From assembly GCA_018222405.1 (NCBI GenBank), contig JAAFAI010000002.1:248001-312000 (forward strand): DNA of 64,000 nucleotides, written 5' to 3'. Every line of letters starts with the position of its first letter. Within the stretch, counting starts at the first letter, position 1. This stretch comes from Gammaproteobacteria bacterium (lineage in GTDB: Bacteria > Pseudomonadota > Gammaproteobacteria > Enterobacterales > Alteromonadaceae). The notes under the pieces are model-generated. The model was not told the origin of the DNA, ran no database searches, and was given only the letters and a program-made list of their open reading frames with translations. Both the position numbers and the translations under genes were made by a program. Shown here one piece after another: positions 1 to 64,000 of this stretch.

Positions 1-418
1 GGCGTAAAGCCGGGATGCGCTGGGCCAGGCGGCCGATATTATAAGGGTGAAAACCATCAACGTCTTTGTGGGGGTGGATGCGCTCAAGAATTTGTTCGGC
101 ATCGAGTCCTGCAGGCAGCGGTAATTGAACCAGAATGCCGTCGATAGCAGGGTCTTCATTTAATTCATCGACGAGGTCGAGCAACTGTTGTTGTGAAGTA
201 TCTGCCGGCAAATCATAAGAACGGGAATTAAAACCCACCTCGTCACAGGCTTTACGTTTATTAGCAACATAAACTTGTGAAGCTGGATCGCTGCCAACCA
301 GCACCACTGCCAAACCGGGCTCCCTTTTGCCTGCTTGCTTTAGTGAATCAACATATAAAGCGACGTCTCGTCGCACTTGTTTGGCAATAAGTTTGCCGTC
401 AATCAAATGGGCGGTCAT
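1..418 (-). CDS. folD: Bifunctional methylenetetrahydrofolate dehydrogenase/cyclohydrolase FolD (5' part only)
   Basis: This leftward reading frame starts at the ATG at 418 and runs off the left edge, so only the first 139 residues are visible. The cytosolic enzyme interconverts 5,10-methylene-THF, methenyl-THF and 10-formyl-THF. The N-terminal catalytic region is intact: the family's Tyr and Lys are at Y50 and K54 in the YVANKRKAC stretch, followed by the QLPLP motif of the substrate pocket. The NADP-binding C-terminal half lies outside the window. It is divergent from the tRNA cluster that follows. The identification rests on strong match to the family's conserved blocks. Confidence 0.95.
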
Positions 419-597
419 AGTTACTGGCTGCTTAATGAAGTTATGAATTAAAAACGATAGGCGGATATTTTCCCACAAGTATAGCGGCTAAGGCAAAACA
501 ACAAACGTGAATTGTTGGTCAGGAGCGCAAATTTGACTAATTTTAGATCGAGTTGTCGACTTTGTGAGCATACGTTAATTTTAGGGCAAAAAAGTGT

Positions 598-626
598 TTG
601 ACGAGGTAGGGGCAAGCCGGTAGTAT
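598..626 (+). promoter_or_regulatory. sigma70-type promoter of the tRNA-Pro/tRNA-Arg genes
   Basis: There is a TTGACG -35 box at 598-603, a 17-base spacer, and a TAGTAT -10 box at 621-626. A GC-rich discriminator (GCGCACCCC) follows directly, as is typical of stable-RNA promoters under stringent control. The first tRNA begins 44 bases downstream of the -10 box. The rest of the folD-tRNA gap (419-597) shows no gene. Confidence 0.75.
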
Positions 627-670
627 GCGCACCCCGTAGCGGTGATGAAGTTCACGCCGATACGCAGGTT

Positions 671-747
671 CGGTGAGTGGCGCAGCTTGGTAGCGCACTT
701 GTTTTGGGTACAAGGGGTCGCAGGTTCAAATCCTGTCTCACCGACCA
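671..747 (+). tRNA. tRNA-Pro (TGG anticodon), copy 1
   Basis: A 77-base cloverleaf with acceptor stem CGGTGAG/CTCACCG, discriminator A and an encoded CCA end. The anticodon loop reads TTTTGGGTA, giving anticodon TGG. The T arm carries GGTTCAAATCC. The gene is identical in sequence to the copy at 1136-1212. Confidence 0.97.
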
Positions 748-771
748 TTTTTGCAAGCGAAGATTCGCCGA

Positions 772-848
<77 letters not shown>

Positions 849-881
849 TCGCGAATTCGGCAACTAAGATAGCGAAAAAGA

Positions 882-920
882 AAATAATAGTTACCATAAC
901 ACAACTATTATTTGTATAAT
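882..920 (+). promoter_or_regulatory. AT-rich inverted repeat overlapping a promoter for tRNA-His/Leu/Pro
   Basis: An 11-bp perfect inverted repeat (882-892 and 903-913, 10-base loop) is followed at once by a consensus TATAAT box at 915-920. TTACCA at 891-896 is a possible -35 box with an 18-base spacer, so one arm of the repeat overlaps the -35 region and the other fills the spacer. It could end transcription from the Pro-Arg pair, act as an operator for the downstream genes, or both. The -10 box is clear; the role of the repeat is inferred. Confidence 0.5.
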
Positions 921-933
921 GCAACACCTCAAT

Positions 934-1010
934 GGTGGGCGTAGCTCAGTTGGTAGAGCCCCGGATTGTGATTCCGGTTGTCGTGGGTTCAAGTCCCATC
1001 GTCCACCCCA
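934..1010 (+). tRNA. tRNA-His (GTG anticodon)
   Basis: The gene starts with the extra G(-1) that marks tRNA-His. The acceptor stem GTGGGCG pairs with CGTCCAC, with one G-T pair, followed by discriminator C and encoded CCA. The anticodon loop ATTGTGATT gives anticodon GTG. It lies 14 bases after the TATAAT box at 915-920. Confidence 0.96.
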
Positions 1011-1017
1011 TTTTCTC

Positions 1018-1102
1018 GCGGAAGTGGTGGAATTGGTAGACACGCTGGATTTAGGTTCCAGTGCTTCACGGCGTGAGAGTTCAAGTCTCTCCTTCCGCAC
1101 CA
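1018..1102 (+). tRNA. tRNA-Leu (TAG anticodon)
   Basis: An 85-base class II tRNA with acceptor stem GCGGAAG/CTTCCGC, anticodon TAG in the loop ATTTAGGT, a long variable arm (TGCTTCACGGCGT) and encoded CCA. It follows tRNA-His by 7 bases and is probably in the same transcript. Confidence 0.96.
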
Positions 1103-1135
1103 TTTACACCAGTTCTTGGCAACTCAGATTAAAGT

Positions 1136-1212
1136 CGGTGAGTGGCGCAGCTTGGTAGCGCACTTGTTTTGGGTACAAGGGGTCGCAGGTTCAAATCCTG
1201 TCTCACCGACCA
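1136..1212 (+). tRNA. tRNA-Pro (TGG anticodon), copy 2
   Basis: This 77-base gene repeats the sequence of the tRNA-Pro at 671-747 exactly, including the TGG anticodon and encoded CCA. It is the last intact member of the cluster. The 465-base spacing between the two copies makes the pair a possible recombination target, but no mobile element is seen beside either copy. Confidence 0.97.
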
Positions 1213-1238
1213 TCTTTCTAAACTATCCAAGTAAACGT

Positions 1239-1358
1239 TCTGCGAATAAAGCCGCAGACCCCTTGTCAGGGGGAGCAGTTCAACACATTGTTCCCGACAA
1301 TGCGCAACAGCGCTTTAGCGCTGGCCCGCAGGACAGGAGTCCGCAGTCCCGACCATCT
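1239..1358 (+). other. Run of five hairpins after the tRNA cluster, ending like a tRNA-Pro 3' end
   Basis: The 444-base gap between the last tRNA and tig has no credible protein gene. It holds successive short hairpins: 1239-1244/1253-1258, 1259-1263/1268-1272, 1286-1291/1297-1302, 1308-1313/1318-1323 and 1331-1334/1339-1342. The segment ends in CCGACCATCT (1349-1358), the same 10 bases found at the 3' end of tRNA-Pro copy 2 (1206-1215). It may be a decayed tRNA-Pro copy, the processed trailer and terminator of the tRNA transcript, or a small RNA. The pairings are seen; the role is unknown. Confidence 0.4.
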
Positions 1359-1492
1359 CTACAATTTTTATTCAACCGATGTTAAAGCATTGGTAGTCCA
1401 TTGCTTACCTTCGCTTTGCCAACTTTGAGTGCCCGAAAATCACTTGTTTTATCCACCTGTTAAGGGCGAAAACAGAAAGCGCCGATTTGTGC

Positions 1493-1521
1493 TCGACTCT
1501 GATGTTATCAAACTGTATACT
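1493..1521 (+). promoter_or_regulatory. Probable sigma70 promoter of tig
   Basis: TCGACT at 1493-1498 (four of six matches to TTGACA) and TATACT at 1516-1521 are separated by 17 bases. The tig start lies about 135 bases further on. The leader contains a 6-bp hairpin at 1589-1602. Confidence 0.5.
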
Positions 1522-1656
1522 ACTGCGTCTTTTTAAGGCAGCGCGTAGATTATAGCGCGATGAAACGACCTCTTACCTGAGTTTTAATCACTGATCTCAG
1601 TGGCGGGCGAGAGGCTGGAAAATAAAGCGTATTAGGCGCAAAGTTGAGGTAATACA

Positions 1657-2961
1657 ATGCAAGTTTCAGTCGAGACGACTCAGGGTTTAGAACGCCGTCT
1701 TACTATTACTGTTCCTGCTGAGTCAGTAGATAACGCCGTTAAATCGCGTTTACAGCAATTAGCGAAAACTCAGCGTATTAACGGTTTCCGTCCAGGTAAA
1801 GTACCAGTAAGCGTAATCAAGAAACGTTACGGACAAGCGGTTCGTCAGGAAGTGGCTGGCGACGTTATGCAACAAAACTTCTATCAGGCCATCGTGCAGG
1901 AAAAAATCAATCCTGCTGGCATGCCTTCATTTGAACTGACCAAAGATCAGGACGGTGAAGACCTGGAATTTGTTGCCAAGTTTGAAGTCTACCCAGAAGT
2001 AGAAGTAAAAGGTGTAGACGAAATTGAAATCGAAAAAACAGTTGTTGAGATCGCCGATGAAGATCTGGACAACATGTTAGAGACTCTGCAGAAGCAGCAC
2101 GGCGAGTGGAAAGAAGTTAAGCGTAAAGCGCGTAAAGATGACCGCATGGTTATCGACTTCGTAGGCACCATCGACGGCGAGGAGTTTGACGGCGGTAAAG
2201 CAGAAGACTTTACGCTGGAACTGGGTAAAGATCGCATGATCCCAGGCTTTGAAAAGCCCCTGGTTGGTGCGAAGAAGGGTGAAGAAGTTATTGTTGACGT
2301 AACTTTCCCTGAAGATTACCACGCTGAAGCGCTGAAAGGTAAAGAAGCTCAATTCACCGTTAACGTGAAGAAAGTTGAGGGCCTGACACTGCCTAAGGTA
2401 GATGAAGAGTTTGCTAAACTGTTCGGTATCGAAGACGGTGACGTTGAAGCACTTAAAGCAGAAGTACGCAAGAACATGGAGCGTGAATTAGGCCAGACGC
2501 TTAAGACACAGCTTAAAGAAGAAGTGATTGCCAAGCTGCTCGAGAAAAACGAACTCGACCTGCCAGCGGCACTGGTTGATCAGGAAGTTAACGCACTGCG
2601 TGAACAGGCTAAACAGCGTTTCAGCCAACAGGGCGGTGGTCAAAACCTACCAGACCTGCCAGCTGATCTGTTTAAAGACAATGCACAGCGTCGCGTAAGC
2701 ATTGGTCTGCTGCTGGGTGAAATCATCAAGCAAAACGACCTGAAAGCTGACCAGGAAAAAGTAGACAGCCTGATCGAAACTATGGCTTCTGCGTATGAAG
2801 ATCCACAAGAAGTTGTTGATTACTACAAAAATAATCAGGAACTGATGCAACAAATGCAAAATGTTGCACTCGAAGAACAAGCGATCGAGTGGGTTGTTGG
2901 TCAGGCTAAAGTCACCGAAGTGAACAAGCCGTTTGACGAGGTTATGAACAAACAGGGGTAA
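1657..2961 (+). CDS. tig: Trigger factor, ribosome-bound chaperone and prolyl isomerase
   Basis: Trigger factor binds ribosomal protein L23 at the exit tunnel and receives nascent chains in the cytosol. The 434-residue product has the usual length and layout: an N-terminal ribosome-binding domain with the signature GFRPGKVP at residues 43-50, an FKBP-like isomerase domain at about 150-245 (including [17 protein letters not shown]), and a helical C-terminal chaperone domain. The ATG is preceded by a GAGGT ribosome site. It heads the block clpP-clpX-lon, the standard arrangement in gammaproteobacteria, and is closed off by a terminator. Confidence 0.98.
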
Positions 2962-3002
2962 TTTTGCACTCCCAGATTGACTTAACCTACACGCAACTGT
3001 TT

Positions 3003-3033
3003 AAATGCTCGGTCTAGTCCGAGCATTTTTATT
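3003..3033 (+). terminator. Rho-independent terminator after tig
   Basis: A 10-bp stem (3003-3012 with 3019-3028) and a 6-base loop are followed by TTTTTATTT. It separates tig from clpP, so clpP probably has its own promoter or depends on read-through. Confidence 0.85.
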
Positions 3034-3060
3034 TCTGTAAGTACTTAAGGTAACCGCATA

Positions 3061-3687
3061 ATGCAAAGCCCGTTAGATCCAATGAATGCACTGGTCCCCA
3101 TGGTTGTTGAACAAACCGCGAAAGGGGAGCGTTCTTACGATATCTATTCTCGTCTGCTCAAAGAAAACGTCATTTTTCTGGTGGGTCAGGTTGAGGACCA
3201 CATGGCCAACCTTATCGTGGCACAAATGTTATTCCTGGAAGCTGAGAATCCGGAAAAAGACATTTTCCTTTATATCAATTCTCCTGGTGGTTCTGTTACT
3301 GCGGGTATGGCAATTTACGACACCATGAAATTCATTAAACCTGATGTCAGCACCGTATGTGTTGGTCAGGCTGCCAGCATGGGAGCGTTCCTGTTGTCAG
3401 GTGGCGCGAAGGGTAAGCGTTACTGTCTGCCGAATGCGAGGGTAATGATTCACCAGCCTTTAGGCGGTTTCCAGGGCCAGGCATCCGATTTTGAAATCCA
3501 TGCCCGTGAAATCCTGAGCATCAAGGAAAAACTCAACCGATTGATGGCTGAGCATACCGGACAAGACTACGAAACCGTGGCTCGCGACACCGATCGCGAC
3601 AACTTCTTAAGTGCAAGTGAAGCCAAAGAGTATGGTTTAATAGACCAGGTTTTAACAAACCGAACTGACGCATCCGCCACTAAGTAG
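3061..3687 (+). CDS. clpP: ATP-dependent Clp protease, proteolytic subunit ClpP
   Basis: ClpP is the tetradecameric serine peptidase that degrades substrates unfolded by ClpX or ClpA. The 208-residue protein has the complete catalytic triad at S106 (in GQAASMGAF), H131 (in MIHQPLGG) and D180, each five residues lower than E. coli full-length numbering. A short N-terminal propeptide is expected to be removed before the mature start. The next gene is its partner clpX, 62 bases downstream with only a hairpin between. Confidence 0.98.
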
Positions 3688-3700
3688 TATAGTTATATAA

Positions 3701-3730
3701 GCCCGGCACTGGTTTTTGTGTTTGCCGGGC
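3701..3730 (+). other. Intergenic hairpin between clpP and clpX
   Basis: GCCCGGCA (3701-3708) pairs with TGCCGGGC (3723-3730) around a 14-base T-rich loop. There is no trailing T run, so it is more likely an attenuator or mRNA-stability element that sets the clpP:clpX ratio than a full terminator. Confidence 0.5.
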
Positions 3731-3749
3731 AGTCTAGAGGCAAGAATTT

Positions 3750-5027
3750 ATGAGCGATAAACAAGGCAGCGATAGCGATAACAAACTTCTGTATTGCTCG
3801 TTTTGTGGCAAAAGCCAGCACGAAGTCAGAAAACTGATTGCAGGACCTTCTGTATTCATTTGTGATGAATGTGTTGAGCTTTGTAATGACATTATTCGCG
3901 AAGAAATAAAAGATATTTCACCGAATAAGCAAAATCAAAACGCGTTACCGAAACCACAGGAAATTCACGAACATCTGAATGACTATGTGATCGGTCAGGA
4001 CCACGCCAAAAAGGTGTTATCGGTCGCAGTATACAACCACTATAAACGTCTGCGTAATGGCGACGTGCATGATGGTGTAGAACTGGGCAAGAGTAACATA
4101 CTGCTGATTGGCCCGACTGGTAGCGGTAAAACGTTGCTGGCAGAAACCCTGGCGCGATTGCTGGATGTCCCTTTCACTATGGCTGATGCCACCACCCTGA
4201 CCGAAGCGGGTTATGTGGGTGAGGATGTTGAAAACATCATCCAGAAGCTACTACAGAAATGCGATTACGATGTAGAGAAAGCCCAGCGCGGTATTGTATA
4301 TATTGATGAAATCGACAAGATTAGCCGTAAGTCTGATAACCCGTCTATCACCCGTGACGTATCGGGAGAAGGTGTGCAACAGGCGCTGCTGAAACTGATC
4401 GAAGGAACGGTTGCCTCCGTGCCTCCTCAGGGCGGACGTAAGCATCCACAACAAGAGTTTTTGCAGGTTGATACCTCGAAAATCCTGTTTATCTGTGGCG
4501 GTGCTTTTGCTGGTCTGGATAAAGTTATTGAGCAGCGTTCAGCACAAGGCAGCGGTATGGGCTTTGGTGCAGAAGTGAAATCCAAGGAGAATAAACAGGC
4601 CGTCTCAGAACTGTTCAAACAGGTTGAGCCGGAAGATTTGGTTAAGTACGGTCTGATCCCTGAGTTTATCGGCCGTTTACCGGTTGTGACCAGTCTTGAA
4701 GAGCTCAACGAAGAAGCACTGATTCAGATTCTGAAAGAGCCGAAGAACGCCATTACCAAACAGTATGGTGCTTTGTTCGCCATGGAAGATACCGAACTGG
4801 AGTTCCGCGAAGATGCCTTGTTTGCCATTGCCAAAAAAGCGATGCAGCGTAAAACTGGTGCCCGAGGTCTGCGCTCGATAGTGGAAGCGGTACTGCTTGA
4901 AACCATGTACGAGCTACCTTCCATGGACAACGTGTCCAAGGTGGTTATCGATGAAACGGTTATCCGCGGTGAATCGAAACCCATCCTGATTTACGATAAC
5001 GCTGATAAAAAAGCGGCAAGTGAATAA
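3750..5027 (+). CDS. clpX: ClpX, AAA+ unfoldase of the ClpXP protease
   Basis: ClpX recognises substrates, unfolds them with ATP and threads them into ClpP. The 425-residue protein begins with a zinc-binding domain (C16, C19, C38, C41), followed by the AAA+ core with Walker A GPTGSGKT at 121-128, the pore loop GYVGE at 154-158, and Walker B IVYIDEID with E187. The helical lid contains GARGLR at 370-375. The loop that docks on ClpP normally reads IGF; here it reads MGF at 270-272. Length and order match the family. Confidence 0.98.
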
Positions 5028-5036
5028 GAAAAATGC

Positions 5037-5064
5037 AAAAGGCCCTAATTAAAGGGCCTTTTTT
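5037..5064 (+). terminator. Rho-independent terminator after clpX
   Basis: A 10-bp stem (AAAAGGCCCT at 5037-5046 with AGGGCCTTTT at 5053-5062), 6-base loop and T run. It isolates lon as a separate transcription unit. Confidence 0.9.
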
Positions 5065-5158
5065 GTATCAAAACTCTTTGTTTTTGCGCTATCTTAGATT
5101 CAACGTATTGAATAGTCGGCATATCAACGCTGAAAATAGTACAAAACATTATTAGGCT

Positions 5159-5187
5159 GATTGAACTTTGTCTGCCTATCCCCATAT
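5159..5187 (+). promoter_or_regulatory. sigma32 (heat-shock) promoter of lon
   Basis: GATTGAAC at 5159-5166 resembles the -35 CTTGAAA, and CCCCATAT at 5180-5187 matches the -10 CCCCATNT. The 13-14 base spacing fits the sigma32 consensus. It ends 35 bases before the lon start. E. coli lon is known to be RpoH dependent. Confidence 0.65.
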
Positions 5188-5222
5188 AAAGACTCATTAA
5201 TAGAAAAAGTTAGAGAAGAAGT

Positions 5223-7583
5223 ATGACGTCAGAGCGAGAAAATCGCATTGAAATTCCTGTACTGGCCTTACGGGACGTGGTTGTGTACCCCCATATGGTC
5301 ATACCTTTATTTGTTGGACGAGAAAAATCCATTCGTTGCCTGGAAGCGGCCATGGACAGCGACAAACAGATCTTTCTGGTTGCGCAAAAAGATGCAGGGA
5401 TCGATGAACCCGATACCAATGATATTTATTCTGTAGGCACCATTGCCACCATTTTACAATTGCTTAAGTTACCCGACGGTACGGTAAAAGTACTGGTGGA
5501 AGGTAATGTTCGCGGCGAAATCGCAGAATACAACCAAACTGAGCCTTATTTTATCGCGGGCATAAACCGCACTGCCGACGAAGACCTGCCTGAAAGTGAA
5601 CAGGAAGTGTTGATACGTTCGGCGGTTTCGCAATTCGAAGGCTATGTAAAACTAAACAAAAAGATCCCGCCTGAAGTACTTACTTCATTAAATGGGATCG
5701 ACGATGCTGCGCGTCTGGCCGACACCATGGCCGCGCACATGCCGCTTAAGCTGGTCGAGAAACAGAAAGTGTTGGAGATGAAAGGCGTTAACGAACGTCT
5801 TGAGTACCTTATGGCACTGATGGAAGGCGAGATTGATTTACTCCAGGTTGAAAAGAAAATCCGTACCCGGGTTAAAAAACAAATGGAGAAGTCCCAGCGT
5901 GAGTATTATCTCAACGAGCAAATGAAAGCCATTCAGAAAGAACTGGGTGAGCTGGATGATGCGCCTGATGAGTTTGAAGCGCTGAGCAAGAAAATCGAAG
6001 AAGCGAAAATGCCTGCTGAGGCTGAAGAAAAAGCCAAAGCCGAGCTGCAAAAGCTGAAAATGATGTCGCCGATGTCAGCAGAAGCAACCGTAGTTCGTAG
6101 TTATATCGACTGGCTCACCAGCGTACCATGGCACAAACGTTCAGCCGTGAAAAAGAACCTGGCTAAAGCGGAAGAGATCCTCAACGCTGACCATTACGGT
6201 CTGGAAAAAGTTAAAGAACGTATTATCGAATACCTTGCCGTTCAACAACGGGTGCGCAAGCTGAAGGGTCCCATCCTTTGTCTGGTGGGGCCGCCTGGGG
6301 TTGGTAAAACCTCGCTCGGTCAGTCCATTGCCAAGGCTACCGGACGTAAGTACGTGCGCATGGCTCTGGGGGGAGTACGTGATGAAGCGGAAATTCGCGG
6401 TCACCGTCGCACTTACATTGGCTCATTGCCGGGTAAGCTGATCCAGAAAATGGCCAAGGTAGAAGTAAAGAATCCGCTGTTTCTGCTTGATGAGATCGAC
6501 AAAATGTCATCAGACATGCGCGGCGACCCGGCATCTGCACTACTAGAAGTGCTCGATCCGGAACAAAACAGCAGCTTCAGCGACCATTACCTGGAAGTGG
6601 ATTACGACCTGTCAGACGTGATGTTTGTTGCTACGTCAAACAGCATGAATATTCCCGGACCTTTGCTTGACCGCATGGAAGTTATTCGTTTGTCTGGTTA
6701 CACCGAAGATGAAAAGCTCAATATTGCTACCCGCCATTTAATCGGCAAGCAAATCGAACGTAATGGCCTGAAGAAAAACGAACTCGAGATCGACGACTCA
6801 GCGATTATTGGCATGATTCGTTACTACACCCGCGAAGCGGGTGTCCGTTCACTGGAGCGCGAAATCTCCAAGGTTTGTCGTAAAGCTGTAAAAGATATCC
6901 TGCTGAACAAAGCCACCAAGAAAGTTGTGGTCACCCAGGACAATCTTAAGGATTACCTTGGCGTGCAGCGTTTTGATTACGGTAAAGCCGACAAGAATAA
7001 CCAGATTGGCCAGGTCACCGGCCTTGCCTGGACTCAGGTTGGTGGCGACCTGTTAACCATCGAAACCACTTCGGTTCCAGGTAAGGGTAAAATGACCTCA
7101 ACTGGTTCATTGGGTGATGTAATGCAGGAGTCTATTCACGCCGCCATGACCGTGGTGCGTTCTCGTGCAGAGAAGCTGCGTATTAACGGCGACTTTTACG
7201 AGAAGCGGGATATCCACGTGCACGTACCGGAAGGGGCAACACCTAAAGATGGTCCGAGCGCCGGTATTGCTATGTGCACCGCACTGGTATCGTCGTTAAC
7301 CGGTAACCCGGTGAAATGTGAAGTGGCGATGACTGGTGAAATAACCCTGCGTGGTGAAGTTCTGGCCATTGGCGGCTTAAAAGAAAAGCTTCTGGCGGCT
7401 CACCGTGGCGGCATCAAAACCGTTGTGATTCCAAAGGAAAACGAGCGTGATTTGGAAGAAATTCCGGATAACGTAAAACAAGATCTGGACATTCATCCGG
7501 TACAATGGATTGACGAAGTTCTGGATATTGCGTTGCAAGAGCCGCTCGAAAGTTTTAAACCGGTTGCACTGGGCGGCGAATAA
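5223..7583 (+). CDS. lon: ATP-dependent protease La (Lon)
   Basis: Lon is the hexameric cytosolic protease that clears damaged and many regulatory proteins. The 786-residue protein has an N-terminal substrate domain (about 10-205), a coiled-coil linker, an AAA+ module with Walker A GPPGVGKT at 356-363 and Walker B FLLDEIDK at 420-427, and a C-terminal peptidase domain. The Ser-Lys dyad is S679 (in KDGPSAG) and K722, the same numbers as in E. coli. A modest AGAAG ribosome site precedes the ATG. It forms a single-gene unit between the clpX terminator and the hupB promoter. Confidence 0.98.
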
Positions 7584-7800
7584 ATCATCAGTAAACACCG
7601 CTGAAGCGCGCGCCAATGCTGCTTAGCAGCGGTATTATTGGACCTTTTGGTTAATTTTTATCCATATGGTGTGACAAAAGCCGTTTTTTTTAACTTTAGG
7701 GGCTTCAAAGTCCCAAAAGTTGTGTTACCTTAACTGCTGTATTCGCTTGAAGCCTTGTCACTAAAGGGATGGCAGCGATTCAACAATAAGTTAAAAAATT
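7584..7800. other. lon-hupB intergenic region without a gene
   Basis: The whole gap between lon and hupB is 325 bases. This first part holds no coding sequence that I can support. A tight hairpin at 7618-7630 (GCTGC, TTA loop, GCAGC) lies just after lon without a T run; it may protect the lon mRNA 3' end. Confidence 0.4.
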
Positions 7801-7808
7801 GTAAAGTG

Positions 7809-7841
7809 AAGCTTGATGTTAATCTTCAAGCTTGCTATAAC
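7809..7841 (+). promoter_or_regulatory. hupB promoter with an overlapping inverted repeat
   Basis: TTGATG (7813-7818) and TATAAC (7836-7841) are 17 bases apart. An 8-bp inverted repeat, AAGCTTGA (7809-7816) and TCAAGCTT (7826-7833), covers the -35 box and the spacer, as an operator would. The promoter is well supported; the operator is inference. Confidence 0.6.
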
Positions 7842-7908
7842 GTCTGAGCAATGAACTGATTATTGTTTTGCGGACGAGAGCATAATAACAAACGAAGGGG
7901 ATCTAATT

Positions 7909-8181
7909 GTGAACAAGTCTCAACTCATCGACAAAATCGCTGCTGGTGCAGATATTTCTAAAGCTGCCGCTGGCCGTGCACTGGATGCTTTCACTGACGC
8001 GGTAACTGACGCGCTGAAAGAAGGCGACCAGGTAGCTCTGGTTGGTTTCGGTACTTTCTCTGTAAGAGAGCGCTCTGCACGCAGTGGTCGTAATCCTCAA
8101 ACTGGTGAGACTATCGAAATTGCTGCGGCTAAAGTACCTTCTTTCAAAGCTGGTAAAGCACTGAAAGACGCTTGTAACTAA
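7909..8181 (+). CDS. hupB: DNA-binding protein HU-beta
   Basis: HU is a small dimeric nucleoid protein that bends DNA. The 90-residue product starts [20 protein letters not shown] and carries the DNA-contacting arm region with GRNPQTGE and the C-terminal [14 protein letters not shown], nearly matching E. coli HupB throughout. The start codon is GTG, preceded by GAAGGGG. The gene has its own promoter and terminator and follows lon as in E. coli. Confidence 0.98.
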
Positions 8182-8198
8182 GCATTAGATATTTTTTG

Positions 8199-8228
8199 AA
8201 AAGGCGATGGTTTACCATCGCCTTTTTT
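8199..8228 (+). terminator. Rho-independent terminator after hupB
   Basis: A perfect 12-bp stem (8199-8210 with 8215-8226), TTTA loop and T run. Confidence 0.93.
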
Positions 8229-8260
8229 ATTGCTGTAAGCAAAGGAATGCCTGTTCAGCA

Positions 8261-8289
8261 TTCTATCGGGGTTAGTATTAAGCTATAAT
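8261..8289 (+). promoter_or_regulatory. Probable ppiD promoter
   Basis: A consensus TATAAT at 8284-8289 lies 17 bases after a weak TTCTAT (8261-8266). The ppiD start is about 90 bases downstream. Confidence 0.45.
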
Positions 8290-8378
8290 CCCCGCTTATT
8301 TGTTCCGTCGGCCCCCGATTGTAATGCGGGTAGCTACCGGCCGGAAGTGTTGTAATGCAACGGAGTTAAAATCGAGTC

Positions 8379-10265
8379 ATGCTAGAAAGGATCAGAGAAG
8401 GTTCTCAAGGCCCATGGGCGATGGCGATTATTGCCCTGATCGTATTGAGTTTTGTATTTGCTGGGGTTAGCAGCTATGTGTCTTCATCAGGCAGCACTGC
8501 CGCCGCTGAAGTTAACGGTGAGCCAATCAGCCAGCAGGATGTTGAACGCGCCTATCAGGCACAACGTGCCCGTCTGGAAGCGCAGTTTGGTGAAGGGATC
8601 AGCGCCTTATTCAGCGATGAAAACTACCTGCGTGATTTCCGCATGAACGTGCTGGACCGCCTGATTGCCGACACATTAATTGAACAGAAAGCTAAAGAGC
8701 TGGGCATGCGGGTGTCAGATAAGCAAATCCGTGATGCTATTACTGCGATGCCTGAGTTTCAGACCGAAGGTAGCTTCGACAATGAACGCTATTTAATGCT
8801 GTTGCGTCAAAATGGTTTCCAGCCTGGTGACTTCCGCGATTATATGCGCCAGCAAATGACCCGCGAGCAACTGTCTCGTGCAGTTCAGGCCAGTGATTTC
8901 AGCTTGCCCGAAGAAGTGAGCTTAGCGCATCGCTTGCAGGGACAGACGCGTAATGCCGATTATCTGATTGTAGATTCTGCGCCCTTTGCTGCATCAGTTG
9001 AACTGAGCGATGAAGAGGTTCAGGCGTTTTATGACGAAAATATCTCGCGCTTTGATACCCAGGAAAAAGTTAACCTGGCCTATGTAACTCTGGCGGTAGA
9101 AGACCTGAAAGCTGACGTATCTGTAAGCGAAGAGGAAATCGAGCAGGAATACCAGAACAACATCGCGTTGTATAAAACGACTGAAGAGCGTCGTGTATCG
9201 CACATCCTGATCGAGTTCGGTGATGACAAGGATGCGGCTAAAGAAAAAGCCGAATCTCTGTTAGCCGAAGTTGAGCAAGGCGCCGATTTTGCCGAGCTGG
9301 CCGAAGCTAATTCTGCTGATACGTTTTCTGCTGAGAATGGCGGTGACCTTGACTTTATCACTTCCGGAATGATGGACCCGTCGTTTGACGATGCCGCTTT
9401 TGCTATCAGTAACGTTGGCGAAACCTCTGAGGTTATCGAAACCGAATTTGGTTATCACATTATCAAGCTTACCGATGTGAAGCCGGTAGAAGTCACTCCA
9501 TTAGCAGAAGTACGCGACGAGATTGAAGCGCAACTGCTTACTGACAAAGCTACCGATGAATTCTTTGCCCTGCAATCAGAAATGGCTAACCTGGCGTTTG
9601 AAGTGCCGGATACCCTTGAAGACGTTGCCGGTGCAGTGAATGCTAAAATTAAGGAAACTGGCTTAGTCACTGCTTCAGCGGTACCTGCGGCGCTTAACGT
9701 TCCAGCCGTAACCAGCAAAATGTTTGACCCGGACTTTATTGCCGAAGGGCTTAACAGTGATGTTATTGAGCTAAGCAATGACGAAGTAGCAGTCATCCGC
9801 GTAGTAGGTCATGAGCCACAGCGTACCCAGGCACTGGATGAAGTCAGAACACAAATTCTCGCGCAATTACGTGCCCGTAAAGCGCAGGAGGCAGCAGCTG
9901 AGTGGGCTGACAACGTAGTAGAGCAGGTACAGGCTGGTGAGTCACCTGAACTGACCATTGGTGATGTCACCCTACAATGGCAAAGTAAAGAAGCCATTGC
10001 TCGTAACAGCACGGAGCTACCACGTAATTTGGTAGACACCCTTTTTACCCTGAGTACTGAAGAGGGGAACAACCTCGAAGTGGCTAAGCTGGGTTCAGGT
10101 GATGTTGGTGTAGTACGCCTGACGGCAGTGAACATGCCCGAAGCGCTGGGTGAAGAAGAACTAGCCAGCCTTAAACAGCAGCTGATGACCAATTACAGCC
10201 AGGCTAACTACCAGAGCTTTGTGGATTCATTACGCTCAGCAGCTGATGTAACAGTTAACCTGTAA
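8379..10265 (+). CDS. ppiD: Periplasmic folding chaperone/PPIase-like protein PpiD
   Basis: PpiD is anchored in the inner membrane by one N-terminal helix and helps newly exported proteins leave the Sec translocon. The 628-residue protein has a transmembrane segment at about 13-34, a SurA-N-like chaperone region, and a parvulin domain at about 270-368 (start RRVSHILIEF, end FGYHIIKL), followed by a second chaperone lobe. The length is close to the 623 of E. coli. It follows hupB as in enterics and ends at a strong terminator. Confidence 0.95.
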   Translation: MLERIREGSQGPWAMAIIALIVLSFVFAGVSSYVSSSGSTAAAEVNGEPISQQDVERAYQAQRARLEAQFGEGISALFSDENYLRDFRMNVLDRLIADTLIEQKAKELGMRVSDKQIRDAITAMPEFQTEGSFDNERYLMLLRQNGFQPGDFRDYMRQQMTREQLSRAVQASDFSLPEEVSLAHRLQGQTRNADYLIVDSAPFAASVELSDEEVQAFYDENISRFDTQEKVNLAYVTLAVEDLKADVSVSEEEIEQEYQNNIALYKTTEERRVSHILIEFGDDKDAAKEKAESLLAEVEQGADFAELAEANSADTFSAENGGDLDFITSGMMDPSFDDAAFAISNVGETSEVIETEFGYHIIKLTDVKPVEVTPLAEVRDEIEAQLLTDKATDEFFALQSEMANLAFEVPDTLEDVAGAVNAKIKETGLVTASAVPAALNVPAVTSKMFDPDFIAEGLNSDVIELSNDEVAVIRVVGHEPQRTQALDEVRTQILAQLRARKAQEAAAEWADNVVEQVQAGESPELTIGDVTLQWQSKEAIARNSTELPRNLVDTLFTLSTEEGNNLEVAKLGSGDVGVVRLTAVNMPEALGEEELASLKQQLMTNYSQANYQSFVDSLRSAADVTVNL

Positions 10266-10290
10266 ACGTTACGCTTTGTTCAGATAAACA

Positions 10291-10317
10291 AAAAGCAGGT
10301 CTTAGACCTGCTTTTTT
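10291..10317 (+). terminator. Rho-independent terminator after ppiD
   Basis: An 11-bp stem (AAAAGCAGGTC at 10291-10301 with GACCTGCTTTT at 10305-10315), TTA loop and T run. The A-rich upstream side could also serve the leftward small gene at 10340-10510. Confidence 0.92.
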
Positions 10318-10339
10318 ATGTTTAGCCGAAAACCCGGTG

Positions 10340-10510
10340 TTAGTGAGTGACAAAATACATAAAGGTGAAAAAGACAGCGATGACCGAAGAGATCACCAGA
10401 ATATACTTAAACCCCTGTTTGCCGTCAGCCACACTGTAATTGTTGGCCGTTAAATACCCAAACCACAGCAAGCTTAGGATAAGAGGGATTAAGACAATAA
10501 TTTTTAGCAT
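10340..10510 (-). CDS. Small two-helix inner-membrane protein of unknown function
   Basis: A 56-residue leftward frame with ATG at 10508-10510 and TAA at 10340-10342. The protein begins MLKIIVLIPLILSLLWFGYL and ends FFTFMYFVTH, giving two hydrophobic segments (about 3-20 and 37-53) joined by a short loop with the charged GKQGFK motif. The pattern of a membrane hairpin, the aromatic belt residues and the clean fit between two terminators support a real gene. I do not recognise a named family. It ends opposite the ppiD terminator. Confidence 0.65.
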   Translation of the reverse strand: MLKIIVLIPLILSLLWFGYLTANNYSVADGKQGFKYILVISSVIAVFFTFMYFVTH

Positions 10511-10603
10511 AATGATGTTACCCGCTAAACAAACCTAAAATCGATACGTTAAGTGTTTCCTGATGGACCAATAATATCAAGCACTAATCGAGGATTAACG
10601 CAT

Positions 10604-11731
10604 TCAGGTGTGTCGCTTCAGACCGAATGCAAGCCGTAGCCAGCCGGTCGGACGGATGACAAAATAACACAGACCGGCAGTCAGGGTAAAAGCCAGCACC
10701 AGTACGCTCAATGATTTGACTGCAATACCAGCTTCCCACTGAACGATATAGTAGGCGAGCACTACTATGACCGTCTGATGTAAAATATAAAACGGATAGA
10801 TTAACTCATTGGCCTGGCGCAACCAGGCCGGGGAGTGATTCAGGTAATGTCCGGCATAACCGAGCAAAACCAGCATGCCGCTCCAGGAGAGTAACGCCGT
10901 TAACGCCCACCAGATTTGCCATCTGACGGAAAGCGAGCCAATAAAGCTGAAATCACCAAGATAGTATATATAGAACACCAGGCTGCTGACTATAAATCCA
11001 TACAGATTAACTCGACGATGGCGGGCGACAGACTGCCAGATTGCCTGGCGGGACATAAACAACATTCCCGTGATAAAAAATGCCAGATAGAAAACCGACA
11101 CCGACAGGTTTTCAATCGCCCCGTCCTGTTCGGGATAATAGAGCTTGAAGAAACACCTTACAGATACGAGTACCACGCCAGACAGCATAAGACCAAATGG
11201 GCGATGCGACAGCTTTTCAAAGCTCTCTAGCAGCGATTGGCCGGCAGATGTACTCAGTGCCGTTTTTAACAGGATGGCCAGGAGCATAAATATGATCAGG
11301 AACTCTATAAACCACAGGTGCTTGTTATCGAATATCAGCAATCGCTGTTGGTAGGCGTCTAGCAGTGAAGCATACTGCTCCGGGGCTTCAAAATAAGCCT
11401 GAGGGGGCGTAATAAACATCATTGCCAGCAATAGGGGCAGTAACAGCCGCTTTGACTTACTCAGCAAAAATGCCTTAATGCTGATCCGGTTGAGCAGAAT
11501 GATGCTGCCGGCACCGGCTATCAAAAACAAGACCGGTAACCGAAGCTGCTCAAAATAAACCATGATATCGTCGAGTAATTTGCTCGACTCGCTATTCGTA
11601 ATATGCCAGTTATCGCCATTAAACGGCATGAACACGTGGTGCATAAACACCGCGACAATCAGTATCACGCGCAGCCAGTCGAGCTCTGCATAACGTTGGG
11701 GGGTCACTTCCATGAATACCGGATCCTGCAT
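10604..11731 (-). CDS. Acyltransferase family 3 membrane protein (OpgC/OafA type)
   Basis: A 375-residue polytopic membrane protein with about ten hydrophobic segments. The N-terminus holds the family signature ELDWLRVILIVAVFMHHVF, with the Arg and the helix-1 His pair that are conserved in acyltransferase-3 proteins. Members transfer acetyl, succinyl or other acyl groups to surface sugars, including osmoregulated glucans (OpgC), O-antigen and exopolysaccharide. The substrate here cannot be read from sequence. The start could be M1 (11731) or M7 (11713). It is leftward like the lipid genes that precede it, but 87 bases separate it from its neighbour. Confidence 0.8.
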   Translation of the reverse strand: MQDPVFMEVTPQRYAELDWLRVILIVAVFMHHVFMPFNGDNWHITNSESSKLLDDIMVYFEQLRLPVLFLIAGAGSIILLNRISIKAFLLSKSKRLLLPLLLAMMFITPPQAYFEAPEQYASLLDAYQQRLLIFDNKHLWFIEFLIIFMLLAILLKTALSTSAGQSLLESFEKLSHRPFGLMLSGVVLVSVRCFFKLYYPEQDGAIENLSVSVFYLAFFITGMLFMSRQAIWQSVARHRRVNLYGFIVSSLVFYIYYLGDFSFIGSLSVRWQIWWALTALLSWSGMLVLLGYAGHYLNHSPAWLRQANELIYPFYILHQTVIVVLAYYIVQWEAGIAVKSLSVLVLAFTLTAGLCYFVIRPTGWLRLAFGLKRHT

Positions 11732-11818
11732 ATAGAGGTCAAAGGATTGAAACCCCTATGCTATCTAAATTTCGGCTGTTTATTCGTTGGATGTATGTAA
11801 GTAATTGTAAATATATAT

Positions 11819-12376
11819 TTATTCTGCTTCCTGGTAGGCTGTGTTTAACCAGCTTATGAGCTCATCGTCAATCTGCTCTGGTGCCGTAATACGCACTCTG
11901 AAAGGCGTCATTTTGCCTGGTGGCAGCTTCTCCAGCCTATTGCCTTCACTTAATGAGCGACTGTTTATGCCTATTTCCACCGCGGTTTTGGTGGCTGGGC
12001 CAATCATGGCAAACTGTTTACTTCTGCGGTAGCTGATGTACGTTTTCTTGGGAGCGGTTTCAAAAGCACCAAAAGTATTAAGCGCTTCCAGTAACGCTTC
12101 ATGGATAGGACGCAAGTGCGCTTTGTTACCAGTATAGATGAGGTCCAGTGGCGGCGTATCACTAGCGGGGGGATTTGACGCCTGCTTAGCCATGTGGGCA
12201 ATTAGGTTGGCGTTGCCATGGCCCAATCCTAAATCGGCCTTGAGCATTTTTACCACATCGGTGTGTTTGGTCAGGCCGCTATTATTCACCAGCATAATTA
12301 ATTCACTGAGTGATTTACCGGTGGTTTTTTCAATGTTGTGGATCTGTGTTGCCTGAGCCCGCTCCATGCTTGCCAT
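11819..12376 (-). CDS. DUF4287 and DUF5655 domain-containing protein
   Basis: A 185-residue soluble protein. The first ~55 residues (IEKTTGKSLSELI... then KMLKADLGLGHGNANLIAHM) have the helical pattern of DUF4287. Residues ~80-185 match DUF5655, a predicted transport-associated or small-molecule-binding fold (KTYISYRRSKQFAMIGPATK). No catalytic motif is apparent and no function is established. ATG codons for M1 and M4 are both possible starts. No tight coupling to the flanking genes is seen. Confidence 0.7.
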   Translation of the reverse strand: MASMERAQATQIHNIEKTTGKSLSELIMLVNNSGLTKHTDVVKMLKADLGLGHGNANLIAHMAKQASNPPASDTPPLDLIYTGNKAHLRPIHEALLEALNTFGAFETAPKKTYISYRRSKQFAMIGPATKTAVEIGINSRSLSEGNRLEKLPPGKMTPFRVRITAPEQIDDELISWLNTAYQEAE

Positions 12377-12459
12377 ATCATTAAACCCTCTAAGTTGGCT
12401 TGAATGGTTACTATAGCAAGGCCGTTGGTTTTTGCGTAATACCAGATATCAGAAGGGCA

Positions 12460-12490
12460 GGGCCAACGGTTTTGCTAGTAGCATTGGCCC
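12460..12490 (-). other. Hairpin downstream of the olsF-type gene
   Basis: GGGCCAA (12460-12466) pairs with TTGGCCC (12484-12490). A related CCGTTGG at 12422-12428 could pair with CCAACGG at 12463-12469 as an alternative. No T run follows on either strand, so a factor-independent terminator is not clear. Confidence 0.3.
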
Positions 12491-12503
12491 TTAGAAATCC
12501 AAG

Positions 12504-14222
12504 TTAAGCCGTTTTATCGAACTGATGGCACTGAATATAACGTTTGCGTTTCTTCGGTAATAACTGGTCGGTGTCAACCACCACCAGGCCATCCACACAG
12601 TCGCAAAAGTCCGGGTCAATGTTAAAGTCCAGAAAGGCTACTCCGTCGTGCTCACAGACTTCGGTATATTGCTTATACAGGGTGGGCACGTTCACCCCCA
12701 TATTCGCCAGCAGATGTTTAAGCTGGGTGAACTCTTTCTTGTAGTCCTCGCCTTTAAATTCAGTCAGCGTATCGGTGGACAGAGAAAAGGGGATCTTTGC
12801 CTCAGCTTCACCAAATCTGGCCGGGAAGTGGGTTGCATAAAACTGCACAATGAGCTGCTTGGCCGGCTGCGGATATTTGTCGCTCAGACTCACCGGGCCA
12901 AACAGGTAGCGATAATGTGGGTAGCGGGTTAAGAACGCGCCAATACCGAACCACAGGTAATCAAGACTGCGTTTTCCCCAGTAGCGGGGTTGTACAAAGC
13001 TGCGACCAAGCTCCAGGCCCTGCTCAAACAACTGCGGGTTATGCTGTGCGTAATCAAACAGGGTGGCTGAGTATAAACCCGTTGGGTGGTCGGGCTTGCT
13101 AAGAATTCGTGCATCACCAAATCGATAAGCGCCAACAATTTCCAAGTCGCTTTCATCCCACAGGATAAGGTGATAATAGTGATTATCGTACTTATCGATA
13201 TCACGACGGTGCAGAGTGCCTTCACCCACAGCGCGAAAGGCAATTTCACGCAGACGGCCAATTTCGCGCATGATCACCGAACTGCCCTGATGCAGATATA
13301 AATAGATATGTTTGCCATCAGAAGTCTCGCCTAAGTGCTCACACTGGCGTATAGCCCGGGAGAGCTCCTTGCGGTCTTCAGGCATGGCAATGGCTGCCTG
13401 TGTCGCAAAAATACCCTTACGGTTAGTACCCACACGGTATAAATGACGTTTAAACAGTTTTACCTGATCGGGTAGCGAGATGCTCAGTGACTGGTAGCTG
13501 GAAAAGGGGATCAGCTCACCAATGCGCATCGGCAGTGACTTACGCCGCTGTTTGAACATCTCTTTCACCAGCAGCGCTGTAGCCAGTGGCTTATACACCA
13601 TGGACACACCATAGAATAACGGCGAATTTTTGGCATCAATAAAAATCGGCAGGATAGGGGCTTTGGCTTGCCTTGCGATGCGCAAAAAGCCATTGTGCCA
13701 GTGGGTATCGCGTACACCCTGAGGTCTGAGTCTGGAGACTTCGCCGGCAGGAAAAATTAATACCGCGCCGTCGCTGGCCAGGTGCTCATGAATGGCAGCG
13801 AGGTGTTCTTTGCGGGTGCTGCCCTGCATATTGTTAACCGGCAGCAGCATATCCCGCAGGGGCTCAATGGCCATTAGCATCTGGTTGGCTACTACCTTTA
13901 AATCGCGGCGGATTTCGGAGATCAGCTTGATTAACGCCAGACCATCAATGGAGCCAATCGGGTGATTAGCAATGAGCACCACGCGGCCCTCACAGGGGAT
14001 GCGTTCCCGTTCGGTGTCCCGCACTGAGGTGCTGACATTAAAGTATTCGAGTACCTGCTCGACAAAATCGATGTCGTGGTAGTGAGGGTAGGTCCGTCCA
14101 AAGTCTGCGATATCCCTTTCGTGCAGCAAATGACGCAGTGCAAAGCGCAGGGGTTTGCTTAGCAGGCTGTGCTTGGCGACCTGCGGATAGTACTCATTGA
14201 GCAATTCATCAACAGTAAACAT
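12504..14222 (-). CDS. olsF: Bifunctional ornithine-lipid acyltransferase (OlsF type)
   Basis: A 572-residue fusion of a PlsC-like acyltransferase and a GNAT/OlsB-like acyltransferase. The N-terminal part carries NHPIGSIDG (N86, H87, D93), IFPAGEVSRL and a proline-rich PILPIF motif. The C-terminal part (about 290-460) carries the GNAT features AYRFGDARIL and QPRYWGKRSLDYLW found in OlsB/hemolysin-annotated proteins. In Serratia and Vibrio, OlsF makes ornithine lipid, one domain forming the amide and the other the ester. The phosphorus-free membrane lipid replaces phospholipids when phosphate is short. The possible PHO box upstream agrees with that. Specificity for ornithine is inferred from architecture. 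Confidence 0.75.
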   Translation of the reverse strand: MFTVDELLNEYYPQVAKHSLLSKPLRFALRHLLHERDIADFGRTYPHYHDIDFVEQVLEYFNVSTSVRDTERERIPCEGRVVLIANHPIGSIDGLALIKLISEIRRDLKVVANQMLMAIEPLRDMLLPVNNMQGSTRKEHLAAIHEHLASDGAVLIFPAGEVSRLRPQGVRDTHWHNGFLRIARQAKAPILPIFIDAKNSPLFYGVSMVYKPLATALLVKEMFKQRRKSLPMRIGELIPFSSYQSLSISLPDQVKLFKRHLYRVGTNRKGIFATQAAIAMPEDRKELSRAIRQCEHLGETSDGKHIYLYLHQGSSVIMREIGRLREIAFRAVGEGTLHRRDIDKYDNHYYHLILWDESDLEIVGAYRFGDARILSKPDHPTGLYSATLFDYAQHNPQLFEQGLELGRSFVQPRYWGKRSLDYLWFGIGAFLTRYPHYRYLFGPVSLSDKYPQPAKQLIVQFYATHFPARFGEAEAKIPFSLSTDTLTEFKGEDYKKEFTQLKHLLANMGVNVPTLYKQYTEVCEHDGVAFLDFNIDPDFCDCVDGLVVVDTDQLLPKKRKRYIQCHQFDKTA

Positions 14223-14267
14223 ATTCAGTACACTTCAGGTTATTTCGCCACACGATAGCAACCGTTT

Positions 14268-14285
14268 ATGACGATATGCTCACAG
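14268..14285 (-). promoter_or_regulatory. Candidate PHO box upstream of olsF
   Basis: On the minus strand the two 7-base halves CTGTGAG and TCGTCAT are separated by 4 bases; each matches CTGTCAT at 5 of 7 positions. A TATCGT sequence follows 10 bases later where a -10 box would be, and the olsF start is 46 bases from the box. The spacing is right for PhoB, but the match is imperfect and could be chance. Confidence 0.3.
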
Positions 14286-14322
14286 TTGTATTGCAGTTCC
14301 TTTACATATTCGCCGGGCAGTA

Positions 14323-15123
14323 TCAGGCTGCTTTGCCGGTTTTTATAAAGTCTGCCAGTACCGATACGTTACCAGAGTGCTTGAGATATTCGTTAAAGTG
14401 AATCAGTGAGAGTTCACCACTATTGTCTTCCACCAGTGCCGAGCAGTTTTCTATCCAGTCGCCATCATTGATGTAATGGATACCATTCACCATTAATGAT
14501 TCAGGGTGATGAATATGACCACAGATTATTCCATCGAGGCCTCTCTCTGCAGCGTGACGGCAACCCGCCGCGCGGTAGCGTTCGATAGCTTTATTGGCGC
14601 CCTTGATGTGTTTTTTAATGTATCCGGCCAATGACCAGTAGTGGTTGTTACGCCAGGCTCTGAAACGGTTATACCAGCGATTAAGAAATAACAGTAAGTC
14701 GTATCCTTTATCGCCTATCCAGGCGTGGAATTTGCCCAGTGTGACATCTGCATCAAACTGATCGCCGTGTAATACCAGATAACGCTTCCCATTGGCTGTG
14801 GTATGCACCAGTTCACGCTCAATAGCAATGTCACCAAAGGCCATGCCTGAGTATTTTTGAATGGGGGCATCGTGGTTGCCCGGTAAATACACCACGCGGG
14901 TGCCACTATTACTCATTTGCATGAGTTTGTGCATGACCTGATTGTGAGTATCCGGCCACCGAAACTGCTTTTCCATTTGCCACATATCAACGATGTCGCC
15001 CACCAGATATAAGGTGTCCACCGAAATGCTATGTAAAAACTCAAGCAGGAATTCTGCCTTACAGTCTTTATTACCAAGATGAATATCGGATAACCATACA
15101 GCTTTATAGTGGAGTTTTGCCAT
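14323..15123 (-). CDS. LpxH-like metallophosphoesterase (UDP-2,3-diacylglucosamine diphosphatase family)
   Basis: A calcineurin-type phosphoesterase of 266 residues from the ATG at 15123; a GTG at 15165 would add 14 residues, but the ATG has GGGAA upstream and places the first metal motif at the usual distance. The metal ligands are all present: WLSDIHLG, LVGDIVDMW, LPGNHD, VLHGD and GHIHHP. LpxH cleaves UDP-diacylglucosamine to lipid X in lipid A synthesis. This protein is more divergent than E. coli LpxH, so another pyrophosphate or phospholipid substrate is possible. It lies directly upstream of olsF, about 100 bases away, in the same direction. Confidence 0.7.
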   Translation of the reverse strand: MAKLHYKAVWLSDIHLGNKDCKAEFLLEFLHSISVDTLYLVGDIVDMWQMEKQFRWPDTHNQVMHKLMQMSNSGTRVVYLPGNHDAPIQKYSGMAFGDIAIERELVHTTANGKRYLVLHGDQFDADVTLGKFHAWIGDKGYDLLLFLNRWYNRFRAWRNNHYWSLAGYIKKHIKGANKAIERYRAAGCRHAAERGLDGIICGHIHHPESLMVNGIHYINDGDWIENCSALVEDNSGELSLIHFNEYLKHSGNVSVLADFIKTGKAA

Positions 15124-15245
15124 CACATTTTCCCGGCCAATCGCAACTGGTAAAGTGATTTGCACTTTACTGATGTGGCTTGACAGTTAGGTGACGGAGC
15201 TTTGACTATTCGATGACGAGTTGTTGAAGGTTAAATGACAGGCAT

Positions 15246-15271
15246 AAAAAAAGCGCCGAAGGCGCTTTTTT
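15246..15271 (-). terminator. Rho-independent terminator after rpsT (usable in both directions)
   Basis: AGCGCC and GGCGCT with a 3-base loop (15252-15266), flanked by A and T runs on both sides, so it forms a terminator on either strand. On the minus strand it closes rpsT. Confidence 0.92.
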
Positions 15272-15292
15272 AAACTAAACGTCAGTGGGTGA

Positions 15293-15556
15293 TTAGCCCA
15301 GCGCTTTAATTTGCGCAGCCAGACGGCTCTTATGACGTGCAGCTTTGTTCTTGTGAATCAAACCTTTAGAAGCCATTCTGTCAAGAATTGGAGTTGCAGC
15401 AGACAGTGCAGCCTGGGCACCTTCTTTATCACCAGAGGCGATAGCCGCTACTACTTTTTTAATACTTGTACGAGTCATGGAGCGACGGCTGGCATTATGC
15501 TGGCGACGCTTTTCGGCTTGAATTGCACGTTTCTTAGCAGACTTAATGTTAGCCAA
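15293..15556 (-). CDS. rpsT: 30S ribosomal protein S20
   Basis: An 87-residue basic ribosomal protein of the small subunit, starting (M)[20 protein letters not shown]. The start is TTG at 15554-15556, with GGGAG eight bases upstream. E. coli rpsT also starts with TTG, and the weak start is part of its autogenous control. A longer frame from an ATG 24 bases upstream exists but adds residues absent from the family. The gene is divergent from the CBS-protein gene and has its own promoter. Confidence 0.97.
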
Positions 15557-15599
15557 GGTGTAACTCCCAAAAAAATTCATGTCAAAAACGAGGGTGCGG

Positions 15600-15628
15600 A
15601 TTGTGCCTAGCTATCGGCTAATTGTCAA
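15600..15628 (-). promoter_or_regulatory. rpsT promoter
   Basis: On the minus strand, a perfect TTGACA (15623-15628) and a CACAAT -10 box (15600-15605) are separated by 17 bases. The discriminator that follows is C-rich (CCGCACCC), as expected for a ribosomal gene. The remaining intergenic sequence up to 15847 shows no gene. Confidence 0.7.
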
Positions 15629-15847
15629 ACAATTTATCGCAGCTAAATGTAACTTTCTTCCGCATGGCGCGTAGTATACCTGAGTATGGCCCCCGTGCTC
15701 CAGTAAATATTCGCTGACATTGGTCGTTGACGCAGGTCAATAGCTTATCTGCACAACCGGCGATAATGGTCTACAGTAATCGGAGTAAACCGAGAGTAGA
15801 ACGGTAAGTCTCTGAAATGATAACTAATAAATAACAGGAGTAGGTGA

Positions 15848-16288
15848 ATGTTAACCGTTGCCGATATTATGACCTGCCCGGTAATGCAATTGCATGAAGG
15901 GAATACCTTACACGATGCCCACTATATCACCCGCCATCGCGGCATTCGTCATTTACCCGTGGTAAACAAAGATACGCAAAAAATAATTGGTGTGGTCACG
16001 CAAAAAAGCCTGATAGCCAAAGTGATGAGTCTGATGGTGCTATACGGAAATGAGGCACTTGAGCAGCATGAGAAGCAGACCAATATCATGGAAGTAGCAG
16101 TGTGTGATTTTGATACCGTGAAAGCCGAGGAAACTATCCAGGAGGTCGCGCCATTCTTTTTGCGCAATAAACACGGCTGTTTACCCGTGGTGGACGACGA
16201 AAGCCATGTCATCGGTATCGTTACCTCAACCGATTTCGTTAACCTGTCGATGATGCTGATTGACAAACTGGAGCGATTAGAAAGCTAA
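15848..16288 (+). CDS. CBS-domain pair protein
   Basis: A 146-residue protein made only of two CBS motifs (about 1-60 and 80-146), with repeats such as GIRHLPVVN...IIGVVTQKSL and GCLPVVDDE...VIGIVTSTDF. CBS pairs bind adenine nucleotides and act as energy or redox sensors or as regulatory partners. With no attached catalytic domain, the target is unknown. The ATG has a good AGGAG site. It lies between rpsT (divergent) and murJ (same strand, 108 bases away), and no functional link is evident. Confidence 0.88.
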   Translation: MLTVADIMTCPVMQLHEGNTLHDAHYITRHRGIRHLPVVNKDTQKIIGVVTQKSLIAKVMSLMVLYGNEALEQHEKQTNIMEVAVCDFDTVKAEETIQEVAPFFLRNKHGCLPVVDDESHVIGIVTSTDFVNLSMMLIDKLERLES

Positions 16289-16396
16289 ATATCTCTGTAA
16301 TCCCCAATTATTCATTGATTTCATTGTGGTTACTTAAGGTACAATAACGGCACAAAAGTCGATTGGGGTGTCAGCAGGGCACCGAAAGGGAAGTGT

Positions 16397-17956
16397 GTGT
16401 CGAAGAAATTAATTAAGTCAGGTCTGATTGTCAGTACGATGACACTTCTTTCCCGGGTGTTGGGGTTAGTCCGGGATGTTGTGATTGCCCGCCTGATGGG
16501 TGCAGACGCTGCTGCTGATGTATTCTTTTTCGCCAATAAGATCCCTAATTTCCTGCGTCGCCTCTTCGCAGAAGGGGCATTTGCCCAGGCCTTTATCCCG
16601 GTACTTACCGAGGTCCACGCCGAACAGGATGAACAAAAGCTCAAACAGTTTGTCGCCCATGTATCGGGTACTCTTGGTGCAATTGTATTTGTGACTGCGC
16701 TGATTGGCGTGATCATTTCACCGATGATTACCGCCATGTTTGGAGCCGGCTGGTTTATTGATTATCTTAATGACAAACCTGACGGCGCAAAATTTGAGCT
16801 GGCCAGCGCTATGCTCAAAATCACCTTCCCGTACATTGCGTTTATATCACTAACTGGCTTATCCGGCGCAATTTTAAATACTATCAATAAGTTTGCCGTG
16901 GCGGCCTTTACGCCGGTATTGCTGAACATATGTATTATCGCCTGCGCTTATTTACTTGCCCCAACCATGAGTGAGCCGGCTTTTGCTCTAGCGTGGGGAG
17001 TGTTTGTTGGTGGTATTGTGCAGTTGGGTTTTCAGCTACCATTTTTGTTTCGCGCCGGTTTATTGGTAAAACCTAAATGGGGATGGCGCGACCCGGGCGT
17101 GGTAAAAGTCAGAACGCTGATGATCCCGGCCTTGTTTGGAGTGTCGGTCGGGCAGATTAATCTGCTGCTTGATACGTTTATTGCCAGCTTTCTGGTCACC
17201 GGGTCGATAAGCTGGCTGTACTATTCCGACCGTTTATTAGAGTTTCCGTTGGGATTATTTGGCATTGCCATTGCTACCGTTATATTACCTACGCTGTCGC
17301 GCAATCATGTGGGAAAAGACGAACTGGGGTTTTCCGGCAACATGGACTGGGCGGTGCGCATGGTGAGCTTACTGGGGATCCCGGCAGCGGCGGGCCTTGG
17401 ATTTCTGGCAGAGCCAATACTCTCGGTAATATTTCAGCGTGGTGCCTTTACGGCCGAAACCGCGCGCATGGCCTCATACAGTTTAATGGCTTATGCATTT
17501 GGCCTGCTTAGCTTTATGTTGGTTAAGGTGCTGGCTCCGGGTTATTACTCGCGTCAGGATACTAAAACACCGGTTAAGATTGGGATTTGGTGTATGGCCG
17601 CCAACATGTTGTTTAACCTTATTTTTGCTATCCCTTATGGTTATGTTGGCCTGGCGATAGCCACCAGTTTGTCTGCCACGCTAAATGCGGCTTTGTTGTA
17701 TATCGGTTTAAGCCGGCAAAAAGTGTATGTTGTGAGCCGCCTCACTCTGGGCTTTGTGGCTCGTGTGATGTTTTCCACCTGCGCCATGGTAGCCGCCATT
17801 TTGTGGATGCAGCAGGGCGTCGACTTTACCGGCCTGGCCTTGCGCGACAAAATCGAGTCTCTTACGTTAACCATTTTGCTGGCCGTTGCCGTGTTTGGCG
17901 GCTGCCTGTTTAGTTTTGGTATTCGCGTGCGTCATTTCAAATCCAAGGCCTTTTAG
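16397..17956 (+). CDS. murJ: Lipid II flippase MurJ
   Basis: MurJ flips the lipid-linked peptidoglycan precursor across the inner membrane. The 519-residue protein has the MOP-superfamily pattern of about 14 membrane helices, with the typical N-terminus SGLIVSTMTLLSRVLGLVRD and the conserved FFFANKIPNFLRRLFAEGAF region carrying the functional arginines. The start is GTG at 16397, after GGGAAG. It precedes ribF, as in many gammaproteobacteria, next to rpsT on the other side. Confidence 0.97.
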   Translation: MSKKLIKSGLIVSTMTLLSRVLGLVRDVVIARLMGADAAADVFFFANKIPNFLRRLFAEGAFAQAFIPVLTEVHAEQDEQKLKQFVAHVSGTLGAIVFVTALIGVIISPMITAMFGAGWFIDYLNDKPDGAKFELASAMLKITFPYIAFISLTGLSGAILNTINKFAVAAFTPVLLNICIIACAYLLAPTMSEPAFALAWGVFVGGIVQLGFQLPFLFRAGLLVKPKWGWRDPGVVKVRTLMIPALFGVSVGQINLLLDTFIASFLVTGSISWLYYSDRLLEFPLGLFGIAIATVILPTLSRNHVGKDELGFSGNMDWAVRMVSLLGIPAAAGLGFLAEPILSVIFQRGAFTAETARMASYSLMAYAFGLLSFMLVKVLAPGYYSRQDTKTPVKIGIWCMAANMLFNLIFAIPYGYVGLAIATSLSATLNAALLYIGLSRQKVYVVSRLTLGFVARVMFSTCAMVAAILWMQQGVDFTGLALRDKIESLTLTILLAVAVFGGCLFSFGIRVRHFKSKAF

Positions 17957-17959
17957 CGA

Positions 17960-17988
17960 TTGGTATTGCTGGCCGGGTAGTTTATAAT
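17960..17988 (+). promoter_or_regulatory. Promoter of the ribF-ileS-lspA-fkpB-ispH operon
   Basis: TTGGTA (17960-17965) and TATAAT (17983-17988) are 17 bases apart, just after the murJ stop. The ribF GTG is 48 bases downstream. Confidence 0.6.
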
Positions 17989-18035
17989 CGCCGGCTTTGT
18001 AGCATATTCATCTCAACAAAAGGTTGCTGTAAAAC

Positions 18036-18980
18036 GTGGAGCTAATCCGGGGCCTTAACAATTTAAAAGATCATCATCACGGCTGTGTACTGACCATCGG
18101 AAAGTTTGATGGTGTTCATCTGGGACATCAGGCGGTGCTGGCTAATGTTATCGAACAAGCCCGCAGGCTATCTCTGCCTGCCACTGTGATGGTGTTTGAA
18201 CCGCATCCGGAAGAAGTCTTTACGCCGGATAAGGCGCCTGCCCGAATCAGCCCGCTGGCCGAAAAATATCAGCTACTTAAAGCGCAGGGGGTAGACCGCC
18301 TGCTATGCGTACGTTTCAATGCACAATTTGCTGCTCAGTCGCCGGATGAGTTTATCGAACACCTGCTGGTTGACAAGCTGGGGGTGAAATTTCTGGTGGT
18401 CGGCGATGATTTTCGCTTTGGTAAAGGCCGTCAGGGTGACTTTGCCCGACTGGAACAGGCCGGACAGCAATTCGGCTTTGAGGTGGTGAGCACCCAAAGC
18501 TATCGCATGGAAGACTGCCGGATAAGCTCTACTGCCGTACGCGAAGCATTGGCCGAGGGGAATTTTAGTCTGGCTCACACTATGCTCGGCCGTTCGTTTT
18601 TTATCTCCGGTCGGGTGATTCACGGCGAGAAAAAAGGGCGCACGATAGGGTTTCCTACCGCCAATGTGTTGCTTAACCGTTGTCAGACACCCATTACCGG
18701 CGTGTTTGCAGTAAAGCTGAATATCAACGGTACGCTCTATACGGGGGTGGCCAATATAGGCTCAAGACCTACGGTAAACGGCCAGCGCAAGCAACTGGAA
18801 GTACATATTTTTGACTTTGCCGGCTCCATTTATGGTCAGCATATTACGGTAGTTCCGGTGGCCAAAATCAGAGATGAACAGCGCTTCAGCAGTCTTGAAG
18901 CACTTCGCGAGCAAATAGCCCTCGATGTTGCCAAAGCTAAACAAATTTTAACGAATAACGACGACCTGGTGCAGGTCTGA
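18036..18980 (+). CDS. ribF: Bifunctional riboflavin kinase/FAD synthetase
   Basis: RibF converts riboflavin to FMN and then to FAD in the cytosol. The 314-residue protein has the N-terminal adenylyltransferase domain with the nucleotide-binding GKFDGVHLGHQ at 22-32 and the C-terminal flavokinase domain with the PTAN motif (GRTIGFPTANV). The start is GTG. ribF heads a five-gene operon whose later members make isoleucyl-tRNA, process lipoproteins, fold proteins and make isoprenoids; this order is conserved in E. coli. Confidence 0.97.
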   Translation: MELIRGLNNLKDHHHGCVLTIGKFDGVHLGHQAVLANVIEQARRLSLPATVMVFEPHPEEVFTPDKAPARISPLAEKYQLLKAQGVDRLLCVRFNAQFAAQSPDEFIEHLLVDKLGVKFLVVGDDFRFGKGRQGDFARLEQAGQQFGFEVVSTQSYRMEDCRISSTAVREALAEGNFSLAHTMLGRSFFISGRVIHGEKKGRTIGFPTANVLLNRCQTPITGVFAVKLNINGTLYTGVANIGSRPTVNGQRKQLEVHIFDFAGSIYGQHITVVPVAKIRDEQRFSSLEALREQIALDVAKAKQILTNNDDLVQV

Positions 18981-19024
18981 ACCCGGGATAACTCCCGATA
19001 ACGTGGACGGATAGAACAATAGCT

Positions 19025-21847
19025 ATGAGTGATTACAAAGCCACATTGAATTTGCCGGAAACCGCCTTCCCAATGCGTGGGAACCTGGCGCAACGCGAAC
19101 CGCAAATGTTGAAAAGCTGGGAAAAAGACGGCTTGTATCAGCAGATTCGCCAGGCCAAAGCCGGTAAAGCGCCTTTTGTGTTGCATGACGGCCCTCCTTA
19201 CGCCAACGGAAACATTCACATTGGCCATGCCGTTAACAAAATCCTCAAAGATATTATTGTTAAGTCCAAAACCTTAGCTGATTTTGATGCGCCTTATGTT
19301 CCTGGCTGGGATTGTCACGGCCTGCCTATCGAACTGATGGTAGAAAAGAAAGTCGGCAAGCCAGGTAAAAAGGTCACTGCAGCCGAGTTTCGTCAGAAAT
19401 GCCGGGATTATGCGCAAAAGCAAATCGACGGCCAGATGACAGATTTTAAACGCCTGGGTATTCTGGGGGAGTGGGCGAAGCCCTACAAAACCATGGATTT
19501 TGATTCTGAGGCGAATATTGTTCGCGCGCTGGGCAAAATCATCGACGCCGGCCACCTGGAAAAGGGCTTTAAGCCGGTTCACTGGTGTACCGACTGTGGT
19601 TCTGCGTTAGCCGAAGCCGAAGTTGAATACAAAGACAAAATGTCACCGGCCATCGACGTTAAATTCCCGCTGGCAGATGTTGATACGTTAGCCTCAGCTT
19701 TTGGTCTTAGCAGCGACGAGCTGACCGAGCATAAAGCCGGCGTAGTGATCTGGACTACCACACCCTGGACCTTACCAGCCAACCTGGCGGTAAGTTTACA
19801 TCCGGAGTTAGAATATTCACTGGTTGAATTTGGCGATGATGCTCAGTGGCTGATGCTGGCGACTGATCTGGTAGAAAGCTGTATGCAGCGCTACGGCGTT
19901 GAAGATTACAAAATCGTGGCGACCTGTTTAGGTCAGGCTCTGGATAAAGCTAAATTACAGCATCCGTTCCTCGATAAAACATCGTTAATCGTACTGGGTG
20001 ATCACGTCACTACCGATGCGGGTACCGGTTGTGTACATACCGCGCCAGCTCACGGTGTGGACGACTTTAACGTCTGTAAGCACTACGACATCGAAGTGTA
20101 TAACCCGGTAGGTAACAACGGGGTTTATCTGGAAAACACGCCACTGTTTGCCGGTATGCACGTATTTAAAGCCAATCAGCCAATTATCGATACCCTGGCG
20201 GAAAGTGGCAACCTGGTGCTGAATGTTAACTTCGAGCACAGCTACCCTCATTGCTGGCGCCATAAAACGCCGATCATCTTCCGTGCTACGCCACAGTGGT
20301 TCATCAGTATGGATAAACTGGGCCTGCGCCAGCAGTCACTGGAACAAATCCGCAGCACTGAGTGGATCCCGGAGTGGGGTGAAAACCGCATTACCAAGAT
20401 GGTAGAAGGTCGTCCTGACTGGTGTATTTCACGTCAGCGTACCTGGGGTGTGCCGATTCCTTTGTATATCCACAAAGTCAGCGGCGAGTTACACCCGGAA
20501 ACGGGCAGCCTGATTGAAAAAGTGGCAGCAGAGATTGAAAAAACCGGCATTCAGGCCTGGTGGGATATCGATGATGCTGCACTGTTAGGCAGTGATGCCG
20601 ACCAGTACGATAAAGTTACCGATACACTGGACGTCTGGTTTGACTCTGGTGTTACCCACTTCTTCGTGGTTGACTGCCGTGACGATATCCCGGCTAAAGC
20701 CGATTTATATCTGGAAGGGTCCGATCAGCATCGCGGCTGGTTTATGTCGTCACTGATGACCTCTACCGCGATGCACGGTCATGCGCCGTACCGTCAGGTA
20801 CTTACCCACGGCTTTACGGTTGACGCTCAGGGCAAGAAAATGTCCAAGTCGCTGGGTAACGTGGTAGCGCCGCAGGAAGTCACCAACAAGCTGGGCGCCG
20901 ATATTCTGCGCCTGTGGGTAGCTTCAACAGACTACCGCGGTGAAATTGCGGTATCTGATGAAATCCTTAAGCGTGCGGCCGACAACTATCGTCGTCTGCG
21001 TAATACCGCCCGTTTCTTACTGGCTAACCTCACTGGATTTAACCCAGAGACCGATGCGGTACCGGAATCCGAGATGGTTGCGTTGGATCGCTGGGTCGTG
21101 TCACGGGCCAAGCAATTACAGGCCGAAATCATCGCCGATTATGAAAAATACGACATGCTGCTGGTCTCGCAGAAATTGTCGCACTTCTGCTCTATTGAAC
21201 TGGGCAGTTTCTATCTGGATATCATCAAGGACCGCCAGTACACCGCCAAAGCCGACAGCGTTGCACGTCGTTCATGTCAGACTGCGCTGTATCACATTGT
21301 TGAGGCGCTGGTGCGCTGGATGGCGCCAATCACCAGCTTTACGGCGCAGGAAATCTGGCAGGAACTGCCAGGCGACCGAGCGAAATTTGTGTTCACCGAA
21401 ACCTGGTATCAGGGCTTCAATGACTTCGGTCAGGATGACACCTTTAATGACGCTTACTGGAAACAGGTAATGGTGGTTAAAGACGCGGTAAACCAGGCGC
21501 TGGAACAGGCACGTAAAGCGCAGCTGCTGGGCGGCTCACTGGAAGCCTCTGTTACCCTGTATGCCGACCATACGCTTAAGGGCCAGCTGGAACAACTGGC
21601 CGATGAACTGCGCTTTGTATTGCTTACTTCTGGTGTGCAGGTAGCGGCACTGGCCGATAAACCAGCGGATGCTGCCGCTACCGAACTGGAAGGGCTGTTT
21701 GTAACCGTAGCGAAAAGCAGTGGTGACAAATGCGTGCGTTGCTGGCACGTACGCGACGATGTGGGCGCTCACAGCGAACACCCAGAGCTTTGCGGCCGCT
21801 GCGTAACTAACGTGGATGGTGACGGAGAAACGCGCCACTATGCCTAA
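19025..21847 (+). CDS. ileS: Isoleucyl-tRNA synthetase
   Basis: A class I synthetase of 940 residues that charges tRNA-Ile and edits valine. The HIGH motif is HIGH at 65-68, KMSKS at 605-609, and the C-terminal zinc site is visible as CVRCWHV and ELCGRC near residues 900-925. The CP1 editing domain lies between about 200 and 400 (including the [11 protein letters not shown] stretch). The gene is 44 bases from ribF and overlaps lspA by 8 bases, so translation is probably coupled. Confidence 0.98.
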
Positions 21848-22349
21848 GTTTATTAGCGAAAGCGGCCTGCGCTTTTTATGGATAAGCGTGATCACGGTCG
21901 TGCTGGATTTATGGAGTAAGTACGCCGTGATGGACAGCATGGCATTGTATGAGTCAGTCCAGCTGGCGCCGTTTTTCAACTTCACTTATGTGCATAACTA
22001 CGGCGCTGCGTTTAGCTTTTTGCATGACTCAGGCGGCTGGCAGCGCTGGTTTTTCACTGCCATTGCCGTAGCCGTTTGTAGTGTGATCCTGTGGTGGCTA
22101 AAGCAAACGCCAAAACAACAAAAGCTGCTGCCGGTAGCCTTTAGTTTTATTCTGGGCGGCGCACTGGGTAACGTGTACGACCGGATTGTGCACGGTTATG
22201 TCATCGATTTTCTGGATTTCTACGTAAATGACTGGCACTGGCCGGCATTTAACCTGGCTGACAGTGCTATTTTTATTGGCGCTGCCCTGCTTATCTGGGA
22301 CATGCTAACCAGTAAAGAAGATAACACATCAACCAGTAGCGCTAACTAA
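21840..22349 (+). CDS. lspA: Prolipoprotein signal peptidase (signal peptidase II)
   Basis: LspA is a four-helix inner-membrane aspartyl protease that removes signal peptides from diacylated lipoproteins. The catalytic motifs are present: [10 protein letters not shown] with the first Asp and FNLADSAI with the second. I chose the ATG at 21840 (169 residues, [14 protein letters not shown]) because it matches the family N-terminus. An in-frame ATG at 21816 would lengthen the overlap with ileS. The neighbours fit the standard ileS-lspA-fkpB-ispH order. Confidence 0.96.
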
Positions 22350-22365
22350 CCTGAACGTAGAGAGA

Positions 22366-22821
22366 GTGACCGTGAGCGAAACATCAAAAGTGATTGGCGA
22401 TAAAAGCCAGGTCATCATGCATTTTGACCTTAAACTGGCCGACGGTTCAGCCGCCGACAGTACCCGTGTAAATAAAAAGCCAGCCAAGCTGGTGATGGGC
22501 GATGGCAGCTTAACGCCTAACTTTGAAGCCTGTTTACTGGGGCTGTCAGCTGGTGATAAAAAATCCTTTGAGCTGGCACCCGAAGACGCCTTTGGTCAGC
22601 CTAACCCGGACAACGTCCATCATATGGATAAAAGTCGATTTGCCGCCGACATGACCCTTGAAGAGGGTATGATCATGGCCTTTGCCCAACCCGATAGCAG
22701 TGAAGTGCCGGGGATCATTCGCAGCATCGCCGGTACCTCCGTTACCGTGGATTTTAATCATCCGCTGGCTGGACAAACCGTGATCTTTGATGTTGAAATC
22801 ATCGATGTTATCAACGCTTAG
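22366..22821 (+). CDS. fkpB: FKBP-type peptidyl-prolyl isomerase FkpB (SlpA)
   Basis: A 151-residue SlyD-like FKBP with an inserted IF chaperone flap, found between lspA and ispH as in E. coli. The FKBP core is seen in VIMHFDLKLADGS, SLTPNFEACLLGLSAGDK and the C-terminal VTVDFNHPLAGQTVIFDVEI. It lacks the His-rich tail of SlyD. The start is GTG at 22366, with another GTG at 22372 also possible. The gene is 16 bases from lspA and 19 from ispH. Confidence 0.95.
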   Translation: MTVSETSKVIGDKSQVIMHFDLKLADGSAADSTRVNKKPAKLVMGDGSLTPNFEACLLGLSAGDKKSFELAPEDAFGQPNPDNVHHMDKSRFAADMTLEEGMIMAFAQPDSSEVPGIIRSIAGTSVTVDFNHPLAGQTVIFDVEIIDVINA

Positions 22822-22840
22822 ACTTGAGTAAGGGCGTACC

Positions 22841-23785
22841 ATGCAAATTCATTTAGCTAATCCCCGTGGTTTTTGTGCCGGTGTAGACCGTGCAATTACC
22901 ATTGTTGAACGGGCGCTGGAAATTTTTCAGCCACCTATTTATGTTCGCCACGAAGTGGTGCATAACAAGTTTGTGGTCGATGGGCTGAAAGAGCGCGGCG
23001 CTATTTTTGTGGATGAGCTGGATGAAGTACCAGACGATAACATCGTGATTTTTTCTGCCCACGGCGTCTCGCAGGCCGTGCGCAAAGAAGCCGAACGTCG
23101 TGGTCTGAAAGTATTTGACGCCACTTGTCCGCTGGTTACCAAGGTTCACCTTGAAGTCACCCGCGCCAGCCGTCGCGGCACTGAATGTATTTTGATTGGC
23201 CACGCCGGGCATCCGGAAGTTGAAGGCACCATGGGGCAGTATGATAATCCCGAAGGCGGCATCTACCTGGTGGAGTCCAGTGACGATGTTCAAACGCTGG
23301 AAGTGAAAAACCCCAATGCACTTTATTACTGTAGTCAGACGACCTTGTCGGTAGATGACACAGCCGAAGTCATCGATGCCTTGCGTGAACGTTTCCCGGC
23401 CATCGAAGGGCCGCGTAAAGACGATATTTGTTACGCCACGCAAAACCGCCAGGATGCCGTACGCGAGCTTGCCCAGGATTGCCAGGTGTTGCTGGTGGTG
23501 GGCGCGCAAAACAGCTCTAACTCAAATCGTCTGCGCGAGCTGGCCGGCAAAATGGGTGCACAGGCACACCTGATAGCTGATGAAAACTGTATTCAGCGTG
23601 AATGGCTCGATGGCGTTGAGCATATCGGTGTTACCGCTGGTGCGTCAGCGCCTGAGATACTGGTTAAACGGGTCATCCAGCGTTTACTCGACTGGGGAGC
23701 TGTAAAAGCCAGTGAACGAAGCGGTCGTGAAGAAAGTATTGAGTTTGCCGTGCCCAAAGAACTTCGGGTTAAACAGGTAAGCTAA
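22841..23785 (+). CDS. ispH: 4-hydroxy-3-methylbut-2-enyl diphosphate reductase
   Basis: IspH is the [4Fe-4S] enzyme of the last step of the MEP isoprenoid pathway, yielding IPP and DMAPP. The 314-residue protein holds the three cluster cysteines at C12 (RGFCAGV), C96 (DATCPLV) and C197 (DICYATQ), together with the substrate-binding HEVVHNK and GHPEVEGT motifs. It is the last gene of the ribF operon and faces a leftward pilin gene across a hairpin. Confidence 0.98.
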
Positions 23786-23802
23786 AACAATTCCCCGTCT
23801 TA

Positions 23803-23831
23803 TGCTCGCAGCAGCTTATTGTCTGCGAGCA
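23803..23831 (+). terminator. Hairpin between the convergent ispH and pilin genes
   Basis: TGCTCGCAG (23803-23811) pairs with CTGCGAGCA (23823-23831) around an 11-base loop. The downstream T tract is weak on both strands (ATTTCCCC on the plus strand), so it may be a poor intrinsic terminator or an mRNA 3'-end stabiliser for both genes. Confidence 0.5.
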
Positions 23832-23850
23832 ATTTCCCCTAAAAGTCGTG

Positions 23851-24237
23851 TTACCAGCAATTCGCTGGTGTGCGATTCATTGATTCGTCGAGTGTCAGGG
23901 TTGTGCAACCTGTATCATTAGTCTGACTTCCTTTCGCCGTGGCGGTAAGTGTAAACGTGGTGGCGCTAACGTTACTTACACTAAACGTATAAAAATCCGA
24001 TGCCGGAATTCCGATATCCGCTGCGCCACCGTAGGTAATATTTTGCAGCCTGTAGTTCTCCTGGCTCATATGCATTTGCATCAGTGCTGTCTGAGCATCC
24101 CCCCGTCTGGATTCCCTTACCTGCCCCTGATACGCCGGCACAGCAATCGCAGCCAGAATCCCCATTATTACAACGGCGATCATCAGCTCTATTAGTGTAA
24201 AACCTTTCACATTTAATGTTGCTTGCATCGTGCTCAT
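23851..24237 (-). CDS. Type IV pilin-like protein, PilE family
   Basis: A 128-residue prepilin with a short positively charged leader and the cleavage/methylation site G-FTLIELMIAVVIMGILA (Glu at +5). The globular part ends in the family pattern DTGCTTLTLDESMNRTPANCW, with the C-terminal disulfide-bonded cysteines. It resembles the PilE minor pilins found at the ends of fimU-pilVWXY1E loci. It is leftward, convergent with ispH and divergent from the accessory prepilin operon starting at 24386. PilD-type processing is expected from the leader. Confidence 0.88.
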   Translation of the reverse strand: MSTMQATLNVKGFTLIELMIAVVIMGILAAIAVPAYQGQVRESRRGDAQTALMQMHMSQENYRLQNITYGGAADIGIPASDFYTFSVSNVSATTFTLTATAKGSQTNDTGCTTLTLDESMNRTPANCW

Positions 24238-24385
24238 ATACCCATTAATTGAATCAAATACCCTGCGACATACCTTTCAGGTCTAAAATAACATAAGTCA
24301 GAAGGCGCTGAGTTCGGATTGTTATGCTATTAGTGTACTCAATAATCTGAAAAGTAACGTTATAAATTTCATTAAAAGGTATGTT

Positions 24386-24919
24386 ATGTATTCACCCAGG
24401 TATCAACAAGGGGTGTCACTGATAGAAGTGTTAATCGTTGTCGCCATTATAAGTGTAGTACTAACGGTAACGGCGCCTTCCGTTGTTTCTGTACAAAAGC
24501 AAATGGCGGTAAAAGGGGCTGTTGAGAATACTTATTTCCTTTTGCAACTGGCGAAAAGCAGTGCCATCAGACAAAGTTCAGATATGCTGGTTGATGCCAA
24601 CGTCACTACCACGAGTTGGTGCGTTGGGTTAACCGATACAGCCAATTGTGATTGTGCGGTGGTGAATAGCTGTACGGTCGACGGCCGGGAGCAGGTCGTC
24701 AGATCAGCAGACTTTAAACAAATCGTGATGCAGAATCTTACATTCGATGCCAATAACCAGGTGGTGTTTGATGGCGTGCGCGGCATGGCTGTGCAAGGAG
24801 CTGCTTCGGTGGAGTTTAGCGACGAAGCTAACCATAGCGTCAGAATGAATATTGCCGCCACCGGGCGTGTATCGATGTGTAATGTGAAAGGTGATATTGG
24901 GAGTTACCCTGCGTGTTAA
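24386..24919 (+). CDS. FimT/GspH-like minor pseudopilin (first gene of accessory operon)
   Basis: A 177-residue prepilin with the leader MYSPRYQQG and processed N-terminus VSLIEVLIVVAII. The body has the GspH/FimT pattern and six or more cysteines, with CDCAVVNSCTVDG in the middle and a C-terminal Cys. It is clearly paralogous to the leftward gene at 28738-29259, which shares the WC-G-TD, CDC-VVNSCTV-G blocks. It overlaps the next gene by 7 bases. Such proteins are minor pilins that prime pilus assembly; FimT members can also bind DNA during uptake. The role here is inferred. Confidence 0.82.
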   Translation: MYSPRYQQGVSLIEVLIVVAIISVVLTVTAPSVVSVQKQMAVKGAVENTYFLLQLAKSSAIRQSSDMLVDANVTTTSWCVGLTDTANCDCAVVNSCTVDGREQVVRSADFKQIVMQNLTFDANNQVVFDGVRGMAVQGAASVEFSDEANHSVRMNIAATGRVSMCNVKGDIGSYPAC

Positions 24920-25542
24920 ACGGCAAGCGACAGTCAGGCTATACCTTAATTGAAATCATGATTGCTATGGTGCTGGCCATTGGCTCGCTGGCGGCGGTGT
25001 CTTCGCTGGTGGGATACGGTATTGGCGTTAACGGCAATCTAATTAACAGTGCACGACTGAATGAAGAGCTGGGTAATGTTTACTCTCTGGTGCTCAGTGA
25101 TTTAAGACGAACCGGCTATTCTGGCAGTACTGTAGCCATGGTAACCGATCCAGAAGCTAACCCGTCGCCATTTAACAGTTCTATTTCGGTGAGTGAATTT
25201 CCGGGAGAAGCCGCAAACAGCTGTATTGTGTTCGCCTATGACAGCAACGATAACGGCGTACTGGATAACGCTGCACCGGATGAAAATTTTGGTTACCGCC
25301 TGCGCGACGGCACGGTTGAGATCAGGCGCAATGGCGCAGCGTGTATTGACACGGGCTGGGAGGATCTCACCGACAGCGATGTGATTGATGTAACGAATTT
25401 AAGCTTTACGGTTAATCAGGTGGTGGATAATGGTATTACCACCACATCAATCACGGTTGTGCTCAATGGCGAACTGGCAAGCAATGACAACTTTTCCCGG
25501 GAGTACCGAACGGTAGTGGTAGTGAGAAATTATGATAGCTAA
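24913..25542 (+). CDS. PilW-like minor prepilin (accessory operon)
   Basis: A 209-residue prepilin with the leader ending QSG and helix YTLIEIMIAMVLAIGSLAA. The later sequence has the PilW-type start NSARLNEELGNVYSLVLSDLRRTGY and a NDNGVLDN segment resembling an acidic Ca-binding loop. The start is GTG at 24913 within the stop region of the preceding gene, which implies translational coupling. It is shorter than the canonical PilW at 30100-30948 (282 residues). Confidence 0.8.
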   Translation: MLNGKRQSGYTLIEIMIAMVLAIGSLAAVSSLVGYGIGVNGNLINSARLNEELGNVYSLVLSDLRRTGYSGSTVAMVTDPEANPSPFNSSISVSEFPGEAANSCIVFAYDSNDNGVLDNAAPDENFGYRLRDGTVEIRRNGAACIDTGWEDLTDSDVIDVTNLSFTVNQVVDNGITTTSITVVLNGELASNDNFSREYRTVVVVRNYDS

Positions 25543-26656
25543 ACGTCCTCAACCGCACAAACAACGCGGCGCCGTTATTCTTACTGCGGTTATCCTGCTG
25601 CTTACGCTTGCTACGCTGGTAACACTCTATACCGGCCGGGTTAAATCCTTCGAAAATCAAATTACACTGAATACGCAAAACCGCGCACTTGCCTTTAATA
25701 TAGCTGAAGCTGGCCTGATGAAAGCGTTGGGTGTTCTAAGCGAGAATCCACGCTGGGATGGCGCTCAGTTTACAGAAAACTTACCAGGGCTGGGCAGCTA
25801 TACCGTCGGGGGCGCTTGGCAGGTGATTACCCGTGAGTCCACCACCATGCGTTTAATTACCCTGCAATCAAACGGCACCTCACCAGATGGTTTGTCTACC
25901 GTTGCAGTGCAGGAGCAGGCGCTACTTTATTCGGTTATCGCTAATCCGCCGGATGTTCCACTGATTGTTGCCGGTGGTCTGGATGTGGGGGGCAACTTTG
26001 AAGTGGTGGCCAACCCTAATGGGGGCGGCGAAGGGGTGCCTTTGTCTATCTGGACCGATCTGGATGTGGATATGACGAACGGAAGCGGTACCACTTGTGG
26101 CTTGCAGGAATTCACCGATGGTAATTGCAGTAGCGATCCCTATTCTGAAAAAGGTTTCCAGGATCTCGATATCCTCGATAATGATCCCGACTTTCCGGAT
26201 GACCTGCTGGAATATATTTTTAACGTACCAGAGACCGAATGGGCCTCGTTACGTGCTGATGCTGAGCAGCTGTTAAACAGTTGTGCAACGCTGGGAGCAG
26301 CATCGATGGGTCTGATATGGGTAGATGGTACCTGTCATATTAACGCTGGTACCGTAGTGGGTAGCGCAGCGGACCCGGTGATCTTAATTGTTACCGATGG
26401 CGATCTGACCATGAACGGTGGCGCCCAGATCAATGGTATGGTGTTCTCGTTTCGTAAGCCCACCACGATGGCCGATTTTGAAATCAATATGATTGGTGGT
26501 GCCCGGGTTAATGGCGTGGTGGCATCTAATCACCCTGTTGGTCATGCCAATGGTACGTATAATTCGGTTTATGACACGGATGTGCTGGACCAGTTACAAC
26601 AACATGACGCCTTTCAGCGCGTCGCCAGGGTCCCCGGCAGTTGGCGGGACTTTTAG
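25532..26656 (+). CDS. PilX-like pilus assembly protein with extended C-terminal region (accessory operon)
   Basis: A 374-residue protein that starts like PilX, with a charged leader (KPQPHKQ-type, ending QRG) and a hydrophobic helix AVILTAVILLLTLATLVTLYTG lacking the Glu+5 of other pilins, followed by the FNIAEAGLMKAL helix typical of PilX. The C-terminal two thirds is unusual: it contains acidic low-complexity stretches and a beta-rich segment (IVAGGLDVGGNFEV, LIVTDGDLTMNGGAQINGMV, MIGGARVNGVVASN) that looks like short parallel beta-helix turns. It is almost twice the size of the canonical PilX at 30945. It overlaps the preceding gene by 11 bases. Confidence 0.75.
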   Translation: MIAKRPQPHKQRGAVILTAVILLLTLATLVTLYTGRVKSFENQITLNTQNRALAFNIAEAGLMKALGVLSENPRWDGAQFTENLPGLGSYTVGGAWQVITRESTTMRLITLQSNGTSPDGLSTVAVQEQALLYSVIANPPDVPLIVAGGLDVGGNFEVVANPNGGGEGVPLSIWTDLDVDMTNGSGTTCGLQEFTDGNCSSDPYSEKGFQDLDILDNDPDFPDDLLEYIFNVPETEWASLRADAEQLLNSCATLGAASMGLIWVDGTCHINAGTVVGSAADPVILIVTDGDLTMNGGAQINGMVFSFRKPTTMADFEINMIGGARVNGVVASNHPVGHANGTYNSVYDTDVLDQLQQHDAFQRVARVPGSWRDF

Positions 26657-26664
26657 GAGGTCGT

Positions 26665-28725
26665 ATGCATACGCGTGGTTTTTCTCTTATTGAAGTAATG
26701 ATCGCATCACTGATTATCATGCTGGGCGTGACAGGGTTTGTAACCCTGCAATCAGTCTATATGCGCAGCGATGCAGATACCAACTTGCGCCAGGTGGCTC
26801 TGCAACTGGCTCAGGAGAAATTTGACGATCTCCGCCAGTTCGAAGTTGTGGAAACCACCGCAGGGGTAAGCGCCTATAATGACATTGCCAACAATGCCGG
26901 CGGCGCCATCGCGTCGGGGCCAGTGGATGTCACGATTGGCTCCGACGGTAAATCTTACCAGTTTGTTCGCAGCTGGACGGTGGCCGATCAGTATTTTGTC
27001 GATACCTCAGGCGATGGCGTGGAAGATACCTGGATGGACGCGGCGACACTTGGCGCGTTGGGTTTGGGAGTGCCCGTTACACCCGCACAAAAACAGGTGA
27101 CAGTGACGGTGGGCTGGGCAGATATTGACGGCAATAATCTGACTGTTGCTATGGATGGTAACTTTGCGCCGGTCACCGCCGGGCGCAGTTTTCAGGCTTC
27201 CAATGAAACCGATAACGCCAAAACTCAGCCGGAGGTAGCCTATACTCCGGGGCTGGCACCAGACGTAATTTCTTACGATCTGGGTAACAATGAGAGTATA
27301 GAGACCAGTAAACCGGTACCGGATATTTCCAACAAGGGCGACAATAATGTGGTGCAGTTTGAAACCATCCGCTATGAAAGTGGTGCGCAAATCAGCGAGA
27401 AGCTTGAGCAGGAAGACTTTTTAACGGTTAACTGTAGTTGCAAACTGGCAGGCACCGGTACCGGTTACACGCCAGCAATGACAGTGCTTGACGGCGATGA
27501 AATGGTAGTACAACCCGGCCGTCAGGAAACTAAAACCGTGGGGGTGGTGGCTAACAGTCAACAGCCCGCGTTGTGCGATGTATGTTGTCGTGATCATCAT
27601 GACACAGCAGCGATGGTAAGCAACGAAGAATATTATCGTACAGAAGGCGGGTTGCCCCATGGCCATTATCAAAACCTTGGTGGCGGCAGTTTTGCGCTGG
27701 CGTCCGGTGTGGGCGACCCATATACAGAAGCCTGTCGTTTTAAACGTATAGACGGTTTTTACGAGCTTTACCCCGACTGGCAACTTATCGACATTATTGA
27801 ATTTGAAACGACTTATTTAAATACTACCACGGCTTTAGATGGGTACCGGACTTATACTGAAGGTGTGATTGCCAGTAAAATTACCGGTAGCCAGCCACCG
27901 GCCAAACCCAATGATCGTGACATTCTCGTGCCACCTGGCGGGTATCAGTTGATTGCCCGCGGGATATACCTTGATCGTATGACCAGCTCACATCTGGCGG
28001 CGGTGAAAACCAAGCTCGCTGCTAACGATCCGGAATGGAAAGCCATCGTTCCCTTCTATGATGTAAACCTGACACTATTGTCTAACTGGCAGTCAGCCAA
28101 TAATACGGTTGCAACGGTGACAAATGAACCTATTCAGACCGTTATTGACCCGGTCAACAATTACTATGGCACTTACAGTCGTGGCCGCGCTGAAGCCCTT
28201 ATAGACGGTGTTACCAAAACGCAGGTGGCCGCTTATGCCAATAATGCGGGCATTACCGGCACAGCGCCCGTATCGCCGTTCGAATACTATAACTCAATAG
28301 CCGATAACACCCTTGAAATCGAGGTGGACAGTAAATCCGGAACGCAAAAATTCTTTGGCCTGATAGGCGATATCAGTTGCCTTATTACACAAGCCGGCGT
28401 CACCAAGAGTTGCGAGACTAATAATACTAATAAAGCGGAATATGTGGATTTAAGTAGTCTGGTGGTGTTTATTACTCCGAGTCAGTTTACCTGTCCGATT
28501 ACCATCCCGAAAGGTAGATCAACGCCGTTTTTCAGCTGTACCAACGTATCTGAAAACTGGACCGGGACTATTCAGTTCCAACTGTCTAAACCGGGGTATG
28601 GTGTAAGCATCAAGATTCAGCAGCCCGATGGGTCTATAGCTAACACCGATACGATCAGACTGACAACGGGATTAAATTCGACTTCGAACAGAGACTACAA
28701 CCTGATCATCGAGTTATTTGAATAA
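26665..28725 (+). CDS. Large PilV-like prepilin with Cys/His-rich central region (accessory operon)
   Basis: A 686-residue protein from the ATG at 26665, which follows AGGAGG; an upstream in-frame TTG at 26641 is less likely. The leader MHTRG and helix FSLIEVMIASLIIMLGVTGF are those of PilV/GspI prepilins, but the family is usually 150-220 residues long. The centre has CSC at 257-259, C304/C307/C308 followed by RDHHD (to 313) and LPHGHY (H332, H334), suggesting a metal site. The C-terminal third carries four or more further cysteines and a beta-sandwich-like end. With no PilY1 in this operon, it may serve as the tip adhesin. That is inference. Confidence 0.75.
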   Translation: MHTRGFSLIEVMIASLIIMLGVTGFVTLQSVYMRSDADTNLRQVALQLAQEKFDDLRQFEVVETTAGVSAYNDIANNAGGAIASGPVDVTIGSDGKSYQFVRSWTVADQYFVDTSGDGVEDTWMDAATLGALGLGVPVTPAQKQVTVTVGWADIDGNNLTVAMDGNFAPVTAGRSFQASNETDNAKTQPEVAYTPGLAPDVISYDLGNNESIETSKPVPDISNKGDNNVVQFETIRYESGAQISEKLEQEDFLTVNCSCKLAGTGTGYTPAMTVLDGDEMVVQPGRQETKTVGVVANSQQPALCDVCCRDHHDTAAMVSNEEYYRTEGGLPHGHYQNLGGGSFALASGVGDPYTEACRFKRIDGFYELYPDWQLIDIIEFETTYLNTTTALDGYRTYTEGVIASKITGSQPPAKPNDRDILVPPGGYQLIARGIYLDRMTSSHLAAVKTKLAANDPEWKAIVPFYDVNLTLLSNWQSANNTVATVTNEPIQTVIDPVNNYYGTYSRGRAEALIDGVTKTQVAAYANNAGITGTAPVSPFEYYNSIADNTLEIEVDSKSGTQKFFGLIGDISCLITQAGVTKSCETNNTNKAEYVDLSSLVVFITPSQFTCPITIPKGRSTPFFSCTNVSENWTGTIQFQLSKPGYGVSIKIQQPDGSIANTDTIRLTTGLNSTSNRDYNLIIELFE

Positions 28726-28737
28726 CAGCGGCCTCGC

Positions 28738-29259
28738 TCAGCACATCTTGTATGGATGGATTGGCTGGGTGAGGGCACAGATCCTCACCCGGCCGGTGTT
28801 GCTGACAATCACTTTGTAGGACTCAAGAGTATTAGAGAGTGTCAAAGCGCCGGCATAGCCCTGAGCAAGACCGCGGGGCGCAGCAAAGCGTGACTGATTA
28901 TTGTGGGTAAAGGTAGAGCCAGACAATAAAGCAAAACGATACTGCTGATAGGAAATGACCTTTTCCACGCCTTCAACCGTGCAGCTGTTTACGACCTGGC
29001 AGTCACAGTCAGGCTGATCGGTAATGCCCATACACCACTGATTGCCGGTAACCATATCCACCACTACTGTTTGCTGGCGGGTAACCGCGAGGCTGCGTGC
29101 CCCCTGCATCTGAAAATAAACCGACTGAATAGCCCCTTTTAATTCAACATTTTTAATCATATTGCCAAAGCCAACTAGCCCCTGACTGGCAATAATGGCG
29201 ATGATTGCAACCACTATCAGCAATTGCGTAAGTGAAAAACCACGAACCTTTACCCTCAT
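28738..29259 (-). CDS. FimT/GspH-like pseudopilin with Gln at the usual Glu+5 position
   Basis: A 173-residue leftward prepilin with leader MRVKVRG and helix FSLTQLLIVVAIIAIIA. At position +5 of the mature protein it has Gln where nearly all type IV pilins have Glu. The body is paralogous to the gene at 24386-24919, sharing CMGITDQPDCDCQVVNSC-type cysteines and a C-terminal KMC. It converges with the large PilV-like gene (12 bases between stops) and is divergent from the canonical pilV operon. It may be a non-incorporated pseudopilin or a decaying duplicate. Confidence 0.78.
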   Translation of the reverse strand: MRVKVRGFSLTQLLIVVAIIAIIASQGLVGFGNMIKNVELKGAIQSVYFQMQGARSLAVTRQQTVVVDMVTGNQWCMGITDQPDCDCQVVNSCTVEGVEKVISYQQYRFALLSGSTFTHNNQSRFAAPRGLAQGYAGALTLSNTLESYKVIVSNTGRVRICALTQPIHPYKMC

Positions 29260-29470
29260 TGTTCAATCCTTTACATTACCGGTCTGAAAAATCAGTGTAG
29301 CGGGTGAGTCACTCTGCATAAGCTGGCCATAAGCAGGTAATTTAAAAGATTTTTGTTGCGTTTCGTCGAAGGTTATTCTCTCCCATACCTAATACACCGC
29401 GCAGCTAACCATAAACATCAGAAATACGCTTCTCACTTGGGTAACATGGAGTATTAAGCAGGAGGCATGA

Positions 29471-30103
29471 ATGAGTAAGGCGCAGCGAACGCATTACAGT
29501 CTGGGCAAGGAAACCGGAGTCGGCATGGTCGAAATTCTGGTTAGTCTGTTTGTGCTCACCATCGGCTTGCTGGGCGTGGCATCCCTGCAGTTTACCGGCA
29601 CTTTTAACAACGTACAGGCTGCCAGTCGCAGCCAGGCTGAACTGGTTGCCCGTTATGTCTCTGAACAGATGGTCAGTGCAGCACAACCCGCTCAGGCCGA
29701 CGATGGCTGGGAAGTGGATGATGCCTTCTTTAATACCGATTTTTTCAATTTTGAAACCCTAACCTGTAACGATAGTAACCTTTATCAGTGTTACTGCCTG
29801 ACTTTACCGGCCACTGTTCCAAACTGCAGAACCGGTAACTGTTCCAGCGCAGAAATCGCCGAATTCAGTGGCTGGGAAGCCAGTTGTCAGGCTGTTGGCA
29901 GTAACCCGAACATGCGTATCAGTGTTAATTGTAACGACCGCGACAACGGTGATGCCAAGGCGTGTTCAAGTGGCTCGCTTGTAACCATTGCTGTGAGCTG
30001 GCCGCTCAAAGCCGACAGCCAGACCAATATTGCTAATGACAACCGTTGTGCCATTGGCGCTGATGCCAATCGAGCCTGCGTGGTAAAAGAGGTCACGCTG
30101 TGA
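29471..30103 (+). CDS. pilV: Type IV pilus minor pilin PilV
   Basis: A 210-residue prepilin with leader ending KETG and helix VGMVEILVSLFVLTIGLLGVASLQ, the classic PilV pattern. It has many cysteines in the globular region. The ATG at 29471 has a GCAGGAGG site; an ATG four bases earlier is out of frame. It is the first gene of the tightly packed pilV-pilW-pilX-pilY1-pilE set, where minor pilins form the initiating tip complex with PilY1. It overlaps pilW by 4 bases (GTGA). Confidence 0.9.
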   Translation: MSKAQRTHYSLGKETGVGMVEILVSLFVLTIGLLGVASLQFTGTFNNVQAASRSQAELVARYVSEQMVSAAQPAQADDGWEVDDAFFNTDFFNFETLTCNDSNLYQCYCLTLPATVPNCRTGNCSSAEIAEFSGWEASCQAVGSNPNMRISVNCNDRDNGDAKACSSGSLVTIAVSWPLKADSQTNIANDNRCAIGADANRACVVKEVTL

Positions 30104-30948
30104 AATCCCAGTCTGGTTTTTCATTGATCGAGCTGATGATTAGCCTGGTGCTGGGGCTAATCATTCTGACCGGTGTCATCCAGGTGTTTGTCAGCACCCG
30201 CGCCACCAACTCGCTTAATCAGGCAATCGCCGAAGTTCAGGAATATGGCCGGTATATAACACTACGCTTGCAGGACGAGCTGCGTGAGGTCGGGCGCTAC
30301 GATCTCACTACCGCTAATATTGATAACTCCACCGATCTGGTACTTGAGTCCAGTTTTGTATTGCGTCAACCGGTAGCCCTTGCCAATGACTACGCGGCTG
30401 CGGCAACACTGGGCAGTATCGAGGCAACCGGCACCGCCAGCGACGAGCTGGTGGTCAATTTGCTCGCCGAGCAGGACTGTACCGGCAATCCCTTCGGTAC
30501 TACTGCGCCTCAGCAGTTGCATATCGTCAATCACTATTATGTAGAAAATGAACAGCTTAAATGTATGGGATATAACGGTCGCTATTTACGCGGCGTCAGT
30601 GGTAACCCGACACCGAGTAGCGAAGTTGTATTACTCGACGGTGTAGAAAGCCTGCAAGTGGAATATGGCTTGTCTGGTGATGTAAACGACAACGATGGCA
30701 GGGTGGTGACTTACGTGGATGCCAGCGGACTCAGCAATGCCCGTCTGGCCAACCAACAGGTAGTGTCTATTCGTTTGGCGCTGTTGCTTAAAAGCGCGCC
30801 TGCCAATCTACAAACCATCGCCAATGACCAGGTCAGGCTGTTGTCTGAAGCGCCGGTAACGCTGGATAAACAGCATTACTATCAGGTATTCACGGTATCT
30901 GTAGCACTGCGCAATAGCCTCAATTACGTTGGGAGTGCCGTATTATGA
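30100..30948 (+). CDS. pilW: Type IV pilus minor pilin PilW
   Basis: A 282-residue prepilin with leader MKSQSG and helix FSLIELMISLVLGLIILTGVIQVFVSTRA, followed by the PilW signature LQDELREVGRYD. Length and layout match PilW of Pseudomonas and relatives. The start is GTG overlapping the pilV stop, and its own stop overlaps the pilX ATG (ATGA), so the operon is translationally coupled. It acts in the minor-pilin priming complex at the pilus tip. Confidence 0.92.
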   Translation: MKSQSGFSLIELMISLVLGLIILTGVIQVFVSTRATNSLNQAIAEVQEYGRYITLRLQDELREVGRYDLTTANIDNSTDLVLESSFVLRQPVALANDYAAAATLGSIEATGTASDELVVNLLAEQDCTGNPFGTTAPQQLHIVNHYYVENEQLKCMGYNGRYLRGVSGNPTPSSEVVLLDGVESLQVEYGLSGDVNDNDGRVVTYVDASGLSNARLANQQVVSIRLALLLKSAPANLQTIANDQVRLLSEAPVTLDKQHYYQVFTVSVALRNSLNYVGSAVL

Positions 30949-31520
30949 AGAACTCACAACAGGGTATGGTGTTGGTGTTTGCACTTATTATTCTGCTGTG
31001 TGTCACCTTATTAGGGGTGGCCGCAGTGAGCAGCAGTTTGTCGCAGTCTAAAATGGCCAGTGCCGTGCAGGCTCAGGGCTTAACGTTTGATGCCGCCGAA
31101 GCGGCAATTGCCGGTGTGGTATTTGAAGCCGAAGACCAGATTATTCTCGCCGACGTGAACCTGGACGACCCGCTCACGGCCGCCCGTCAGGGCGTAGAAT
31201 TTAATCCGCTGACTGATACGCTGGAGTGCGTTAATAATACCGACTGGATCAATCGACAGTTAACCAGTGCTGGCCTGAAAAAAGGTCAGCAAAACACGGC
31301 TGCCGGCAACTTTCATAACCAGCCAAATGTAGCCAGCTGGTCACGCACGGCGTTTGTCAGAGAAAAACCTTGTCGCGGCTCAAGTAACGTCATTGGTAGC
31401 GGTGGACTGCGCTGTCACGTTTTTGTGGTGCGTGGTTGCGGACAAATTGAAGGCAAGCGAACCATCACGGCAAATTCACTTACCGTAGCCGTCTTTGGTC
31501 CTTCATCGGAGGCACAATGA
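30945..31520 (+). CDS. pilX: Type IV pilus assembly protein PilX
   Basis: A 191-residue protein with leader MKNSQQG and helix MVLVFALIILLCVTLLGVAAV, which lacks Glu+5 as PilX/GspK-like proteins do, then the DAAEAAIAGV helix. By analogy with GspK it caps the minor-pilin complex. It overlaps pilW and pilY1 by 4 bases each. Confidence 0.9.
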   Translation: MKNSQQGMVLVFALIILLCVTLLGVAAVSSSLSQSKMASAVQAQGLTFDAAEAAIAGVVFEAEDQIILADVNLDDPLTAARQGVEFNPLTDTLECVNNTDWINRQLTSAGLKKGQQNTAAGNFHNQPNVASWSRTAFVREKPCRGSSNVIGSGGLRCHVFVVRGCGQIEGKRTITANSLTVAVFGPSSEAQ

Positions 31521-34500
31521 TGAAACGATTTTCCCCGGCCTGGCTGTTAAGCATTTTTCTGTGTGTCGTTGCGCAACATGCCAGTGGCGATGACCTGGAT
31601 ATTTTTATCGGTACGTCAAACGCTGCGCAGACCTATAATCCTAATGTACTGTTTATTATGGATACCTCCGGCAGTATGGGCAGTAAGGACGGTGGAACTG
31701 AGTCGCGCATGTTACGCGTGCAAAATGCCCTGAAGGATGCCCTGGCGTCGGCCACTAATATTAATGCGGGGTTGATGCGCTTTTCGGATCACGGTGGCCC
31801 TATTCTTTACCCCACCACGGATATCGACAGAACCATAGATGCGCAATTAAGCAGTTCAACCAATGCATCGGACAATGACGGCTACGAAATGGCCTCATCG
31901 GTTTATACCGGCACAGATGAAGTGGTGATCAGCTTTTCTACCACCCCGGTAACCTCAGCATTTCGTTTTGCCGATTTAAATATACCGCGAGGGGCAACAA
32001 TTACTTCTGCCTACCTCAAGTTTACTTCAGCCCAGTACAATATCGCCAGCACCAATATCACCATTGCCGGAGAGCTGGTGGGTAACAGCTCTGCGCTGTC
32101 TGGCGCCGCCGGTTCAATTAGCAGTAAAACACAAACCAGCGCTGTGGTTGACTGGAGTTCTGACAATGATTTTCCGTCTGACGGTGATGAAGTCAGTTCG
32201 CCGGATATTGCCCCGGTTATCCAGGAAATCATTAATCAGAGCAGTTGGTGTGGCAACAATGCCCTGACAGTACTGGTCAATGGTGAAGGGACCAGTACTG
32301 CCAGCAACCGCCGCGTGATGGCCTATGACGATGGCACCGGTACCGCGCCGCAACTGGTTATTTCCTATGACCAGACCAACGCCACCGGCTGTGTTGCCGG
32401 CAGTGCGCAATACCAGATAGCTGACTCCTACGATAACGTTGAGGAAGCCACCAACGGTTGGGAGTCCACCGGCCGCGAACTGACTTTCCGGGACAGTTCT
32501 AATAACTATATAGGTTTACGTTTTACCGACGTGAATATTCCTCAGGGGGCAACGTTAACCAACGCTTACCTGGAGTTTACCGCCTATGATACGGACACCA
32601 GAAACGGTGCCACCATGCTTATCAGAGGGATCGACAGGGATGACATTGGCAATTTCAGAAATCACGGTCGCAATGACCTTCGGGACATCGGTAAAACCGC
32701 AGGCGTGACCTGGAGTATCCCTGACTTCAGGCGCAACAGGACTTATCAGACCGGTGACCTGAGTAATATTATTAACGCGATCGTTGGCCGCAGTGGCTGG
32801 CAGGCGGGCAATGCCCTGGGGTTTGTATTAAGTGACTTTGATGAGTTACGGGGCGCTTATTCCTACAGTGGTAAACCTTCCCGGGCTCCGCGGCTCTTCA
32901 TTGAATTTAACGGCAATGCTACGGCTGGCAACAGCTTATCGGTCAGGGATTTGCTGATTAGTCAGGTTGATGATCTGTCGGCCAACGGCTTAACGCCCAT
33001 TGTTGATACCCTTTATGAAGCCGCATTGTATTATGGCGGCCGGCAGGTGGACTATGGCCTAACCCGCGGTAACTCCTCGGTGTCCTCCAGTGTACGTCGA
33101 AGCACGCGGGTCAGTCACCGCGATGCCTATAGCGGTGCTGATTCGGTGTTACCCTACGGCTGCGATCCAAGCTATCTGAGCGATTATGACTGTATCAATG
33201 AGTACATACCGAGCGGCGCACAGTACATTAGCCCGGTTACCGATCTGCAGTGCCAGACCAATAACCACATTGTGCTGCTCTCAGATGGCGAAGCTAACAA
33301 TAATCACAGTGCGGCAAAAGTGCAGGCGTTACTTAACAGTACGTGTCAGAACGCAGGTTCAGGTGAATACTGTGGGCTCGACTTAGTGGCTAACATAAGT
33401 AAAGCCGCTACCTCGGTAATTGGCCCTAAGGTGACAACCCATACCATCGGCTTTGCGGCCAACAATAACGCTAATAATTTCCTGTATCGACTGGCATTGC
33501 AAAGCGGTGGCGGTTTTTATACGGCGAATAACTCAACCGATTTGCTGAATGCCTTTGAGACCATATTAAGAGCCGTTAAAGATGTGAATGCGACATTCGT
33601 TTCTCCCGGGGTAGCGGTAAACCAGCTTAACCGCCTGACTCACCAGGACGAACTTTATTACGCACTGTTTAAACCGGCCGAAGGTACCCTGTGGCCGGGT
33701 AACCTGAAAAAGTATCGCATTTCCGGCGATACCGTGTACGACCAGAACGGGCTGGCCGCGATTGACTCCAATACCGGTTTCTTCGCCGACAGTTCGCACA
33801 GTTACTGGTCGCTGTTTCAGGACGGTGCGGATGTTCGGGAAGGCGGTGCTGCATCGCTGTTACCGCTATCCCGCAATGTTTACTTTTTTGATGGTCCGGG
33901 CGGTATTGTTTCAAGTGCCAATCAGGTACATGAAAATAACAGTGCGATTACTACTGCCACCATGGATACTGATGGTGAAGCCGATCCACAGGGACTGCGG
34001 GAGATCCTGCTTAAGTGGACACGGGGCGTCGACATTAAAGACTACGATGGTGATGGCAACATTACGGAATCCCGTTTGCAAATGGGCGATCCCATTCACT
34101 CTCAACCGGTGATCGTCAATTACGGTGTTGATGATTCGGTGATATTTATTGCTACCAATCACGGTTTCCTGCATGCCTTTGATGCAGAAACCGGTACCGA
34201 ATATTACTCGGTGACGCCTAGATCCCTGCTGTCCAATATCAAGGATTTCTATCAGGATAACTCCAGCTATCGTCATATTTACGGGCTGGATGGCCATATG
34301 GTGTTACGTGAATTCAACAATAAAAAGTACCTGTATGTGGGCATGCGTCGTGGTGGCCGGGATTATTACGTATTTGATATCACCAGCAAAACCTCACCTT
34401 CTCTGGTCTTTAAAATTGAGGGGGGCAGCACCGGGCTGGAAAAACTGGGGCAAACCTGGTCACGCCCCATTATTACCAAAATGAAAATGGGCGGAACAAC

Positions 34501-35590
34501 TTATAATGTAATGATTGTGGGTGGCGGCTATGATGAAACGCAGGACACTAATCAGGTTAAAACGGCGGATGCGGTAGGCAATGCGGTGATGATATTTAAC
34601 GCCGACACCGGCGCTTTGTTGTGGCAGGCATCAAACACCGGCGCTGACCTTAATTTATCTGACATGCAGTATTCGATTCCGGGTCATATCGCGGCTATCG
34701 ATCGTGACAGTGATGGCCTGGTGGATCACCTTTATGCCACCGATATGGGCGGTCAGGTGTTCCGCTTCGATGTTTATAACGGTAAGTCCGGCAGCGATTT
34801 TATTAAAGGCCAGCGGATTGCTGATTTAGCCGGCACGGGGAATGCGGATAACCGCCATTTTTATTATGGTGTTGACGTGGCTGAAGTGGCTCTGGGCAGC
34901 AGCAATTTTTACGCGGTTGTGGTTGGCAGTGGTTGGCGAGCAAACCCCCTTGATGAAATAGTGAATGACCGCTTTTATATGATTAAGGACACAGGCGTAT
35001 TTTTGCCTGATACCAATGGCGATTTTACTTTCCCTCCAACCATTACCGAAGACGACTTATATGATGCCACCAGCCATCATCTGACCAATAGCAATGACTC
35101 GACCCGGGCGCTGGCCATTACTGAATATGAAAGTAAACAGGGCTGGTATCTTAAAATGCAGACTGCTGGGGAGAAAATTCTCTCTTCCCCCGTGATTGTT
35201 AACTATAAGGTATTTTTTACCAGTTACGTGCCCGCGGCGAGCAGCACCAGTGCCTGTGCGCCGCCGGCCGGTAACAGCCGCGCTTACCTGGTGAATCTGG
35301 TTGACGGCAACGCGGTGGGCGATCTCAACGGCGATGATGAGCTTGACCAAAATGATCGCTTTGCAACGTTGACCCAAACCGGTATTGCCCCTGATACTAA
35401 GATCCTTATTGAAGATGCAACCAATCCAACCATCTGTTTGGGCACGGAGTGTGTATCGGCGGTTGTGCCGGTGGATGAAGATGGCAACGAAGAGGCCTGT
35501 GTGTCAGATTTCGAATGCCTGAGTCAGAATATATTTGGTCGCTACCAACGTGTCATGCGCGGTAGCTGGTCAACCGAAGTGGAGCAATAA
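31517..35590 (+). CDS. pilY1: Type IV pilus tip adhesin/biogenesis factor PilY1 with inserted tandem modules
   Basis: A 1357-residue exported protein with signal peptide cleaved near HASG-DDLD. A von Willebrand A domain begins at about 44 with the MIDAS motif DTSGS (49-53), but the rest of it (T493 in GLTPIVDT, D590 in LLSDGE) resumes only at about 475. Residues ~116-466 hold two tandem modules, each with a version of FRFADLNIPRGATITSAYL. The C-terminal half (about 690-1200) is the PilC/PilY1 beta-propeller, with a calcium loop DRDSDGLVD near 1062. Another acidic loop, DLNGDDELDQND, lies near the end. PilY1 governs adhesion, surface sensing and pilus extension. Confidence 0.92.
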   Translation: MMKRFSPAWLLSIFLCVVAQHASGDDLDIFIGTSNAAQTYNPNVLFIMDTSGSMGSKDGGTESRMLRVQNALKDALASATNINAGLMRFSDHGGPILYPTTDIDRTIDAQLSSSTNASDNDGYEMASSVYTGTDEVVISFSTTPVTSAFRFADLNIPRGATITSAYLKFTSAQYNIASTNITIAGELVGNSSALSGAAGSISSKTQTSAVVDWSSDNDFPSDGDEVSSPDIAPVIQEIINQSSWCGNNALTVLVNGEGTSTASNRRVMAYDDGTGTAPQLVISYDQTNATGCVAGSAQYQIADSYDNVEEATNGWESTGRELTFRDSSNNYIGLRFTDVNIPQGATLTNAYLEFTAYDTDTRNGATMLIRGIDRDDIGNFRNHGRNDLRDIGKTAGVTWSIPDFRRNRTYQTGDLSNIINAIVGRSGWQAGNALGFVLSDFDELRGAYSYSGKPSRAPRLFIEFNGNATAGNSLSVRDLLISQVDDLSANGLTPIVDTLYEAALYYGGRQVDYGLTRGNSSVSSSVRRSTRVSHRDAYSGADSVLPYGCDPSYLSDYDCINEYIPSGAQYISPVTDLQCQTNNHIVLLSDGEANNNHSAAKVQALLNSTCQNAGSGEYCGLDLVANISKAATSVIGPKVTTHTIGFAANNNANNFLYRLALQSGGGFYTANNSTDLLNAFETILRAVKDVNATFVSPGVAVNQLNRLTHQDELYYALFKPAEGTLWPGNLKKYRISGDTVYDQNGLAAIDSNTGFFADSSHSYWSLFQDGADVREGGAASLLPLSRNVYFFDGPGGIVSSANQVHENNSAITTATMDTDGEADPQGLREILLKWTRGVDIKDYDGDGNITESRLQMGDPIHSQPVIVNYGVDDSVIFIATNHGFLHAFDAETGTEYYSVTPRSLLSNIKDFYQDNSSYRHIYGLDGHMVLREFNNKKYLYVGMRRGGRDYYVFDITSKTSPSLVFKIEGGSTGLEKLGQTWSRPIITKMKMGGTTYNVMIVGGGYDETQDTNQVKTADAVGNAVMIFNADTGALLWQASNTGADLNLSDMQYSIPGHIAAIDRDSDGLVDHLYATDMGGQVFRFDVYNGKSGSDFIKGQRIADLAGTGNADNRHFYYGVDVAEVALGSSNFYAVVVGSGWRANPLDEIVNDRFYMIKDTGVFLPDTNGDFTFPPTITEDDLYDATSHHLTNSNDSTRALAITEYESKQGWYLKMQTAGEKILSSPVIVNYKVFFTSYVPAASSTSACAPPAGNSRAYLVNLVDGNAVGDLNGDDELDQNDRFATLTQTGIAPDTKILIEDATNPTICLGTECVSAVVPVDEDGNEEACVSDFECLSQNIFGRYQRVMRGSWSTEVEQ

Positions 35591-35595
35591 ACGTT

Positions 35596-36057
35596 ATGAC
35601 CAAGCCCTCAGGGTTTACTTTAATTGAAGTTATGATCGCAGTGGTCATCGTTGGCATTATCGCCGCTATTGGTTATCCGTCGTACCAGTCAATGTTGGTC
35701 AGTACTAACCGCAGCACTGCCCAGGCTGATCTGATGGGTTTTGCCTCGGCAATGGAGCGCCACTATGCTACCACGTTCAGTTATGCCGGCGCCGCCGCTG
35801 GCGGTAGTGATACCGGAGCGCCCGCGGTGTTTGCAGCGCATTCGCCGTCCACAGAGCCGGCTGGTAAGAAAAAATACACCCTGACTATTCATGCGGTCAG
35901 TGCTGATGGCAGCAGCTATGAGCTGCGAGCGGTGCCGGTGAGTGGCAGCCCTCAGGCGGGGGATGGTACTTTGTATTACTTTAGTGACGGGCGAAAAGCC
36001 TGGGATCAGAACAGTGATGGAAGTGTTGGCGGCAGCGAATACTGCTGGTCCTGCTAA
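35596..36057 (+). CDS. pilE: Type IV pilus minor pilin PilE
   Basis: A 153-residue prepilin with leader MTKPSG and helix FTLIEVMIAVVIVGIIAAIGYPSYQ, then STAQADLMGFASAMERHYAT, the PilE hallmark. The C-terminus has YYFSDGRKAWDQNSDG and ends in CWSC. It is the last gene of the pilVWXY1E set, 5 bases after pilY1, and its 3' end faces the fimU-like gene. It belongs to the minor pilins required for normal pilus display, not to the major pilin. Confidence 0.92.
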   Translation: MTKPSGFTLIEVMIAVVIVGIIAAIGYPSYQSMLVSTNRSTAQADLMGFASAMERHYATTFSYAGAAAGGSDTGAPAVFAAHSPSTEPAGKKKYTLTIHAVSADGSSYELRAVPVSGSPQAGDGTLYYFSDGRKAWDQNSDGSVGGSEYCWSC

Positions 36058-36063
36058 GCGGAT

Positions 36064-36621
36064 TTAACTGCAGGTTAATGCCGCGCCGGTGTGGTTTTCA
36101 TTAATGCCGTCGTCATCTGAATCCTGAGCGATGGCAATTTTACCGTAGCCATTGATAATCAGGCCAACCGCCTTATCGGCTTTACTGGTGTCATCGCAAA
36201 TCGTGAACGTTGTGGTGACATTAGCGCCGCCTCTGACGTCAAACACAAGTGCTTTGGACGGCGCGTCAATCTTAACGCTGGCATGCAGCTTTTCGGTGGA
36301 GCTCAGCAGGGTTTCGTTTGAGCTCCGTTTACCGTCGCCGTCCACGTCATAAAAAGCCATGCTTGGGTAAGTCCAGTTGCTGAGACAGTTCGTATAATCC
36401 TGTGAAGGACATACCACTACTTCGGTTTGTTCTTCCATGGCTTTAAAGCGGGCGAGGCGGGTCAGTGCGCTTAGTTCGTTAATTTCTTTAGTCAGTATAG
36501 AATGGTTAATGAACCCGCGGGCGCCAGGCACAACCACGCCGGCAATGATACTTAGCACCGCAACGGTTATCATAAGTTCGATCAGCGTGTAGCCTGAGTG
36601 GCGCATAGAAAACATCTTCAT
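36064..36621 (-). CDS. FimT/FimU-like minor pilin (GspH family)
   Basis: A 185-residue leftward prepilin with a Lys/Arg leader ending RHSG and helix YTLIELMITVAVLSIIAGVVVPG. The globular part has GspH/FimU features: ELSALTRLARFKAMEEQTEVVVC, FYDVDGDGKRSSNE and C-terminal cysteines. In related genomes a FimU/FimT protein belongs to the pilVWXY1E set; here it is inverted, 6 bases from the pilE stop. M1 (36621) and M4 are both possible starts. Confidence 0.85.
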   Translation of the reverse strand: MKMFSMRHSGYTLIELMITVAVLSIIAGVVVPGARGFINHSILTKEINELSALTRLARFKAMEEQTEVVVCPSQDYTNCLSNWTYPSMAFYDVDGDGKRSSNETLLSSTEKLHASVKIDAPSKALVFDVRGGANVTTTFTICDDTSKADKAVGLIINGYGKIAIAQDSDDDGINENHTGAALTCS

Positions 36622-36816
36622 ACTGTTGATTCTGCGGGTAGTTTATCGTACAACCAGGTAAATTGTTTATGAAAATAAACACCTTGTTATTGGTAAACCG
36701 ACTAACTGTCTGCAACGTTTCGGTTGGCTGAACTGATTGTGTGTAATGCCTGCATGACAACATGGCGCCTTTTAACGTAGACTGTATACAAGTTATAGAG
36801 AACTCTGGATTATCTA

Positions 36817-37650
36817 ATGGATAAACAAGCGGTTATTGAGGAAATGAAAGTACTGCCAACAATTGATGTGGCGTACGAAGTTACCCGACGGGTAGGGTTT
36901 ATAAAACAACAGCTCAAGCAATCGGGTATGAATGCTCTGGTGCTTGGCATCAGTGGCGGAATCGACTCCTGTACGCTGGGGCGATTGGCTCAGCTGGCTA
37001 TTGATGAGCTCAATCAGGAGCATCATGAAAAGTACCAGTTTGTAGCGGTACGTTTGCCCTATAATGTTCAGGCTGACGAAGAAGATGCCCAGGCGTCGAT
37101 CGATTTTATTCAGCCTACTCAGGCTATTGCAGTGAACGTGCAGCCCGGAGCCGATGCTATCCACCAGGAAACCTGTTCGGCATTGACCGCGGCGGGTTTG
37201 TTACCAGCCGATGAGAGCAAGCAGGACTTTGTCAAAGGTAACGTTAAAGCCCGTACCCGAATGGTTATTCAGTATGAAATTGCCGGTATGGTTGATGGCC
37301 TGGTGCTGGGTACAGACCATTCTGCTGAAAATATTACCGGGTTTTATACCAAGTATGGTGATGGAGCCTGTGATCTAGCTCCGCTGTTTGGCTTAAGTAA
37401 ACGGCAGGTTCGTCAGGTCGCTGAGCATCTGGGCGCACCAGCAAAAATTATTCATAAGGCACCAACCGCAGACCTCGAAACCTTATCGCCACAGAAAGCC
37501 GATGAACAGGCATTAGGGCTGACTTATGACCAGATCGATGATTTTCTCGAAAATAAACCGGTTGCAGCGGAAGTATCTGAAAAGTTACTGTATATTTATA
37601 AACGTACACAACATAAACGTGTACCCATTCCTACTATTTACGATGAGTAA
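36817..37650 (+). CDS. nadE: Ammonia-dependent NAD+ synthetase
   Basis: NadE amidates nicotinic acid adenine dinucleotide with ammonia and ATP. The 277-residue protein has the PP-loop SGGIDS and the later [33 protein letters not shown]-type region that binds the deamido substrate; no glutaminase domain is fused, so free ammonia is used. It is followed after 6 bases by glnB, a nitrogen sensor, which fits a nitrogen-linked operon. A TATACA sequence at 36785-36790 may be its -10 box. Confidence 0.96.
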
Positions 37651-37995
<345 letters not shown>

Positions 37996-38019
37996 TCGCT
38001 ACGCCTTTATTTATCAACA

Positions 38020-38046
38020 AAAAAGGAGTGCTTTGCACTCCTTTTT
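38020..38046 (+). terminator. Rho-independent terminator after glnB
   Basis: A 12-bp perfect stem (38020-38031 with 38035-38046), TTT loop and T run. The A run on the left arm lets it also serve the leftward slyD gene. Confidence 0.93.
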
Positions 38047-38080
38047 GCTTAAACCCTTTCAGGTTGGCTCCGGGCGAAGC

Positions 38081-38560
38081 CTAGTGATTGCAACCGCCTT
38101 TGCCGTGAACATGGCCGTGGGCCAGTTCATCTTCTGTGGGCTCACGAACATCCAGAACTTCCACTTCAAAAGACAGGGCGACACCTGCCAGCGGATGGTT
38201 ACCATCGATAATCACTTCGTCATCGGTTTTCTCTATCACAATAACCGACTGCTCACCGGCATCGGTGGTAGCGCGAAACTGCATACCAGGCTCTACTTCC
38301 ATTCCATCAAACATTGAAGCCGGAACTGCCTGCACCAGGTGATCAAGACGTTCACCATAAGCTTTTTCCGGAGCAACGGTAACATCAAACTTTTCACCGG
38401 CGGCTTTACCCTGCAGGGCCTCTTCGAGACCACTAATTAAAAAGCGACTGCCAAGCAGTGCGGATAATGGTTCTCCACCGGTGGATGAATCAAGCTCGGT
38501 ACCATCTTCGGTGCTTACGGTGTAGTGCAGGGTTACTACACTGTTTTGCGAAATCTGCAT
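38081..38560 (-). CDS. slyD: FKBP-type peptidyl-prolyl isomerase SlyD
   Basis: A 159-residue cytosolic prolyl isomerase and chaperone with the IF flap inserted in the FKBP core (VAPEKAYGERLDHLVQAVP). The C-terminal tail is His- and Cys-bearing (HGHVHGKGGCNH) but much shorter than the metal-rich tail of E. coli SlyD, so nickel storage capacity is probably lower. The core motifs VTLHYTVSTEDGTELDSS and DGNHPLAGVALSFEVEVLDV are intact. Convergent with glnB across the shared terminator. Confidence 0.94.
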   Translation of the reverse strand: MQISQNSVVTLHYTVSTEDGTELDSSTGGEPLSALLGSRFLISGLEEALQGKAAGEKFDVTVAPEKAYGERLDHLVQAVPASMFDGMEVEPGMQFRATTDAGEQSVIVIEKTDDEVIIDGNHPLAGVALSFEVEVLDVREPTEDELAHGHVHGKGGCNH

Positions 38561-38614
38561 AATCTCTGCCTTTTCGGAGGTTGTAAAAATAAAAATATAC
38601 GCCGTGCGCCTTAT

Positions 38615-39592
38615 TTAGAGCGTATACGGCAAGTCACAATGAATCAACTCCAATGCCGGATTAGTTGACAGTCTGAAGCTATCCTCGGTGGTGGTATCAT
38701 TATTAACAACGGCCAGGAGCCAGGTTTCCTCACCCAGTACCGCCGCGCGCAGGATGGTGCCGCCTGAGCGCCAGTGCTCGCCAGCCTGTTTTTCCAGTTT
38801 GGCGGTGGCAATCTCATCACAGGCCTCGGGCAACTTAAATATCATTGCTGCCCGCTTGTTCCTGCCCAGGTAACGGGTTCGGGCAACCACTTCCTGACCC
38901 ATATAGCAGCCTTTGTTAAAGTCGATAGCATCCAACGCCTGCAGGTTCATCATCTGCGGAACGTACTGATTAATCTGTTCTTCGCTGATCAGTGCGGGAA
39001 TACCGCTGGCAATGTCTAGTGCGGTGGCTGCTGTTTCCTCAAATAGCGGTAAATCAGCATCGCTGACCGTTTGAGCGAATGCCGGCGAAGCGTCTTTCTT
39101 CAGGGCAAGCAGAACAGTATCAGCAGGATAATCTAAAGCAATACAGAAACCTGAATCAGATTCGACCATGGCCATCGGACTTTCAGGCAACGCAGCAAAA
39201 TGGCCTTCCAGTAACGCGGTGGCTTGCTTACCCTTTAGCAGGTAAAAATCAAAATTTTCTGTTTCGGAGGCGATGTCAATCTTTGAAAATACGCCATACT
39301 TTTTGAGCTGCTCTGCCGAAGCGCCCACTGCGGTGCTGCCTGCAATCAGATAAAGGGCGGAAGCGCCATTGGCCACCAGACTCACACTCCAGCTCTTGCC
39401 TTTAAAATCACAGTGTGCGCTGCGGCGCACGGTTGCGTCAGCCATCTTATTGATATCGATGGTTAACTGACTGTGCAAAAAGGTTTTGGCATCATCGCCA
39501 CTGACACTCACACAGGCCATCGACGGCAAAGCCACAACTAAATGATCGGGAAAAGCATCCAGCTTAGGAGGGAGTCGGGAGTATGATTGCAT
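38615..39592 (-). CDS. ygfZ: Folate-binding Fe-S cluster maintenance protein YgfZ
   Basis: A GcvT-like protein that binds tetrahydrofolate and supports repair of certain Fe-S enzymes. The signature KGCYMGQEVVAR with its essential Cys is present near residue 230. I start it at the ATG at 39592 (325 residues, MQSYSRLPPKLDAFPDH), which gives the family length; a longer frame to 39739 adds 49 residues unlike the family. It is divergent from sdhE-ygfX, the same grouping as in E. coli. Confidence 0.93.
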   Translation of the reverse strand: MQSYSRLPPKLDAFPDHLVVALPSMACVSVSGDDAKTFLHSQLTIDINKMADATVRRSAHCDFKGKSWSVSLVANGASALYLIAGSTAVGASAEQLKKYGVFSKIDIASETENFDFYLLKGKQATALLEGHFAALPESPMAMVESDSGFCIALDYPADTVLLALKKDASPAFAQTVSDADLPLFEETAATALDIASGIPALISEEQINQYVPQMMNLQALDAIDFNKGCYMGQEVVARTRYLGRNKRAAMIFKLPEACDEIATAKLEKQAGEHWRSGGTILRAAVLGEETWLLAVVNNDTTTEDSFRLSTNPALELIHCDLPYTL

Positions 39593-39837
39593 AGTGATAT
39601 TTACGCCTGATGATTTATCTAACCTGCTGGTGTATATGAGGGGTATCAGAGAGAAGATCAAGGGGGAAATTATTAGTTGTTCTTTGGGCAGACTAGCCTC
39701 CTGCACAAAAGCGGCTGATAGTCTCTGAAATGCACGCACAGACTGGGTCGCATGGAATTGTATAAGTAAACCAACGCGGGATAGTGGCGCCTTCAGGCCA
39801 GTATCAACCTGTATCTAACCGTGATATATTTGCCGCC

Positions 39838-40116
39838 ATGACTATTTTACACAATCAACCGGTTATGTTTACTGCAAAACGTTATGCACGATTGAAATGG
39901 GCCTGCCGCCGCGGCATGCTGGAGCTGGACGTACTGTTACTGCCATTTGTTGAAGAAGCGTTTAACGATCTGTCTGAACAGGATAAGGAAACGTTTGAAA
40001 GGTTGCTGACCTGTGACGATCCGGATTTGTTCGCCTGGATTATGGGCCACCAGACCTGTCAGGATCCTGAGCTGGCCAGGATGGTCGATACGATTGTCAG
40101 CCGGGTCAAAGTATAG
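39838..40116 (+). CDS. sdhE: FAD assembly factor SdhE
   Basis: SdhE helps attach FAD covalently to succinate dehydrogenase and fumarate reductase flavoproteins. The protein has the WACRRGMLELD signature with the essential RGxxE, and CDDPDLFAWIMGH. From the ATG at 39838 it has 92 residues; the ATG at 39865 (83 residues) aligns better with the E. coli start, and neither has a strong ribosome site. It is followed by ygfX, which starts inside or next to its end. The divergent gap to ygfZ shows nothing further. Confidence 0.92.
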   Translation: MTILHNQPVMFTAKRYARLKWACRRGMLELDVLLLPFVEEAFNDLSEQDKETFERLLTCDDPDLFAWIMGHQTCQDPELARMVDTIVSRVKV

Positions 40117-40522
40117 CGTTTTTCTGCAACCGCCCCTGCGCCAGCCTGTTTATCGAATGATGCTGGCCAGTGTGGCAGTCGCGATTATTCTGGTGCTAGC
40201 GCCGACGCTGTGGTGGGCATTACTAACCGGATGTATCAGCTTGTGCCTGGCAATGTTGTGGCCGCTGAATTTTGAATCTCACCCACAGACCTGGATTGTA
40301 GATGAGGCCGGCGCTGGGTATTCGGTCACTACCGGTCGTCAGGATAACGCTGGTAGCTGGCAAATCAGCCCGCGCTCAAAGCTGCTTCCCGGTGCAATGT
40401 ATCTGGTGCGTTATTTTCAGCAGTCGCAACGGTTTGAAACCTGCTGGCTTTTCCCCTGGCAGGTTCGGGATAAAGATTACCGCCGACTCGCCAGGATTGT
40501 GTTTAGGCAAGGACAACTCTGA
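40094..40522 (+). CDS. ygfX: YgfX (CptA)-like membrane protein
   Basis: A small protein with two membrane helices (VYRMMLASVAVAIILVLAPTLW-type start, then ALLTGCISLCLAMLW) and a soluble C-terminal part ending RLARIVFRQ, matching the ygfX position and layout directly downstream of sdhE. In E. coli YgfX works with SdhE and was also proposed as a toxin acting on cytoskeletal proteins. The start is uncertain: no ATG fits the family length, so I suggest TTG at 40094 (142 residues), which overlaps sdhE by 23 bases. An ATG at 40157 would cut the first helix short. Confidence 0.65.
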   Translation: MSAGSKYSVFLQPPLRQPVYRMMLASVAVAIILVLAPTLWWALLTGCISLCLAMLWPLNFESHPQTWIVDEAGAGYSVTTGRQDNAGSWQISPRSKLLPGAMYLVRYFQQSQRFETCWLFPWQVRDKDYRRLARIVFRQGQL

Positions 40523-41365
40523 ATGTTAGGACTTTATTTGCAGGCTGGTTTTAAAAAAGCCGCTGATATTACGCCGTCATCACTGGAAGGCCTGCAGCGC
40601 GCGCCGGTGTTATGGCAGACCTTCTTACCCAGCGCACGTCACTATAAAAAATACTGTAAGTTAGTTGGCTGGGAAAACCCTGACCAGATGCACCCGTTTT
40701 ACTGGCAGGTGCGAGGACTTTCATTGCAACTACGTTTGCTGGCCCACGGCAAAAGCCCTTTCAAATTACTGGGACTGGTACATTTACAGAACCGCGTGGA
40801 CGAGTATGCTGAATGCCGCACCGATATTCCCTGTGAGCTGGTGGCCCGGTTTGGCACCGTTTTCCAGCATCGCCGTGGATTGGCCGTAGAAGTCACCGTT
40901 ACCGGCAACCAGCGCGGTCAGCGGGTATACAGTGCAACCGGCACATACCTGATGCAAACCCCACTGAAGCCTGGCCCGTTACCCGCCTACGAGAGTGATA
41001 TTGCTGCGCCTGGTGAAACCTCACCAAAGGCTGCTGAGTTAACATTCAATGCTTCAATGGTGCGCCGCTATGCGAGCGTATCTGGCGATGTGAATCCGAT
41101 TCATTTGAGTACGCTGACGGCCAGGTTATTTGGCTTTAAACGAGCGATTGTGCATGGTATGTACAGTGGAGCACAGGCCATTTCCGTGCTGGATAAGCAG
41201 GCAGAGCTGAATGGCAAAGCAGTGCGGTTAGCGTTTAAACGGCCGCTGTTTGTGCCTGCCAAAGCCGTGTTGTTCAGCGAACAAGGCGACGAGACTAGCC
41301 ATTTTTCGCTGGTCTCTGGCGACCGCGAGCAGGCGGAGACTTACTTCACCGGCCAGGTTGGCTGA
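40523..41365 (+). CDS. MaoC-like hydratase/dehydratase
   Basis: A 280-residue double hot-dog protein. The C-terminal domain has the hydratase signature YASVSGDVNPIHLS with the catalytic Asp and His, and RAIVHGMYSG. The N-terminal domain is degenerate, as in eukaryotic-type enoyl-CoA hydratase 2 proteins. It probably acts on acyl-CoA or acyl-ACP intermediates. It begins directly at the ygfX stop (ATG at 40523) but has no obvious link in function, and converges with nadB. Confidence 0.82.
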   Translation: MLGLYLQAGFKKAADITPSSLEGLQRAPVLWQTFLPSARHYKKYCKLVGWENPDQMHPFYWQVRGLSLQLRLLAHGKSPFKLLGLVHLQNRVDEYAECRTDIPCELVARFGTVFQHRRGLAVEVTVTGNQRGQRVYSATGTYLMQTPLKPGPLPAYESDIAAPGETSPKAAELTFNASMVRRYASVSGDVNPIHLSTLTARLFGFKRAIVHGMYSGAQAISVLDKQAELNGKAVRLAFKRPLFVPAKAVLFSEQGDETSHFSLVSGDREQAETYFTGQVG

Positions 41366-41383
41366 CACCGCCACCTGCAGCGT

Positions 41384-43066
41384 TTAGTGCTCGAAGCTGG
41401 TTAAATCACCCGGTTGCGGTGAGCTATTAGATGGCATGGGCGTTAAAATGGATGGCGTTGCATTCTCGGCCCGTTCGGGATAATCCTGATTGTAATGCAG
41501 TCCGCGACTTTCCCGACGCTGCATGGCGCAGCGCACTATAAGCTCAGCCACAGTCACCAGATTACGAAGCTCCAGTAAGTTATTGCTGACCCGGAAGTTC
41601 GAGTAATAATCGCTGATTTCCTGTTCCAGCAGCTTAATCCGGCGAATTGCCCTCTCCAGCCGTTTGGTCGTGCGCACGATGCCCACGTAGTCCCACATAA
41701 ACAGCCGTAGCTCATGCCAGTTATGCTGAATAATAACCTCTTCGTCAGAGTCGTTGACCTTACTTTCATCCCAGGGGAGGATTGGCTCTTCAGGCGGCGT
41801 TTCATCCAGTCGGGAAAGAATATGCTCAGCCGCTGAACGGGCAAAAACGATACATTCCAGCAGTGAATTAGACGCCATCCGATTGGCACCGTGTAAGCCG
41901 GTGTACGCGACTTCGCCAACCGCATAGACGTTATCCAGATCGGTACGCGCATTTAAATCGGTCATCACGCCGCCGCAACTATAATGAGCTGCCGGAACTA
42001 CCGGAATGGCTTCGCGGGTGATATCTATGCCCAGCGAGCGGCATTTGCGATAAATATTCGGGAAGTGCTTCACGATGAAGTCGGCGGGTTTATGACTAAT
42101 GTCCAGATACATACAGTCAGCGCCCAGTCGTTTCATCTCATAGTCGATGGCTCGGGCAACAATATCCCGCGGAGCAAGATCTTTACGCTCGTCGAACTTC
42201 TCCATAAACGGCGTGCCGTCGGCGTGAACCAGTCGGGCCCCTTCGCCACGTAGTGCTTCGGTAATCAGGAAGTTGCGCGCCTGCGGGTGGAATAAACAGG
42301 TCGGGTGGAACTGATTAAATTCCATGTTGGCGACCCGGCAACCTGCCCGCCACGCCATGGCAATTCCATCACCGCTGGCAATATCCGGATTCGAGGTGTA
42401 CTGGTAAACCTTGCTGGCACCACCGGTGGCCAGGGTAATAAACCGGCTGCGGATCACTTCAACCTGTTCCCGCTTGCGGTTCCACACGTACACGCCTTTG
42501 CAGCGGTCTGGGTTTTCCTGACTTTTAATCATATCGATAGCGTTGTAGCGCTCAAAAATATGAATGTTGGGGTGCTGGGATACCGCTTCGTTGAGGGTGA
42601 TTTGCAGCGCTTCGCCAGTGGCATCGGCGGCATGCAGAATGCGACGGAAGCTATGTCCGCCCTCACGGGTGAGGTGATAGCGGTTTTCGCCGTTATCGGC
42701 CTGTTCCTGATCAAAGGGCACGCCATGTTCGATTAACCATTCCATAGCGCTTTTGGCATTTTGCGCGGTAAACCGCACAACGTCTTCATCGCAAAGGTAG
42801 GCGCCAGCCTCCAGGGTATCCTGAACATGGGACTCAATGGAATCGCGCTCGTCAAACACCGCTGCAATACCGCCCTGAGCGTAACGGGTCGAGCCTTCGT
42901 TACAATCGCTCTTACTAAGCAGGATAATGCGGCAGTAATTGGCCAGTGATAAGGCCAGGCTCATGCCTGCCGCGCCAGAACCGATAATTAAAACATCACA
43001 ACTGTGCTCAACGTTAGCGTCAGCAGGTTGCTCTGGAGTTACAGATGAAGAAGCGTTTGAATTCAT
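41384..43066 (-). CDS. nadB: L-aspartate oxidase
   Basis: NadB oxidises aspartate to iminoaspartate, the first step of NAD synthesis from aspartate. The 560-residue flavoprotein has the FAD-binding [14 protein letters not shown] near residue 30, the [12 protein letters not shown] and HTREGGHS-type substrate region ([15 protein letters not shown]), the HPTCL and [32 protein letters not shown]-type motif, and a helical C-terminus. The length exceeds E. coli by about 20 residues at both ends. It is divergent from rpoE, the same arrangement as in E. coli. nadE in this window catalyses the last step of the same pathway. Confidence 0.96.
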
Positions 43067-43212
43067 GTAATGTAAGGGTCACAATGCGTGATTTTCGGAA
43101 AGTCTAATAAAACTCGGCGCAAACGTAAAAGAATAAACGCCTCTATGGCAACTATTTTACCGATATTTTGGGTGTTTAGCTTGAGAAATGAAAAAAAGAT
43201 CACATTCTTTGC

Positions 43213-43239
43213 GAACTTTTTAAAATACGCGAAGTCTAC
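43213..43239 (+). promoter_or_regulatory. sigmaE-dependent promoter of rpoE
   Basis: GAACTT (43213-43218) and TCTAC (43235-43239) are separated by exactly 16 bases, matching the sigmaE consensus and the layout of the autoregulated E. coli rpoE promoter. The AAAA-rich spacer start is also typical. It lies 54 bases before the rpoE start. Confidence 0.75.
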
Positions 43240-43292
43240 TCAATTGCTTGCATGAGCTATTTGGGATTTAGTCGGTAGGAGAAATGGCTCGA

Positions 43293-43871
43293 ATGAGCGA
43301 GCAAATAACTGATCAACAGTTGGTTGAACGTGTTCAGCAAGGCGATAAGAACGCGTTTAATCTGCTGGTAACGCGCTATCAGCATAAAGTGATGCACTTG
43401 GTTTCGCGCTATGTGAAAAACACCGGTGATGTGGCAGACGTCACGCAGGATGCGTTTATTAAAGCGTATCGTGCGTTACCCAATTTCAGGGGCGACAGCG
43501 CATTTTATACCTGGTTATATCGTATAGCAGTGAACAGCGCCAAAAATTATTTGGTTGCTATCGGGCGTAAGCCGCCCGCCAGTGATGTCGATGCTGAAGA
43601 AGCGGACTATTATGATGGCAGTGATGCACTGAAGGAGCATTCATCTCCTGAGCGAAGCGTCCTGTCGGACGAATTAGAGGCGACTTTGTTTCGCGCTATG
43701 GAAAAATTGCCTGACGACTTACGAATGGCAATTACCTTGCGTGAAATTGAGGGGCTGAGTTACGAAGAAATTGCAAATGTTATGGCCTGCCCTGTAGGAA
43801 CGGTGCGTTCCAGGATATTCAGAGCACGGGAAGCTATTGATAAGGTCATTCAACCATTACTGGAAACCTGA
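43293..43871 (+). CDS. rpoE: RNA polymerase sigmaE factor
   Basis: An ECF sigma factor of 192 residues that directs the envelope-stress response. Region 2 (NAFNLLVTRYQHKVMHLVSRYV...FIKAYRALPNFRGDSAFYTWLYRIAVN-type) and region 4 (LPDDLRMAITLREIEGLSYEEIA) match E. coli RpoE along the whole length. I chose the ATG at 43293 (MSEQITDQQLVERV) by homology; an in-frame ATG at 43284 would put the ribosome site AGGAG too close. It starts the rpoE-rseA-rseB-rseC operon. Confidence 0.97.
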   Translation: MSEQITDQQLVERVQQGDKNAFNLLVTRYQHKVMHLVSRYVKNTGDVADVTQDAFIKAYRALPNFRGDSAFYTWLYRIAVNSAKNYLVAIGRKPPASDVDAEEADYYDGSDALKEHSSPERSVLSDELEATLFRAMEKLPDDLRMAITLREIEGLSYEEIANVMACPVGTVRSRIFRAREAIDKVIQPLLET

Positions 43872-43968
43872 TATTGAGCTTTAGGGCCGGGATCAGGTAC
43901 AGTAGATTTTGACAAGGTTGCCTTATAACGATGAAAAGTAATCAAGGCGTAACCAGGAAAAGTACTTT

Positions 43969-44571
43969 ATGACGCAGCAACACGAAAAATTATCGGCTTT
44001 TATGGACGGCGAACTCGATGACAACGGGTTTGTTGACAGCATTAAAAACGATAGTGAATCACTGGCAAAATGGCGCAGCTACCATGTTATTCGTAGCGGC
44101 TTACGTAAAGAAGCCTCAGTGATGCCGGAATTTGATATTACTGCCCAGGTTGCAGCCGCGCTTGAGCAGGAACCTACAGTGTTGGCGCCAAAGTCTAAAT
44201 GGAAGTCGCTGCCTGTGGTGAATAAGGTAGTGCCATTCCTTCGTCAATCAGGACAGTTGGCCGTGGCGGCCTCGGTGGCTGCTGCTGTGATTCTGGGTGT
44301 GCAGCAGGTTAATCAACAGCCTGCGGCGGAAGAACCATTCACAACGTTCCAGACTCCGGTTATTCCTGGTATGCCACAGGCTGGCATGGCACCAGTTAGT
44401 CTTGAACAGAGCAACATTTTGCCAAACAATCGCGCTGGCGATTCGGATGCACTGTTACAGAAGCGTCGACAAATCAACGCATTGCTTGCCGATCACGAAC
44501 AGCAACTTAAACTGAAGCAGGCAGAAGAACAATCTCAACAGGCCGCGGAATCTGAACCTAATCAGCCTTAA
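43969..44571 (+). CDS. rseA: Anti-sigmaE factor RseA
   Basis: A 200-residue single-pass inner-membrane protein. The cytosolic N-terminus (EKLSAFMDGELDDNG, KWRSYHVIRSGLRKEA) holds sigmaE. A membrane helix lies at about 90-108 (QLAVAASVAAAVILGVQ). The periplasmic part is Gln-rich at its end and is the target of DegS and RseP cleavage in homologues. It follows rpoE by 97 bases and precedes rseB by 5. Confidence 0.94.
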   Translation: MTQQHEKLSAFMDGELDDNGFVDSIKNDSESLAKWRSYHVIRSGLRKEASVMPEFDITAQVAAALEQEPTVLAPKSKWKSLPVVNKVVPFLRQSGQLAVAASVAAAVILGVQQVNQQPAAEEPFTTFQTPVIPGMPQAGMAPVSLEQSNILPNNRAGDSDALLQKRRQINALLADHEQQLKLKQAEEQSQQAAESEPNQP

Positions 44572-44576
44572 TTACT

Positions 44577-45635
44577 ATGCAAGCATTCTTTGATGTAAAG
44601 CAACGCACTGCCCGGGCAGTGCGTTTGTTGTTTCTAACTAGCCTAATTTCTGCAGCGCCAGCGGTAATTCACGCTCAGCAAGACTCGCAAAGCGAGCCTG
44701 AGCAGATAACCGAACCAAATCTGGCTCTCGCTGAAGTCCCGCGTCAAAATCTGAGCGGCTTAGAGTGGCTGGAACGCTTAGCCCAAATCAATCGCACCTC
44801 CAATTTTGAAGTATCGTTTGTACTGACCAGAGCCGGTGAGGAAATGACGCCCTATCTGTGGCGACATGCAGTGTTAGAAGATGGTCTGGAAGCCGAGCAG
44901 CTCAATTTGCAAAACGGACCGGGTCAGGAAATGATCCGTCTTGGCAATGTAGTCAGCGTGTTCGAACCAGACGTGCAGCCTTACAGCATATACGCCAGTG
45001 CCATTAGTGGACCGTTGCCCAGCGATTTATTGTACAACCCAACGGCGCTAACTGACGCTTACCAGTTCATTACTATCGGCCGCACCCGGGTTTCCGGCCG
45101 GGCTGCCCAGCAGTTACGTATCGTTAGTCGCGACAACAAGCGCTATAACTATCAGGTGTGGCTCGACGAAGAAACCGGCATGTTATTAAAGCTGGATATG
45201 GTGGATTTACAGGGCTCATTGCTGGAGCAAATTCAGGTCACCGCGGTGAATGTGAGTGAGCAGCCGTCGCCGTATTTTTCCCGAATAAACCCGCAAGCTT
45301 TACCTGGTGCGGTGGCCATGACACCCAAACCCCGACAGCATCAGTGGGAAGTGAAATTTCTACCTGTAGGAATGGAAGAAATTAAACGCGAAACCCGGCG
45401 TCTGGCCATGACCGGTCAGGTGGTAGAATACAAACTGTTTAGTGATGGCATGGTAGATGTGTCGGTTTATGTGCAACCCGCCCAGGATTCACTCGATTCT
45501 GACGTAGTGCTGCGCCACTCAACCAGTACGTTTTTGTCGTTAACCAATGGTCAGGTGCAAATCACTATCATTGGTAAAGTACCCCCGCAAACTGCCTACG
45601 AAATTGCCCATTCCATCGGTGCAGCCGGAGAGTAA
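44577..45635 (+). CDS. rseB: Periplasmic regulator RseB
   Basis: A 352-residue exported protein with a signal peptide (hydrophobic LLFLTSLISAAPAVIHA, cleavage after about residue 33). It has the MucB/RseB two-domain layout: a LolA-like large domain (SGLEWLERLAQINRTSNFEVSFVL) and a smaller C-terminal domain (HSTSTFLSLTNGQVQITIIGKVP). It binds RseA and protects it from DegS until lipopolysaccharide intermediates displace it. The rseC GTG begins one base after its stop codon. Confidence 0.95.
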   Translation: MQAFFDVKQRTARAVRLLFLTSLISAAPAVIHAQQDSQSEPEQITEPNLALAEVPRQNLSGLEWLERLAQINRTSNFEVSFVLTRAGEEMTPYLWRHAVLEDGLEAEQLNLQNGPGQEMIRLGNVVSVFEPDVQPYSIYASAISGPLPSDLLYNPTALTDAYQFITIGRTRVSGRAAQQLRIVSRDNKRYNYQVWLDEETGMLLKLDMVDLQGSLLEQIQVTAVNVSEQPSPYFSRINPQALPGAVAMTPKPRQHQWEVKFLPVGMEEIKRETRRLAMTGQVVEYKLFSDGMVDVSVYVQPAQDSLDSDVVLRHSTSTFLSLTNGQVQITIIGKVPPQTAYEIAHSIGAAGE

Positions 45636-45636
45636 A

Positions 45637-46086
45637 GTGATTACCGAGACAGCGACGGTTATTGGTGTTGAAGACGACTTGATTACGGTCAGCGCGTCGG
45701 TGAAGACCGGCTGCAGCCAGTGTCAGGTAAGTGACGATTGCGGCACCAGCGCAGTAGCCAAAGCGTTTACACCGCGCCAGCAAACACTGACCATGCGCAG
45801 CCCACTGCCGGTTAAGCCTGGCGATCTGGTGGTGATCGGTATCCCAGAACAAAAGGTCCTGCTGGCTTCCTGGCTGGTTTATATCGTGCCTCTGGTTACC
45901 CTGATTGGTGGCGTGATTGGCTTGAATCAACTAACAAACTGGCACGAATTGGCAGTATTCGCTGTCGCTGTATTGTTATCAGCCGCAAGCGTAAAACTGG
46001 TTGCACGGTATCTGTCCCGGGCCAGAAATGCCCGCTTTGAGCCGGTTATTGTCAGTCGGGTCAGCGACAAAGCGCAAGCAGTTTAG
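45637..46086 (+). CDS. rseC: SoxR-reducing/sigmaE-operon protein RseC
   Basis: A 149-residue inner-membrane protein starting at GTG 45637, one base after the rseB stop. The N-terminal domain has the cysteine cluster TGCSQCQVSDDCG, and two membrane helices follow (LLASWLVYIVPLVTLIGGVIGL and LAVFAVAVLLSAASV). Homologues belong to the RseC/MucC family; E. coli RseC modulates sigmaE weakly and takes part in reducing SoxR. It is the last gene of the operon. Confidence 0.93.
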   Translation: MITETATVIGVEDDLITVSASVKTGCSQCQVSDDCGTSAVAKAFTPRQQTLTMRSPLPVKPGDLVVIGIPEQKVLLASWLVYIVPLVTLIGGVIGLNQLTNWHELAVFAVAVLLSAASVKLVARYLSRARNARFEPVIVSRVSDKAQAV

Positions 46087-46265
46087 CCGGGGCGACTTGT
46101 AGTTTGCCGGCAGCAGTGACGATTTGTTGCCGTGATATTCGCTTTTAGCGCAATAAGTAGGTAAAATCCGCACCCTTGAAGGTGTCTGGCTGAACGCGTC
46201 ATTGTAATCGTTTATCACCCGCCAGACGTTTAAACGTAACAATTTGCAGGTAATTTCCAAGCATT

Positions 46266-48062
46266 ATGCAGCATAAGCACATTCGCAACTTCTCTATTAT
46301 TGCGCACATTGATCATGGTAAGTCGACATTATCAGACCGCTTGATCCAACATTGTGGTGGATTAACCGAACGTGAAATGGCAGCACAGGTTCTTGACTCC
46401 ATGGATCTGGAAAGAGAGCGGGGAATTACCATTAAAGCGCAGAGCGTGACGCTTGATTATAAAGCCCGTGATGGTGAAACTTACCAGCTCAATTTTATCG
46501 ATACGCCTGGACACGTAGACTTCAGCTACGAAGTGTCCCGCTCCCTGGCGGCCTGCGAAGGGGCGCTGCTGGTGGTTGATGCCGGACAGGGGGTTGAAGC
46601 CCAGACCGTAGCTAACTGCTACACTGCCATCGATATGGATATGGAAGTGGTACCGATTCTGAACAAAATCGATTTACCACAGGCTGAGCCTGAGCGGGTA
46701 GCCGAAGAAATTGAAGACATCATTGGTATCGATGCCGTGGAAGCCGTGCGTTGCTCGGCAAAAACTGGTATCGGCATTGAAGATGTACTGGAAGTCATTG
46801 TAAAGCAAATCCCGCCACCGGAAGGCGCCCTTGATGCCCCGCTGAAAGCGCTAATCGTTGACTCCTGGTTTGATAATTACCAGGGGGTTGTGTCACTGGT
46901 GCGCATCGTCGAGGGTGAGCTGCATGTTAAAGACAAGATCCAGATCATGTCAAACGGCCAGGTGCATCAGGCGGATAAAATAGGTGTGTTTACCCCTAAA
47001 CCGTTGGAACGTAAAGTGCTGCGAGCCGGTGAGGTAGGGTTTATTATTGCCGGTATTAAAGAAATTCATGGCGCGCCGGTGGGCGATACCATTACCACCG
47101 CCAAGGCGCCTGCCGAGAAGATGTTACCGGGCTTTAAAAAGGTTAAGCCGCAGGTTTATGCCGGGCTGTTCCCGGTAAGCTCTGACGACTACGAAGATTT
47201 TCGTGATGCGCTGGCTAAGCTGAGCCTTAACGATGCTTCACTGTTTTACGAACCAGAAAGTTCTGCGGCCCTGGGCTTTGGTTTCCGCGTTGGTTTCCTT
47301 GGCATGCTGCACATGGAAATTATCCAGGAACGTCTGGAACGTGAATACGATCTCGACCTTATCACTACGGCGCCAACCGTAAACTACGAAGTGCTGCAAA
47401 CGGATGGCACTGTCATGCAGGTGGATAACCCGTCTAAGTTACCGGCAGTGAATGATATCGAAGAGATTCGTGAACCTATCGTAGAAGCTAATATCCTGGT
47501 GCCCCAGGAATATCTCGGCAGTGTAATCACACTGTGCGTTGAAAAGCGCGGTAATCAGGTCAACATGAGTTATCACGGCAAACAGGTTGCGGTAACCTAC
47601 GAATTACCAATGGCTGAGGTAGTGCTGGACTTCTTTGACCGCCTAAAGTCGACCAGCCGCGGTTTTGCCTCGCTGGATTATAACTTTAAGAAGTTTGTCT
47701 GCTCAGACATGGTTCGTCTGGATATTCTGATCAACGGTGAACGGGTCGATGCGCTGGCAGTGATTACTCACCGTGATAATGCGCAGTACCGGGGTCGTGA
47801 CCTGGTGGAAAAACTGCGTGAACTGATCCCGCGTCAGATGTTTGATATTGCTATTCAGGCAGCCATTGGTAACCATATTATTGCCCGAAGCACAGTAAAA
47901 CAGTTACGTAAAAACGTTATTGCCAAATGTTATGGTGGTGACGTTAGCCGTAAGAAGAAACTGCTGCAGAAGCAAAAGGAAGGTAAGAAACGGATGAAGC
48001 AGGTGGGTAATGTGGAACTTCCACAGGACGCATTCCTTGCAGTACTTAAGGTATCTAAGTAA
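46266..48062 (+). CDS. lepA: Elongation factor 4 (LepA)
   Basis: A 598-residue ribosomal GTPase involved in ribosome biogenesis and translation under stress. The G motifs are [10 protein letters not shown] (G1), ERGITIKAQ (G2), DTPGHVD (G3) and NKIDLP (G4), and the LepA-specific C-terminal domain ends [20 protein letters not shown]. Family length and order agree. Its stop shares one base with the lepB start (TAATG), as in the E. coli lepA-lepB operon. The 179-base gap from rseC shows no other gene. Confidence 0.98.
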
Positions 48063-48964
48063 TGGCGAATTATTTTTCACTCTTGTTGGTAGTGCTGACC
48101 CTGGGGTCGGGATTAATCTGGTTGATAGACGCGCTTGCGTTTGCACCGAAAAGAAAGGCCCGTGGTGTGGCACTCTCCGGAAACGGCGAGTCAGCGTTGC
48201 CGCCTGAGGAAAAATTGCCTTATATCGTGGATACTGCACAACAGATTTTCCCGGTTATCGCCTTTGTGCTGGTGCTGCGGTCGTTTTTGTATGAACCGTT
48301 TCAGATCCCATCCGGTTCCATGATGCCAACCCTGCTGGTAGGCGATTTCATTCTGGTGGAAAAATACGCCTATGGTTTAAAAGACCCGGTATTCCGCCAT
48401 AAATTTATTGAAACCGGCGCGCCTGAGCGTGGCGATGTTGTGGTATTTAAGTATCCGGAAGAGCCTTCAGTCGATTACATCAAGCGGGTAGTTGGCATGC
48501 CCGGCGATACGGTAATTTATCGTGATAAGCAGATATTTATCAAGCCTGCCTGCGATAGCGGCCAGAACTGTGCAGAGTTTAAGGCGATGCCCCAGGAATT
48601 TGTCAGCAGTGGTGACTTTGTTCAGAACCTCGCCCCGCTGAAACGTATCAGCGAAACACTCGGTGACGTGAAACACGAAATTCTGCAACATCCGGTTTCA
48701 GAAGCGCATCCTTCCAATTTCTATACCCAGCCGGGTACCAAAATGAATGAGTGGATCGTGCCAGAAAATCAGTACTTCGTGCTCGGCGATAACCGCGATA
48801 ACAGCCGCGACAGCCGCTACTGGGGCTTTGTACCGGATGAAAATCTGGTCGGTAAAGCCGTTGCTATCTGGATCAGCTTCGAATTTGATCGTGCGCCTGA
48901 CAGCTGGTTACCTTCATGGGTACCATCAGGCGTTCGCTTCAGCCGGGTAGGTGGCATTCAATAA
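48062..48964 (+). CDS. lepB: Signal peptidase I
   Basis: LepB is the inner-membrane Ser-Lys protease that removes most export signal peptides. The 300-residue protein has two N-terminal membrane segments (about 4-25 and 60-77), the catalytic Ser at S86 (IPSGSMMPTLLVGD) and Lys at K141 (DYIKRVVGMPGD). The later GDNRDNSRDSRYWGFV motif is complete. Start overlaps lepA and stop overlaps rnc by one base each. Confidence 0.98.
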   Translation: MANYFSLLLVVLTLGSGLIWLIDALAFAPKRKARGVALSGNGESALPPEEKLPYIVDTAQQIFPVIAFVLVLRSFLYEPFQIPSGSMMPTLLVGDFILVEKYAYGLKDPVFRHKFIETGAPERGDVVVFKYPEEPSVDYIKRVVGMPGDTVIYRDKQIFIKPACDSGQNCAEFKAMPQEFVSSGDFVQNLAPLKRISETLGDVKHEILQHPVSEAHPSNFYTQPGTKMNEWIVPENQYFVLGDNRDNSRDSRYWGFVPDENLVGKAVAIWISFEFDRAPDSWLPSWVPSGVRFSRVGGIQ

Positions 48965-49647
48965 TGATCGGAATCGATCGCTATGCCAGATTATCGCAGC
49001 GTCTTGGCTACCAGTTTAGTAATGTTGAGTTACTTCAGCAGGCGCTGACTCATCGCAGTGCAGCTAAGCAACACAATGAGCGTCTGGAGTTTCTGGGCGA
49101 CGCCGTACTGGGTATGGTGGTGGCGCAGGCGTTATTTAAACGCTTTCCAACCGTGCCTGAGGGCAAACTAACCCGCATGCGTTCAACGCTGGTGAAAGGC
49201 GATACGCTGGCCGAGCTTGGCCGTGAGGCCGACGTTGGCGAGCTATTAAAGCTGGGGCCTGGTGAGCTTAAAAGTGGCGGCCATCGACGCAGTTCGATTA
49301 TTGCCGATGCCATGGAAGCCATCCTCGGAGCTATCTATCTTGAAGCTGGCCTGGATACCACAGCAGAAGTCATTTTGCGCTTGTGGCAAAGCCGCATCGA
49401 TAAGCTCGATCCAAACGAACACCCTAAAGACGCTAAAACCCGTCTACAGGAGTTTTTACAGTCCCGTAAGCTGCCGTTACCGGTATATGAGGTGGTAGAT
49501 ATCAGCGGCAAGGATCATGACCAGACCTTCGTGGTGCACTGCCAGATAGAATCGCTGGGCAAGCCTATGAAAGGCACCGGGACCAGTCGGCGGAAAGCCG
49601 AACAACAAGCCGCACGGAACGCGCTGGAGAAATTAGATAATGACTGA
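48964..49647 (+). CDS. rnc: Ribonuclease III
   Basis: RNase III cuts double-stranded RNA in rRNA precursors and regulatory duplexes. The 227-residue protein has the signature [12 protein letters not shown] (residues 39-50, catalytic E42 and D46), the second metal site around [14 protein letters not shown], and a C-terminal dsRNA-binding domain ([18 protein letters not shown]...[16 protein letters not shown]-type). The ATG at 48964 overlaps the lepB stop; a longer upstream frame reads into lepB and is not used. It overlaps era by 8 bases. Confidence 0.98.
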
Positions 49648-50566
49648 CCAGCAGTTGCCAGACATCCCTGAACCCACAACCCGCTGCGGCCTGGTGGCCA
49701 TTGTTGGCCGGCCTAACGTGGGTAAATCCACGCTGTTAAACCGGTTGCTCGGGCAAAAGGTAAGCATTACGTCCCGTAAGCCACAAACCACGCGTCACCG
49801 GATTTTAGGTATCGATACCGAAGCGGATTGTCAGACCGTGTATGTGGACACGCCGGGCTTACACAGCGAAGAAAAGCGCGCTATCAACCGATTAATGAAT
49901 CGCGCGGCGACCAGTTCACTGGGCGAGGTGAGTCTTATCTTGTTTGTGGTAGAAGGTACCCGCTGGACCAGCGATGATGAGTTGGTGCTGAACCGCGTGC
50001 AGCAATCCGGACTGCCGGCTATTCTGGTAGTAAACAAGCAGGACAAAGTGGCCAATCCTGAGGCGCTGATTGCTCACTTACAGGTGTTGGCACAAAAGCA
50101 TCAGTTTGAGGAAATCATCCCGCTTAGTGCTAAGCAGGGCAAACAGGTTGAAGTGTTGCGTGATTTAGTGCGTCAGCGCCAGCCGGCCAGCGAGTTTTAC
50201 TTCCCGGAAGACTATATTACCGACCGCTCAAGCCGCTTTATGGCAGCTGAAATCATTCGCGAGAAGCTGATGCGTTATACTGGTGACGAGCTGCCCTATT
50301 CAACCACGGTTGAGATTGAGCAGTTTAAGTTGGGCGAAAACGGCGTGTACCGGATTAACGGTCTGATCCTGGTTGAGCGTGAAACACAAAAACGCATGGT
50401 GATCGGAAAAGGTGGTAAACACTTAAAAACCATAGGTGAACAGGCGCGACTGGATATGGAGCGGTTGTTCGACAATAAGGTTTTCCTGGAGCTGTGGGTG
50501 AAAGTGAAATCCGGTTGGGCCGACGATGAACGTGCGCTGCGTTCGTTAGGCTATGGTGAAGATTAA
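49640..50566 (+). CDS. era: GTPase Era
   Basis: Era is an essential GTPase that binds the 3' end of 16S rRNA in 30S maturation. The 308-residue protein has G1 GRPNVGKST, the switch [15 protein letters not shown], and NKQD motifs, followed by a C-terminal KH domain ([22 protein letters not shown]). It overlaps rnc, so the two are translationally coupled. The usual next gene in E. coli, recO, is absent; pdxH follows after 17 bases. Confidence 0.98.
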
Positions 50567-50583
50567 TTTAGCAGGTGGTGAGT

Positions 50584-51222
50584 ATGAGTATCGCTGATAT
50601 GCGTCGTCAGTACAGTCAGGGGCATTTAACCGATAATGACTTAACTGACCATCCGATAGACTTGTTTAAACAGTGGCTGGGCGCGGCAATTGAGGCGGGG
50701 ATCCCGGATCCAACCGCGATGACTGTAGCTACTGTAGATGCTGAAGGTCAGCCGTCTCAGCGCATCGTGTTGCTGAAAGACTACGACCACGAAGGGTTTG
50801 TGTTTTATACCAACCTGGGCAGTCGCAAAGCCAAAGAGCTCGGTAATAATCCACGTATTTCGTTGCATTTTCCGTGGTTTTTCATGGAGCGTCAGGTACG
50901 CATCTGTGGCACCGCGCAAAGGCTCACCACAGCTCAAAACGCCAAATATTTTTTATCCCGGCCGAAAGATTCTCAGCTGGCAGCCTGGGCTTCCCAGCAG
51001 AGCCAGCCAATCTCCAGCCGCGAGCTGCTGATGACACAGTTTCATCAGATGAAAGAAAAGTTTGCTAAAAAGGAAATTCCGCTACCGGATTTCTGGGGCG
51101 GCTTTAAGGTGATGTCCCACCAAATCGAATTCTGGCAAGGCGGTGAAGACCGGCTGCATGACCGTTTCGAGTATACCAAGCAGGCTGATAACAGCTGGTC
51201 AATCCAGCGATTAATGCCCTAG
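50584..51222 (+). CDS. pdxH: Pyridoxamine/pyridoxine 5'-phosphate oxidase
   Basis: An FMN enzyme that forms pyridoxal 5'-phosphate from PNP or PMP. The 212-residue protein (ATG at 50584; two GTG codons just upstream are alternatives) matches E. coli PdxH along its length, with QRIVLLKDYD, FYTNLGSRKAKEL, SRPKDSQLAAWASQQS and the C-terminal WQGGEDRLHDRFEY PLP-binding motif. It follows era where recO-pdxJ usually lie, so vitamin B6 synthesis is still represented at this position. Confidence 0.97.
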   Translation: MSIADMRRQYSQGHLTDNDLTDHPIDLFKQWLGAAIEAGIPDPTAMTVATVDAEGQPSQRIVLLKDYDHEGFVFYTNLGSRKAKELGNNPRISLHFPWFFMERQVRICGTAQRLTTAQNAKYFLSRPKDSQLAAWASQQSQPISSRELLMTQFHQMKEKFAKKEIPLPDFWGGFKVMSHQIEFWQGGEDRLHDRFEYTKQADNSWSIQRLMP

Positions 51223-51237
51223 CCCGGCGGTCCCCCC

Positions 51238-52014
51238 ATGATTGATTCGCACTGCCATCTGGATCTCCCTGAGTTTGAGCCAGACTGGCAGGACGTGCTG
51301 AGCAGTGCCGTTACACAAGGTGTTGAGCGAATTTTAATCCCTGGCACAACGGTATCAGGCTGGCAGCGCCAGCACGACATGGCAGCTGATAACGTCCAAC
51401 TCGACGTGGCGTTTGGCCTGCATCCTTATTTCTTTCCCGACGATCCTCAGGACGCGCTTGCGTCTCTACGTAAACAATTACAAACAACCATGATAAAGCC
51501 AGTAGCCATTGGCGAAATTGGTGTCGATGGTGCCATCGACACGCCGCTAAAGGCCCAGCAGGCTTTATTTGAAGCTCAGCTCGAAGTAGCCAGTGAACAG
51601 TCTCTGCCGGTCATTTTGCATCATCGCCGCTCTCATCATTTATTACTTGAATCTATTAAACGCAGCCGCTTTACCCATGGCGGTGTCATCCACGCGTTTT
51701 CCGGTAGTGAACAGGTTGCCAGGCAATATATTGATGCAGGATTTAAGTTAGGGATCGGTGGCACCATTACCTATTCGCGGGCTCAGAAAACCCGGCAAAC
51801 GGTGGCAAATATTCCATTGCAGCATTTGTTGCTGGAGACGGATGCGCCGGATATGCCCATGTCCGGCCGGCAGGGGGCGCGCAATGAACCGCAGTTTATT
51901 GGTGAGGTGGTTGCTGCCCTGGCTGATTTGCATGGCATAGCACCGGAGGTGGTAACAGAACAGACTACCGCCAATTACTTTGCCTTATTTGGCTCCCGCA
52001 CCCAGTGTAAATAA
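51238..52014 (+). CDS. TatD-family metal-dependent hydrolase
   Basis: A 258-residue TIM-barrel nuclease or hydrolase. The metal ligands are visible: IDSHCHLDLP, GEIGVD, ILHHRRSHH, IHAFSGS and LLETDAPDMP. TatD proteins are 3'-5' DNA exonucleases or D-tyrosyl-type hydrolases; the closest subgroup cannot be fixed here (YjjV-like is plausible since E. coli yjjV lies near this serB-region content). It starts 15 bases after pdxH, and its last 40 bases overlap the end of the opposite-strand gene. Confidence 0.9.
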   Translation: MIDSHCHLDLPEFEPDWQDVLSSAVTQGVERILIPGTTVSGWQRQHDMAADNVQLDVAFGLHPYFFPDDPQDALASLRKQLQTTMIKPVAIGEIGVDGAIDTPLKAQQALFEAQLEVASEQSLPVILHHRRSHHLLLESIKRSRFTHGGVIHAFSGSEQVARQYIDAGFKLGIGGTITYSRAQKTRQTVANIPLQHLLLETDAPDMPMSGRQGARNEPQFIGEVVAALADLHGIAPEVVTEQTTANYFALFGSRTQCK

Positions 52015-52418
52015 CCAAGTACCGTATCATCCTCTTTTACCGGCACGAAGAAGCTTGTACGAAGTGGCTCTTCCCGCAGCAGTTGTGGCAATAGTGTGGT
52101 AACGCCCTGTTGAGCGATACGTTCGCCGGAGGCTGAGAATACTGCAGCGCGAAGAATATGCTCATCCTCGGCCATACTGGCCAGAACCCGGTTAATTTCC
52201 GCCTGGTTTAACGCTGCCACCGCCGGGCGAATAAGCCTTTCATAGTGACGTCCGAGGGGATCCTCCGCTGGCGATGACTGACTCATCTGGCTGGTCACGG
52301 CAACCATCACTGCGATAAACAAACCGGTTATCAGTAAGGTCAGCAGAATAAGCCGGTGGGCGGTTGAGAACGTAATAGGACGCAATGCAAAGCCTTTTTT
52401 AAGATTAAAAATGTGCAA
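51975..52418 (-). CDS. ytjB: AhpA/YtjB (Smp)-like membrane protein
   Basis: A 147-residue protein with one N-terminal membrane helix (LILLTLLITGLFIAVMVAVTS) and a periplasmic domain, matching the SMP_2 family. It is divergent from serB, exactly as ytjB (smp) is in E. coli. The function is poorly known; the Pseudomonas homologue was linked to hemolysin regulation (AhpA-type annotation). The 3' ends of this gene and tatD overlap by 40 bases, an unusually long tail-to-tail overlap for this window. Confidence 0.82.
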   Translation of the reverse strand: MHIFNLKKGFALRPITFSTAHRLILLTLLITGLFIAVMVAVTSQMSQSSPAEDPLGRHYERLIRPAVAALNQAEINRVLASMAEDEHILRAAVFSASGERIAQQGVTTLLPQLLREEPLRTSFFVPVKEDDTVLGYLHWVREPNKAK

Positions 52419-52484
52419 CTTAGTCTAACTATGCATTTCCCAAACGCGGCGTATCCGTTAGGATCAGACTATTAGCTAACTCAA

Positions 52485-53516
52485 GTGATGAGAACTCGCC
52501 CTTTGGAATTAACAACGCTTAGTACACAACAATTGACCAGCGCAGCCTTTCTTTCAGCTACGTTGGCAGAATATCAGAATCTTCGCTGGGATCAATCGTG
52601 CATCGGACTCGCTGCAGAGGCCCATGCACAATCTGTTCAGCAACTTATCGTTAGCGGTCAGTCATTAACGCTGGAACAGCTCGCTATGATAGCTCAACAC
52701 ATGGCACCCGCGGTGAAGCTAGGAAGCTTCAGACTGCACCCTCACAGCGCTCTGATTGGCGGTACTGCAATCAGCTTTGATGTGGAATCGGTCGATGCCA
52801 CTACGCAGACGCTGCATGATCTGCTCGATGGCGCTGCGAAGGCGTGTCACTGTGAAGTGGCATTGCGTGGCAACACGCCGCTGTTAACTCAGCCGGGCCT
52901 GTTGGTGATGGATATGGATTCTACCGTGATCCAAATCGAGTGTATTGATGAAATCGCCAAGCTTGCTGGCCTCGGCGAACAGGTTGCCGCGGTCACTGAA
53001 AAAGCCATGCGTGGTGAGCTTGATTTTGCTGAAAGCCTGCGCTCCCGGGTAGGCTGTCTGGATGGCGTGGAAGTCAGTCAGCTAAAACAGATCCGCGACA
53101 GCATTCCGTTAATGCCCGGACTGCAAAACTTACTGCAAGTGCTGCAGCAGCATGGCTGGAAAATTGCCATTGCCTCGGGCGGCTTTACCTACTTTGCTGG
53201 TTATCTGGAGAATCGCTTAGGGCTTGATGCATCAAGGGCTAATGTACTCGAAGCCGAAGACGGCAAACTCACCGGCCGGGTAGTAGGCGATATTGTAGAT
53301 GCCCAGGTTAAGGCAGAAACCGTCGAGGAACTTGCTCGCCGCTGGGATATCCCGATGAGCCAGACAATTGCCATGGGCGATGGTGCTAACGACCTCAAAA
53401 TGATGGGGGTGGCGGCATTAGGTGTGGCTTTTGAAGCCAAGCCGGTAGTTAATGCCCAGGCCGACGTGGCAATCCGTTACTCCGGTCTGGACGCGCTGTT
53501 AACCTATTTACAATAG
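52485..53516 (+). CDS. serB: Phosphoserine phosphatase
   Basis: A HAD phosphatase that completes serine synthesis. The 343-residue protein has the nucleophile motif MDMDSTVIQIECIDEIA (D143, D145), the SGGFTYFAG motif II and GDGANDLKMM motif IV. The N-terminal ~130 residues form the ACT-like extension found in longer SerB proteins. The start may be GTG at 52485 or the adjoining ATG at 52488. It faces the PilZ gene 53527-56049. Confidence 0.96.
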   Translation: MMRTRPLELTTLSTQQLTSAAFLSATLAEYQNLRWDQSCIGLAAEAHAQSVQQLIVSGQSLTLEQLAMIAQHMAPAVKLGSFRLHPHSALIGGTAISFDVESVDATTQTLHDLLDGAAKACHCEVALRGNTPLLTQPGLLVMDMDSTVIQIECIDEIAKLAGLGEQVAAVTEKAMRGELDFAESLRSRVGCLDGVEVSQLKQIRDSIPLMPGLQNLLQVLQQHGWKIAIASGGFTYFAGYLENRLGLDASRANVLEAEDGKLTGRVVGDIVDAQVKAETVEELARRWDIPMSQTIAMGDGANDLKMMGVAALGVAFEAKPVVNAQADVAIRYSGLDALLTYLQ

Positions 53517-53526
53517 GGCTAACGGC

Positions 53527-56049
53527 CTAGCTTTTCAGTAACGCCTTGATGCCGCCTGGCTCAATGGCGTGCTGACTGGGCGTTTTGTGATTTTCGGCAA
53601 TGCGGTGCTCATCGAAACCAAACCGCAACAGTACCTGGTCTGTGATGTCCACTGCGTGTACGCAGGCACTGATACTCCACAAGCGTTCTTCGAGCTCTTT
53701 GGCCCGGTGTATCGCGTAAACCCCAATGTAATTGATTTCCGACTGGAGCATTTCCAGATCGGGCTTACCTGTTACCGTTACTGTGATTGCCATAGCGATA
53801 AACTGACCTGTGGTCAGCGCATTTTTTATAAACTGCTGGCGCGACTCCTCGGAGCTGAAACGATGCTCGTAGCGGGCGTCGATGGCGTCGGCCGGCTCTT
53901 TCTCTGCAGGCCGGAAGGCGACGAACAGCTCACGGGTAACGGGGGAATGTTCGGTTTTTACCTGTTTGATGGATTGCTGAATGAAAGGTGCATCCAACGC
54001 GCGGTCGCGGAAGAATACCTCAAGGTTCATTTTGCGTTGTTCAGCAAAGTGACCAAACAGGGTCTTCAGGCGGGGATTGGCGGCATTGCCTAAAACCCCA
54101 ACCTGAGGTAAGTAGCGCCCGCCTACCTTAGATAATACAAAAGCCAGGGTAGACGGGGTCTTGGCATTTATACAGCGTAAAGCATGGCCTATGCCCGGGA
54201 TCTCTTCTTCATCAGGATAGGTTTTCAGTGACGATTTATTGCTCTTTATCAGTTCAGCAAAGAAGCGGCGTGCAGGCAGGCCATCTTCGCCGGCAACCGA
54301 ACGTAAATGCAGTACATTCTTATCACCACTGATGTGAACCACCCGATAATGTAAGTCGCTGACATCAAACTTACTGGTCAGCTCCTGTAACTTTGGCAGG
54401 CTGACCAGCACCCGCATATTCAGGTCGCCGTGATACTCGCCGTCGATTTCTAAGCGCAGGCCGTTAATTGATATATCTTCACTGATGCCATTGATGGTTT
54501 GCCCTCTGGCCAGCACCTGCACCGCGGTACGTAACAGGTACCGGGTTTCCATGCGCTGCTCCTGGAACTTATAGCGGAAAGCCTTAATTTCTCCGGGCGG
54601 GCGATTGCGGGCATGACCGAATAATTTCAACGCCTTCAACTGAGCGCGGTCAATTTTAATCTGACTGAACTGCAACTGCTCGCGGTCGGAGGTAATATCG
54701 GTTATCTGTACTGCATAAGCCAGGTTTTGTAACCGTGCCATCAGGCGAGGAGCCGGTTTGGCATTCTGGCGTTTTACTTTCGTGCCGACATCATCGGGCA
54801 GTGACAGCGGCGCGTAAGCATCTTTAGGGGACACTTTCACGATACCGACTTTAAATACCCGCCAGCTTACTTTTCTGGCGCCAAAGCCAATAAATAAATC
54901 ACTCAGGGCCGGGTGGCGGGCCAGTTCGTCACTGGAAGCGGAATAGAAATAAATTTTGCCATTCTGGATATGGTTAAAGCTGTAAACATATAGCGCCGGG
55001 GCTGCATGTTTACTCTGAATCAACTGTTTTAATCGGTCTGCGGTGAGCAGATAACCGAGGCGTAACTCGTCTTCTTCGTCGTTCCAGTAACTCAGAATAT
55101 GGCGGTTTAAATCGTTGGCCATGGCAAACCGTGCTCGTGCCCGGCCTTCCTTAACTTCGATAAACACCGGCAGTGTAGGACAACTGGGCGAGAAGTATTG
55201 TTCGCAGGACTTATTAATAATGGCGTCTATGGTGTTATCCATATTCACCTTGTAGCGCCGTTTATTGCCATGAATAAACTTGTCGATGAACTGGTCGAAA
55301 TGACCGTTAGGGGCGTCCTGCAGGCGTTTCATCTGCAGAAACTGGAATTCTTTTTTACGGGAAATACTGACTACCTGATATTTGATAGCCATTTTTTTAT
55401 CCAGCGAGTATTCAGTTTCCAGGCCCCGGAAATACACACCGATTTTTTCACCGGGCTTAAAGAGTTGCTCTTTGGAGAGCTTTATTTTCATGCCCTTGGT
55501 GGATATGTCGACGCTGGTTGCCCGCAGGCTGTTGTTGGTTTCGGTGAACACTTCCAGTGCCACGGCAAAGTTCATTCGCTCTTCATTGCGCTTTGCATAG
55601 CTAAGCAGGTTGATATTAGGCACATCAAACTGCGAAACACTGTTGTTGGTTTTTTCCGGTAATTCGACGTCCTGTTCATTGCGGGCTTCAGCTTTCTCGC
55701 GAATGACCCGAAAATTGTTTTCCGTGGCCAGCACCGCCTCATAAACACCAAAACAGTATAAGCCGAACATTCGCACCTGTTGTTCAAACACTTCAATGGC
55801 CACGTCGTCCAGGTAGTGCTTGATGCCGTCGTATTCATATAGCCGACACTCGCCGTCTACCTGACCGCGCAAATCGATGGCTCGCATGCAGGGGCGCGCC
55901 AGACGTTTTACTTCCATTTTTATCAAAAAACGCTTTTCTTTAGGAACATGGGAAGCAACCTGCTGAAGTACCTGATTGAACTCGGGTTCTTTCACCATTG
56001 GTTTAAGCTGTTCTATTATCTGCGCGTACTGCGATAAATCCTGATTCAT
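53527..56049 (-). CDS. Large protein with two PilZ domains (PlzC-like)
   Basis: An 840-residue cytosolic protein with two PilZ c-di-GMP-binding domains. Each has an intact signature: R154xxxR158 with D181xS183xxG186, and R499xxxR503 with D525xS527xxG530. The rest has no recognised catalytic domain. V. cholerae PlzC (VC2344) is a protein of similar size next to serB, so it is probably the orthologue. It converges with serB and is divergent from radA. As a c-di-GMP receptor it may influence motility, adhesion or pili; no target is visible. Confidence 0.88.
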   Translation of the reverse strand: MNQDLSQYAQIIEQLKPMVKEPEFNQVLQQVASHVPKEKRFLIKMEVKRLARPCMRAIDLRGQVDGECRLYEYDGIKHYLDDVAIEVFEQQVRMFGLYCFGVYEAVLATENNFRVIREKAEARNEQDVELPEKTNNSVSQFDVPNINLLSYAKRNEERMNFAVALEVFTETNNSLRATSVDISTKGMKIKLSKEQLFKPGEKIGVYFRGLETEYSLDKKMAIKYQVVSISRKKEFQFLQMKRLQDAPNGHFDQFIDKFIHGNKRRYKVNMDNTIDAIINKSCEQYFSPSCPTLPVFIEVKEGRARARFAMANDLNRHILSYWNDEEDELRLGYLLTADRLKQLIQSKHAAPALYVYSFNHIQNGKIYFYSASSDELARHPALSDLFIGFGARKVSWRVFKVGIVKVSPKDAYAPLSLPDDVGTKVKRQNAKPAPRLMARLQNLAYAVQITDITSDREQLQFSQIKIDRAQLKALKLFGHARNRPPGEIKAFRYKFQEQRMETRYLLRTAVQVLARGQTINGISEDISINGLRLEIDGEYHGDLNMRVLVSLPKLQELTSKFDVSDLHYRVVHISGDKNVLHLRSVAGEDGLPARRFFAELIKSNKSSLKTYPDEEEIPGIGHALRCINAKTPSTLAFVLSKVGGRYLPQVGVLGNAANPRLKTLFGHFAEQRKMNLEVFFRDRALDAPFIQQSIKQVKTEHSPVTRELFVAFRPAEKEPADAIDARYEHRFSSEESRQQFIKNALTTGQFIAMAITVTVTGKPDLEMLQSEINYIGVYAIHRAKELEERLWSISACVHAVDITDQVLLRFGFDEHRIAENHKTPSQHAIEPGGIKALLKS

Positions 56050-56227
56050 GCGAGGTTTTGCTGTGTCCCTGACGGCTTTTTAGTATATTAACGACTTATC
56101 GGCAAAATAACTGACTACATTAACGTGGAGGTAATTCTGCTGTTCCCTGAGTGATGAGTTCTGTAAACAGAAGCACATCCTTGTTAACGAAATCATAATA
56201 CTTATATTTGCAGAAACCAATTGATTT

Positions 56228-57598
56228 ATGGCGAAACGAAAAACAGCTTTTGTATGCTCTGATTGCGGGGCGGAATTTCCGCGCTGGCAGGGGCAGTGCA
56301 GCGAGTGTAAAGCATGGAACACTATCTCCGAATTTGTCGTCAGTCCGGCGAAATCCACAGCGAAAGGAAACTTTGCCGGCTACGCGGGCCAGACTCACAG
56401 CCAAATTCAGACCCTGAACGAAATTAATGTAGAGGATTTACCTCGATTTAGCTCCGGGCTGAAAGAACTCGACCGGGTGCTGGGCGGTGGTATTGTTCCC
56501 GGCTCGGCGATCTTGATCGGTGGTTCACCGGGGGCCGGCAAAAGTACGCTGTTGCTGCAGGTTATGTGTCAGCAGGCCAGTACAAAGTCTGCGCTTTATG
56601 TAACCGGCGAAGAATCGCTGCAACAGGTAGCCATGCGCGCCAGGCGCCTCGGTCTGCCCGATGACAAGCTCATGATGCTGGCTGAAACCAATGTGGAAAC
56701 GATTTGCGATCTGGCGTTAAAGCAAAAACCGCAGATCATGGTTATCGATTCCATTCAGGTGATGCATGTCTCTGACGTTCAGTCGGCCCCGGGTAGTGTG
56801 TCGCAGGTGAGGGAAAGTGCCGCCTATCTGACCCGCTTTGCCAAGCAGCACCACATTGCCATGTTTATTGTTGGCCATGTTACCAAAGACGGCAGTCTGG
56901 CCGGGCCGAAGGTGCTTGAGCATTGTATTGACTGCTCGATGATGCTCGAAGGGGAAAGTGACGGCAGGTTCAGAACCCTGCGCAGTCATAAAAACCGCTT
57001 TGGGGCGGTCAATGAGCTGGGCGTTTTTGGCATGACAGACAAAGGGGTTAAAGAAGTCGGTAACCCCTCAGCGATTTTTCTTAGTCGTAGCGATAGTCAG
57101 GCCCCCGGCTCAGTAGTGATGGTCATCTGGGAAGGTACCCGGCCATTACTGGTTGAGATCCAGGCGTTGGTTGATTATTCGCAACTCAACAATCCGCGCC
57201 GCGTTACTGTGGGCCTTGAGCAAAACCGGTTAGCCATGTTGTTAGCGGTGATGCACCGTCATGGCAATGTGCAGATGAACGATCAGGATGTGTTTGTGAA
57301 TGTGGTAGGCGGAGTAAAGGTCAGTGAAACGGCCGCGGATCTGGCCTTATTAGTGGCCATGATATCCAGTTTCCGTAACCGCGCTTTACCCCGGGAGTTG
57401 ATAGTTTTTGGCGAAGTAGGGCTGGCTGGCGAAATTCGCCCGGTCCCCAATGGCAGTGAACGGTTGAGTGAGGCGGTTAAACACGGCTTTAAGCGGGCTA
57501 TTGTGCCAAAGGCTAACGCGCCGAAAAATAAAATCGCGGGCTTAACTGTTATCCCGGTAACCAAACTGAGTGATGCGCTGGAGGCGCTCGACACTTAG
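56228..57598 (+). CDS. radA: DNA repair protein RadA (Sms)
   Basis: A RecA-like ATPase that drives branch migration in recombination and natural transformation. The 456-residue protein has the N-terminal zinc finger CSDCGAEFPRWQGQCSEC, Walker A GGSPGAGKST at about 96-105, the RadA-specific KNRFG motif, and a C-terminal Lon-like domain. serB-radA linkage is conserved in gammaproteobacteria; here the PlzC-like gene lies between. Its stop overlaps the next leftward PilZ gene by 4 bases. Confidence 0.97.
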   Translation: MAKRKTAFVCSDCGAEFPRWQGQCSECKAWNTISEFVVSPAKSTAKGNFAGYAGQTHSQIQTLNEINVEDLPRFSSGLKELDRVLGGGIVPGSAILIGGSPGAGKSTLLLQVMCQQASTKSALYVTGEESLQQVAMRARRLGLPDDKLMMLAETNVETICDLALKQKPQIMVIDSIQVMHVSDVQSAPGSVSQVRESAAYLTRFAKQHHIAMFIVGHVTKDGSLAGPKVLEHCIDCSMMLEGESDGRFRTLRSHKNRFGAVNELGVFGMTDKGVKEVGNPSAIFLSRSDSQAPGSVVMVIWEGTRPLLVEIQALVDYSQLNNPRRVTVGLEQNRLAMLLAVMHRHGNVQMNDQDVFVNVVGGVKVSETAADLALLVAMISSFRNRALPRELIVFGEVGLAGEIRPVPNGSERLSEAVKHGFKRAIVPKANAPKNKIAGLTVIPVTKLSDALEALDT

Positions 57599-58008
57599 TC
57601 TGAAGGCAGCGACGCGGTGATCTTGTCGACCAGGGATTCAAGCTCATTGGCGTCAAGGTCGTCCTGACCGCTGTTAAGCAGCAATAAACGCCGCAGTAAG
57701 CCTAGATCGTCTACTGAAATATGAGTAATTCGGAGTCCGGCCTCGCTTGACTCGCTGTTGTTCGGCGCTTGCTCCAGGCGGATTATTTCGCCGCTAAGGG
57801 ATATCGGCGGGCTGTCTTCATTGGCTTTAAAGTTTAGCCCGACCTTGTCTGCAGCAGGCAGATTCAGCCCTGCTGGCAGACCGGCTACCCTCAGTCCCTG
57901 CAATGATACATCCACCACTTCTACCTCAATACTGACACCCTCTAAGGTAATAAGCTGCCCTGACAAATGAATGCCAACCCGTTGAAAATGGCGTTTTTCT
58001 TGTTGCAT
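57595..58008 (-). CDS. Small PilZ-domain protein
   Basis: A 137-residue single PilZ domain starting MQQEKRHFQRVG, with R6xxxR10 and D33xS35xxG38, the full c-di-GMP signature. A frame to 58047 adds 13 residues; the ATG at 58008 places the RxxxR near the start as usual. The C-terminal part has a hydrophobic helix LGLLRRLLLLNSG and an acidic tail. It is convergent with radA, overlapping by 4 bases, and is 77 bases from ettA in the same direction. It may act as a short c-di-GMP-responsive adaptor. Confidence 0.85.
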   Translation of the reverse strand: MQQEKRHFQRVGIHLSGQLITLEGVSIEVEVVDVSLQGLRVAGLPAGLNLPAADKVGLNFKANEDSPPISLSGEIIRLEQAPNNSESSEAGLRITHISVDDLGLLRRLLLLNSGQDDLDANELESLVDKITASLPSD

Positions 58009-58085
58009 GGGAGAACTGATTCCTCTACTAACAAACTGGCTATGCACCCTTTTTAGTGTAGTGCATAGCCACAGGTTTGACCGAT

Positions 58086-59753
58086 TTACTTACTGATTCG
58101 CTTGTATTTCAGTCGGTGTGGTTCAACCACATCCTGCCCAAAGTTAGCTTTGAGCCAGGTCTCATAGTCGTTGTAGTTACCTTCGTAGAAGTTAATTTTG
58201 CCTTCGTCCCGGTAATCAAGAATATGGGTGGCAACACGGTCAAGGAACCAGCGGTCGTGCGAGATAACCATAGCGCAGCCCGGGAACTCAAGCAGCGCGT
58301 TTTCCAGTGCGCGCAAAGTTTCTACGTCCAAATCGTTAGTAGGTTCATCGAGCAGCAGTACGTTGCCGCCTGCTTTTAACAGCTTAGCCAGATGCACCCG
58401 GTTGCGTTCACCGCCGGATAAATCCTTGATGAATTTTTGCTGGTCGGTGCCTTTGAAGTTAAAGCGACTGCAATAGGCCCGGCTGTTCAGTTCAAAGTTG
58501 CCAATACGCACGATGTCCTGACCGTCAGACAGTTCCTGCCACACAGTATTGTTGCCATCCATGTGGTCACGGAACTGTTCAACACTGGCGATTTTTACCG
58601 TATCACCAATAGTGATTGAGCCCGAGTCGGGTTGTTCCTTGTCGGTTAGCATTCTGAACAGCGTTGATTTACCGGCACCGTTGGGGCCGATGATGCCAAC
58701 AATAGCGCCCTTAGGTACGGTAAACGTCATGTCGTCGATAAGCACGCGATCACCGTAGGATTTTTTCAGGTGCTCAACTTCGATAACCTTATCACCTAAG
58801 CGCTCACCCGGCGGAATGAACAGCTCATTGGTTTCGTTACGTTTCTGGTAATCACCGCTTGATAGTTCTTCAAACCGTGACATCCGTGCCTTGCTTTTTG
58901 CCTGACGACCTTTGGGGTTAGTACGTACCCACTCAAGTTCCTGTTTAATAGACTTCTGACGCGCGTTTTCAGTGCGCTCTTCCTGCGCAAGGCGGGCCTC
59001 TTTTTGCTCCAGCCAGCTGGAGTAATTACCTTCCCATGGAATACCGTGACCACGGTCGAGTTCCAGGATCCAGCCCGCTACGTTGTCGAGGAAATAGCGG
59101 TCGTGGGTAATCGCCACTACGGTGCCTTCATAGTCGTGCAGGAAGCGTTCTAACCAGGCCACGGATTCGGCATCCAGGTGGTTCGTAGGTTCGTCGAGCA
59201 GCAGCATGTCGGGCTTTTCCAGCAGCAGACGACACAGTGCTACACGGCGGCGCTCACCACCAGACAGCTTGCTGACGTCGGCATCCCACGGCGGCAAACG
59301 CAGTGCATCGGCGGCGCGTTCCAGCGCGTTTTCAAGATTGTGACCGTCTTTGGTCTGAATAATGGCTTCCAGTTCGCCCTGTTCTTTAGCGAGGGCATCA
59401 AAGTCGGCATCCGGATCGGCGTAAGCGGCATACACTTCGTCGAGGCGTTTCAGTGCATGGGCAACATCTGCCACGGCTTCTTCGATATTGCCGCGCACAT
59501 CCTTGGTTTCGTCCAGTTGGGGTTCCTGGGGCAGGTAACCAATATTGATGCCGGGCTGGGCACGGGCTTCACCTTCAATCTCGGTGTCAACACCGGCCAT
59601 AATGCGCAGCAGCGTAGATTTACCGGCGCCGTTTAAGCCCAGTACGCCAATTTTTGCGCCGGGGAAAAAACTCAGTGAAATGTCTTTTAGAATCTGACGA
59701 TTGGGTGGCACAATCTTGCCCACCCGGTGCATGGTATATACGTATTGTGACAT
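58086..59753 (-). CDS. ettA: Energy-dependent translational throttle protein EttA (ABC-F)
   Basis: A 555-residue ABC-F protein with two ABC cassettes that binds the ribosomal E site and controls the first peptide bonds according to ATP/ADP. Walker A GLNGAGKST and GPNGAGKST, signature motifs LSGGERRRVALCRLLL and LSGGERNRVHLAKLLK, and the P-site tRNA-interaction linker (about residue 240-330, SIKQELEWVRTNPKGRQAKSKARM-type) are all clear. The arm motif supports EttA and not Uup. The gap to lpxD (divergent) is 231 bases with no gene. Confidence 0.96.
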   Translation of the reverse strand: MSQYVYTMHRVGKIVPPNRQILKDISLSFFPGAKIGVLGLNGAGKSTLLRIMAGVDTEIEGEARAQPGINIGYLPQEPQLDETKDVRGNIEEAVADVAHALKRLDEVYAAYADPDADFDALAKEQGELEAIIQTKDGHNLENALERAADALRLPPWDADVSKLSGGERRRVALCRLLLEKPDMLLLDEPTNHLDAESVAWLERFLHDYEGTVVAITHDRYFLDNVAGWILELDRGHGIPWEGNYSSWLEQKEARLAQEERTENARQKSIKQELEWVRTNPKGRQAKSKARMSRFEELSSGDYQKRNETNELFIPPGERLGDKVIEVEHLKKSYGDRVLIDDMTFTVPKGAIVGIIGPNGAGKSTLFRMLTDKEQPDSGSITIGDTVKIASVEQFRDHMDGNNTVWQELSDGQDIVRIGNFELNSRAYCSRFNFKGTDQQKFIKDLSGGERNRVHLAKLLKAGGNVLLLDEPTNDLDVETLRALENALLEFPGCAMVISHDRWFLDRVATHILDYRDEGKINFYEGNYNDYETWLKANFGQDVVEPHRLKYKRISK

Positions 59754-59984
59754 GCTTGGTCCTGGCTTTTTAGAAAGTCGCTATTGTAATCAAAGACGCC
59801 GCCACTTGGTAGGCGTCTGCGGCTTATAGGTTAGTACAAAGTGGTATTTTTTAAATCACGTGTGAGCCAACCGGTGTTTTTTTTTGTAAACTACCTCAAT
59901 CGGAAACAGGTTTAATGTCCGGCAGGCTTGATTGCCGCTATTCATCCGCTGTCGGGTATGCCTAGAATTAATGAAGGATTTTTC

Positions 59985-61010
59985 ATGCCAGCACAACCTC
60001 AAACGCTGTCTTTGGCTCAACTTGCTGAGCAGGTTGGTGGCGATGTCCATGGCGACGGTTCAGTTATGCTCTGTGGCGTCAGCACTCTGAGTAGTGCAAC
60101 ATCTTCCCAAATTTCATTTCTAACTAACGGTAAGTATCGTTCTCAATTACAGTCGACTGAGGCTGGTGCCGTTATTTTGCATCCCAACGAAGCGGAAAAC
60201 TGTCCGCTGCCTGGCTTATTGCATAACAATCCCCATGCCGCTTTTGCCCGTATTGCGCAAATCTTTGATACCACGCCGGGTGTGGCGGTAGGCCAGCATA
60301 AAACGGCCGTTGTGGCCGACTCGGCTAAGCTGGGCGATAACGTAGCTCTCGGCCCTTATTGCGTTATCGAAGATGACGTAGTTCTGGGCGATAATGTGGT
60401 AATTGGCGCACACACGGTGATTAGCCGTGGCTCGCACATTGGCAACGGTTCGGTCATTCATCCTAATGTTACGGTGTACCATGGTGCTCGAATCGGTCAG
60501 CGGGTACGTATTCACAGCCAGACAGTGATTGGTGCCGACGGCTTTGGCTATGCCAACGATGCCGGGACCTGGTTACCTATACCGCAAACCGGCTCGGTAG
60601 TGATTGGCGATGACAGCCAGATTGGCGCCTCAAGTACCATCGACCGGGGAGCCCTGGACGATACCATTATCGGTAAGAACGTGATTATCGATAATCAGGT
60701 ACAAATTGGCCATAACTGTATTATTGGCGATCACAGCTGTATTTGTGGGGCGACCGGCATTGCTGGCAGTGCGACTATTGGCAAATACGTTATCATTGCA
60801 GGAGGTTGCGGTATAGGCGGCCACCTGACAATTTGCGACAAGGTGCAAATCACCGGTTACACCATGGTCATCAGCGACATTAAAGAGCCTGGTGTCTATT
60901 CATCTGGTCAGCCGGCGATGACCAATCGCGAATGGCGTAAAAATGCGGTGCGTAACCGCCAGTTAGAGCAACTTTTTGACCGTGTAAAACAGCTGGAAAA
61001 GAACGGCTGA
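59985..61010 (+). CDS. lpxD: UDP-3-O-(3-hydroxyacyl)glucosamine N-acyltransferase LpxD
   Basis: LpxD adds the N-linked hydroxyacyl chain in lipid A synthesis. The 341-residue protein starts at ATG 59985 with AAGGA upstream; an in-frame start at 59928 is less likely. It has the uridine-binding N-domain, a left-handed beta-helix made of hexapeptide repeats (about 110-270), and the catalytic His H243 in QIGHNC. The gene stands alone between ettA and glyA, away from the usual bamA-skp-lpxD-fabZ-lpxA cluster. It may be an additional LpxD with another acyl length, or the only copy relocated. Confidence 0.92.
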   Translation: MPAQPQTLSLAQLAEQVGGDVHGDGSVMLCGVSTLSSATSSQISFLTNGKYRSQLQSTEAGAVILHPNEAENCPLPGLLHNNPHAAFARIAQIFDTTPGVAVGQHKTAVVADSAKLGDNVALGPYCVIEDDVVLGDNVVIGAHTVISRGSHIGNGSVIHPNVTVYHGARIGQRVRIHSQTVIGADGFGYANDAGTWLPIPQTGSVVIGDDSQIGASSTIDRGALDDTIIGKNVIIDNQVQIGHNCIIGDHSCICGATGIAGSATIGKYVIIAGGCGIGGHLTICDKVQITGYTMVISDIKEPGVYSSGQPAMTNREWRKNAVRNRQLEQLFDRVKQLEKNG

Positions 61011-61025
61011 CGTATGCTAGACAAT

Positions 61026-61056
61026 GGCCCGTCATGGTTTCTTTGCATGACAGGCC
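61026..61056 (+). other. Hairpin in the lpxD-glyA gap
   Basis: GGCC-C-GTCATG (61026-61036) pairs with CATGAC-A-GGCC (61046-61056) around a 9-base loop, with one mismatch. No T run follows. It may stabilise the lpxD mRNA end. The remaining 175 bases before glyA show no glycine or other riboswitch and no small gene. Confidence 0.4.
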
Positions 61057-61231
61057 AGCACGTTTGAGCAAGCCGCAGTCCTTTAGTGTAACTCGCCGTT
61101 GACAGCCACTTTGTGTTATTACTGTTCGGATTTGTCATAAATCAGCCACAAAGCAGTATACATAGCACGTAAAATGACTAGAATATGCCTCTCTGATTTT
61201 ACGCGACCCCAAAACGCAGTAAGGAGCCTTC

Positions 61232-62488
61232 ATGTTACCGCGCCAAATGAACATTGCCGATTTTGATCCGGAATTAGCCGCAGCGATTGATAAAGAGAAT
61301 CAACGTCAGGAACACCACATCGAGCTAATTGCCTCTGAAAACTATTGCAGCCCTCGAGTAATGGAGGCCCAGGGGTCGCAGTTAACCAATAAATACGCTG
61401 AAGGTTATCCCGGTAAGCGTTACTACGGTGGCTGTGAGCACGTAGACATCGTTGAAGATTTAGCCATTGAGCGTGCCAAGCAGCTGTTTGGTGCTGAATA
61501 CGCTAACGTTCAGCCGCACTCTGGTTCGCAGGCAAACTCCGCCGTCTTTATGGCGTTGCTTAACGCCGGTGATACCGTACTGGGTATGAGCCTGTCTGAA
61601 GGTGGTCACTTGACCCACGGCGCCAGCGTTAACTTCTCTGGTAAAACCTACAATGCAGTGCAGTACGGTTTAAACGAAGAGACCGGCGAAATTGACTACG
61701 AACAGGTTGAAGCGCTGGCTGAAGAGCACAAGCCAAAAATGATCATTGGTGGCTTTTCTGCTTACTCTGGCATTGTTGACTGGCAACGTTTCCGTGCCAT
61801 TGCCGATAAAGTAGGTGCCTTCCTGCTGGTCGACATGGCTCACGTAGCGGGTCTGGTTGCTGCCGGAGTATATCCTAACCCGCTGCCACATGCTCACGTA
61901 GTCACTACCACAACGCATAAAACCTTAGCGGGTCCGCGCGGTGGTCTGATCCTGTCTGCCTGTGGTGATGAGACTATTTATAAAAAGCTTAACAGCTCAG
62001 TATTTCCTGGTAACCAGGGCGGCCCGCTGTGTCACGTTATTGCTGCGAAAGCCGTTGCTTTCAAAGAAGCGCTGCAGCCAGACTTTAAAGCTTATCAACA
62101 GCAGGTCGTTACCAATGCTAAAGCGATGGTAAGCGTGATGCAGGAGCGCGGTTATAAAATCGTTTCTAACGGTACCGACAATCACCTGTTCCTGTTAGAC
62201 CTGATTGATAAAGATATTACCGGTAAAGATGCCGATGCAGCCCTGGGCCGTGCTAACATTACCGTTAATAAGAACTCGGTACCGAATGATCCACGTTCAC
62301 CGTTTGTGACCAGTGGTCTGCGTATCGGTACACCAGCGATTACCCGTCGTGGTTTTGGCGAAAACGAAGCCAAACAGGTAGCCAGCTGGATTTGTGACGT
62401 TCTGGATAATATGGGCGACGAGAGCGTGGTTGAACGCGTTCAGCAAGAAGTGGTTGAGCTGTGCTCACGCTTCCCGGTATACGCCTAA
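61232..62488 (+). CDS. glyA: Serine hydroxymethyltransferase
   Basis: A PLP enzyme that converts serine and THF to glycine and methylene-THF, the main one-carbon source. The 418-residue protein has the PLP lysine K230 in [14 protein letters not shown], the substrate motif [12 protein letters not shown] and [13 protein letters not shown]. The ATG at 61232 follows AAGGAGCC. glyA-nrdR-ribD is a common order in gammaproteobacteria. It complements folD at the start of the window in one-carbon metabolism. Confidence 0.98.
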
Positions 62489-62546
62489 TCCAGGGAATAA
62501 CGGCTCAGTAGTTACTGGCTGAGCCGGTTACTAAGCAGGAGCGTTT

Positions 62547-62996
62547 ATGCATTGTCCCTTTTGTTCTGCCGAAGAAACCAAGGTTATTGATTCCAGGTTA
62601 GTCGCTGAAGGACATCAGGTGCGCCGGCGCCGTGAATGCGCTGAATGTCATGAACGCTTTACTACCTTCGAAAGTGCCGAACTGGTGATGCCGCGAGTAA
62701 TAAAACGCGACGGCACCCGAGAGCCTTTCAACGAAGACAAGCTGCGCGCAGGGCTACAGCGGGCACTGGAAAAACGCCCGGTAAGCACTGAAAAAATCGA
62801 GCAGTGTGTACTGCAACTCAAATCAACATTGCGGGCAACCGGCGAGCGGGAAGTCGAAAGCGAATTGTTGGGCAATCTCATTATGGATGCCCTAAAAGAG
62901 CTGGACAAAGTGGCTTACGTTCGTTTTGCCTCGGTGTATCGTTCTTTTGAAGATATTAAAGAGTTTGGTGAAGAGATAGCCAGACTGGGGGATTAA
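62547..62996 (+). CDS. nrdR: Transcriptional repressor NrdR
   Basis: A 149-residue regulator of ribonucleotide reductase genes. The zinc ribbon uses C3, C6, C31 and C34, and an ATP-cone domain follows (about 50-138, [21 protein letters not shown]-type start). It senses ATP/dATP and binds NrdR boxes near nrd operons. It precedes ribD by 5 bases, a gene pair seen widely. Confidence 0.97.
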
Positions 62997-63001
62997 ATCC
63001 C

Positions 63002-64000
63002 ATGCAACGCCTCAATCCCAGCCCCGCCACCGATGAATACTGGATGGCAAAAGCCATTCAACTGGCGGCAAAAGGGCGCTACACCACCTCTCCCAATCCT
63101 CGTGTTGGTTGCGTTATCGTTAAAGATGAAATCTGTATTGGCCAGGGTTATCACATTCAGGCCGGCACGCCTCATGCCGAGGTGCATGCACTGGTTGCCG
63201 CAGGTGACAATGCCCGTGACGCTACTGCCTATGTCACCCTGGAACCCTGTAGTCATACTGGCCGTACACCGCCTTGCGCTGATGCGCTGATAAAAGCCGG
63301 GGTCGCAAGGGTGGTAGTGGGAATGACCGACCCTAACCCGCAAGTAAGCGGCAGTGGTATTGAGCGAATCCAAGCCGCCGGCATTGAAGTGACCCAGGAT
63401 GTTTGTAGCGAGCAGGCCGGGGCACTCAATCCGGGGTTTATTAAGCGGATGCAACAGGGCTTGCCCTGGGTACGAGTGAAATTAGGTGTCAGCCTGGACG
63501 GTAAAATTGCGCTGGCTAACGGCGCGAGCAAGTGGATCACCGGGCCGGCGGCGCGACGTGATGTACAGCGACTGCGGGCGCAAAGCTGCGCGATTATTAC
63601 CGGCAGTGGCACAGTGATTGCCGATAACCCGAGTATGCTGGTGCGGCCTGAGCAGGCTAAACTCGACAACTATCCGGTGTCTACGGTACGTCAACCGCTG
63701 AGGGTGGTGATTGATTCGCAGGAAAGGCTCACGCCAAACTGGCTGATGTTTAACGATGGCCATCCGGTGCTGCTGGTAAACCAGCATTTTCGGGCGGGGT
63801 TTAGTCAGGACGTTGAGCAATGTCAGTTACCGTTGTCCGCAATAGGAAAAATTGATTTACATCTACTGCTCACTGAACTGGCTGAGCGCGGCATTAATGA
63901 AGTGCTAGTGGAATCCGGTGCGGGCCTGGCCGGGGCCTTTATGGCCAACGGGCTGGTGGATGAGTTGATCGTTTATCAGGCGCCAAAGCTGCTTGGCGAC
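63002..64000 (+). CDS. ribD: Riboflavin biosynthesis deaminase/reductase RibD (3' end cut by window)
   Basis: RibD carries out the deaminase and reductase steps that follow GTP cyclohydrolase II in riboflavin synthesis. The first 333 residues are visible. The zinc deaminase domain has H58-A-E60, C83 and C92 in the pattern HAEVHAL and EPCSHTGRTPPC. The reductase domain begins around 150 (VKLGVSLDGKIALANG) and includes the VESGAGLAGAF motif. The frame continues beyond the right edge. It follows nrdR after 5 bases; no FMN riboswitch fits between them. Confidence 0.96.
   Translation, partial: MQRLNPSPATDEYWMAKAIQLAAKGRYTTSPNPRVGCVIVKDEICIGQGYHIQAGTPHAEVHALVAAGDNARDATAYVTLEPCSHTGRTPPCADALIKAGVARVVVGMTDPNPQVSGSGIERIQAAGIEVTQDVCSEQAGALNPGFIKRMQQGLPWVRVKLGVSLDGKIALANGASKWITGPAARRDVQRLRAQSCAIITGSGTVIADNPSMLVRPEQAKLDNYPVSTVRQPLRVVIDSQERLTPNWLMFNDGHPVLLVNQHFRAGFSQDVEQCQLPLSAIGKIDLHLLLTELAERGINEVLVESGAGLAGAFMANGLVDELIVYQAPKLLGD

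Follow-up and report, generated by a model that had tools for sequence, protein, structure and literature searches.

In the type IVa pili (T4aP) of Pseudomonas and Myxococcus, PilY1 is both tip adhesin and primer, and in Vibrio-type competence pili the priming operon lacks PilY1. The PilY1-less fimT-pilW-pilX-pilV (TWXV) set of V. cholerae is reported to be needed for normal piliation of the competence pilus, and deletion of the operon to severely reduce piliation in a pilT mutant (PMC13249403). The same source describes type II secretion (T2SS) minor pilins as also able to prime T4aP (PMC13249403), and the set described here may therefore not be indispensable. In V. cholerae PilX, the absence of Glu5 is described as the signature of a capping pilin (PMC12040237). 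The first two genes of Haemophilus influenzae comNOPQ are given as ppdA and ppdB, and the operon, part of the competence regulon, as required for DNA uptake (PMC12616744). For M. xanthus, three minor-pilin clusters are presented as alternative sets serving one machine (PMC7541494). ComZ, a tip pilin of competence pili, has a solenoid whose closest reported fold is an ice-binding-type beta-solenoid (PMC6561018), and pilins of modular build, in which an adhesive domain is grafted onto the pilin, are known from, e.g., PilB of Streptococcus sanguinis (PMC8179133).

The block at positions 24386-28725 of the window (the whole stretch of DNA analysed, 64,000 nucleotides) is of a known operon type, i.e., a PilY1-less minor pilin operon of the competence type, present here as a second tip or priming set. 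The features referred to below are as follows.

23851..24237, minus strand: pilE0, divergent type IV pilin, ComP_DUS/PilE-like, 128 aa; Pfam N_methyl and ComP_DUS above cut-off
24386..24919, plus strand: T1, FimT/GspH-like minor pilin, 177 aa; Pfam GspH and N_methyl, PpdA model match below cut-off
24913..25542, plus strand: W1, PilW/PpdB-like minor pilin, 209 aa; N_methyl, PpdB model over residues 5-206 below curated cut-off
25532..26656, plus strand: X1, PilX-like minor pilin, 374 aa; PilX_N above cut-off, Glu5 absent (cap type), predicted beta-solenoid at the C-terminus
26665..28725, plus strand: V1, PilV-like minor pilin, 686 aa, pilin module plus extension; N_methyl, PilV model over residues 4-77 below curated cut-off
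27157..28338, plus strand: V1 core extension, residues 165-558; conserved Cys/His/Asp pattern, no Pfam match in the window protein
28327..28722, plus strand: V1 C-terminal module, residues 555-686; four invariant cysteines
28738..29259, minus strand: T2, second FimT/GspH-like pilin, 173 aa; Pfam GspH, intact GRVR motif, Gln at position 5
29471..36057, plus strand: canonical pilV-pilW-pilX-pilY1-pilE operon, the comparison set beside the block
36064..36621, minus strand: T3, FimU/GspH-like pilin 3' of the canonical operon; Pfam GspH, degenerate motif (GKIA)

The first-pass annotation had described overlapping or nearly touching fimT-, pilW-, pilX- and pilV-like genes without pilY1, and this description holds. 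The four open reading frames are intact, with overlaps of 7 nt (T1/W1) and 11 nt (W1/X1) and a gap of 8 nt between X1 and V1, and all four products match N_methyl or PilX_N above the Pfam cut-off; W1 is covered nearly end to end by the E. coli PpdB model, below its curated cut-off. V1 starts at ATG 26665, with AGGAGG just 5' of the start (an alternative TTG start at 26641 would give 694 aa). The order corresponds to fimT/ppdA, pilW/ppdB, pilX/ygdB and pilV/ppdC, as seen in E. coli and Vibrio-like loci. No pilY1 lies in the block, which is followed by T2 and then by the separate pilVWXY1E operon; the canonical FimU-PilVWX-PilY1 arrangement, with pilY1 between pilX and pilE, is found only in this neighbouring operon. 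The gene set is nevertheless larger than was annotated, since the divergent pilE0 is a member of the conserved unit, which now counts five genes, and the second FimT-like gene T2 closes the block at its 3' side.

The large minor pilins X1 and V1

The earlier observation that the PilX- and PilV-like members are far larger than their neighbouring counterparts is borne out (374 and 686 aa, vs 191 and 210 aa for X2 and V2 of the pilVWXY1E operon). At position 5, T1, W1 and V1 have Glu and X1 has Thr (T5), and the four-gene run thus shows the competence-type pattern of a PilX without Glu5 and three other members with it. In the predicted X1 model, mean scores by residue block are 52-91 across residues 221-370, and below 50 before. 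The top structural matches of the C-terminal model are ice-binding-type beta-solenoids and bactofilins at Z 6.2-7.6, a range rated middling by the tool and in which the bactofilins score equally high. On this model, X1 may end in a ComZ-like beta-solenoid. ComZ and GspK are not among the structural matches listed for X1, which excludes neither, and Foldseek returned no match to the X1 model at E <= 0.001. Searched against PDB sequences, the X1 profile gave nothing convincing (E 0.24) and no match to ComZ; against T2SSK models X1 had no match at E <= 0.1, and matched PilX_N instead.

Large size is usual for PilX in this operon type, X measuring 421-440 aa in the six Vibrio-like loci read. The unusual part of the block is instead the giant PilV with its extension; PilV has 136-167 aa in those six loci, vs 686 aa here. 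Alignment of homologues divides V1 into a pilin module (~residues 1-160) and an extension of ~500 residues, the layout of a modular pilin with an N-terminal pilin module and an added C-terminal one. The core extension has the conserved pattern C257-x-C259, C304-x-x-C307-C308-x-x-H311-x-D313 and C357, the six cysteines and the H-x-D being kept in 40/40 homologues, and the C-terminal module is missing in 7 of 23. Short V relatives have no extension, and other V homologues carry a different one. Within the order, the V1 extension occurs in four or more bacterial families, and it is strongly diverged from that of A. oceani, inside well-conserved flanks.

When the core extension of 22 homologues was searched against Pfam, the window protein had no match, the best weak match being Big_2 (E 0.039, two of the 22), and the Pfam scans recognised no vWA, lectin or other such domain in V1. 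Against the PDB, the core-extension profile had a single chance-level match (E 0.63), and the whole-V profile matched pilin N-termini only. Matches of the C-terminal-module profile to designed repeat proteins (E down to 6e-10, no stretch passing alone) and to antibodies were judged spurious. A plasmid search with the V1 extension returned no match, and an AlphaFold model of V1 from six sequences has a mean pLDDT of 34.

Occurrence of the two pilin sets and of pilus machines

A divergent pilE0 followed by T-W-X-V in the same order is found in all 20 family loci read (18 of the 23 other long-V genomes and two short-V ones); as these loci were picked by a V match, V itself is there by selection. 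The same arrangement recurs in 15/15 loci read, of 26 matches outside the family; a few of these loci have a T or W gene labelled best as another T or W. Recurrence of the five-gene order across loci is more than chance. Broken or scattered remnants in relatives, which the first-pass annotation had named as a refuting result, did not turn up; the one exception is that four relatives (L093-L096) have lost T1, while retaining T2, W, X and V. W, X, V and T2 are intact in all six close relatives, and dN/dS against A. oceani is low in T1, W1 and X1 (0.04-0.06).

The neighbouring set is less constant. With one Pfam false negative corrected, PilY1 escaped detection in 22 of the 49 genomes that carry a long-PilV block, and is present in the other 27, one of which (G016) has a 418-aa piece only. 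In A. oceani and A. lipolytica the PilY1 set is deleted or truncated and the block is kept, and A. alba keeps both. A. oceani S35 shows a deletion of pilV-W-X-Y1 that leaves V2 and E2 fused in frame, and no PilY1 match was found elsewhere. A strict rule by which a long V replaces PilY1 was rejected, since a short V without PilY1 exists (G304, G496 and 6/6 Vibrio-like genomes) and a long V accompanies PilY1 in the 27 genomes above.

The genome has three GspE-type ATPases and three GspF-type proteins. Two of each belong to a T2SS cluster and an MSHA-type cluster, which leaves one T4aP machine. The T2SS cluster, located elsewhere (L143), has its own GspG, H, I, J and K-position genes, and the MSHA-type cluster its own minor pilins. 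No assembly ATPase or platform gene lies inside the block, and no gsp cluster with GspE, GspF, GspG and a GspK-family subunit surrounds it.

A candidate tip complex and other explanations

We consider it fairly probable that T1 (or T2), W1, X1 and V1, together with pilE0, form a PilY1-independent tip or priming complex of the competence-operon type for the single T4a machine. The basis is gene content, order and conservation, the one T4aP machine left, the many set-bearing genomes in which PilY1 is undetected, and the modular, strongly diverged V1 extension. The assembly order, tip position, DNA binding and adhesion that we infer for the block proteins would be as follows. X1, without Glu5, would enter first and cap the filament, and V1, W1 and a FimT would stack beneath it and start PilA polymerisation, so that the solenoid of X1 and the bulky extension of V1 would be displayed at the tip. 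The latter would take a ligand-binding role, as PilY1 on the other set, and a FimT, most likely T2 with its retained GRVR, could contact DNA for uptake. Pili begun by the block and by pilVWXY1E would then have the same shaft, but different tips. By analogy with the competence operons, the block may serve DNA uptake.

A quite possible alternative, if a less than probable one, is that the block builds a tip for adhesion or motility and not for DNA uptake, V1 carrying a modular adhesin and the likeness to competence operons reflecting ancestry only. The large, modular extension with its strongly diverged sequence relative to A. oceani is in line with this, as are the documented pilins with a grafted adhesive domain (PMC8179133). 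The DNA-binding motif G-[RK]-x-[RK] is degenerate in T1 (GRVS), which also favours an adhesion tip, and in T3 (GKIA). The intact GRVR of T2 is however kept in all six sampled clade relatives, including the four without T1, and the closest named operons are reported to serve DNA uptake (PMC13249403, PMC12040237, PMC12616744). T1 has Glu5 and T2 has Gln5, in 7/7 sequences; with Glu5 missing from T2 and the motif from T1, neither FimT is textbook, which counts against the competence-type complex. In its favour, at least one block FimT has the motif in 13/13 Alteromonas loci, and none of nine T3 genes of the PilY1 set has it. As a family-wide separator of the two sets the motif was rejected, being present in 33/52 T1 rows and 19/32 T3 rows (12/12 for T2).

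A competence promoter is not conserved across the family, again in line with an adhesion tip. A CRP-S-like site with at most two mismatches occurs in 9 of 48 intergenic regions, against ~2 expected from shuffles that preserve single-base composition only (rate 4.3%); counts were used, the means being inflated by one 14-nt region scored 99. Five of the nine matches are Vibrio-like, and the window and A. oceani have a site in common. A conserved CRP-S promoter in the family was rejected, since the excess is mostly Vibrio-like, and a general promoter scan gave promoter-like sites at no more than the level of shuffles.

Less likely still, the block would be a xenolog, acquired from elsewhere and maintained by recombination, partly redundant and with no distinct role, and pilVWXY1E would do the work. 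Identity to X1 is 62-72% for 13 of 20 loci from other genera, but below 30% over partial matches in four genomes of the same genus; the X1 tree needs two changes for the genus (one change in 0% of bootstraps), and in the ispH tree the genus stays whole, with weak support (57/67). Fast divergence rather than transfer could, however, also explain why the other Alteromonas copies sit on long branches, and a set without a role fits poorly with the low dN/dS, with W, X, V and T2 intact in the six close relatives, and with the two relatives that lost the PilY1 set and kept the block, although four lost T1.

Between the two readings offered by the first-pass annotation, an alternative tip on the same pilus is the better supported, by the one remaining T4aP machine and by the V. 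cholerae set of the same architecture needed for piliation; a separate secretion-like pseudopilus was rejected as very improbable, because in spite of GspH/J/K/I-like subunits without PilY1, as in T2SS, the block has no machine genes, the T2SS has its own subunits elsewhere, and the closest homologues are T4aP minor pilins.

We tentatively suggest that the V1 extension (C-x-C ... C-x-x-C-C-x-x-H-x-D ... C) could be an undescribed tip receptor module, spread over at least four families, that does the job of PilY1 without PilY1 and is exchanged as a cassette between close relatives, one Alteromonas machine being fitted with tips of either kind, PilY1 or diversifying PilV. In marine bacteria, surfaces, DNA or phages would be candidate ligands of such a variable PilV extension. 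With both sets adjacent on one machine and the PilY1 set lost in close relatives, these genomes offer a natural system for the contribution of PilY1, and for asking if minor-pilin sets give one filament different tips.

Comparison with known systems

As for V. cholerae VC0858-VC0861 (fimT-pilW-pilX-pilV), the block has the same gene order, overlapping genes, a PilX without Glu5 and no PilY1, but unlike that operon it is adjoined by a pilVWXY1E operon, and its FimT is duplicated. The six Vibrio-like loci read share the divergent pilin and T-W-X-V by position and length. E. coli ppdA-ppdB-ygdB-ppdC has the same four-gene order, whereas in K-12 YgdB and PpdC, encoded beside recC, are small (408- and 324-bp genes), and neither X nor V is large. 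Haemophilus comNOPQ is likewise a PilY1-less set of the competence type, again without a large X or V. The FimU-PilVWX-PilY1 sets of Pseudomonas and Myxococcus, which prime T4aP, also comprise four minor pilins, but the M. xanthus clusters each have a PilY1, which the block lacks.

At the level of single proteins, ComZ of Thermus thermophilus is described as a GspK-like tip pilin without Glu5 and with an ice-binding-type beta-solenoid (PMC6561018), and by its model X1 may be similar, although it is smaller and its profile had no ComZ sequence match in the PDB search. V1 showed no vWA, lectin or other recognised domain in the Pfam scans, unlike modular pilins such as PilB, but it shares with S. 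sanguinis PilB, as described, the combination of a small pilin module and a bulky grafted C-terminal module (PMC8179133).

Organization and conservation of the minor-pilin block

Positions 24386-28725 of the window carry four intact prepilin-like genes that overlap or almost touch. The first-pass annotation had described them as a prepilin run belonging to a second minor-pilin operon without pilY1, and the open reading frames, the Pfam matches and the loci of relatives establish that this run is real, intact and conserved. The genes and their immediate surroundings are as follows.

23851-24237: pilE0, divergent pilin gene, frames the block on one side
24386-24919: T1, the block's first minor pilin (Pfam FimT/GspH and N_methyl)
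24913-25542: W1, PilW-like minor pilin (Pfam N_methyl)
25532-26656: X1, PilX-like minor pilin (Pfam PilX_N)
26665-28725: V1, PilV-like minor pilin (Pfam N_methyl)
28738-29259, minus strand: T2, second FimT gene, frames the block on its other side
From 29471: canonical pilVWXY1E operon

The best whole-length NCBIfam partners of T1 and W1 are E. coli PpdA and PpdB, and that of the V1 N-terminus is PilV, all below the curated cut-offs. Position 5 is Thr in X1, and Glu in T1, W1 and V1. The upstream neighbours ileS, lspA, fkpB and ispH match their counterparts in Alteromonas oceani S35 at 98-100% identity, and the window is therefore most likely Alteromonas DNA. In the gap between pilE0 and T1 (24264-24279), the window and A. 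oceani share a CRP-S-like match, TGCGA-N6-TTTCA with two mismatches; the site is not conserved family-wide, and is present within two mismatches in 5/6 of the Vibrio-like loci described below.

A long V1 homologue (E <= 1e-90) is found in 24 of the 147 family genomes, the window's own included. The inspected family loci, from 18 of the 23 other long-V genomes and two short-V loci, all contain pilE0-T-W-X-V complete and in identical order (20/20), while the unit lies variously beside ispH, beside pilY1-pilE, or away from both. The core extension of V1 occurs in 30/394 genomes of the order, 26 of them outside the family, and the five-gene unit is present in all 15 outside-family loci inspected (15 of 26), so that the gene order, for which a check in related genomes had been proposed, is kept both within and beyond the family. 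Six Vibrio-like loci have the same divergent pilin and T-W-X-V genes, judged by position and length, and five of the six are flanked by genes that we take to be dnaJ/dnaK. The X proteins of these loci comprise 421-440 residues and the V proteins 136-167, which indicates that operons of this type commonly have a large PilX and that the special feature here is the giant PilV. Of the two pilins initially singled out as oversized, PilX is thus of ordinary size for the operon type, and PilV alone stands out.

The giant PilV and the history of X1

Residues 165-558 of the 686-residue V1, the core extension, have no Pfam match in the window's own protein and only weak ones among the homologues, and a profile of the region compared with PDB chains gave nothing beyond chance. 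Cys257, Cys259, Cys304, Cys307, Cys308, Cys357, His311 and Asp313 are present in 40/40 aligned homologous extensions, not all of which are independent, and 38/43 long V proteins have D or N at position 310; disulfides and a metal site are equally conceivable. The C-terminal module (555-686) is absent in 7/23 homologues. Three loci of other Alteromonadaceae (L082:7442-9529, L083:9304-11403 and L084:9477-11489) encode an equally long PilV of 670-699 residues with a different long extension. The one reported profile alignment of these proteins to the V1 family spans the pilin module only, so that PilV in this group bears large modules of two or more kinds.

When the window is compared with A. oceani in 150-nt steps of DNA, identity is 0.63-0.77 for steps starting at 27451-28501 and 0.88-0.99 outside, with shoulders of 0.83-0.85. 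The corresponding V1 protein identities are 159/160 (residues 1-160), 238/298 (261-558) and 100/128 (559-686), compared with 116/160, 232/298 and 92/128 for A. lipolytica. Over the two distal segments, the A. oceani values are thus near those of A. lipolytica, despite the difference in residues 1-160, and the distal extension has likely been exchanged in this one close pair examined. The flanks show a synonymous divergence of 0.07-0.37, which suggests that A. oceani and the source of the window are separate species or close to being so.

X1 shows 62-72% identity in 13/20 loci of other genera, and less than 30%, in partial matches, in four genomes of the same genus. In the X1 tree the genus is split in two groups with the window's clade placed among other genera, and the ispH tree unites the genus with weak support. 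Horizontal replacement is the likely explanation; fast divergence of the other Alteromonas copies, which sit on long branches, would be a less probable one. The predicted X1 model is confident in its C-terminal part only (block means 52-91 over residues 221-370, whole mean 46). The structural neighbours that rank best are ice-binding beta-solenoids, and bactofilins score equally well among them (Z 6.2-7.6 in the top rows). Such Z values can stem from a common arrangement, and Foldseek alone returned nothing at E <= 0.001. The ice-binding fold is also reported as nearest to the ComZ solenoid (PMC6561018).

PilY1, FimT paralogs and pilus machines

PilY1 (Pfam PF05567) is undetected in 22/49 tested genomes with the long-V block, 7 in the family and 15 in family f25 of the order, and detected in the others. 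Used as a second query in the 7 family genomes and 6 of the 15 f25 genomes, the window PilY1 gave no match either; it set right one Pfam false negative (G031), and one genome counted as positive carries just a 418-residue piece (G016). By family, PilY1 is detected in 5/5 f15, 2/2 f16 and 4/19 f25 genomes. PilB exceeds its curated cut-off in all 15 PilY1-less f25 genomes and in 4/7 of those in the family. Among the Alteromonadaceae whose long PilV has the different extension, PF05567 is likewise undetected in G052 and G139, and in G139 the window query matched an unrelated-looking 948-residue frame.

In A. oceani S35, window positions ~29700-35694 are absent, with the junction at a short shared stretch, and pilV codons are fused in frame to pilE (L091:9807-10364). 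This ~6-kb deletion takes out pilW, pilX and pilY1, and the window PilY1 had no match in the genome, whose completeness is unstated. PilY1 of A. lipolytica is reduced to the last ~119 residues. Both species keep T1, W1, X1, V1 and T2, and because of this and the many block genomes in which PilY1 is undetected, PilY1 appears dispensable to the block. In the same clade, A. alba and two MAGs (L093, L094 and L096) retain PilY1 at 92-93% identity, which counts against a general trend. A simple rule in which the long V takes the place of PilY1 fails, since short-V blocks without PilY1 occur in G304, G496 and the six Vibrio-like genomes; the short-V Alteromonadaceae tested do have PilY1 (6/6, plus G346 and G356), as do 8 of 18 further genomes.

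The G-[RK]-x-[RK] motif, scored in proteins of 150-280 residues with a sufficiently long match, is found in 33/52 T1, 12/12 T2 and 19/32 rows of T3, the FimU/GspH-like pilin downstream of the canonical operon, and therefore is no general discriminator between the two sets. In the Alteromonas loci, the motif is present in one or more of the block FimT proteins in 13/13, and in T3 in 0/9, a count that covers loci other than L093-L096, where T3 lies beyond the available stretch. T1 of the window has the degenerate GRVS, and T2 the intact GRVR. These four close relatives have T2 and lack T1. T2 (28738-29259) has Gln5 in place of Glu5 in 7/7 sequences of the clade, an unusual residue there for a pilin that does not cap the filament. 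Xylella is reported to have three FimT paralogs, of which a single one binds DNA (PMC9956873), and by analogy a division of labour among the paralogs is plausible here.

The window's own genome contains five reading frames of this ATPase family (three GspE-type and two smaller, PilT-sized ones) and three GspF-type platform frames. A T2SS cluster, whose own GspE, G, H and K all exceed the NCBIfam cut-offs, holds one pair of ATPase and platform, and a second pair is assigned to an MSHA-type cluster on the basis of its gene order and of a domain related to MshE. The latter cluster ends (L144:1-3565) in a candidate tip lectin, a protein of at least 1188 residues that contains three Laminin_G_3 stretches. 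The remaining platform gene accompanies a PilA-like pilin, in a cluster without pilB between pilA and pilC. The remaining ATPase, a 739-residue GAF-MshEN-T2SSE fusion below the PilB cut-off (L146:2710-4926), is the only candidate PilB left, and adjoins a 7TMR-DISM/GGDEF protein at a distance from the pilA-pilC cluster; a PilB above the TIGR02538 cut-off is missing in 25/58 genomes searched. Since the block holds no machine genes of its own, and one ATPase and one platform are left beyond the T2SS and MSHA-type pairs, the block is most simply read as an additional set of tip pilins for the T4a pilus, in line with the alternative tip first proposed. Three minor-pilin clusters are reported to be served by one machine in M. 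xanthus (PMC7541494).

Relation to known operons

Among the matches listed, which cover few subscription papers, no publication is evidently devoted to the V1 extension or to the double arrangement in Alteromonas. The block itself belongs to an established type of operon, found here in an uncommon context and with an uncommon PilV. Its gene order is that of E. coli K-12 ppdA-ppdB-ygdB-ppdC, and H. influenzae comNOPQ, a member of the competence regulon reported as needed for DNA uptake, opens with ppdA and ppdB (PMC12616744). V. cholerae VC0858-VC0861 is likewise an overlapping fimT-pilW-pilX-pilV operon, the deletion of which in a pilT mutant is reported to severely reduce competence pili (PMC13249403). 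Its PilX is described as a capping pilin that lacks Glu5, and its FimT as DNA-binding (PMC12040237); the window block resembles this operon in gene order, in the overlaps, and in a PilX without Glu5.
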